A DNA stretch of 32,525 bases from Deltaproteobacteria bacterium (GTDB taxonomy: Bacteria; JAMCPX01). The translations under genes and the position numbers were made by a program. A model generated the notes under the pieces. The model saw nothing but the letters and a program-made list of their open reading frames with translations. It was not told the origin of the DNA and ran no database searches. Positions 1 to 32,525 of this stretch are shown here, piece after piece. Every line of letters begins with the position of its first letter. The stretch's first letter is position 1. Location: contig JAMCPX010000032.1 of assembly GCA_023382265.1 (NCBI GenBank), forward strand, positions 1 through 32,525, given 5' to 3'.

Positions 1-1
1 C

Positions 2-3000
2 ACACAGACGATCCAGTGTGCGGCCTTGGGGTTGGTTTTAGGCATTCTATTTTCAGGTGTATCTTTTGCAGGTAATTCAAATCCATCAGCAGCATCTTCA
101 TTTAACTTATTCAATATGCAAAACGGCAACAACTGGACATCTCAATGGAACAATCAAACAGGTTATTCTCAAGGCGTTCTTACATGGGGTAATGGTTACA
201 AAGGCAGATCAAATCTGCCTGCCTCGGTGCCTCATCTCTTTGAACCCATGTATGTAGATTCAGGCGTTTGTGTAAAACCTATTACACCAACACTGTCTCC
301 TGTATTCGTAGAAGACCAAAAACTATCAATCTTAAGCTTTACTGCAACCCAGCCCATAATCTCAGAAGGCAATGGTTATACAAACACAACAATGTTTGAC
401 ATGTCATTTGCCATTATGCATACAGATGCACTTGAAGGACAGAGGCACAGCAACAGTGATGCAGAGAGCAAGGTCTTTTATATTGTAGAGCAGGTTATTA
501 TTAAGGATTCATCAAACAACACTGTAGCTGCACTTTATAACACAACATATATAAACCCGAGCAATTGCATCAAACAAGGAGATGGTAATGAAGATGCTGG
601 GCAGATTTCCGGGAATAATGAGCAAGAAGTGGAAGGCAAGGAATGCGAATGGATTGGTACACAGGCAGGCATACCATTTACCACTGTAGGATATAAAGAC
701 GGTGTATATTCTTATCAACTTACAGCCGCATTGTATCGTGAAAGTATATATAATGAGCAAGAGAGTGATAATGATGAACAGCACCATACCAAGCTTATTA
801 CAACAGCCCAAACCGGCGCCGGCACATTTATAATAGATTCAACCCCGCCGACTATTACCATAACAGCACCACCAGCAAATACAGTTTTGAACGATTCATA
901 CCCACAGATCACTGTAAACTACCATGATAATCTAAGCTGCATAGATACGAATACATTCAAGGCATTACTTGATTACACAGATGTAACGACATTGTTTGTA
1001 ACAACCGACACTTCTGCAAGCTTTAAGCCGCCTTATGCACTTTCAGACGGCGTTCATAATGTTGGGATAACAATTAAGGACATGGCAGGCAATACAGATA
1101 CAGCTAAAGAAGATTTTTCAATTTTTACAGGACAAAACAGCGGTGCATACCAGGGAGTAATAGGCTTTCTACAGTCCCTTGCCCCGGTATTCGGCTATCC
1201 CGTGGATTTGCATGATTTAAGACTTGCGGACTACAGAGCAAACTTCTCTGGTACAACTTATGTTTACAGTATGTATGAATTTGACCAATATATAAATGGG
1301 GTACAAGTAATAGGCGGGCAACTCAAGATAGGAGTGAATATCTACTATTTACCAACAGCGGTATTAGGGAACTATTACACAACTGTAACAAATGTAAATA
1401 CCACGCCGAGTATAAGTGCAGATACAGCAAAGGGTATAGTACTCGAAGATCAAGGGATCACAGATACAACCGCTATAGATAACATTCCACCTCAACTCAA
1501 AATTCTCCCAACAAGCATAAGTGGGAGACTTGTGTGGCAAGTAATAGTTCAAGCATCCAATACTCAACGTTTAATAAATTATACCTATCTTATAGATGCC
1601 AGTACTGGGACAATTGTAAGTAAGTGGAATAACATTGCATATTATTATACTGCCTTAGGTAATGTTTTTCTTTCCCCGCCGACTATATTAAATTTTGTTT
1701 TTTGGCCTGTAACACTAACCAGCTTACTTACTAATAACGGTTGTTTAAATGGTGTTTATGCATTTGTTGCAGATCAAAATCTTTTCCCACCAAATAACTC
1801 TATGCCACATTGCATACCACAAGGGGTGTATAACAATGGTAGTTATAATGATTTTCCAGATACAATATATAACTTACCATATCATACTTCAAACAGTACA
1901 AATGATATTATGACAGATATGGTAACAGCATATTACAATGTAAACAAATTAGCTGAAAGGCTTTATCATGCTACAAGCTTTCAAATGCATCTTCCGACTA
2001 TGTCAAATACACTTACCCCATCAACTCAACTATCTATATGGACAAATATGGGAGATACATTAATAGTAGGTAATACGCCAGCATGTCATTATGGTAAGTT
2101 GCTTATTCCATCTCCAAATTATAATGCAGCTACGTACCCTATATGGGGATCTAATAATCATATACAACAACTAACTATAGAGATAGGGATGGGTTGTGAT
2201 TGGTTGCCTTCAACTTTCATAACAAGTATTTTACCTTTAAAAACAGAGACTATTTACTTATTTAATGATTTTACAAGAGATCCCTCCATAATATTTCATG
2301 AATACGGACATGCTATTCTATATGATAAAGGTGTTCATTATAGTGTAGCCCCAATATACGGGGCTTATCATGAAGGCTTTGCAGATACTAATGCATTCTT
2401 TATGACAGGGGATCCTCATATCCCCACGTGGTTGGTATCTGAACAAGCATTACAAAGAAATGCTGATAACAATACCTTTGAACCAGCATGGTTCGCAAGT
2501 TCAATTTCTGGATCTTTTTATACTTCTAATACTGCTTTTACCACTCTATCACTACCAGTTACATCTGATTCTCATTTTATGGGAGAGGTTTATTCAGGAG
2601 CTATGTGGGATTTAAGAAACAGAATGATGAATACCTATGACTTATCCTCCGATCAAGTATGGTGGCTGGATGTAAATGCTGCTGATTTTATTGTTGAGAA
2701 TCCAAACTCTAATTTAGACTTTTCATTTATTATACAGCCATTACTTACAGCTAATGAATATGAATGGTATTGGGCTAAAGTACTTTATCAATCGGGACTA
2801 ATAAGCTGCCCCATTGACCCATGGCACGAGATAGAGGGTGCGTTTGCAAGGCATGGGGTATTACAATCGACCAATGTAGCTATTGCAATACCAGAAATTG
2901 GAGAAGGCAAAAGCGTAGATCCAACTCAATCACCTATAAACTTTACCATTTACAGTGGTGCAAATACAAATGCACAATTATTCTTTTACAATTCTGATGG

Positions 3001-3376
3001 TTCTTATTGTAGCAGCTCCGGGACTATTTCAACAGATCCATCCTTGTACCAGTCTTCTACAGCCTATCCTGGCTGCAGCACCATTGTGCCTGGCTACAAC
3101 CAGGGGTGTGCGGTGTATAATGCAGCAAGTGAGATAAGTAACTGTCAAAACGGAAAGGTAACCTTTGCTGCACAAACATGCAATGGAAGTAATTGTATAA
3201 GTTCTGCATCAGATGGTCCACCACAATATATTGATAAGAGTAGTGGAGGATGTGCAGTAGTTCCTGCAAATGTAGATGTTCTTTTTTCTGCTATAATGTT
3301 TAATCTACTTTGTCTATTTATCCCTTTGATATTCATTGGATATTTGAAGAAAAAAAGAAGCAAGGGTGCATTATGA
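2..3376 (+). CDS. Secreted gluzincin metalloprotease (M4/M36-like) with C-terminal sorting-like tail; 5' partial
   Basis: Predicted exported zinc protease. The frame is open to the left edge. The first usable start is a TTG at 26, but that start has no positive n-region and the open frame continues upstream, so the true start is probably outside the window. Numbering from 26: hydrophobic signal segment 2-16 ending Ser-Phe-Ala; Ig-like domain about 275-365; a PepSY/FTP-propeptide-like region about 405-550; HEYGH at 758-762; a third-ligand glutamate E783 followed by D787, which is the thermolysin/fungalysin spacing. H850, in a His-Phe-Met-Gly-Glu-Val context, is a candidate active-site histidine. 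The C terminus has Gly-Gly-Cys at 1074-1076, a hydrophobic segment at about 1083-1107 and a Lys-Lys-Lys-Arg tail, resembling MYXO-CTERM/JDVT-CTERM-type sorting tails. The stop overlaps the next gene as ATGA. The protease call is solid; family assignment and substrate are inferred. Confidence 0.8.
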   Translation, partial: TQTIQCAALGLVLGILFSGVSFAGNSNPSAASSFNLFNMQNGNNWTSQWNNQTGYSQGVLTWGNGYKGRSNLPASVPHLFEPMYVDSGVCVKPITPTLSPVFVEDQKLSILSFTATQPIISEGNGYTNTTMFDMSFAIMHTDALEGQRHSNSDAESKVFYIVEQVIIKDSSNNTVAALYNTTYINPSNCIKQGDGNEDAGQISGNNEQEVEGKECEWIGTQAGIPFTTVGYKDGVYSYQLTAALYRESIYNEQESDNDEQHHTKLITTAQTGAGTFIIDSTPPTITITAPPANTVLNDSYPQITVNYHDNLSCIDTNTFKALLDYTDVTTLFVTTDTSASFKPPYALSDGVHNVGITIKDMAGNTDTAKEDFSIFTGQNSGAYQGVIGFLQSLAPVFGYPVDLHDLRLADYRANFSGTTYVYSMYEFDQYINGVQVIGGQLKIGVNIYYLPTAVLGNYYTTVTNVNTTPSISADTAKGIVLEDQGITDTTAIDNIPPQLKILPTSISGRLVWQVIVQASNTQRLINYTYLIDASTGTIVSKWNNIAYYYTALGNVFLSPPTILNFVFWPVTLTSLLTNNGCLNGVYAFVADQNLFPPNNSMPHCIPQGVYNNGSYNDFPDTIYNLPYHTSNSTNDIMTDMVTAYYNVNKLAERLYHATSFQMHLPTMSNTLTPSTQLSIWTNMGDTLIVGNTPACHYGKLLIPSPNYNAATYPIWGSNNHIQQLTIEIGMGCDWLPSTFITSILPLKTETIYLFNDFTRDPSIIFHEYGHAILYDKGVHYSVAPIYGAYHEGFADTNAFFMTGDPHIPTWLVSEQALQRNADNNTFEPAWFASSISGSFYTSNTAFTTLSLPVTSDSHFMGEVYSGAMWDLRNRMMNTYDLSSDQVWWLDVNAADFIVENPNSNLDFSFIIQPLLTANEYEWYWAKVLYQSGLISCPIDPWHEIEGAFARHGVLQSTNVAIAIPEIGEGKSVDPTQSPINFTIYSGANTNAQLFFYNSDGSYCSSSGTISTDPSLYQSSTAYPGCSTIVPGYNQGCAVYNAASEISNCQNGKVTFAAQTCNGSNCISSASDGPPQYIDKSSGGCAVVPANVDVLFSAIMFNLLCLFIPLIFIGYLKKKRSKGAL

Positions 3377-5508
3377 GAATAAATAGATTGATATTGATTT
3401 TTATTACGATAATAATTCTGAGCACATGTACGAAGAGAACAAGCCCTTCTTCATGGCAGGTTATTGGAAATATGCCGGAAGGCAGGGCGGATTTTTCAGC
3501 TGTTGTTTCTTATAGCTTTCCTACTGAAACTGATATAGCTTGCGATCCTTTCCCATGTGGTGTATTACCTCTATCGCCTATTGAAAAGGTAGATATAAAT
3601 GGGACTACAGGATTTATAAGTAGTGCAGAGGTTTTACCTGCAACACTATGGAAAGATAAATACTGGATAACGAGGTACACAACATTTACTGTAAGTAATG
3701 CATTTCTTTATGCCTTCATGGCGTTAAGTTCTACTGGTACCTCAATTTCAACTTCTGTCTTCTCCTGCTATGCCCATATTAATCCTGATGGAACAATAGG
3801 TATGTGGAAGAATATAGCAAATCCTATTGTAGACAAATTCAGATATTTCTCTTCTACTATTGGTTATGGGAACTGGATTTATTCTCTGGGAGGGTTTACC
3901 GAGATTAGCTTTTCTCCATATATACAACCAATAGGTAGTGGTGTTTCAACCAGTTCTGTAAGCGATGTGATTATGACTAATGTTAACTCAGATGGCTCTA
4001 TCAGAATATGGCAGACTACAACAGCTATGCTTGCACCAAGAGGGAATTTTGGGGCAGTTGCATTTAGTGGATATGTTTATGCTATTGGTGGACAGACACC
4101 AACAGGTGTAACTAACACTGTTGAGATGGCACAGGTAATGACAGATGGAACGCTCGGTTTTTGGAAATACACATCTCCACTTAATACACCACGGGAAGGT
4201 TGTGGTATTATAGAGTATAATGGATATATCTATGTAATAGGTGGTGACACAAGTAATTGGGGTATGAATACTGTAGAAATGGCTAAGATCAATCCAGATG
4301 GTTCGCTAAGTACATGGAGCTATACGAGTCCTTTGCAGATTGCAAGGACAGATTTTAATGTGGTTGTGTTGAATGAAAGGATATATGCGATAAGTGGAGG
4401 TGTAGGAACTATTGAGTATGCTGATATACATTCAGATGGAATATTAGGGAGCTGGAAGATATTACCTTCTTTTGGGTTTGTGTTTTCTTTAATGTCTTCC
4501 ATTGCTTATCAGAGCCATATATACTTATTAGGAGGGGCAGTGCCTTATTATTTGAGTACTTGGGACTACCAACCATCCTATTTATATATAATTGGTGGTT
4601 ATGCTCCGACAGTCACAACAAGTATTCAAATGGTAACAATAGATGGTTCAAGAATAGGTGGATGGAGTGAGGTTTCTGATTTATGGGAACCGAGGGCAGG
4701 GCTTTCCGCTGTTACAAATATGGGATTTATCTATACTACAGGTGGAGAAGGTGCTAATGGAGCATTAAACAATATGGAGGTTACATATCCTACAGATGCT
4801 ACAGGTATGCTTGGAAAAGGAATAGTGGTGGATGAAACAAACGGCATGCCCACCGGGGGTGGGGCGATCAGTACAGGATGTGATATGTGTATAATAGGAG
4901 GGGCGTATAACGGTGTGTATTCGGGTAACGTTCGATGCGCCCCCCTTTTTGATCAGGTTTTTCCCGGCTATCCTTCATGTGCTGTTTTTTCGAACTTACC
5001 ACAATCACATAACGGTATTCCAATGGGAGATTTTATTACAACTTCTGTGCTTAACACAGCAAGATATAAAAGCGGTGTAGTAATTTATCCACCAATCTTA
5101 AGTGGAATGAATTTCACATCCTTGGTGTATGCACTTGGCGGATACTATACAGGTACATCTATAACGAACTCTGTTGAGTATGCACAGGTGATGACAGATG
5201 GAACGCTCGGCAATTGGCAGTACACAAGCTCAATGAACCTGCCAAGGGCGGCGTTCGCAGCCGTTGCAATCAGCGGATGGGTGTATGCAGTAGGGGGATA
5301 CACGGACAAAGGCATAACAAACACAGTTGAGAAAGCACCAATAAATCCGGACGGCTCACTTGGTAAATGGGTATTCATAGATCCCATGACCATACCCCGT
5401 GCAGGGCTTGCAGTAGTAGAGGACAACGGCTGGATATACGCACTTGGAGGCATATCAACACCCAATGGCATGCCGCTTGATACCATAGAAGCAGCAAGGA
5501 TGTATTAA
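3373..5508 (+). CDS. Kelch-repeat beta-propeller lipoprotein
   Basis: 711-residue predicted lipoprotein. The start at 3373 is chosen because it overlaps the upstream stop (ATGA) and gives a proper signal: basic residues 2-5, hydrophobic core, and a Leu-Ser-Thr-Cys lipobox with Cys19. An ATG at 3310 would put 21 non-signal residues in front. The mature part has at least seven kelch-like blades of about 50 residues, each with an Asn-x-Asp-Gly-(Ser/Thr)-(Leu/Ile)-Gly-x-Trp motif, a Pro-Arg turn and a Tyr-x-x-Gly-Gly strand end. No catalytic motif is visible. Such propellers usually bind proteins or glycans; any partner here is unknown, though coupling to the metalloprotease suggests they work together at the surface. 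The 3' part, after about 5200, is visibly richer in GC than the 5' part. Confidence 0.8.
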   Translation: MRINRLILIFITIIILSTCTKRTSPSSWQVIGNMPEGRADFSAVVSYSFPTETDIACDPFPCGVLPLSPIEKVDINGTTGFISSAEVLPATLWKDKYWITRYTTFTVSNAFLYAFMALSSTGTSISTSVFSCYAHINPDGTIGMWKNIANPIVDKFRYFSSTIGYGNWIYSLGGFTEISFSPYIQPIGSGVSTSSVSDVIMTNVNSDGSIRIWQTTTAMLAPRGNFGAVAFSGYVYAIGGQTPTGVTNTVEMAQVMTDGTLGFWKYTSPLNTPREGCGIIEYNGYIYVIGGDTSNWGMNTVEMAKINPDGSLSTWSYTSPLQIARTDFNVVVLNERIYAISGGVGTIEYADIHSDGILGSWKILPSFGFVFSLMSSIAYQSHIYLLGGAVPYYLSTWDYQPSYLYIIGGYAPTVTTSIQMVTIDGSRIGGWSEVSDLWEPRAGLSAVTNMGFIYTTGGEGANGALNNMEVTYPTDATGMLGKGIVVDETNGMPTGGGAISTGCDMCIIGGAYNGVYSGNVRCAPLFDQVFPGYPSCAVFSNLPQSHNGIPMGDFITTSVLNTARYKSGVVIYPPILSGMNFTSLVYALGGYYTGTSITNSVEYAQVMTDGTLGNWQYTSSMNLPRAAFAAVAISGWVYAVGGYTDKGITNTVEKAPINPDGSLGKWVFIDPMTIPRAGLAVVEDNGWIYALGGISTPNGMPLDTIEAARMY
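4129..5211 (+). repeat. Near-identical 27-bp repeat inside the kelch gene
   Basis: The copies at about 4130-4156 and 5183-5209 share 26 of 27 bases, reading ACAGGT, then A or G, then ATGACAGATGG and AACGCTCGG. They encode the same Met-Thr-Asp-Gly-Thr-Leu-Gly blade motif. Flanking blades differ much more, so this looks like recent duplication or gene conversion between blades rather than codon constraint alone. Confidence 0.65.
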
Positions 5509-5598
5509 CCTCCCAAACGCATGTTTTGGATTGAACGCTTTTTGGATTATAATGTCCTTTTAGAACTGGAATAACAGCCAGAATAAATATACATAATC

Positions 5599-5626
5599 TT
5601 GACAAATACCAATATTTCCGGATACC
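5599..5626 (+). promoter_or_regulatory. Candidate sigma70-type promoter of glyQ
   Basis: A perfect TTGACA at 5599-5604 is followed after 16 bp by a weak -10 (GATACC, 5621-5626). Transcription would start within a few bases of the ATG at 5637, and no Shine-Dalgarno precedes that ATG, so the mRNA may be nearly leaderless. A competing TATAAT at 5548-5553, with a poor -35 near 5526, would give a leader of about 75 nt. Confidence 0.35.
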
Positions 5627-5636
5627 GTGCCTTGTC

Positions 5637-6521
5637 ATGTATGTTCAGGAGCTAATTTTTAGTTTAAATAAATTCTGGTCTAATAACGGATGTGTTATAG
5701 ATCAACCCTATGATATAGAGGTTGGTGCGGGCACATTCCATCCGTCTACCTTTTTACGGGTACTCGGTGCTAAACCATGGTCAGCTGCTTATGTCCAGCC
5801 GTCAAGAAGGCCTGCTGACGGCAGGTATGGCGAAAACCCAAACAGGCTGCAGAGATATTTTCAGTATCAGGTTGTTATGAGCCCTGCACCTTCCGGTATT
5901 CAACAAACATACCTTAAAAGTCTCAAAACGCTCGGCATAGATCCTGAAAAACATGATATCAGGTTTGTAGAGGATGATTGGGAATCTCCAACACTTGGGG
6001 CATGGGGTCTTGGCTGGGAGGTATGGCTTGACGGTATGGAGATTACACAATTTACATACTTTCAGCAGACAGGCGGCATTGACCTTATTAACACGCCTGT
6101 AGAGATCACTTATGGCACGGAGCGAATTGCAATGTATCTTCAAAATGTTGAGAATGTGTATGAGCTTAAATGGAATAAAACAGTAACATACGGAGAACTT
6201 TATAAAGAGAATGAGAGACAGGGATCCATTTATAATTTCGAGCGTGCTGATACAAAAAGGTTATCCATGCTGTTTGATGAATATGAGCATGAGGCAAAAA
6301 GGCTTTTGAATGATGGTCTATATCTTCCAGCTTATGATTATGCATTAAAATGCTCACACGTGTTTAATCTGCTGGACGCAAGACGTGCGATATCGGTTAT
6401 GGAAAGGGCAAGGTATATCGCAAGGGTAAGGGCAATGGCAAAAACGGTTGCCCAGGGGTATATCTTTCAGACAAACAACGATTTAAACGATACAAATGGT
6501 TCAATAGGTTTAAAACAGTAA
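5637..6521 (+). CDS. glyQ: Glycyl-tRNA synthetase alpha subunit
   Basis: Catalytic class II subunit of the bacterial alpha2beta2 glycyl-tRNA synthetase, which charges tRNA-Gly with glycine and ATP in the cytoplasm. At 294 residues it has normal family length. Highly conserved blocks are visible: the Glu-Val-Gly-Ala-Gly-Thr block near residue 25, the [11 protein letters not shown] block, the [19 protein letters not shown] block, and the FTYFQQ-GG block. The start fits the usual N terminus and no ribosome binding site is evident. Its stop overlaps the glyS start by one base (TAATG), so the subunits are translationally coupled. Confidence 0.97.
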
Positions 6522-8719
6522 TGTCAGAGCTATTTATAGAAATTGGTGTTGAAGAGATACCGGTCAATGAGATAAAACCCGCAATAGAGCATATTTCACG
6601 GAGTTTGTGGATGCTTTTTACAAATGATCATCTTTTTGAAAGCGAATCTAACACGATTGAAGAGGTCTGCCAAACCTACACCACCCCGAGAAGGCTTGCT
6701 GTGTGTTTTAATGGACTTGCAGATAAAGGCAAGCCTGTCTCTATAACCTGTACAGGACCAAGAAAAGAATCGGCATATGATCAGAAGGGTAAACCAACTA
6801 CCGCTGCGATTGGTTTTGCACGTTCAAAGGGTATGGATGTATCCGATTTGAAGGTTGTTAAGCTTGAAAAAGGCGAGTTTGTACAACTTGAGCTTAAAAA
6901 ACCGGGGATAAATACAGATGTTCTTATTAGAGAGCAGCTCAAGGATATTATTTTAAATATCCCGTTTAAAAAATCCATGAGATGGGTGAAAGACGGCATA
7001 AGTTTTATCAGACCAATAAGATGGTTTGTAGTGCTCTATAATCAAAGAGTTGTACCGGTATCCATTGGGGAAATAAAGTCATCATCATTTACATCAGGCA
7101 TATTGCTTGAGAATAAAAAAATAAAGGTATTAGACTGTAAATCATATCTTAATGTTTTAAAAAGCCATAAGATTATTCCATCTTTCGACCATAGGAAATC
7201 CATTATATCAGATCAAGCTAAACTTATAGCAGAAGATGTTCATGGGAGTGCTGTACTTGATAATGAATTATTAGATACCCTGTCGAACCTTGTGGAATCT
7301 CCTGTTGCAATTCTTGGTACTTTTGACTCAAGGTTTATGAATCTGCCTAAAGAAGTAATCATAAGTGTGATGAAAGATCATCAGAAATACATACCGATCG
7401 AGAAAAACAACTCTGAACTACTGCCCTACTTTATAGGGATAAGCAACAATCCTTATGGAGACAACGATGTGATCAGGAAAGGGTACGAACGGGTGCTTCA
7501 TGCAAGGCTTGAGGATGCGGAGTTCTATTATAATGAGGATATCAAACAACCGCTTGCATCGTATGTTGAACTGCTGAAAGGTATGATTTTTAATCCGGAG
7601 CTTGGCAGTCTTTATGACAAAACGCAACGTATAGTGGCTGTATCTTCATACCTATGTGATGAAATTGGATTTAAAAACAAATCCCGGGTCACATCCTCTG
7701 GGCGTGAACCCGTCCCCTTTGCTAAAGGAGGAATTTTGTTTCAACCTCTTGATGAAACCTCAATAATAATGACTCTTAAAGCGGCACAGCTTTGCAAAGC
7801 CGATCTTGCAACAAGACTTGTATCTGAATTCCCCGAATTGCAGGGCACGATTGGCAGACAATACCTTGTGCTTGAGAATAAGGGCTATGAACGCATAGCT
7901 CAGGCAATCTATGAACATCATTTGCCGAAGGGTTTTAGTCCTGAGCTCCCGGAATCCTTGATAGGTGCAGTTGTCTCTATTGCTGATAAGGTTGATACGT
8001 TGATAGGATTTTTCAGTATAGGTGAACAGCCGACAGGCACACAGGATCCTTATGGATTAAGAAGGGCAGTGATTGGCATTATAAATACCATAGTCAAATT
8101 TCAGCTTGAGCTGGACCTGAAACTTATTATAGATTTTGGTATTGATATGTACAGGCATATTAATGATAAGGAAAAGCTATCCAGACAGATCATGAACTAT
8201 ATACTGATAAGGCTCAAAGGTATTATCAAAGAAGGAATAAATATGGATGATATGCTCATTGAAGCAGTGATTGAAACAAAGCCTGTAAACATAATAGAGG
8301 TTGAACAGAGAATCAAAGCATTAAGTGATACGGTGCTGAAAAAGGAGTTTGAGCCTGTTTACTTAGCTTATAGAAGGGCAATAAATATCACGAAAGGATA
8401 TAAAACATCAAATAATGATAAAGTAGATACCTCATTATTTGTAGAGTCTTATGAAAAGGATTTATATAACAAATACTTAGAGGTATATAAATTAGCCCAA
8501 CCAAAACTTGCAAATAGGGATTATAAAGGCTATATAAAGACACTTGAAACGCTCATACCGCATGTAAACTTGTTTTTTGAAAAGGTGCTTGTAATGACGG
8601 AAAATCTGGATGTAAGAAATAACAGATTATTGATGCTTACAAATATAGGCATGCTTATTAATCAATTGCTTGATATAACAAAACTAAACACAGGGGGTAT
8701 TTATGGCAGTAAAGAATAA
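6521..8719 (+). CDS. glyS: Glycyl-tRNA synthetase beta subunit with an internal insertion
   Basis: Partner of GlyQ, needed for tRNA-Gly recognition. The N terminus Leu-Phe-Ile-Glu-Ile-Gly-Val-Glu-Glu-Ile-Pro is diagnostic. The central region keeps the conserved Lys-Ala-Asp-Leu-x-Thr and Asp-Pro-Tyr-Gly-Leu-Arg-Arg blocks, and the C terminus ends in a DALR-type anticodon-binding domain. At 732 residues it is roughly 40 longer than typical family members. The excess includes about 25-30 residues at 388-415 (sequence around Gly-Arg-Glu-Pro-Val-Pro-Phe-Ala-Lys-Gly-Gly), encoded by tandem palindromes that look like an inserted repeat element. The frame is intact, so the gene is probably functional. 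The last 17 bp overlap ppdK. Confidence 0.96.
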   Translation: MSELFIEIGVEEIPVNEIKPAIEHISRSLWMLFTNDHLFESESNTIEEVCQTYTTPRRLAVCFNGLADKGKPVSITCTGPRKESAYDQKGKPTTAAIGFARSKGMDVSDLKVVKLEKGEFVQLELKKPGINTDVLIREQLKDIILNIPFKKSMRWVKDGISFIRPIRWFVVLYNQRVVPVSIGEIKSSSFTSGILLENKKIKVLDCKSYLNVLKSHKIIPSFDHRKSIISDQAKLIAEDVHGSAVLDNELLDTLSNLVESPVAILGTFDSRFMNLPKEVIISVMKDHQKYIPIEKNNSELLPYFIGISNNPYGDNDVIRKGYERVLHARLEDAEFYYNEDIKQPLASYVELLKGMIFNPELGSLYDKTQRIVAVSSYLCDEIGFKNKSRVTSSGREPVPFAKGGILFQPLDETSIIMTLKAAQLCKADLATRLVSEFPELQGTIGRQYLVLENKGYERIAQAIYEHHLPKGFSPELPESLIGAVVSIADKVDTLIGFFSIGEQPTGTQDPYGLRRAVIGIINTIVKFQLELDLKLIIDFGIDMYRHINDKEKLSRQIMNYILIRLKGIIKEGINMDDMLIEAVIETKPVNIIEVEQRIKALSDTVLKKEFEPVYLAYRRAINITKGYKTSNNDKVDTSLFVESYEKDLYNKYLEVYKLAQPKLANRDYKGYIKTLETLIPHVNLFFEKVLVMTENLDVRNNRLLMLTNIGMLINQLLDITKLNTGGIYGSKE
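7685..7735 (+). repeat. Tandem palindromes inserted in frame in glyS
   Basis: Two adjacent hairpin-forming units. The first pairs GGGTCAC (7686-7692) with GTGAACCC (7704-7711) with one bulged base. The second pairs CCCCTTT (7714-7720) with AAAGGAGG (7724-7731) across a 3-nt loop with one mismatch. The encoded residues fall where other GlyS proteins have no equivalent sequence. The layout resembles small palindromic or MITE-like repeats that insert without breaking frame. No second full copy was found in this window. Confidence 0.5.
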
Positions 8720-11483
8720 GATCGTTTACTTTTTTGCAAAAGCCAGAGCAGACGGTACAGGTGAGATGAAGGATCTGCTTGGAGGAAAGGGTGCAGGGCT
8801 TGCAGAGATGACAAGGGCAGGCATACCTGTTCCGCCTGGTTTTACAATTCCAACGACTATATGTATCCAGTATTTTAAAACCGGGATGAGATTTCCATCC
8901 GGCTTAAAAGAAGAAGTTAAAAAAGCAATGAAAAGGCTCGAGGTAATAGCAGAGAAAGGGTTTGGCGATAAAAATAGTCCTTTACTCGTTTCCGTACGTT
9001 CCGGTGCAAAGTTTTCGATGCCTGGGATGATGGATACAATACTTAATCTCGGACTTAATGATCTGACTGTTGCGGGGCTTGCAGAGAAAACCGGGAATCA
9101 AAGGTTTGCTTATGACAGCTACAGGAGGTTTATATACATGTTTGGAGACGTTGTACTCGGTATAGAGAAAAAGATTTTTGAAGATGCTTTTGATGGATAT
9201 AAAAAGAGATTTAATGCAACCGATGATGTATCCGTACCTCCAACCGCTTTAAAATCCGTAATAGAAGATTTTAAAAATATCATAAAATCGAGAACAAAAT
9301 CTGAATTCCCTCAGGATCCATATCAGCAATTGTTTATGGCGATAGAGGCTGTTTTTAAATCATGGAACAATAATCGGGCAATTTATTATAGAAAGCAAAA
9401 CAATATTCCTGATAACCTTGGGACTGCAGTGAATATTCAAACAATGGTATTTGGTAATACCGGTAATAATTCAGCAACGGGCGTTGGCTTTACAAGAAAT
9501 CCTGCTACAGGAGAAAGGGTATTCTATGGCGAGTATCTTGTCAATGCCCAGGGTGAGGATGTTGTCGCAGGTATAAGAACGCCGAAACCTATATCAGAAT
9601 TGGCACAGGAGATGCCGGGTGTGTACAAACAGCTTAAGGATATAACAACAAGATTGGAAAAGCACTATAGAGATGTTCAAGATTTTGAATTTACAATAGA
9701 AGACAGAAAACTCTATATGCTTCAAACTCGTTCTGGTAAAAGAACGCCTCAGGCAGCGCTTAAGATCGCTGTTGATATGGTAAAAGAAAAGCTTATTACG
9801 AAAGAACAGGCTATAATGAGGATAGAACCCGATAAACTTGAGCAATTGCTGCATCCCGTATTCGATCCAAAGGTAAAATACGATGTTGTTGCTAAAGGGC
9901 TCGCAGCATCGCCAGGCGCTGCCTCAGGGCTAATCGTTCTTGACGCTGATAGGGCAGTGGAACTCTCAAAAAAAGGTGAGGCTGTTATACTTTTAAGGGA
10001 AGAAACATCGCCGGATGATATTCACGGTATGGATGCATCAAAGGGTATTTTAACAAGGAGAGGTGGAATGACATCACATGCTGCTGTCGTAGCAAGGCAG
10101 TACGGAAAACCCGCTGTTGTCGGGTGCAGTGTGCTTGAAATAGATGAAAAGACAAAGTCGGTTAAGATAGTAGATAAGCTTTTCAAAGAAGGTGATCACA
10201 TATCTATAAATGGCTCTACAGGTGATGTTATTATGGGGAGGGTCCCTTTTGTAGAACCGGATCTGACGGGTGATTTTAAAACAATCATGACATGGACTGA
10301 TAAGATACGAACACTCGGGGTAAGGGCAAACGCTGATATTCCAAGAGATGCACAAAAGGCAAGGGCGTTTGGTGCAGAGGGAATAGGGCTTTGCAGAACA
10401 GAGCACATGTTTTTTGATGAATCAAGGATCGGTATTATGCAGAGTATGATCCTTGCTGATAAAAGAGATGAAAGGCTTAAATACCTCGGCATGCTCGAAA
10501 AGATGCAGAAAGAGGATTTTGCCGGTATCCTTAAAGAAATGGAAGGACTGCCTGTTACAATAAGATTACTTGACCCGCCTCTTCATGAATTCCTGCCCAA
10601 ACGCGAAGATCTTATGGTTGAGATAACAAAACTTGAGTGTAATAAAGCTGCGCCTGTGGTTATTAATGAAAAAAAGAAACTGCTTGAAAGGGTTGAAGAA
10701 CTTCATGAATTTAATCCTATGCTTGGTCTGAGAGGTGCGAGACTCGGTATCGTTATGCCGGATATCACAAGGATGCAGGTAAGTGCTATTATTAATGCGG
10801 CATGCGATCTGCTGGAACAGGGTGTAAAGGTTTATCCGGAGATCATGCTGCCCGTTATAAGCACTATGAAAGAAATGCATGCACAAAAGACAATAGTCAT
10901 CCAGACAGGCGAAGAAGTAATGAAGCAGAGAAATAGGAAAGTAAAATACCTGATTGGAACTATGATAGAGCTTCCAAGAGCTGCTATCACTGCCGATGAG
11001 ATCGCGTCAGAAGCAGAGTTTTTCTCATTCGGAACAAATGACCTGACACAGACCACTTATGGGTTTTCAAGGGATGATGCTGGTAAGTTTATAAACTTTT
11101 ATATGACGTACGGGGAGCATTGTCCTATCTGCGGTGGAAAGCTGAATAAGGATGGTATTTGCGGAGACTGTGGCTATAAGGTAAGTATAAAACTGCAAAA
11201 CATACTAAACTTTGATCCATTCTCAACTATTGATGTCAAAGGCGTTGGAGAACTGGTAAAGATTGCTGTTGAAAAAGGACGGAAGACAAGGCCTGATATA
11301 AAACTCGGGATATGCGGCGAACATGGCGGTGATCCTAAAACAATTTTTTTCTGTCATAATGCAGGATTATCCTATGTAAGCTGTTCACCATACAGGATAC
11401 CTGTTGCAAGGCTTGCTGCGGCTCAGGCATTTCTAAAAGCCGATGAATCAATTAAAAAAGTACGAAAGCCGTATAAGAGATAG
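8703..11483 (+). CDS. ppdK: Pyruvate, phosphate dikinase with zinc-ribbon-like insertion
   Basis: Interconverts pyruvate, ATP and phosphate with PEP, AMP and pyrophosphate. ATG at 8703 has an AGGGGG ribosome binding site and overlaps glyS. Order: N-terminal ATP-grasp domain; phosphohistidine swivelling domain with the Gly-Gly-Met-Thr-Ser-His motif (phosphorylated His459); C-terminal PEP/pyruvate TIM barrel with Gly-Ile-Cys-Gly-Glu-His-Gly-Gly and the catalytic Cys894 in Tyr-Val-Ser-Cys-Ser-Pro. At 926 residues it is about 50 longer than the classic clostridial enzyme. Part of the excess is an insertion between the Ser-Arg-Asp-Asp-Ala-Gly-Lys-Phe and Asp-Pro-Phe blocks carrying two CxxC pairs (C807/C810 and C820/C823), like a zinc ribbon. 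No other residue essential to the family appears missing. Confidence 0.96.
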   Translation: MAVKNKIVYFFAKARADGTGEMKDLLGGKGAGLAEMTRAGIPVPPGFTIPTTICIQYFKTGMRFPSGLKEEVKKAMKRLEVIAEKGFGDKNSPLLVSVRSGAKFSMPGMMDTILNLGLNDLTVAGLAEKTGNQRFAYDSYRRFIYMFGDVVLGIEKKIFEDAFDGYKKRFNATDDVSVPPTALKSVIEDFKNIIKSRTKSEFPQDPYQQLFMAIEAVFKSWNNNRAIYYRKQNNIPDNLGTAVNIQTMVFGNTGNNSATGVGFTRNPATGERVFYGEYLVNAQGEDVVAGIRTPKPISELAQEMPGVYKQLKDITTRLEKHYRDVQDFEFTIEDRKLYMLQTRSGKRTPQAALKIAVDMVKEKLITKEQAIMRIEPDKLEQLLHPVFDPKVKYDVVAKGLAASPGAASGLIVLDADRAVELSKKGEAVILLREETSPDDIHGMDASKGILTRRGGMTSHAAVVARQYGKPAVVGCSVLEIDEKTKSVKIVDKLFKEGDHISINGSTGDVIMGRVPFVEPDLTGDFKTIMTWTDKIRTLGVRANADIPRDAQKARAFGAEGIGLCRTEHMFFDESRIGIMQSMILADKRDERLKYLGMLEKMQKEDFAGILKEMEGLPVTIRLLDPPLHEFLPKREDLMVEITKLECNKAAPVVINEKKKLLERVEELHEFNPMLGLRGARLGIVMPDITRMQVSAIINAACDLLEQGVKVYPEIMLPVISTMKEMHAQKTIVIQTGEEVMKQRNRKVKYLIGTMIELPRAAITADEIASEAEFFSFGTNDLTQTTYGFSRDDAGKFINFYMTYGEHCPICGGKLNKDGICGDCGYKVSIKLQNILNFDPFSTIDVKGVGELVKIAVEKGRKTRPDIKLGICGEHGGDPKTIFFCHNAGLSYVSCSPYRIPVARLAAAQAFLKADESIKKVRKPYKR

Positions 11484-11539
11484 ACAAGGTGCTAATAATG
11501 GTAAATGCAGTAGAAAGACACTAAGTTTTTGGAGATTAT

Positions 11540-13090
11540 ATGTCCGATGAAAAACGTATAAAAGAGCTTGCAAGGATGCACAGTGAAGCAGAACTTGGCG
11601 GCGGTGAATACAGGATTAAAAAACAGCATGATTCCGGTAAGCTTACTGCAAGAGAAAGAATAGAAATACTCCTTGATAAAGGAAGTTTTGTAGAACTCGA
11701 TAAATTCGTGCTTCACAGGGCGATCGACTTTGGAATGGACAAACAAAAATATCTTGGTGATGGTGTTGTAACAGGATACGGAACTATTAATGCCAGGCTT
11801 GTTTATGTTTTTTCTCAGGATTTTACAGTATTCGGGGGCTCTCTCTCAGGGGCTTATGCAAAAAAGATATGCAAAATAATGGATCTCGCAGTAAAGAATG
11901 GTGCACCTGTAATCGGTCTTAATGATTCTGGCGGTGCAAGGATTCAGGAAGGGGTAGAAAGTCTTGCCGGCTATGCCGATATATTCTTAAGGAATGTGCT
12001 TACATCGGGTGTTGTCCCTCAAATCTCTGCCATAATGGGACCGTGTGCAGGCGGTGCTGTTTATTCCCCTGCGATAACAGACTTCATATTCATGACCAAA
12101 GGAACGAGCTATATGTTTGTTACTGGTCCTGATGTTGTAAAATCGGTTACGCATGAAGAGGTTTCAAAAGAAGAGCTTGGCGGTGCAATTACACATGCAA
12201 CAAAAAGCGGTATTGCACATTTTACATTTGATTCTGATGAGGAATGTTTGCTTGGTATAAGAGAACTTCTGGGTTTCATTCCATCAAACAATCTTGATGA
12301 TCCGCCTTTAAAACCCACCACTGACCCTCATGATCGTATTATTGCCGAGCTTGATAGCCTTATACCTGATCAGCCGAACAAGCCTTATGATATAAAGGAG
12401 CTGATTTTTGCCACTGTTGACGAAGGGTATTTTCTTGAGGTTCATGAGACTTATGCAACAAACATTGTTGTAGGGTTTGCAAGATATGGCTCTATGCCTG
12501 TTGGTATTGTCGCCAATCAGCCGGCATCTCTTGCAGGAACGCTTGATATAGATGCATCCGTAAAAGCTGCAAGATTTGTGAGGTTTTGTGATGCATTCAA
12601 TATCCCGCTGATTACATTTGAAGATGTGCCTGGTTTTTTGCCAGGTACTGTCCAGGAGCATGGAGGTATAATAAGGCATGGTGCAAAATTACTCTATGCA
12701 TTTGCGGAGGCAACCGTTCCGAAGATAACTGTCATCACAAGAAAAGCTTATGGCGGTGCTTATGATGTTATGTCAAGTAAACATATAAGGGCTGATATAA
12801 ACTATGCATATCCCGGCGCTGAAATAGCTGTTATGGGCCCGGATGGTGCGGTTAATATTATATTCAAAAAAGATATCGATTCTGCTAAGGATCCACAGGC
12901 AAGACGCAATCAATTGGTAGAGGAGTATAGAGAAAAATTTGCATCACCATGGAAGGCGGCAGAGCTTGGATACATTGATGAAGTGATTATGCCGTCGGAT
13001 ACAAGATATAAGATTATATCGGCATTAAAAATGCTTAAAAATAAACGCGATACAAATCCTCCAAAAAAACACGGCAATATACCTTTGTAA
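11540..13090 (+). CDS. Acyl-CoA carboxylase carboxyltransferase subunit (propionyl/methylmalonyl-CoA type)
   Basis: 516-residue biotin-dependent carboxyltransferase of the PccB/MmdA family, moving CO2 between carboxybiotin and an acyl-CoA. GGAG at 11531-11534 supports the start. Both crotonase-like halves are present: the Gly-Gly-Ala-Arg-Ile-Gln-Glu-Gly block at 131-138, a Gly-Pro-Cys-Ala-Gly-Gly oxyanion loop at 167-172, and a second Gly-Gly-Ala-Tyr block. Asp409 in Gly-Gly-Ala-Tyr-Asp-Val-Met matches the residue that favours propionyl-CoA over acetyl-CoA in actinobacterial PccB. No biotin carboxylase, biotin carrier or sodium-pump subunit is nearby, so carboxylase versus decarboxylase (mmdA) versus transcarboxylase cannot be decided. 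It lies 56 bp after ppdK. Confidence 0.92.
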
Positions 13091-13163
13091 GCATATTAAC
13101 CGGAACATAAACTTCCTTATTCGATACATCCTTCGGGGGATTGTCTCCAATAAAATGGATACA

Positions 13164-14096
13164 TTATTTCTTAAACATGTCTCCAGATTTTAATCCTCTG
13201 CCTATTGCGAAATCAAATGCAGACATTGGTTTACCGGAATTTGGTTTGACATACTTTATAAGTAAGATGCCTTTCCCCGTTGCAGTATGAATTCCATTCT
13301 TATTGCTTTCTATTATAGTACCCGGGACTTGTTTGGGAGCCTCGTCCAAAGGTTCTGTACTTAATATCTGTAGAGGATTACCCTTATAGTATGTCCATGC
13401 GGTAGGCCATGAAATGAGTGCTCTAACCGTATTATGGTTTTCTACGGCAGACTTATTGAAATCAAGCTCGCCCTCTTCTTTTGATATCTTTGGTGCTAAC
13501 ACTGCTAAGTCATTATTTTGCGGGATAGGGGTGACAGCCTGCTGTTCAAGCAAAGAAAGCGATTTTAATAATAGATCAGCGCCGATTCGTGAGAGTCTAT
13601 CCTCAAGTGAAATTGCATTATCAAGTATATCTATCATCTCTGTTTGTTGCATGATTATGGGACCCGTATCCATACCTTCATCAAGCTTCATTACAGTAAC
13701 AGCCGTTTTGGTATCACCCTTCAAAAGGCATCTCTGTATTGGTGCCGCACCTCTGTATTTGGGAAGTAAAGATGGATGTATGTTTATGCAGCCATACCGG
13801 GGTAATGTTAATATGTATGGTGGTATAAGTTTGCCATAAGCAGATACGACTATAGCATCGGGTATTCTTGATTGCAGCCATTTTTTAAAAGGCTCATCGG
13901 AAAGATTTGACGGTGTCATTGTATCTATATCGTGTTTTATTGCAGTTTCGTGTACGCGAGTCGGTTTTTTAATAAGTCCTCTTCCAGAGGGCTTCGGAGG
14001 TTTTGTTACTGCGCCAATTATGTCATGGTGTGAATTTATTAATGCTTCAAAGGCAGGTATACTAAATGAAGAACTACCCATAAATATTATTTTCAT
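13164..14096 (-). CDS. fmt: Methionyl-tRNA formyltransferase
   Basis: Formylates initiator Met-tRNA with 10-formyltetrahydrofolate. 310 residues, normal length. The N-terminal formyltransferase domain has the catalytic Asn105, His107 and Asp143, in Asn-Ile-His-Pro-Ser-Leu-Leu-Pro and Gly-Met-Asp-Thr-Gly contexts, plus the KYRGAAPI signature at 113-120. A C-terminal OB-like domain follows from about 205. It is the last gene of the minus-strand run, 11 bp after def, a common pairing. No clear Shine-Dalgarno precedes it, so coupling to def is likely. It converges on the carboxyltransferase gene across 73 bp in which no convincing terminator was found. Confidence 0.97.
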   Translation of the reverse strand: MKIIFMGSSSFSIPAFEALINSHHDIIGAVTKPPKPSGRGLIKKPTRVHETAIKHDIDTMTPSNLSDEPFKKWLQSRIPDAIVVSAYGKLIPPYILTLPRYGCINIHPSLLPKYRGAAPIQRCLLKGDTKTAVTVMKLDEGMDTGPIIMQQTEMIDILDNAISLEDRLSRIGADLLLKSLSLLEQQAVTPIPQNNDLAVLAPKISKEEGELDFNKSAVENHNTVRALISWPTAWTYYKGNPLQILSTEPLDEAPKQVPGTIIESNKNGIHTATGKGILLIKYVKPNSGKPMSAFDFAIGRGLKSGDMFKK

Positions 14097-14107
14097 ATAA
14101 CAGATTA

Positions 14108-14644
14108 TTATATTTTTCGTGAATGATGGTTAGCAGGACCGTGTTCTGACCTGTCTTTTTTTAACGATCTGATATAAGCCTCTCTTTTAAGCAATGACGT
14201 CTTATCAAGTAGTGTTATCCCCATAAGGTGATCCATCTCATGCTGTATAACTATTGCTGTTAATCCTTTTGCTTCAAAAAAGATTTCTTTCTCATTTAGA
14301 TCAAAAGCCGAAACAAGGATTTGATCGTTTCTTTTAACGTTTATTCTGAAGCCGGGCAGACTAAGACATCCTTCTTCTATTGAGGCCTCGCCGCTTGATT
14401 CCACAATTCTTGGGTTAATAAATACCATCGGATGTTTTTTTTCATCTTCCGTATGGACATCCATTAAGAATAAAAGGCTTTCTTCTCCAATTTGTGTAGC
14501 CGCTAATCCTATCCCCAAAGCGTTGTACATGGTTTCAAACATATTACCTATAAGTGTACGGATATTGTTGTCTATATTTTTTACTGGTTTTGCCTTTTTT
14601 TTAAGTATGCTTTCCGGATATGTGTGTATCTGTAGTATTGACAT
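14108..14644 (-). CDS. def: Peptide deformylase
   Basis: Removes the N-formyl group from nascent proteins using a bound metal. 178 residues with all three family motifs: GIGLAATQ at 44-51, EGCLS at 91-95 (metal ligand Cys93) and QHEMDH at 134-139 (ligands His135 and His139, catalytic Glu136). The C-terminal extension beyond the catalytic core is basic and His-rich. Its start overlaps the stop of the upstream DUF4388 gene by one base. Confidence 0.97.
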   Translation of the reverse strand: MSILQIHTYPESILKKKAKPVKNIDNNIRTLIGNMFETMYNALGIGLAATQIGEESLLFLMDVHTEDEKKHPMVFINPRIVESSGEASIEEGCLSLPGFRINVKRNDQILVSAFDLNEKEIFFEAKGLTAIVIQHEMDHLMGITLLDKTSLLKREAYIRSLKKDRSEHGPANHHSRKI

Positions 14645-16050
14645 TATTCTTCTCGTTCAAGCAGTTCTAGTTGTTTTTTTGATTCTTTATGATTTGAATT
14701 ATGCACCAGTGCCTTTAAAAAGCATTCGCGAGCTTTCTTATACTCTTTTTTATTTTTGTATATTATACCGAGATAGTAGAGATTTCTTGCCTCTTCCGGG
14801 TTCAGTTCATTAGCTTTAAGGAAAGCTTTTTCAGCATTGGCAATATTTATCTGGTGTTCAGAAAAATCCATTGTCTCGAGAATACCCATTGCAGTATAAT
14901 ATTCACCTATGGTCGAATCATTATCTATTGCTGTTTTAAATGCATTATATGCATCTCTATAATTTTTTTCATTAACAAGTATTTTACCCTTTTCAAAAAT
15001 TTGTCTGGCAAGTACCGGGTCTGACTCTACAGACAGCATACTTTTATCTTCCTCGCTCAATTCTCTTAAATATTTTTCCCTTGAGGTATCTTTATAAATG
15101 ATGGTAAATGCTTCAAGCACCTGGTTGTACAGTTCTGTTGCAAGCGGTTTTATTTCTGCATATTCTCCATCCAGGAATCTATCAGGCCTGTACTTCTGTG
15201 ATAATTGTGTAAAAGCAGAGAGTATTTGTTCCTTTGTCGCTGTTTTATCAAGTCCGAGTTTCTCAAACAGGTTTTGATTCTTAAATGTTTCGAGCTTTGA
15301 TGTTATTTCTATTTTAAGCATAGGTGTTTCAGCAGTTTCTGTCTTTTCAGAGCTTGGATAAATCAGTTCGAGTAATCTTAATACTCCTAGTATTTGTATG
15401 GTTTTTAATTCACCCATGCTTCCTTCTGTTACTATATTGTTTACAGTTTTATTTTCATCTATAAGATTGTATATCTTCTCACCTTCCGTATTTTTCAATA
15501 TATGTATACCATCTTCCGATGATGCCGTTTTTTGTATTATTGTTTTGGTAGAACCAATCAGCTCTTTTAATTTGTCAGGGCTAAATTTCCTTTTCACACC
15601 TTCCAATATGAGTGTCCACATGCTCAGGTCAAGCGTTATAACCTCGTCACTAAAAGGAGCTCCCTCTATAAAGTTGTATATCCCGTCATCCCACTCAAAG
15701 ACAGAGTAGATAATCTCGGAAACTTGTTTTAGAACAAGGTCAAAAAGCTGTTCAGGTGTTAAGAGCCCCATATTTACAAGTATGGTCCCCAGCCTGTTGC
15801 CTGTTTTCATGACTTCTTTTAAAGCAGCATCAAGTTGTGCTTCAGAAACAAGCCCAAGCCTTGATACCATTGTTCCCATCCTGTCAGAGGAAGAATTAGA
15901 CGCAGAAAATACCGGCTTACCTTTTGATATGTAAACAATCTTTACCTCCGAGCCATTGGTCAGCCTTAATATGCCCGTACTTTTCTCCGAGTACAGGCTT
16001 ATCAAAATCTTAATAAACGATATATCTTTTAAATTACCTTTTGTTATCAT
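14644..16050 (-). CDS. DUF4388 / degenerate J-domain / TPR protein
   Basis: 468-residue cytoplasmic protein with no signal or membrane segment. An N-terminal DUF4388 (PatA N-like) domain spans about 1-130 and includes a Met-Gly-Leu-Leu-Thr-Pro-Glu-Gln-Leu helix pair. A DnaJ-like domain spans about 261-331, and TPR-like helices span about 345-465. The J-domain signature reads Arg-Pro-Asp (288-290) in place of His-Pro-Asp, so stimulation of DnaK is doubtful. Proteins of this architecture occur in Deltaproteobacteria and Myxococcota, generally without an assigned role; scaffolding or signalling is a reasonable guess. It sits between the ArsA/148-residue pair and def. Confidence 0.8.
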   Translation of the reverse strand: MITKGNLKDISFIKILISLYSEKSTGILRLTNGSEVKIVYISKGKPVFSASNSSSDRMGTMVSRLGLVSEAQLDAALKEVMKTGNRLGTILVNMGLLTPEQLFDLVLKQVSEIIYSVFEWDDGIYNFIEGAPFSDEVITLDLSMWTLILEGVKRKFSPDKLKELIGSTKTIIQKTASSEDGIHILKNTEGEKIYNLIDENKTVNNIVTEGSMGELKTIQILGVLRLLELIYPSSEKTETAETPMLKIEITSKLETFKNQNLFEKLGLDKTATKEQILSAFTQLSQKYRPDRFLDGEYAEIKPLATELYNQVLEAFTIIYKDTSREKYLRELSEEDKSMLSVESDPVLARQIFEKGKILVNEKNYRDAYNAFKTAIDNDSTIGEYYTAMGILETMDFSEHQINIANAEKAFLKANELNPEEARNLYYLGIIYKNKKEYKKARECFLKALVHNSNHKESKKQLELLEREE

Positions 16051-16077
16051 ATCAAATTATAAACACAGACTTTCGTC

Positions 16078-16524
16078 CTATTCAATGATGATTTTTTTAA
16101 TCTTTTTTGATTTTTGTTTTTTTCTCTCACCCTTCAAAATGCTTCTTAAGCTCTCCAACATCTGCCATCTTGGATCCATTTGTTCAATCCCCTGTTTTTT
16201 TAATCTTTCCATCTCCTCATCGATCATACTATTGATCAAATATAATATCTCCCCAGCATCTGCCGGCATATTTCCCAGCCTTAGAGGATCAATTACCTTG
16301 CCTATTATTACATTTAATAGAAGTTGAAACAGGTTAAGAATAGATACTAATAGTGCAGTAGCTTCTCCGTTATCATAATTGCTAATAGTTTCTCTAACAA
16401 AGTCTACGAGTGATATTAGAGCAAGTATGTCCTCTCTATTTGCCGTTAAGAAATGTTGTTTAGAGGCTTCAAGTGCTTTTATGGCCTCAGGGTTTAATTT
16501 GGTTATGTTCTGTTTTTTTTTCAT
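16078..16524 (-). CDS. Hypothetical helical protein coupled to ArsA
   Basis: 148 residues, not recognised. The ATG at 16524 overlaps the ArsA stop as ATGA and is preferred; a TTG at 16545 would add seven residues. The sequence is almost entirely predicted helix. A strongly hydrophobic stretch at about 55-75, rich in Leu, Ile and Val, could be a buried or membrane-associating helix. An acidic amphipathic segment follows, and the C terminus is very basic (about residues 130-145, many Lys). No Cys cluster or enzymatic motif is visible. Tight coupling on both sides suggests it works with the ArsA ATPase or the DUF4388 protein. Confidence 0.75.
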   Translation of the reverse strand: MKKKQNITKLNPEAIKALEASKQHFLTANREDILALISLVDFVRETISNYDNGEATALLVSILNLFQLLLNVIIGKVIDPLRLGNMPADAGEILYLINSMIDEEMERLKKQGIEQMDPRWQMLESLRSILKGERKKQKSKKIKKIIIE

Positions 16525-17681
16525 ACAAAAGTTATTTTTAGCCAATCATCCTCTGTTGAGGCTTCTTTAATCTCCTTTGTCTGAAGTGCCCTCGGTAGTG
16601 CAATATTCCTCTGGAAATTCCTTATTTTAAGGATAAGCTCATCACCACTGATAAATAATTCAATCTCCTCTTTTTTAACACCGGGCAGTTTTAACATAAA
16701 AATGAAGCTGTTGCCCTTTTTATTTATTTTAATTGGAGATTCTTTGCTGAAGATCTTTGATGGGTTTTCACTCTCGAACAATGCGTCTGCAAATTGTGAC
16801 AGGGCCTGAATCCCGATCATCTCCTTATTGTATAATTTTGCTCTAAATAGAGGGGTGCCGGCAAAGGACTTCGAAATGTGTTTGATATGCTTATCCTGAA
16901 TCTCAAGCCAGTTGGCCAAGTATGAATCGTTGATTTCCTGTGGATATATCTTGTTTATGATTACGGCATCTATTGTGAATCCAAACATATTAAGATAGGT
17001 CTGAGCTCTTATTGATTCATTTATAACCATTTTTTCGGGATTTACCATAAGTCTTATGGTTGTAAAATTGTTGTCTATGAGTAGTGCTTTTATTTTTACC
17101 ATTTTTAAGTATAACTGTTCTATTGCACCATAAACTTCGTCTTTTGGGAATGGTATTCTGGCAAATTTTTCGGCGGCAGGTCTTACTATCTTTGCTATTT
17201 TTCTGCCGATGTTGAAAAACTTGTCCATATACCATTGAAATATCTCGGGAAAGCTGAGCAGCCTTATTGTGTTTGCGGTTGGTGCACAATCTATTATTGC
17301 AACATCAAAACTGCCCTGATCTTTATACTCAAGTATCTTTAAAAGGCTGAATAACTCTTCCATTCCCGGCAGGGTTGCAAGCTCTTCTGCAATTAATTCA
17401 TCGAGTCCCTGGCTTTGCAGTAATATTTTTATGTATGATTCAATCTTTCCCCAGTTATTAGATATTTCATTCTGAACGTCTATCTCCTGTGCGAATAGGT
17501 TCGTCTTTAGCTTCTTTGGCTCTTTGCCTATGGGCATACCGAAAACATCGGATAGACTATGCGCTGCATCTGTACTTAAAACAATTGTACTATTCCCGAA
17601 TTCCGCAGAACGAACCGCTGTTGCTGCCGATACGGTCGTTTTACCAACCCCACCTTTGCCTGTGTATAATATCACTCTCAT
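16521..17681 (-). CDS. ArsA/Get3-family ATPase with C-terminal HSP20-like domain
   Basis: 386-residue deviant P-loop ATPase: GKGGVGKTT at 8-16 and an Asp-Ala-Ala-His-Ser-Leu switch near 39, with an Asp-Cys-Ala-Pro-Thr segment near 130. The last 65 or so residues form a small-heat-shock-like beta domain (Leu-Pro-Gly-Val-Lys-Lys-Glu-Glu-Ile pattern), matching the known ArsA_HSP20 arrangement. One ATPase half only, so it would act as a dimer. No arsenite pump, ArsR or ArsC lies nearby, so arsenic resistance is unlikely; a chaperone or targeting role like Get3 is more plausible but unproven. It leads a tight minus-strand run ending in fmt. An upstream TTGACG at 17712-17717 may be its -35 box. Confidence 0.9.
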   Translation of the reverse strand: MRVILYTGKGGVGKTTVSAATAVRSAEFGNSTIVLSTDAAHSLSDVFGMPIGKEPKKLKTNLFAQEIDVQNEISNNWGKIESYIKILLQSQGLDELIAEELATLPGMEELFSLLKILEYKDQGSFDVAIIDCAPTANTIRLLSFPEIFQWYMDKFFNIGRKIAKIVRPAAEKFARIPFPKDEVYGAIEQLYLKMVKIKALLIDNNFTTIRLMVNPEKMVINESIRAQTYLNMFGFTIDAVIINKIYPQEINDSYLANWLEIQDKHIKHISKSFAGTPLFRAKLYNKEMIGIQALSQFADALFESENPSKIFSKESPIKINKKGNSFIFMLKLPGVKKEEIELFISGDELILKIRNFQRNIALPRALQTKEIKEASTEDDWLKITFV

Positions 17682-17834
17682 AAAGGCACTTTAACTTTTT
17701 TTATATAGGATCGTCAATTATAATCAGAGCCTTTTTTCATTATCCCAAAAATTGCATTTTAAAAAGGTATACCGTGAGAACGTCGCTGATAAAGATTTCA
17801 GAACCAACAATTTATCCGCCGACACTGAGTTTTC

Positions 17835-18899
17835 CTACTCTTTCAGTAATTCATTTACTTCTTTTAATAGCTCTTGTTCGTAATCTCTTTCCTTTATCTT
17901 GCGATCGGGCTTACCGTGCTTAAATAAAATACCGCTGCCTTTACCGCATGCTATACCGATCTCTGCTTCTTTAGCCTCTCCAGGCCCATTGACAACACAA
18001 CCCATGATAGCGATTGTTATTGGTTTTTTTACATTCGAGAGTTTGCTTTCAACAGACTTAACAAGCCCTATAACATCATACTCTGCCCTTCCACATGTTG
18101 GGCAGGATATGATCTCAACACCATACCTGTATAGATCAAGTGACCTTAAAATATCGTATCCGGCTTTTACTTCTAATACAGGATTATCCGTAAGCGATAC
18201 CCTTATTGTATCACCTATGCCTTCATATAATAATATGCCTATGCCTATTGCGGATTTTATGCTTCCCGATAAAAGTGTGCCTGCCTCTGTTACTCCCAGA
18301 TGCAGGGGATAATCGATAATGCCTGCGAGTTTTCTGTAAGCATCTATCATCATCAGGACATTACTCGATTTTACGGATACCTTAATCATTGTAAAATCGA
18401 ACTCCTCAAGTGATCTGATGTTCCTCAATGCCGATTCTACGAGTGCATCCGGCGTAGAATGATAATCATACTTTTCCAATATATCCTGAGGCAAAGAACC
18501 CGAATTAACTCCAACCCTGATGGGTACAACAAAATCCTTCGCTGCCATTACGATTTCTTTTATTCTGTCTTTGTTCCCTATGTTTCCGGGGTTAATTCTC
18601 AAGCCTTGAACGCCATTTTTTATGGATTGAATGGCAAGCCTGTAATCAAAATGTATGTCGGCAATAACAGGGATATTTACTGATGCAACGATCGTTTTTA
18701 CAGCTTTTGCAGCCTCCATATCAGGAACAGCTACCCTTACAATCCCGGCACCTGCCTCTTTAAGCTGGTTTATCTGTTTTACTGTCGAATGAATATCCCT
18801 TGTATCCGTGCTTGTCATAGATTGCACAACAACAGGGTTATTCCCTCCGATTTTTACATTCCCTATGCTTATAACCTTTGTCTTATGTTTTGTTCTCAT
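17835..18899 (-). CDS. ispG: 4-hydroxy-3-methylbut-2-en-1-yl diphosphate synthase
   Basis: Penultimate enzyme of the MEP isoprenoid pathway, converting MEcPP to HMBPP with a [4Fe-4S] cluster. 354 residues, the short bacterial form without the plant insert. The N-terminal TIM barrel starts with the Val-Gln-Ser-Met-Thr block. Cluster ligands Cys266 and Cys269 (CPTCGR), Cys301 (Met-Gly-Cys-Val-Val-Asn-Gly-Pro-Gly) and Glu308 are all present. It is the last gene of the minus-strand group begun by the Crp/Fnr gene, 32 bp after folE2. The same pathway's dxr lies at 22602 on the other strand. Confidence 0.97.
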   Translation of the reverse strand: MRTKHKTKVISIGNVKIGGNNPVVVQSMTSTDTRDIHSTVKQINQLKEAGAGIVRVAVPDMEAAKAVKTIVASVNIPVIADIHFDYRLAIQSIKNGVQGLRINPGNIGNKDRIKEIVMAAKDFVVPIRVGVNSGSLPQDILEKYDYHSTPDALVESALRNIRSLEEFDFTMIKVSVKSSNVLMMIDAYRKLAGIIDYPLHLGVTEAGTLLSGSIKSAIGIGILLYEGIGDTIRVSLTDNPVLEVKAGYDILRSLDLYRYGVEIISCPTCGRAEYDVIGLVKSVESKLSNVKKPITIAIMGCVVNGPGEAKEAEIGIACGKGSGILFKHGKPDRKIKERDYEQELLKEVNELLKE

Positions 18900-18931
18900 T
18901 GGATCGACATAACGTATTATTTAAAATTGGT

Positions 18932-19699
18932 TCACTTGTATTCAACACACGCATACACATTATGGTTATGTATGGATTCCAGATTTTCTGCTTCTACTGA
19001 GAACCATGTTATTTGTTTATTGGATTTCAGCTTATTGGCTACGTCCCTGACAATATCCTCTACAAACATCGGATGTTCATAAGCGTATTCGGTTATATAC
19101 TTTTCGTCAGCTCTTTTCAATAAAGAAAAAAGCTCGGCACTTGCCGAACCTTCTACAATCTTTACAACTTCTTCTATCCAGACTAGTCCGTTAAACCGTA
19201 AATGCACGGTAACAAAGCTTCTCTGGTTATGCGCATTGTGTTTGCTTATTTCCTTTGAACACGGGCACAGTGTAAGTACAGGTACTGTTACCTCAAGTAT
19301 GAAATCCAGGCCGTTTCCATTTTTTACACCTGTAAATCTGCAATTATATTCCATCAGGCTTTTTGCTCCGCTCATCGGCGCCTTTTTTTCTATAAAATAG
19401 GGGAATTCAATCTCAAGATGTGCTGAATGCGCATTGAATTTTCTTTGCATGTTATCAAGGATATCCGGATAGTCTTTTATGTTTATATTACCCCTATACT
19501 GATTCAGGATCTCAATAAACCTGCTCATGTGAGTTCCTTTAAACTGTTTCGGGAGATCCACGTACATATTTATACTCGCAATTGTATGTTGAACCTCATG
19601 CAACTTATCCAGTACAGTAATAGGGTATCTTATATTTTTGACTCCAACTTTATCTATGTTTATACCTCTATGATCTATTGTGTTTTGTACGTCTTTCAT
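18932..19699 (-). CDS. folE2: GTP cyclohydrolase IB (FolE2)
   Basis: Converts GTP to 7,8-dihydroneopterin triphosphate, the shared first step of folate and 7-deazaguanine synthesis. The start at 19699 gives 255 residues and overlaps the queD stop as ATGA. The longer frame to 19717 would add six residues ahead of the conserved Met-Lys-Asp-Val-Gln start. The Pro-Cys-Ser-Lys-Glu-Ile-Ser motif supplies the metal-binding Cys147. FolE2 is the zinc-independent alternative to FolE, using other metals. Coupling to queD favours a queuosine role, with possible supply to folate as well. Confidence 0.95.
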   Translation of the reverse strand: MKDVQNTIDHRGINIDKVGVKNIRYPITVLDKLHEVQHTIASINMYVDLPKQFKGTHMSRFIEILNQYRGNINIKDYPDILDNMQRKFNAHSAHLEIEFPYFIEKKAPMSGAKSLMEYNCRFTGVKNGNGLDFILEVTVPVLTLCPCSKEISKHNAHNQRSFVTVHLRFNGLVWIEEVVKIVEGSASAELFSLLKRADEKYITEYAYEHPMFVEDIVRDVANKLKSNKQITWFSVEAENLESIHNHNVYACVEYK

Positions 19700-20058
19700 T
19701 TTTTGTATATTGCCCAATTATCATCCGATTCCCAGACTTTGCTATATTTGATCCTTACATTATCCGGTAACCTTGTTTTTAGAGATTCATATATGTATTT
19801 CGCAATGTTCTCTGAAGATGGTTCAATCTCCTTGAATGCCTCCAATTCATTAAGATAGGCATGATCCATTATAGAGGCAATATCTTTAAGATATTGCTTT
19901 AATAAAACAAAATCTATTAGTATTCCATTTGTAAGATTTTCGCCGTAAACAACGATTTCAACTTTATAATTGTGTCCATGCAGCCTCTCACACTTACCCT
20001 TATATTCCCTCAGGTTGTGTGCTGATGAAATTTTTATAGAAGTGCCCATCTCATACAT
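19696..20058 (-). CDS. queD: 6-carboxytetrahydropterin synthase
   Basis: Turns dihydroneopterin triphosphate into 6-carboxy-5,6,7,8-tetrahydropterin on the way to preQ0/queuosine. The ATG at 20058 has a strong GGAGG at 20063-20067 and gives 120 residues, the family norm; the frame to 20112 would add 18 unconserved residues inside rsmG. Zinc ligands His14, His27 and His29 and the catalytic Cys23 form the Cys-x-x-x-His-Gly-His signature that marks QueD, as opposed to folate-type PTPS-III with Glu at that place. Asp-His near 66 and the Glu of the Val-Trp-Glu-Ser-Asp block complete the site. No queC or queE is in the window. Confidence 0.93.
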   Translation of the reverse strand: MYEMGTSIKISSAHNLREYKGKCERLHGHNYKVEIVVYGENLTNGILIDFVLLKQYLKDIASIMDHAYLNELEAFKEIEPSSENIAKYIYESLKTRLPDNVRIKYSKVWESDDNWAIYKK

Positions 20059-20071
20059 ACTTCCTCCAAGT

Positions 20072-20698
20072 CTATGTTTTTTTAAATAATAATATCTTAC
20101 GATATGAGCCATCAGGTAATGATGTGATTAGTTCGTCTGCCTGTTTCAAACCCGATATAGGCTCAGTATTTTCTACTTCTCTACCGCGCATGGCTATAAT
20201 CCTGCCGCCAATTTTCAAATAAGGCATTGACAGATTTATAAATTCTGACAACGAAAAAGATGCTCTTGAAATGACGACATCAAATATACCTTTCATTATA
20301 CTTTTAAAATCTTCTGCCTCTGCCCTTTGATGCAGTGATGATGCGTTTTTAATGTTAAGAATGTTAATAACATGATTTACAAAATTAACCTTTTTTAATC
20401 TTGCGTCAAGCGTGAGTAATTTTATGCTTGATTTTACAATCTTTAAGGGTAATCCAGGAAAGCCTGCACCTGTCCCTATATCAAGAACAAAATCATTATT
20501 CTTTATAAATCCAAGCGGGGTTAGCGAATCAATAAAATGTTTTATCACGATTTCCTTTTCATCATAAATGGATGTTAGATTTATCACTTTATTCCATCTA
20601 ATTAGTTCATCCGAGAATATCAAAAGGCATCTGTCAATATCAATGATACCGTTTTCTACAAGATAAGTCTTAAGTAAACTCATGTTCTCAGGTTTCAT
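20072..20698 (-). CDS. rsmG: 16S rRNA (guanine-527-N7)-methyltransferase
   Basis: SAM-dependent methyltransferase that modifies G527 of 16S rRNA (also called GidB). 208 residues. The SAM-binding motif Val-Leu-Asp-Ile-Gly-Thr-Gly-Ala-Gly-Phe-Pro-Gly is at 71-82. The upstream Trp-Asn-Lys-Val-Ile-Asn-Leu-Thr block and the later Val-Ile-Ser-Arg-Ala block are typical. It lies 40 bp after the Crp/Fnr gene and 13 bp before queD. The usual neighbours parA/parB and mnmG are not here. Confidence 0.95.
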   Translation of the reverse strand: MKPENMSLLKTYLVENGIIDIDRCLLIFSDELIRWNKVINLTSIYDEKEIVIKHFIDSLTPLGFIKNNDFVLDIGTGAGFPGLPLKIVKSSIKLLTLDARLKKVNFVNHVINILNIKNASSLHQRAEAEDFKSIMKGIFDVVISRASFSLSEFINLSMPYLKIGGRIIAMRGREVENTEPISGLKQADELITSLPDGSYRKILLFKKT

Positions 20699-20738
20699 AA
20701 AGAATAAAGTAGATGTACCTTATTTTTAATTCGATATT

Positions 20739-21419
20739 TTATTTTTCTCTTATAAAATCAGCTTCAAAATCTCTGTAGATGATCATCTTTGAAGACATAA
20801 CCTGGATATAACCCTTTCTCTGCCATGCCGATAGGATGCGTGAGACTGTTTCCCTTGTGGTTCCTATTGCGTTTGCAATATCCTGCCTTTTGATATTCTC
20901 GGACAAAACCATACTATGACCTTCTCTTTTACCATAAGATTTAATGAGTTTTACAATGTGTTTTTCAAGCCGTTCATATACATCCCTCAATGCAAGATTT
21001 TCTATTAACCCGTCAGCCTCTCTTAGTCTACGGCTCATTTCCTCAAGCAGCTTTATCCCTATTTCGGGGTTCTCTTTTACAACTTCTATAAAATTATCCC
21101 TTTTTAATACAAGAAAATCCGTATCTTCTGTGGTTATTGCACTTGCGGAACGCGGCATGCCGTCAAGAAGCGACATCTCTCCAAAGAATTGTCCATCTTT
21201 AAATACCGCCAACGTGATTTCTCTGCCGCTTAACCCAATCAGGTAGATCCTTACCTCTCCTTTTGAGATAAAATACAATGCGTCTCCCGGATCGTTTTGA
21301 TAAAACAATGTAGCATTTTTATTGACGTGCCTTTGAGTGAGATGCTGTGATAACTTAGATAACTCATTTTCAGTAAATTCTGAGAATATATCTATACATT
21401 TTATTGTTTCATTAGACAT
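20739..21419 (-). CDS. Crp/Fnr-family transcriptional regulator
   Basis: 226 residues from the ATG at 21419; the frame runs on to 21566, but those 49 extra residues are unconserved and cross a good promoter. The N-terminal cyclic-nucleotide-type domain has the Gly-Glu-Met-Ser-Leu-Leu-Asp-Gly-Met-Pro-Arg-Ser-Ala cassette (80-92), keeping the Glu81 and Arg90 positions that bind cyclic nucleotide in Crp. There is no Fnr-type cysteine cluster. The C-terminal HTH at 178-197 carries Arg-Glu-Thr-Val-Ser-Arg, with the same Arg, Glu and Arg contacts as E. coli Crp, so TGTGA-like half sites are expected. Its effector and regulon are unknown. It may co-transcribe rsmG, queD, folE2 and ispG. Confidence 0.88.
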   Translation of the reverse strand: MSNETIKCIDIFSEFTENELSKLSQHLTQRHVNKNATLFYQNDPGDALYFISKGEVRIYLIGLSGREITLAVFKDGQFFGEMSLLDGMPRSASAITTEDTDFLVLKRDNFIEVVKENPEIGIKLLEEMSRRLREADGLIENLALRDVYERLEKHIVKLIKSYGKREGHSMVLSENIKRQDIANAIGTTRETVSRILSAWQRKGYIQVMSSKMIIYRDFEADFIREK

Positions 21420-21426
21420 ATTCTTA

Positions 21427-21455
21427 CTTACACCATATAATAATACTGCTGTCAA
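21427..21455 (-). promoter_or_regulatory. Candidate promoter of the Crp/Fnr operon
   Basis: On the minus strand, TTGACA (21455-21450) and TGTAAG (21432-21427, four of six consensus bases) are separated by exactly 17 bp. Only seven bases lie between the -10 and the ATG at 21419, and no Shine-Dalgarno is present, which would make the transcript leaderless. Confidence 0.45.
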
Positions 21456-21819
21456 ATATATACCCGGCAAGCGGAGTATGGGCAGGTTATGCAGGTTTAC
21501 GGTATTAACAATCCCGGCACTGTCATTGCCATCGATGTTTTGAGAGTTGTTAATTACTCCTGTCAAGCCACCATTAGTAATGCTGTTATTTATCTAATAA
21601 TAAATCAAAACTCCTACGGCGGGTTGGGTTCGGATCAGTATTATACTTTATAAGTGGTATGCTGGATATAATAATGGGCAATCACAATAATTTGGACCAA
21701 ATAAGAGCCAGATCTTTGGTGAGCACATCTATCGGGATCCGCTGCTAAAGTAGCTGCGGATTATATGTTTAAGACAGGACAGTATTGAATATTCATTTTT
21801 TATGTGTTAGTTCTAATAT
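21456..21819. other. Divergent intergenic region between crp-like gene and uppS
   Basis: No credible gene on either strand. It holds an isolated TATAAT at 21667-21672 without a good -35, and an interrupted palindrome at 21737-21761. The upstream control region for uppS must lie here, but no full promoter is convincing. No tRNA-like fold or riboswitch motif was recognised. Confidence 0.5.
21737..21761. repeat. 25-bp interrupted palindrome upstream of uppS
   Basis: Outer arms ATCCGC (21737-21742) and GCGGAT (21756-21761), a T/T mismatch, then inner arms GCTA (21744-21747) and TAGC (21751-21754) around a 3-base centre. No T-run follows on either strand, so a terminator is unlikely. It could be an operator for a dimeric regulator or an RNA hairpin in the uppS leader. 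Confidence 0.5.
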
Positions 21820-22587
21820 ATGATGGAGTATAAGGAACTCATAAAAAAATTAAACAAAGATAATATGCCAAGGCACATTGCAATAATAATGGATGGAAAT
21901 GGCAGATGGGCCAAGAAACGCAACCTGCCTCGTATCAAAGGGCATGAACAGGGGCCAAAGGTTGTAAAACGCATTGTGGATGTTGCAGGTAATATTGGGA
22001 TAGAAGTTATCACCCTTTACGCTTTTTCAAAAGAAAACTGGAATAGGCCAAAAGAAGAAGTTCAGGGACTCATGCGGCTTCTGGAACGATATATTATAAA
22101 AGAAGGTGATAATATAATAAAAATGGGCATAAAGTTTGAGGTAATAGGGGATATAGATAGCCTTCCACAAAATCTCAAAGATCTTATCAATAGCATACGA
22201 AAGCGGAGCGAGCATAACAATAAACTTGTTCTTATATTTGCATTAAGTTACAGCGGTAGATATGAGATTCTTGAAGCAGCCAAAGCAATTGCGAGAGATG
22301 TCCATAACGGGATTTTGAATATAAATGATGTTGATGAAGCCGTGTTTAGTAATTATTTGTTGACAAAAGGCTATCCAGATCCCGATCTTCTTATAAGAAC
22401 AAGTTCAGAAAAAAGGATAAGTAATTTTATGCTATGGCAGATTGCATACACGGAACTTTATATCACAAAAACGTTATGGCCTGATTTCACAAAAGAAGAA
22501 TTTTTAAAAGCTATAATCAATTTCCAAAAAAGAGAAAGACGGTTTGGTAGGACAAGTGAACAGCTTTCCTATTTAAATAACAATTGA
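21820..22587 (+). CDS. uppS: Undecaprenyl diphosphate synthase
   Basis: Cis-prenyltransferase extending farnesyl diphosphate to the C55 carrier lipid for peptidoglycan and surface polysaccharides. 255 residues. The Ile-Met-Asp-Gly-Asn-Gly-Arg-Trp motif contains the catalytic Asp25, and the C-terminal Arg-Ile-Ser-Asn-Phe-Met-Leu-Trp-Gln block is intact. The ATG at 21820 has no clear Shine-Dalgarno; an ATG three bases later is equally possible, and the conserved region only starts at Met16. It opens the uppS-dxr-rseP-tsaB run; the cdsA gene usually found next is absent. Confidence 0.96.
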   Translation: MMEYKELIKKLNKDNMPRHIAIIMDGNGRWAKKRNLPRIKGHEQGPKVVKRIVDVAGNIGIEVITLYAFSKENWNRPKEEVQGLMRLLERYIIKEGDNIIKMGIKFEVIGDIDSLPQNLKDLINSIRKRSEHNNKLVLIFALSYSGRYEILEAAKAIARDVHNGILNINDVDEAVFSNYLLTKGYPDPDLLIRTSSEKRISNFMLWQIAYTELYITKTLWPDFTKEEFLKAIINFQKRERRFGRTSEQLSYLNNN

Positions 22588-22601
22588 CAGGTCCCGCATA
22601 G

Positions 22602-23741
22602 ATGACAGGAATATCTATCTTTGGTTCAACCGGCAGTATTGGCAGGAATGCTCTTTTGATAGCCGGAAAGTATCCGGCTCTGTTCAATGTCGTAGCTTTA
22701 TCAGCAGGGTATAACATGAGTCTATTAAAAAGACAGATAAAGGACTATTCCCCCGAATACGTTTGTGTAATAGAGGAAAGAGATGCACTTGCACTGAAAA
22801 AAGAGTTTAAACGGGTAGAGGTTTTGTGGGGACAAAAGGGGCTTCGGGAACTCTCCAATATAAAAAATACAGACATGATCATCATGGCAATTGCCGGACT
22901 TGATGCGTTAATGCCGACATATCTTGCATTGAAATCGGGCTTATCTGTTGCTCTTGCAAGTAAAGAGGTTATGGTCGCAGCGGGCAGATTAGTAAGCCGT
23001 GTAAAAGATAGCGGTAAGCTTTTAATACCGGTTGATAGTGAACACAGTGCTATTTATCAACTGATCCGGAATGAAAAATTAAATACGTTAAAGAGAATCA
23101 TTCTGACTGCTTCCGGAGGTCCATTACTCAATACGGATCAAAAAAAATTAAAGTATATAACGGTTGAAAAGGCACTGAAACATCCTAACTGGAAGATGGG
23201 TAGAAAGATCACGATAGATTCTGCTACAATGATGAATAAAGGTCTTGAAATGATTGAGGCGAGATGGCTCTTTAAGCTTAAACCTGAGCAGATCGATGTT
23301 GTAATACATCCCCAGAGCATTATTCATTCCATGGTTGAATTCGCAGATGGAGCGGTACTTGCTCATCTCGGAGTACACGATATGCGATTACCAATAGCTT
23401 ATGCTATGAACGAAAAAAAACGTATGCCTGTCGGTGTGAGTAGACTGGATTTTGCAAAGCTTGGCGCTCTTAATTTTATGCAGCCAGATCTAAAAAAATT
23501 CGGCTGCCTTAGAATAGCAACGGATGTACTCAGGGCTGATGACAGTTCAGCGATTGTTATGAATGCTGCTGATGAAGTTGCTGTTGATGCTTTTCTTAAA
23601 AGGAAAATAACTTTTACGGATATACCAAAAATTATAGAGCATGCAATAGCAAGGTACAATTATAATGGTGTGCGTTCTATTAATGACGTTATAGAAGCTG
23701 ATAGAGAAGTCAAAAAATATCTATATGAAAGGATAAAATAA
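22602..23741 (+). CDS. dxr: 1-deoxy-D-xylulose 5-phosphate reductoisomerase
   Basis: Committed step of the MEP pathway, making MEP from DXP with NADPH. 379 residues. NADPH loop GSTGSIG at 8-14; metal ligands Asp145 and Glu147; substrate residues Ser171, His194, Ser207, Asn212, Lys213 and Glu216 all in place. The MEP genes dxr and ispG in this window, with uppS just upstream, make this region a centre of isoprenoid supply. It lies 14 bp after uppS and 5 bp before rseP, consistent with an operon. Confidence 0.97.
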   Translation: MTGISIFGSTGSIGRNALLIAGKYPALFNVVALSAGYNMSLLKRQIKDYSPEYVCVIEERDALALKKEFKRVEVLWGQKGLRELSNIKNTDMIIMAIAGLDALMPTYLALKSGLSVALASKEVMVAAGRLVSRVKDSGKLLIPVDSEHSAIYQLIRNEKLNTLKRIILTASGGPLLNTDQKKLKYITVEKALKHPNWKMGRKITIDSATMMNKGLEMIEARWLFKLKPEQIDVVIHPQSIIHSMVEFADGAVLAHLGVHDMRLPIAYAMNEKKRMPVGVSRLDFAKLGALNFMQPDLKKFGCLRIATDVLRADDSSAIVMNAADEVAVDAFLKRKITFTDIPKIIEHAIARYNYNGVRSINDVIEADREVKKYLYERIK

Positions 23742-23746
23742 GATAT

Positions 23747-24832
23747 ATGGTGATAAGTATAGTAGCAGCGGTAGTCGTAATAGCCGTGCTTGTGTTGATT
23801 CATGAATTGGGACATTTTACATTTGCAAAGTTATTTAATATAAAGGTGCTTGCTTTTTCGCTTGGATTTGGACCTGTATTATTAAAAAAGAAACTGGGTG
23901 AAACTGAGTACAGGCTTTCCTTACTGCCGCTTGGCGGTTATGTAAAAATGCTTGGTGAAGATGTAGAAGAACCGGTAGAAAAGATTTCCGAATCAGACAA
24001 TGCACGTAGTTTTGTAAACCAGTCTAACTGGAAGAAATTCTTGGTTCTGTTTGCAGGTCCTTTTTCAAATTGGTTATTTGCGCTTTTAATTTTGTGGATG
24101 GTTTTTATTCACGGAATGCCATATATTCCAACAATAGTAGGCGATGTTAAAAAAAATAGTCCGGCGTATACGGCGGGCATACAAAAAGGTGACGAGATAA
24201 CAGCAATAGATCGTGTTAAAACCCGGGATTGGGAGCAGATGACAAAGATCATAAGAGGCGATAAGGCTGACAGAGAGGTCACAATAGATTTGACCCGTAA
24301 CGGTAAAACAGTTGCCGTGAAGCTTAAACCGGAACTTGAGAGCGAGAAGAATATGTTTGGTGAAAACATGAAAGTCCCTGTTATTGGTATAATGTCATCC
24401 GGTGAAGTTAGAATAAAGGCATTAAATGCGGGCAGTGCCTTTATCTCGGCAGCGAATGAAACATGGAACATAACAGCTCTTGTTGTTGTTTCACTTGAAA
24501 AACTTGTAGAGGGTAAAGTACCTGCAAAAGATCTCGGTGGACCGATACTTATAGCACAGCAGGCAGGCCGGCAGGCTAAGAAAGGTGTGGATGCGCTGCT
24601 GTTTTATGCAGCTCTCATAAGCATAAATTTTGCTTTACTAAATATCCTTCCTATCCCCGTGCTTGACGGCGGCAATATAATGTTTACTGCGATAGAAGCA
24701 GTGATAAGAAGGCCCTTGAGTAAAAAGGTAAAATTGGTAGCTCTGCAGTTTGGGTTAGTATTCATTGTACTGCTCATGGTATTTGCATTTTACAATGATA
24801 TTAACAGGATCATAGTGTCCCATCATCATTGA
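23747..24832 (+). CDS. rseP: RseP-type site-2 intramembrane metalloprotease
   Basis: Inner-membrane zinc protease that cleaves transmembrane anchors, classically anti-sigma-E RseA, and clears signal peptides. 361 residues. HELGH at 19-23 in the first membrane helix and the Asn-x-Leu-Pro-Ile-Pro-x-Leu-Asp-Gly motif at 299-308 (third ligand Asp307) form the site. One PDZ domain spans about 125-195, where E. coli RseP has two. Four hydrophobic segments are visible. No RseA or sigma factor is in the window. It ends in three histidines, an ordinary coincidence. Confidence 0.96.
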   Translation: MVISIVAAVVVIAVLVLIHELGHFTFAKLFNIKVLAFSLGFGPVLLKKKLGETEYRLSLLPLGGYVKMLGEDVEEPVEKISESDNARSFVNQSNWKKFLVLFAGPFSNWLFALLILWMVFIHGMPYIPTIVGDVKKNSPAYTAGIQKGDEITAIDRVKTRDWEQMTKIIRGDKADREVTIDLTRNGKTVAVKLKPELESEKNMFGENMKVPVIGIMSSGEVRIKALNAGSAFISAANETWNITALVVVSLEKLVEGKVPAKDLGGPILIAQQAGRQAKKGVDALLFYAALISINFALLNILPIPVLDGGNIMFTAIEAVIRRPLSKKVKLVALQFGLVFIVLLMVFAFYNDINRIIVSHHH

Positions 24833-24835
24833 AAT

Positions 24836-25501
24836 ATGATAAGACTTATTATTGATACCGCACTCGGTTATACTGGTTTTGGTGTGGCAATGGATCATGA
24901 ATTGCTTGGTTCAATAATTATAAAACAGCCGTCTACATTTACAAAGTTATCAATAGATATTATAAGCTCTCTTTTGCGGTCGGTTCAACTGGATAAGTCA
25001 TCAATTCAGGAGATTACTGTAAGCGCAGGACCTGGAACTTTTACAGGTTTAAGAACAGGCATAAGCCTGGCAAAAGGCGTTTGTATGGCACTTGGCATTC
25101 CTATTATTCCGGTCATGACACTTGATGCAATGGCAAATACGTTGAAAGAAGTGCACATGCATATAGTATGTGCTATCGATGGTAAGAACGAAAGCATATA
25201 CGTTGCAGAGTATGTTAGAGAGGATAGCACGATTAAAAGGATAACAGAAGCGGCGGCTGTACGGGTAGGTGCTAATGCATTTCAAAAGGGTTATCCTGTG
25301 GAGTTAGTCAGCGCAAATGTAGAAAGGTACAGACAAATATTTCAATTGTCTTACCCTGCAGGCATACAATGGCATGAGCTTGATGTGAATAGAATGATAC
25401 AGGCTATTAACTTTATCGCCCATAATAGACTTTACAATGTAAATCCCGTGGAAGCTGCAAGTTATACACCCATTTATTTGCGGCAGCCTGATGTAAAGTA
25501 A
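24836..25501 (+). CDS. tsaB: tRNA threonylcarbamoyladenosine biosynthesis protein TsaB
   Basis: ASKHA-fold partner of TsaD in making t6A37 in ANN-decoding tRNAs. 221 residues. The N-terminal Ile-Asp-Thr-Ala start and the Gly-Pro-Gly-Thr-Phe-Thr-Gly-Leu-Arg-Thr-Gly block (65-75) are diagnostic, and the C-terminal Ile-Tyr-Leu-Arg-Gln-Pro-Asp end is typical. It starts 3 bp after rseP. The tsaD, tsaE and rimI genes that sometimes accompany it are not in this window. Confidence 0.93.
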   Translation: MIRLIIDTALGYTGFGVAMDHELLGSIIIKQPSTFTKLSIDIISSLLRSVQLDKSSIQEITVSAGPGTFTGLRTGISLAKGVCMALGIPIIPVMTLDAMANTLKEVHMHIVCAIDGKNESIYVAEYVREDSTIKRITEAAAVRVGANAFQKGYPVELVSANVERYRQIFQLSYPAGIQWHELDVNRMIQAINFIAHNRLYNVNPVEAASYTPIYLRQPDVK

Positions 25502-25560
25502 TATCCGTAAAAGTATGAATGGGCTTTAAACAAGCTTATAATCCCCCTTTTGCTTTACAG

Positions 25561-25597
25561 ACATAAAAAACGACGGTATGAGTTTTTTATGTTTTTT
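25561..25597 (+). terminator. Terminator-like hairpin after tsaB
   Basis: A perfect 11-bp stem pairs ACATAAAAAAC (25561-25571) with GTTTTTTATGT (25582-25592) around a 10-nt loop, followed by five T. The stem is AT-rich and the loop long for a strong intrinsic terminator, but it sits between two transcription units exactly where one is expected. Confidence 0.55.
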
Positions 25598-25627
25598 AAA
25601 AGTGTTATTAAGGTTAAAACAATCTGA

Positions 25628-25656
25628 TTGACATTTAAGTCAAAATTTATTTTAAT
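25628..25656 (+). promoter_or_regulatory. TetR gene promoter with overlapping operator
   Basis: TTGACA (25628-25633), 17 bp, TTTAAT (25651-25656): a near-consensus promoter. The -35 box is one arm of an inverted repeat, TTGAC (25628-25632) and GTCAA (25639-25643). A TetR dimer bound there would block RNA polymerase, suggesting autoregulation and control of the downstream dehydrogenases. Confidence 0.65.
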
Positions 25657-25689
25657 AATCTTAATTTAATAATTCTGAAAGGTAGAACA

Positions 25690-26322
25690 ATGAAGAGTAA
25701 AAAAAGAGAAAAGATAGATAAGATGAAAGAAAAAATCACAATGGCTGCTGTAAAAGTTTATGCTGAAAAAGGTATGCAAGGGATTAAAATTACTGACATA
25801 GCAAAAGAAGCAAATATCTCATACGGACTGGTCTATCACTACTTCAAAAATAAAGAGGATATAATGAATGAGATATTTTCAAGAAGCATTAATATTTTTC
25901 TTGAAGCAATTGAAAAGGTATCTTATAAGGATGAGCCGCTTGAGGCTAAGTTAAGAGGTTTTACTAATTTCTTGTTTAATGCATGCAGGGAAATGCCGGA
26001 GTTTATGCATGTTATTATGTATGAAGTTATATGGACGCCGAGGTTCCTTGAGACAAGGAATTTCATAAGCTTTACCATGGCATTTACGATCTTTGAAAAA
26101 ATGCTTTCATCATGCAAACGGAATGGTGAAATCAGCAGAGATACAGATGTAACCGTTGCTACTTATATGTTTTTTGGCGGACTTGAAATGCTTCTTACCG
26201 GTATCATTTTAAAAGCAATCCCGATCAATAAGCAGGAGATTTTTGATCGGATATCCGATCGATTCATAACACAATATATAAGGGGAATAATGGTAAAGGA
26301 GGGTATAAAAAATGGAATTTGA
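25690..26322 (+). CDS. TetR-family transcriptional regulator (FadR-like context)
   Basis: 210 residues; GAAAGG lies just upstream of the ATG. The N-terminal HTH at about 33-54 reads Ile-Thr-Asp-Ile-Ala-Lys-Glu-Ala-Asn-Ile-Ser-Tyr-Gly-Leu-Val-Tyr-His-Tyr-Phe, the classic TetR pattern. The ligand domain is helical and divergent. The gene overlaps the first acyl-CoA dehydrogenase by 11 bp, so by analogy with bacterial FadR, PsrA or LiuR-type regulators it likely senses an acyl-CoA and represses this operon through the palindrome at 25628. The ligand is not predictable from sequence. Confidence 0.88.
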   Translation: MKSKKREKIDKMKEKITMAAVKVYAEKGMQGIKITDIAKEANISYGLVYHYFKNKEDIMNEIFSRSINIFLEAIEKVSYKDEPLEAKLRGFTNFLFNACREMPEFMHVIMYEVIWTPRFLETRNFISFTMAFTIFEKMLSSCKRNGEISRDTDVTVATYMFFGGLEMLLTGIILKAIPINKQEIFDRISDRFITQYIRGIMVKEGIKNGI

Positions 26323-27472
26323 ACTAACAAGGGAACAAATGGAATTCAAAGAATCTGTTTACAGATTTGCTTTAAGGGAGCTTGTGCCGGAATCAATGAA
26401 ATTGGAACATGATGACAGAGAAGAATTTATAATGGAAAACTGGACAAAAATGGGCGGCATGGGTTTGCTTGGTTTACCATATCCTGAAGAGTATGGCGGT
26501 TCCGGGGCAAGCGTCCTAACAACAACCCTCGCAGGCGAGGCACTTGGATTTGCAGGCGTAGATGCAGGGCTTTTACTCTCATGGGGTGCTCACACTATTT
26601 TGTGTGGTGTCCCAATATGGCAGCTTGGCACAGAAGTACAGAAAAGAAAATATCTGCCGAAACTCGCAACAGGTGAGTGGATAGGGGGGCTTGGACTTAC
26701 AGAGCCCAATGCGGGTTCTGATGCTGCCGGCATACAGACTACTGCTGTAAAAAAAGGGGATAGATATATACTTAACGGCTCAAAAATGTTCATTACGAAT
26801 GGCCCTACAGGGAATGTTTTTGTTGTAGCTGCTGTTACGGATAGATCAAAAAAGGCATTCGGAATTAGTGCCTTTATAGTTGAAAAAGGGTTTAAAGGAT
26901 TTTCCCCGGGCAAGAAGCTTTCAAAGCTTGGTGTAAGAACATCCCCGACCTCTGAACTTATTTTTGAGGATTGCGAAGTTCCGGAAGAAAATCTTCTTGG
27001 AGAGGCAGATCTTGGTTTTATCAATGTTATAAAACTCACACTTGAATGGGAAAGGAGCTGTCTGGTTGCTCCTGCAATAGGCGGGTTAGAGCTGGGAATA
27101 AAAGGTGCTGTGGCATACGCTAAGCAGAGAAAGCAGTTTGGTAAACCTATAATAAAATTTCAGGCTATAAGACATAAGATAGCAAATCTAAAGATGAACC
27201 TGGAGGCTGTAAGGCAGATCGTATATAAGGTTGCATGGCTAAAGGATAAAGACATACCAGCAATGATGGAAGCATCCGCTGCAAAATTGTTTGTCTCAGA
27301 GATTATGGAAAAAATGTCATCAGAAGTGCTTCAGATATTTGGCGGATATGGTTTCATAAAGGATTATATTGTTGAGAGAGGATACAGGGATTCAAGGCTT
27401 GCTTCGATAGGCGGAGGTACATCGGAAATACAGAGGGGCATAATTGCACGCTCTATAATCAATTTTAAATAG
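26312..27472 (+). CDS. Acyl-CoA dehydrogenase, LCAD/IVD-type catalytic position
   Basis: 386-residue FAD flavoprotein introducing an alpha-beta double bond into an acyl-CoA. AAGGAGG about 10 bases upstream supports the start. The flavin and substrate blocks Leu-Thr-Glu-Pro-Asn-Ala-Gly-Ser-Asp and Phe-Ile-Thr-Asn-Gly are intact. The C-terminal Gly-Gly-Gly-Thr-Ser-Glu-Ile-Gln motif has Gly where short/medium-chain enzymes keep their catalytic Glu. Glu247, in a Trp-Glu-Arg context, matches the alternative base of long-chain and isovaleryl-CoA dehydrogenases. Electrons would pass to ETF, whose genes are not here. The chain length or branch preference is unknown. Confidence 0.93.
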   Translation: MEFELTREQMEFKESVYRFALRELVPESMKLEHDDREEFIMENWTKMGGMGLLGLPYPEEYGGSGASVLTTTLAGEALGFAGVDAGLLLSWGAHTILCGVPIWQLGTEVQKRKYLPKLATGEWIGGLGLTEPNAGSDAAGIQTTAVKKGDRYILNGSKMFITNGPTGNVFVVAAVTDRSKKAFGISAFIVEKGFKGFSPGKKLSKLGVRTSPTSELIFEDCEVPEENLLGEADLGFINVIKLTLEWERSCLVAPAIGGLELGIKGAVAYAKQRKQFGKPIIKFQAIRHKIANLKMNLEAVRQIVYKVAWLKDKDIPAMMEASAAKLFVSEIMEKMSSEVLQIFGGYGFIKDYIVERGYRDSRLASIGGGTSEIQRGIIARSIINFK

Positions 27473-27481
27473 TGAGGGGAT

Positions 27482-28630
27482 ATGGATTTTGAACTTACTG
27501 ATGAACAAAAAAGACTAAAAGAATCATTCTCAGAATTTTGTAAAAAAGAGATTGCACCGAAGGCAGAATTTATAGATCGTGAGGCATCATTCCCCGAAGA
27601 AGGTATTCGGTTACTTGGTAAAGCAGGCTATCTTGGCATTGGTTTCCCGGAGGAATATGGGGGCTCCGGCGGCGATGCTGTTCTAAAAGCAGTACTTGGT
27701 GAGGAACTCGCAAAGTCATGTGCTGCAACCTATTTATCATCCGGTGCTTCGTCGGGATTGTTTGGTATACCTATCGTAAAATTAGGGACAGAAATACAGA
27801 AAAAGAAATATTTACCTGGTGTTCTATCCGGGGTAAAAATGGGCGCACTCGCTATAACAGAACCGGATGCAGGGTCTGATGTTCTCGGTATGAAAACACA
27901 TGCAGAAAAAAAAGGAAACAGATGGGTCATCAATGGCTCAAAAACCTTTATTACAAATGGTCCTGTTGCTGATCATGTAATAGTGGTTACATACACCGAT
28001 AAGGCAAAAAAAAGAGATGGATTGAGTTTATTTATTGTAGACAGGGGAACAAAGGGATTTTCAAATGGTAAGCCTTTTGATAAACTTGGAGTCCGGGGAT
28101 CCCCAACATCGGAGTTGTTTTTTGACAATTGTGAAGTCCCCGAAGAAAATCTTGTTGGGCAGCTTAACAACGGGTTTTATCATCTCGTTCAAACACTCAC
28201 ACATGGACGCATTGGAATGGCGGTTTATAGCCTTGGAATCGGGCAGGCATGTCTTGAAGAATGCATTGATTATGCACAAACAAGGACAGCATTTGGTAAA
28301 CAGATTGCGCATTTTCAGGACATACACTTTAAGATAGCTGACATGAGGATGTATATAGATGTGGCAAGGGAGCTTATTTACAAAGCAGCATGGTTGCTTA
28401 ATAACAATGATCCTCAGACCCTGCTTTTTGCCTCTATAGCAAAACTTTTTACCTCAGAACATGTAACTCAAATTGCAAATGACGCCGTGCAGATCTTCGG
28501 AGGTTATGGGTATATAAAGGGATACAAGGTTGAAAGGTTATACAGGGATGCAAAGCTTGGTGAGATTGGTGAAGGCACCTCTGAGATTCAGAGAGCGATT
28601 ATTGCCGGGTTTGTAGAAGACCAATATTAG
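27482..28630 (+). CDS. Acyl-CoA dehydrogenase, short-chain (SCAD) type
   Basis: 382 residues with GAGGGG just ahead of the ATG and 9 bp after the first dehydrogenase. It keeps the Ile-Thr-Glu-Pro-Asp-Ala-Gly-Ser-Asp and Phe-Ile-Thr-Asn-Gly blocks, and has the Glu-Gly-Thr motif with catalytic Glu364 in the SCAD/MCAD position, plus the Gly-Arg-Ile-Gly-Met-Ala helix typical of short-chain enzymes. The two paralogs thus differ in the location of the catalytic base and are likely to take different acyl-CoAs or act in sequence in one degradation route. It ends the TetR operon. Confidence 0.94.
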   Translation: MDFELTDEQKRLKESFSEFCKKEIAPKAEFIDREASFPEEGIRLLGKAGYLGIGFPEEYGGSGGDAVLKAVLGEELAKSCAATYLSSGASSGLFGIPIVKLGTEIQKKKYLPGVLSGVKMGALAITEPDAGSDVLGMKTHAEKKGNRWVINGSKTFITNGPVADHVIVVTYTDKAKKRDGLSLFIVDRGTKGFSNGKPFDKLGVRGSPTSELFFDNCEVPEENLVGQLNNGFYHLVQTLTHGRIGMAVYSLGIGQACLEECIDYAQTRTAFGKQIAHFQDIHFKIADMRMYIDVARELIYKAAWLLNNNDPQTLLFASIAKLFTSEHVTQIANDAVQIFGGYGYIKGYKVERLYRDAKLGEIGEGTSEIQRAIIAGFVEDQY

Positions 28631-28641
28631 GAGAGTAATAG

Positions 28642-28662
28642 GGGCGGGTTGTAAACCCGCCT
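28642..28662. repeat. GC-rich perfect hairpin repeat after the ACAD operon
   Basis: GGCGGGTT (28643-28650) and AACCCGCC (28654-28661) form a perfect 8-bp stem with a 3-nt loop, starting 12 bases past the dehydrogenase stop. It lacks a T-run, so it is not a classic terminator. The sequence recalls a GGGGCGGGTT-type palindromic repeat seen dispersed in many genomes; it may stabilise the mRNA 3' end. Confidence 0.6.
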
Positions 28663-28978
28663 AAGGCAAATTTGATAAGGTCTTGATAAGTAAGGTTAAT
28701 TCCGTGCAAACCTTTTATTCAAGCGGATCAGCGGTCTGTTAGGTGTTGTTATGGCTTAATTCTGATCACAAAAGCGATCACAATTAATAAGGTGAAACAT
28801 GAAGAACTCACAGCTTACAATGCCGTTACCATTAGATTTCTTTTCGTCTTGTATTTAGATTCACCTCCTTTTTGATAGTCTTATGAGAGACTCCTCTCAT
28901 GTTTCTTATAGAAATACTGGGGGGAATGGGAGCTATTGCGGATATTACATCCTGTCTTTGTAAGATGATGTATTACAG

Positions 28979-29230
28979 ATGTTTGAAGAGGATATGACAC
29001 ATAAGCACATTTCAGAGCAGTGTAATACATTTATTAGCTGGTTTAATGATGGGGAACAAAAGCTACTCGTACGATTAAATGGTACCAATGGAGATGATAG
29101 GTACGGAGCAGCGCAGGAAGTATTAGAGCATCCACAGAATCATGCCAAAACAGTAGTTTCAAGGGCAATGGATGTGGCTTATGCCGGCAGGTTATATTCT
29201 ACAATATCTATCCTCAATGTGGGAGATTGA
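28979..29230 (+). pseudogene. Possible remnant of a kelch-type blade
   Basis: 83-codon frame without a Shine-Dalgarno. Its end, Ser-Arg-Ala-x-x-Val-Ala-Tyr-Ala-Gly-Arg-Leu-Tyr, fits the middle of the kelch blades in the two lipoproteins of this window. Just past its stop, but in another frame (29226-29246), the DNA reads Ile-Asp-Ser-Asp-Gly-Glu-Trp, like the next blade motif. A frameshifted fossil of a kelch lipoprotein is therefore plausible; chance or an unrelated small protein is not excluded. Confidence 0.3.
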
Positions 29231-29235
29231 TTCGG

Positions 29236-31707
29236 ATGGGGAATGGTCCCCTTGCGATAATAATAGATTTTCTTCAACCAGTAAACCCATCTACATTTCA
29301 ATTGAATAAAACATTTACATCAGGCGGTATTGGCATCACCCCATCGGCAATTATCTCAGGGTTACAGTTTACCGCTGGTTCATTTGATTCAACCAACACA
29401 GAGTTAACATTATGGATTAACACATCCCAGATGGGTGTAGATCAGAAAACAGGCGTATATTATCCACAGGTACTATATACGCTGTATTATACATCAGGGT
29501 TAAAAACTGCTACAGGGAATACATTGTCTGAAGCCTTGTGTTTACAATCTCTTATTCCATTGTATGGATTTGAAGCAGTTGGGTCAATGAATGGAGTTGC
29601 TACAGTAAGTGGCTATGAATACGGACAGGAATTTGGGGCAATATCAGCTATAGCACCCCTTGTAGCTATTGGTATAGGAACGATTTGGGACTGGATAAAT
29701 GGAATACCATCTAATCCGGGTAGTTCAGTACCAGATGCATCCTATTTAGAAGTACCACCGCATTATCCATTCACAACAAACTTTAATAATACCTTAGTTA
29801 CACCGGTAGAGGTTACACTTGAGGAAAAGGATATATATGGTAACTTTGGAGCAGTTGACGGAAGTCAATATAGCGGGTACAATAATATCATGTTTGGTGA
29901 TTGGATTAGCACATTCACAACATTGTTGCCATATACTCCATACTGGCCCGGCTTGGAGACATTCAGCTACACAGTAGCATCAGCTACTGGATTTGATATA
30001 GATACCGTATATAAGCTTACTTATCCAACGCTCCAATGTAACATGCCAAGTGGACATGTAGGTGATCAGGATTTAATGGGGGATCCTTTAGGCTATGCAA
30101 GCCCCATACCAAATTGCACACCAAGTTTTGGCAATCCATGCTACTCCCCTATACCTGCTGACCAGAGTATCACATTTCATACCTCTCCAATACGTATAGA
30201 CAATTTACAAAGTGATAATGTAGATATACCCACAATAACAGCACCTTTTACAGTAACAGGTATCGGGACATTGGACATAGCAAGCGTAGGTATAACAACA
30301 ACGAATGGAGAAGTAAATATTGGAGCACAAGTTAGTCAAACAAGTACCGGTATATATTTTACGAGTAATGGGGGATTATCTTTTAAATGTCCAGGAGATA
30401 AAACAATAGTTGCAACAGGGTATAATGTAACAGGCACAAGCAGAGGATCTGATTTTGTAACAATAAACTATCAGCCTGTACCAGCAACACAGCCGTATGT
30501 ATGTAGTGATCTATCACAGACATTGAGTGATATTTTCAGTAAAATAAAATCTTCATGTGGGACATGGAGTTTAGGTTTTCCGTTGTGTCCACAATTGTTA
30601 GCCCATAATATGATTGGTGGTGCGCCCAGTAAATGGGGAGTATGGTCGGATAATCCGCTTTTTTTACTTAGTTCATCTGGATTAGAGGGAATATTAAGAC
30701 TTGCGTTTGACGGTTTACTTACTGATGAATGTGATACTGCTCAATGTGGCTATTTTACCGGTAAGGATAGTGCAGGTAATCCTGTAACAAATTGTACTGA
30801 TCCTCTTAGTGGCGGTTCAATAACATCAACATGCACACAGATATATCAATATGCATATCTGCCATTCAATCTTTTTGGTATGGGTACAAACTTTGATGGC
30901 AGAACCGCACCGCATCATACAGCGGATTTTATAAATGACTCATTTCAACTTGCAGGTGGGAGACCTGGCTCAAGTATTAATATAAAATCCATATCAACAA
31001 GCTTAAATCCGGATGGCTCTATTCATTTTGATGGAAGTGCTGATTTAACAGTAAGTGGAACTATGAATATTTACTTTTATAATCAATATCAGACCTGTAT
31101 CAAAGAAGGCTATATTTGTATTGCAGGTGTATGCTTTAATTATCCCGAAGTTTATAACTGTCCGGGATATAATCAATTTTTTGTATTTCCAATGAATGGG
31201 GATACATTTAATAATCTGCATATTTCATTTGATATGAAGCCAAATGTAAGTCCTGTACCTGTATCGTGTGGACAAGCAAGGCCGATAGAATGGGATGTAC
31301 AGAACTATAATGCAAGTGTGGATTCATTTTATTTAAGCCCTTCAGACAGTGCGGAATTTTGCACTGCATTTTATAGTGTACTTAATGGACTAAGTGGAGG
31401 ATTATTAAGCTTATTTAATGGTGTCGACTGTCCTACTGTTATTGCTGCTGTAGACATTATAGGTAAGGATGTAGTTAACAACAAGCTGCCAGCAGTGACT
31501 GGATGGACCAAGAAATTAGGCCCATTTATAAATTTAGTCGCAGTAATGGCACATAATTATTATTATAATAAGCCAATACCATTGCCACAATGGAATAAGA
31601 TATACGGGGTTGGCATTTCTTATAATGGTTCAGAGGAAATACCAATAAACTTGCCACAGAAAACACCGGAAGCCTGTGTAGATATATCTTACCTGCCATT
31701 TCAATAA
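29236..31707 (+). CDS. Cys-rich exported-type protein with N-terminal Big_5-like domain, signal peptide missing
   Basis: 823 residues from the ATG at 29236, with GGGAG 10 bases upstream; a TTG at 29227 would add three. It begins directly in an SbsA/Big_5-like Ig domain (Asp-Phe-Leu-Gln-Pro-Val-Asn-Pro-Ser-Thr-Phe, and a later Thr-Ala-Thr-Gly-Asn-Thr-Leu). The rest is beta-rich, full of Thr, Ser, Asn, Gly and Pro, with 20 cysteines, as in disulfide-bonded surface proteins. No enzymatic motif or membrane anchor was found. Yet no signal peptide or start of the Ig domain precedes it, so the 5' end has probably been lost or replaced. It is followed after 21 bp by a kelch-type lipoprotein. Confidence 0.7.
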   Translation: MGNGPLAIIIDFLQPVNPSTFQLNKTFTSGGIGITPSAIISGLQFTAGSFDSTNTELTLWINTSQMGVDQKTGVYYPQVLYTLYYTSGLKTATGNTLSEALCLQSLIPLYGFEAVGSMNGVATVSGYEYGQEFGAISAIAPLVAIGIGTIWDWINGIPSNPGSSVPDASYLEVPPHYPFTTNFNNTLVTPVEVTLEEKDIYGNFGAVDGSQYSGYNNIMFGDWISTFTTLLPYTPYWPGLETFSYTVASATGFDIDTVYKLTYPTLQCNMPSGHVGDQDLMGDPLGYASPIPNCTPSFGNPCYSPIPADQSITFHTSPIRIDNLQSDNVDIPTITAPFTVTGIGTLDIASVGITTTNGEVNIGAQVSQTSTGIYFTSNGGLSFKCPGDKTIVATGYNVTGTSRGSDFVTINYQPVPATQPYVCSDLSQTLSDIFSKIKSSCGTWSLGFPLCPQLLAHNMIGGAPSKWGVWSDNPLFLLSSSGLEGILRLAFDGLLTDECDTAQCGYFTGKDSAGNPVTNCTDPLSGGSITSTCTQIYQYAYLPFNLFGMGTNFDGRTAPHHTADFINDSFQLAGGRPGSSINIKSISTSLNPDGSIHFDGSADLTVSGTMNIYFYNQYQTCIKEGYICIAGVCFNYPEVYNCPGYNQFFVFPMNGDTFNNLHISFDMKPNVSPVPVSCGQARPIEWDVQNYNASVDSFYLSPSDSAEFCTAFYSVLNGLSGGLLSLFNGVDCPTVIAAVDIIGKDVVNNKLPAVTGWTKKLGPFINLVAVMAHNYYYNKPIPLPQWNKIYGVGISYNGSEEIPINLPQKTPEACVDISYLPFQ

Positions 31708-31728
31708 GGTGCATAGCAGGAGTGATAT

Positions 31729-32525
31729 ATGATGACTCGTAACTTGATATTGTTAATATGTATAGGTATGATCTTTGGTTGTTTTTCACATAATACTTCA
31801 TCTAATCCCAGTGGAGGTATGTTTCCTATTAGTGCTGATGTTTATAACAATTATTTGTATGCCTATATGTCGGGGGATAGTGCAATACAATACGCTAATA
31901 TAAATTCTGATGGCAGTATCAATAAATGGCATATCGCTATATTCCCGGGCGTAGACTCAATAAATAATTATTTTTGTTCTTCTACTTGCTTATTGGGTAA
32001 TGATGCGACAGTGGGTGTAAATTATATTAACAATAATTATCTCTATCTTTTCCCATATATTACATATCCTCCACAACATTGGTCTTCAGATATCCTTATA
32101 TATATGCCTTTGCATAACGATGGTTCTATTGGTTCATGGTTTACAGCAACGCCTTTTGAAGGTGAATACATCACAGCAAGTGATGGTTCTTTACATATAG
32201 AATCGTTGAAAATTGGATTTACCTATATTATATATAATAATTATATCTACATGATAGGAGGGTGGTATGCTTCGTATGATGGACGTTATGGATACGGTGA
32301 TGTTACAACTACTGCTTATGCCTCTATTAATCCTGTTGGTTCTATTAATCAATGGCAATTTACAACAGGTTTATACTCGGATATGCCTCCAATAGTGTTT
32401 GTTTACAATAATTGGTTATACGCTATCGCAAGCTTCACAAATACTACTTATTATAGGGTTCCTATTAATCCAGATGGGTCTTTTGGAGAACGAATAACGT
32501 ATTCAACATCTATTGCTCTTACTAA
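31729..32525 (+). CDS. Kelch-type lipoprotein, 3' partial
   Basis: The frame stays open for 265 codons to the right edge. AGGAG at 31718-31722 supports the ATG at 31729; an ATG three bases on is possible. The signal has Arg4, a hydrophobic core and Ile-Phe-Gly-Cys with Cys18 (Phe at -2 is unusual for a lipobox). The mature part has the Asn-x-Asp-Gly-Ser-Ile-x-x-Trp motif several times (Ile-Asn-Ser-Asp-Gly, His-Asn-Asp-Gly, Ile-Asn-Pro-Asp-Gly) with Tyr-rich strands between, like the lipoprotein at 3373 but more diverged. It repeats the large-protein-then-lipoprotein arrangement of the left end. Its function is unknown. Confidence 0.8.
   Translation, partial: MMTRNLILLICIGMIFGCFSHNTSSNPSGGMFPISADVYNNYLYAYMSGDSAIQYANINSDGSINKWHIAIFPGVDSINNYFCSSTCLLGNDATVGVNYINNNYLYLFPYITYPPQHWSSDILIYMPLHNDGSIGSWFTATPFEGEYITASDGSLHIESLKIGFTYIIYNNYIYMIGGWYASYDGRYGYGDVTTTAYASINPVGSINQWQFTTGLYSDMPPIVFVYNNWLYAIASFTNTTYYRVPINPDGSFGERITYSTSIALT

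Follow-up and report, generated by a model that had tools for sequence, protein, structure and literature searches.

Which of the genes around a Get3-like ATPase belong to its working system, and what would they do there? The window analysed here, the whole 32,525-nucleotide stretch at positions 1-32,525 (forward strand) of contig JAMCPX010000032.1 (GCA_023382265.1, Deltaproteobacteria bacterium JAMCPX01), poses this question. It carries a tight run encoding an ATPase fused to a small heat-shock domain (A), a small helical protein (B), a multidomain protein (C) and peptide deformylase (def), joined to fmt. The preliminary description had proposed that A, B, C and def form a single Get3-like pathway that handles nascent or membrane proteins.

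The locus and its multidomain gene

The coordinates (Table 1) bear out the tight spacing of this run. A and B share 4 bp (16521-16524), B and C lie 27 bp apart (16051-16077), C and def share 1 bp (14644), and 11 bp separate def from fmt. The order is not unique to this genome, the outcome that the preliminary description had named as fatal to its reading, for A-B-C-def also occurs elsewhere within the window's family, where four genera carry it between flanks unlike those of the window. Of the remaining window neighbours tested, none appeared in the stretches fetched from the other family genera with A-B-C-def. Since the order is kept without those neighbours, the run stands above chance. The window alone, among the family stretches examined, has fmt after def.

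Table 1. Features of the ATPase locus, in positions of the window
Feature	Position	Strand	Basis
A, Get3/ArsA-fold ATPase fused to alpha-crystallin (HSP20-like) domain, 386 aa	16521..17681	-	PF02374 + PF17886; TIGR00345
A, deviant Walker A, GKGGVGKT, residues 8-15	17637..17660	-	read from sequence
A, alpha-crystallin domain, residues 325-385	16527..16709	-	PF17886
B, helical candidate partner protein, 148 aa from ATG at 16524	16078..16524	-	sequence, AF2
B, C-terminal tail KKIKKIIIE, I-x-I motif	16081..16107	-	sequence; AF2 low confidence
C, DUF4388 / MshE-like motif / J-like domain / TPR protein, 468 aa	14644..16050	-	Pfam, NCBIfam
C, predicted c-di-GMP-binding MshE-like motif, residues 57-106	15733..15882	-	NF053729
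C, J-like domain, residues 261-327	15070..15270	-	PF00226
def, peptide deformylase	14108..14644	-	TIGR00079 over cut-off
fmt	13164..14096	-	

C combines DUF4388 (81 bits) with TPRs (Pfam) and a J-like domain that barely passes its threshold (DnaJ PF00226, 29.9 bits; cut-off 27.8). It also carries a motif absent from the preliminary description, the MshE-like NF053729 (47.6 bits; cut-off 38), from which c-di-GMP binding is predicted; the homologue in genome G051 falls just below the same cut-off, at 36.9 bits. In seven aligned homologues the J motif reads HPD in four (L034, L037, L038, L048), NPD in two (L033, L035) and RPD in the window. Hsp70 recruitment through this domain is therefore doubtful in the window species, its C having lost the HPD. 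A survey of the three-gene neighbourhood, as the preliminary description had suggested, upheld A-B as a widespread pair and confined C: in the loci read, C stands beside A-B only within the window's family. Outside it C was not found beside A-B, and C-def without A-B was seen once, in G051. As part of a conserved unit, C thus fails beyond the family.

Breadth of the pairing of the fused ATPase with B

A belongs to the Get3/TRC40/ArsA family (TIGR00345, 272.2 bits; cut-off 135), matching ArsA_ATPase PF02374 with 310 bits and ArsA_HSP20 PF17886 with 71.5 bits in Pfam. In an alignment covering 46 of the 90 distinct loci, the Walker A residues G8, G10, G11, G13 and K14 are invariant (46/46) and K9 is kept in 44/46. 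Asn243, probably the adenine-contacting asparagine, is likewise present in 46/46, which suggests a nucleotide site fuller than that of At/NosGet3d. Aspartates 38, 45 and 131 are conserved, the only cysteine is C132, and there is no CXXC. Beyond its alpha-crystallin domain A has neither an I-x-I tail nor a C-terminal extension of its own. AF2, run with six close sequences, modelled A poorly (pLDDT 51.5), and the groove of the domain could not be mapped on the result. Its hydrophobic groove positions (349, 351, 353, 381, 383 and 385) are equally conserved in ATPases with and without B; the idea of a groove conserved only where B exists was accordingly rejected, and the groove by itself is no predictor of B.

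B gave nothing over cut-off in Pfam (two weak matches, E 0.17-0.19), no match in NCBIfam and no significant fold match to the PDB by Foldseek (best E 0.59). Its AF2 model consists of five helices (pLDDT 71.6), residues 135-148 falling below 50. The conserved core approximates H-F/L-x-x-A-x-x-E-x-L-L-A-x-R-S and the C-terminus is K-I-x-I-E, resembling the I-x-I tail of small heat-shock proteins; the stand-alone Hsp20 of the window's genome ends KQVSVDIE. By a loose rule the tail is present in 21 families (22 with L099), the middle of B being highly divergent. Minimal B of 63-77 aa retain the tail and little else, and in the G035 phylum the tail of three B has degenerated (RIKPT, KFKPT).

A tail rule was set by the author after the tail had been seen in the first loci: a small same-strand ORF had to follow the fused ATPase directly and end in [IVL]x[IVL] plus one to three polar residues. 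It was satisfied in 62/99 fused-ATPase loci, in 54/90 once nine duplicates (L120-L126, L139, L162) were dropped, here and in the tail-blind count, and in 53 without L099, as against an ORF of this kind behind 18/669 other ORFs of at least 250 aa, a control made of six-frame ORFs of which some are not genes. Loci fetched later gave 45/76 (counted by hand, L099 included). A curated list, which adds B lying upstream, after a longer gap or with a longer or degenerate tail and leaves out L099, where the profile does not recognise the ORF as B, places B next to an alpha-crystallin-fused ATPase in 61/90 distinct loci and 23/35 sampled GTDB families. In the other 12 families with the fused ATPase this list has no B beside it, one of them (f44) being a contig-edge case.

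The B profile A2 matches 27/386 genomes, with B beside the fused ATPase in 22, at a contig edge in one (G007), beside BagA/BagB-like ATPases in one (G139) and elsewhere in three. The pair persists in swapped order in G214, with B upstream of A. A PF17886 search of the 386 genomes matched 272, mostly plain Hsp20 as judged by short open frames; only fusions were followed. A tree built from 66 of the 90 ATPases requires B to have been gained or lost about 11 times (shuffled mean, 18.6). A single origin of the pairing is not supported by this tree, and loss, swap or undetected B are each possible.

A fused Get3-like ATPase beside a B gene is maintained in many bacteria that lack photosynthesis genes. 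In a sample of 50 genomes, with G534 counted as having B and G031 as lacking it, Photo_RC (PF00124, a test that leaves out type I centres) was found in 0/35 with B, the window's included, and in 5/15 without.

The tail of B and the alpha-crystallin domain

The tail of B goes with the alpha-crystallin domain of the neighbouring ATPase. With a tail-blind profile, from which the last 16 residues had been removed and which its seeding sequences match by construction, the tail was present in 39/45 B beside an alpha-crystallin ATPase (L111, truncated where its contig ends, being scored tail-less) and in 0/21 B of the G139 phylum. L046 carries the tail, and its score as domain-less reflects only the split of its ATPase between two contigs and two ORFs; L037, whose contig begins inside B, also has it. 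In 14 of the 21 G139-phylum loci, PhaR and Get3-like ATPases come after B, and an alpha-crystallin profile found no match at E <= 1 in the 27 complete ATPase ORFs of these loci; six of them, when checked, matched ArsA_ATPase and not PF17886. The other seven loci showed no such ATPase within the 6-9.5 kb fetched. These 21 tail-less B come from a single phylum, so shared descent, and not 21 separate events, may explain the contrast.

In small heat-shock proteins the beta4/beta8 groove is the binding site of the I-x-I tail, and binding to Hsp27 is reported for the I-x-I/V motifs of Tau and PCBP1, according to the available text of PMC9005852 and PMC3638399. B ends in a peptide motif that heat-shock domains such as that of A bind, which makes it a strong candidate for the partner of the fused Get3-like ATPase family. 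The reading that we favour, and hold to be somewhat more probable than its negation, is that B is the dedicated partner of A, its tail docked on A's alpha-crystallin domain. A and B would then form a two-component Get3-like machine. A would be a SIMIBI-type ATPase, dimeric by family and with its deviant Walker A intact, whose alpha-crystallin domain brings no C-terminal extension; B, a presumed small helical bundle translated from the overlapping gene, would supply the I-x-I in trans from its flexible C-terminus to the beta4/beta8 groove, unlike small heat-shock proteins, which carry this peptide in cis. This could bring the helical body of B close to the client chamber or to the nucleotide-dependent dimer, where it would control how hydrophobic proteins are bound or released, in the manner of Get4/5 with Get3. 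Physical contact, client class, targeting and any effect on ATPase activity are our extrapolation from the pairing and the tail. In the window's family, the pair is further linked to the DUF4388-J-TPR protein and peptide deformylase.

Other readings bear on the same evidence. That the tail is simply a basic, beta-prone terminus (a degron or a nucleic-acid contact, for example), tied to the domain by descent, would fit the one-phylum origin of the 21 tail-less B without a fused ATPase, the groove conserved equally without B, and L166, a B-like ORF with a weak DUF5304 match that satisfies the tail rule in a stretch where no ATPase was seen. We think this quite improbable, as the tail holds across its 21 families despite the divergent middle of B, and in the minimal forms too. 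A storage role, with B as a phasin-like or granule-surface protein, the ATPase delivering amphipathic proteins to a membrane or storage granule and the PhaR-like neighbour regulating the same inclusion, is unlikely but deserves the most attention among the alternatives. A PhaR-like gene directly follows B in 21/21 G139-phylum loci, and four more loci have one near the fused ATPase (L046, L106, L131 and, on the other strand, L039), the call resting on similarity to the L215 protein, itself below the TIGR01848 cut-off; the L106 protein touches the phasin family at 2.5e-6, just under cut-off. Against this, no PhaR-like match lies near A-B in the window's family or the other fused loci read, and none of the B scanned reached a phasin model.

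The single route through A, B, C and def is less probable than the storage role. It draws on the order kept in four genera with differing flanks and on the one C-def pair outside the family, but C is apart from A-B in the loci read beyond the family, 15/15 further C-like loci had no def match within the stretches examined, and the J motif is degenerate in G003/G005 as well as in the window. Moreover, def and fmt are housekeeping genes, often found in mixed operons. Any connection with nascent chains by way of C and def is weak. What survives of the proposed Get3-like pathway is a Get3/TRC40/ArsA-family ATPase with an alpha-crystallin domain, accompanied by B in many families; A-B-C-def as one conserved pathway does not. 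An arsenite pump ATPase, suggested by the family name only, is almost certainly not what A is: A has a single ATPase domain and scores 112 bits against the arsenical pump model TIGR04291 (cut-off 650), and the genome encodes elsewhere a 616-aa two-domain ArsA clustered with arsR-, arsC- and ACR3-like genes (named by eye). The separate ars-like cluster and the low TIGR04291 score led us to reject arsenic resistance as A's role.

Comparison with known GET and heat-shock systems

Searches of the open-licence literature found nothing on ArsA with an HSP20-like domain, DUF5304, or bacterial Get3 with tail-anchored proteins, and neither B nor the A-B pairing is described among the matches listed (titles and abstract starts). 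A context survey could not interpret the single-domain ArsA homologues of its clusters 8-13, as stated in the available part of PMC2963123; by size the fused ATPases probably belong to these clusters, for which B offers a partner.

The resemblance to Get4/Get5 of the yeast GET pathway is an analogy limited to the proposed role of B, a helical regulator near the Get4 site; neither sequence nor fold searches matched B to them. With small heat-shock proteins B shares a K-I-x-I-E-type tail (compare VSVDIE in the genome's own Hsp20), whereas here domain and tail are split between two proteins from overlapping genes. The ATPases beside B-PhaR in G139 are nearest BagA/BagB, the Get3-like pair of Mycobacterium tuberculosis (112 and 304 bits, under the model cut-offs of 400 and 521), and have no alpha-crystallin domain, their neighbouring B being tail-less; the same B-PhaR-ATPase-ATPase order occurs in 12 other loci and in one more cut by a contig end. 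A further relative is the DUF5304 protein beside the fused ATPase in family f201 (actinobacteria-like, three genomes; 236 bits in L104), which we take to be Streptomyces. It has the tail RIDLD and the same core helix as B, so that position, helix and tail form the link, with weak DUF5304 matches in L106, L164 and L168; the window's B gave no match to DUF5304 (PF17230) at E <= 1.

The closest architecture is Get3d (NosGet3d/AtGet3d, NosAFP), which like A joins a Get3/ArsA fold to a C-terminal alpha-crystallin domain and lacks CXXC. A scores below the NosAFP equivalog cut-off (NF050088, 140.3 vs 325 bits), and NosGet3d (3igf) reaches 74 bits to A in the PDB search, under several Get3 and ArsA entries. 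According to the available text of PMC10248533, Get3d captures a tail-anchored protein in assays, its alpha-crystallin domain occupies the place that Get4 takes on Get3, and a role in targeting 'would necessitate new partners'; the role of that domain is an open question there. The same text ties Get3d to photosynthesis and names no partner for it, whereas the B-bearing hosts lack Photo_RC and A has a partner gene attached. More tentatively than for the docking itself, and at somewhat below even confidence, these likenesses may point to a GET-like system outside photosynthetic lineages. In it, the alpha-crystallin domain of Get3 would be a docking port for a separate I-x-I-tailed adaptor, the missing partner of Get3d-type ATPases, with a tail-less form serving BagA/BagB-kind pairs beside PhaR; the adaptors would make up a family spanning phyla, its DUF5304 tip being all that Pfam records. 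An ATPase-adjacent B bearing a known ligand motif of the alpha-crystallin domain makes both questions raised by Get3d, that of role and that of partner, directly testable.

The gene run of the window and its conservation

The minus-strand run reported in the preliminary description, consisting of an ATPase (A), a small helical protein (B), a DUF4388-J-TPR protein (C), def and fmt, was confirmed together with its spacings: a 4-bp overlap (A/B), a 27-bp gap (B/C), a 1-bp overlap (C/def) and an 11-bp gap (def/fmt). A joins a single Get3/ArsA ATPase domain to an HSP20-like (alpha-crystallin) domain at its C-terminus. Its closest PDB sequence matches are the ATPase ARSA1 5zme (171 bits) and the archaeal Get3 entries 3ug6 and 3zq6, both labelled 'arsenical pump-driving ATPase'; the cyanobacterial Get3d entry 3igf reached 74 bits. 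The window's B was assigned to no family. C displays DUF4388, a c-di-GMP-type MshE motif, a J-like domain and TPRs, and the MshE-like motif suggests possible control of this TPR/J protein by a second messenger. The same genome carries an arsenic-type cluster on another contig.

A gene-neighbourhood survey revealed that A-B-C-def is not unique to the window's genome. Within its family, the sole one of its phylum searched, the order is complete in five genomes of four genera (G000, the window's genome, G001, G002, G003 and G005) and interrupted by contig ends in G004, G007 and G008; in G006, C-def alone is visible, at a contig edge. Of the window's other genes, those tested (ispG, fmt, folE2, queD, rsmG, crp, uppS, glyS and two more) were not found in the relatives' fetched stretches, and in two loci (L034 and L038) the cassette is flanked by porphyrin-type genes, as read by eye from translations. 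In G051, def directly follows C on a contig without A-B, so the C-def pair exists without A-B; 15 further C-like loci (L200-L214) gave no def match within the stretch examined.

Coordinates of the features discussed (L, locus; G, genome; C with a number, contig)
Feature	Location	Strand	Remark
A, ATPase	window 16521-17681	-	
B, 148 aa	window 16078-16524	-	
C	window 14644-16050	-	
c-di-GMP-binding MshE-like motif of C	window 15733-15882	-	above NCBIfam cut-off
def	window 14108-14644	-	
fmt	window 13164-14096	-	
arsR-like, two-domain ArsA, arsC-like, ACR3-like	L169 (G000:C53) 3824-8389		named by eye
Stand-alone Hsp20, VSVDIE tail, directly behind dnaK-like gene	L170 (G000:C54) 4002-6382	-	by eye
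77-aa protein with B core helix, without tail, beside UbiB/AarF-like kinase	L216 (G194) 4767-6721	-	by eye
Mrp/ApbC-like gene, C homologue, def	L219 (G051:C208) 4657-7697		first gene by eye; C homologue 32% identity
Row of B homologue, PhaR-like gene and two Get3-like ATPases (one in the fourteenth locus) lacking an alpha-crystallin domain	L215 and L242-L254		G139 phylum
fmt-like ORF near B-PhaR-ATPase cluster	L230 1-519		108 bits
fmt-like ORF near B-PhaR-ATPase cluster	L232 2855-3373		89 bits

Breadth of the A-B pair

The broad unit is A-B. Small helical ORFs were found behind fused ATPases (Get3-like ATPases carrying an alpha-crystallin domain) in distant genomes, most of them overlooked by a single-sequence search; once sampling was widened with 36 extra stretches and a search of four phyla, the arrangement was present in many lineages, frequently with a 4-bp overlap. 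A tail rule, namely an ORF behind the fused ATPase ending in [IVL]x[IVL] plus one to three polar residues, was satisfied at 62 of 99 fused loci versus 18 of 669 other long ORFs, and at 60/99 versus 7/669 when a basic residue before the motif was added. Nine of the 99 loci are duplicates; without them the count is 54 of 90, including L099, whose ORF the profile does not recognise as B. A broader count, without L099 and also accepting B upstream of A (G214), B at a greater distance and B whose tail is longer or degenerate, places B beside the fused ATPase in 61 of 90 loci, spread over 23 of 35 families. On a tree of 66 ATPases, B-bearing and B-free rows cluster better than shuffles, and about 11 changes in B status are required.

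B seems to be a family that crosses phyla, of which DUF5304 is the one named tip. It is full-length Pfam DUF5304 in three genomes of a family that looks actinobacterial from genome size and gene content, and L104 alone exceeded the cut-off among 11 B proteins scanned with Pfam. In length the members span 63 to 188 aa; some carry an N-terminal CPxC, and common to them are one amphipathic helix, about H-F/L-x-x-A-x-x-E-x-L-L-A-x-R-S-x-x-D, and a tail with a C-terminal I-x-I motif. AF2 models B as a bundle of five helices, with low confidence for the tail. A tail-less B-like protein lies beside a gltB-like gene in G038 (by eye).

The alpha-crystallin Get3 architecture (Get3d) has been tied to photosynthesis (PMC10248533). 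Among 50 genomes searched, the type II reaction-centre family Photo_RC occurred in 0 of 35 B-bearing genomes and 5 of 15 without B; the architecture is thus widespread in genomes lacking Photo_RC, there often with the neighbour gene. G067 (L087) and G208 (L088), both of which have type II reaction centres, each hold three fused ATPase genes close together, the last two copies low-scoring.

The tail of B and the alpha-crystallin domain

The B profile also detects homologues without a fused ATPase. In the phylum of G139, 21 of 46 genomes carry one, followed by a PhaR-like gene in all 21 loci. In longer stretches, PhaR is followed by two Get3-like ATPases at 13 loci and by a single one at another, where the stretch ends; the remaining seven have none within the stretch fetched. 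The 27 complete ATPase ORFs gave zero matches at E <= 1 to an alpha-crystallin profile that recognises 99 long ORFs in the set of fused loci. This B-PhaR-ATPase-ATPase row forms another conserved Get3-like cluster, and fmt-like ORFs close to it in two genomes of this phylum echo the window's def/fmt.

Scored with a B profile built after removal of the last 16 residues, 39 of the 45 B that neighbour a fused ATPase have the tail, versus 0 of 21 in the G139 phylum (Fisher's exact test, 39/6 vs 0/21, p = 3e-12); since the tail-less group is one phylum, this is an association and not 21 independent events. Tail and alpha-crystallin domain go together. Six misses comprise one contig-end cut, two ends in IIITSTT and three in RIKPT or KFKPT. 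Three more rows are tailed: L046, with its fused ATPase broken over contigs; L037, whose contig begins inside B; and L166, with no ATPase seen.

Proposed mechanism and known systems

Get3/ArsA family ATPases such as A should dimerise and hydrolyse ATP. In the most likely mechanism, B's tail would clip to the outer edge of A's alpha-crystallin domain; B's helices would thereby reach the A dimer and could act there as a gate for a hydrophobic client or for the ATPase cycle. Small heat-shock proteins have an I-x-I tail, described as binding the beta4/beta8 groove in alpha-crystallin domains, and I-x-I motifs in Tau and PCBP1 are reported to bind Hsp27 (PMC9005852, PMC3638399). VSVDIE is the C-terminal end of the Hsp20 encoded in the window's genome. 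Groove positions show the same degree of conservation in ATPases with and without B, which counts against tail docking.

A belongs to the Get3/TRC40/ArsA family. An earlier survey of ArsA-homologue contexts, in its account of single-domain clusters (about 290-424 aa), gives no functional clue (PMC2963123). The alpha-crystallin domain of Get3d is described as lying at the dimer interface, in the place to which Get4 binds on yeast Get3 (PMC10248533). A scores below the cut-off of the NosAFP model, although in architecture it lies near Get3d.
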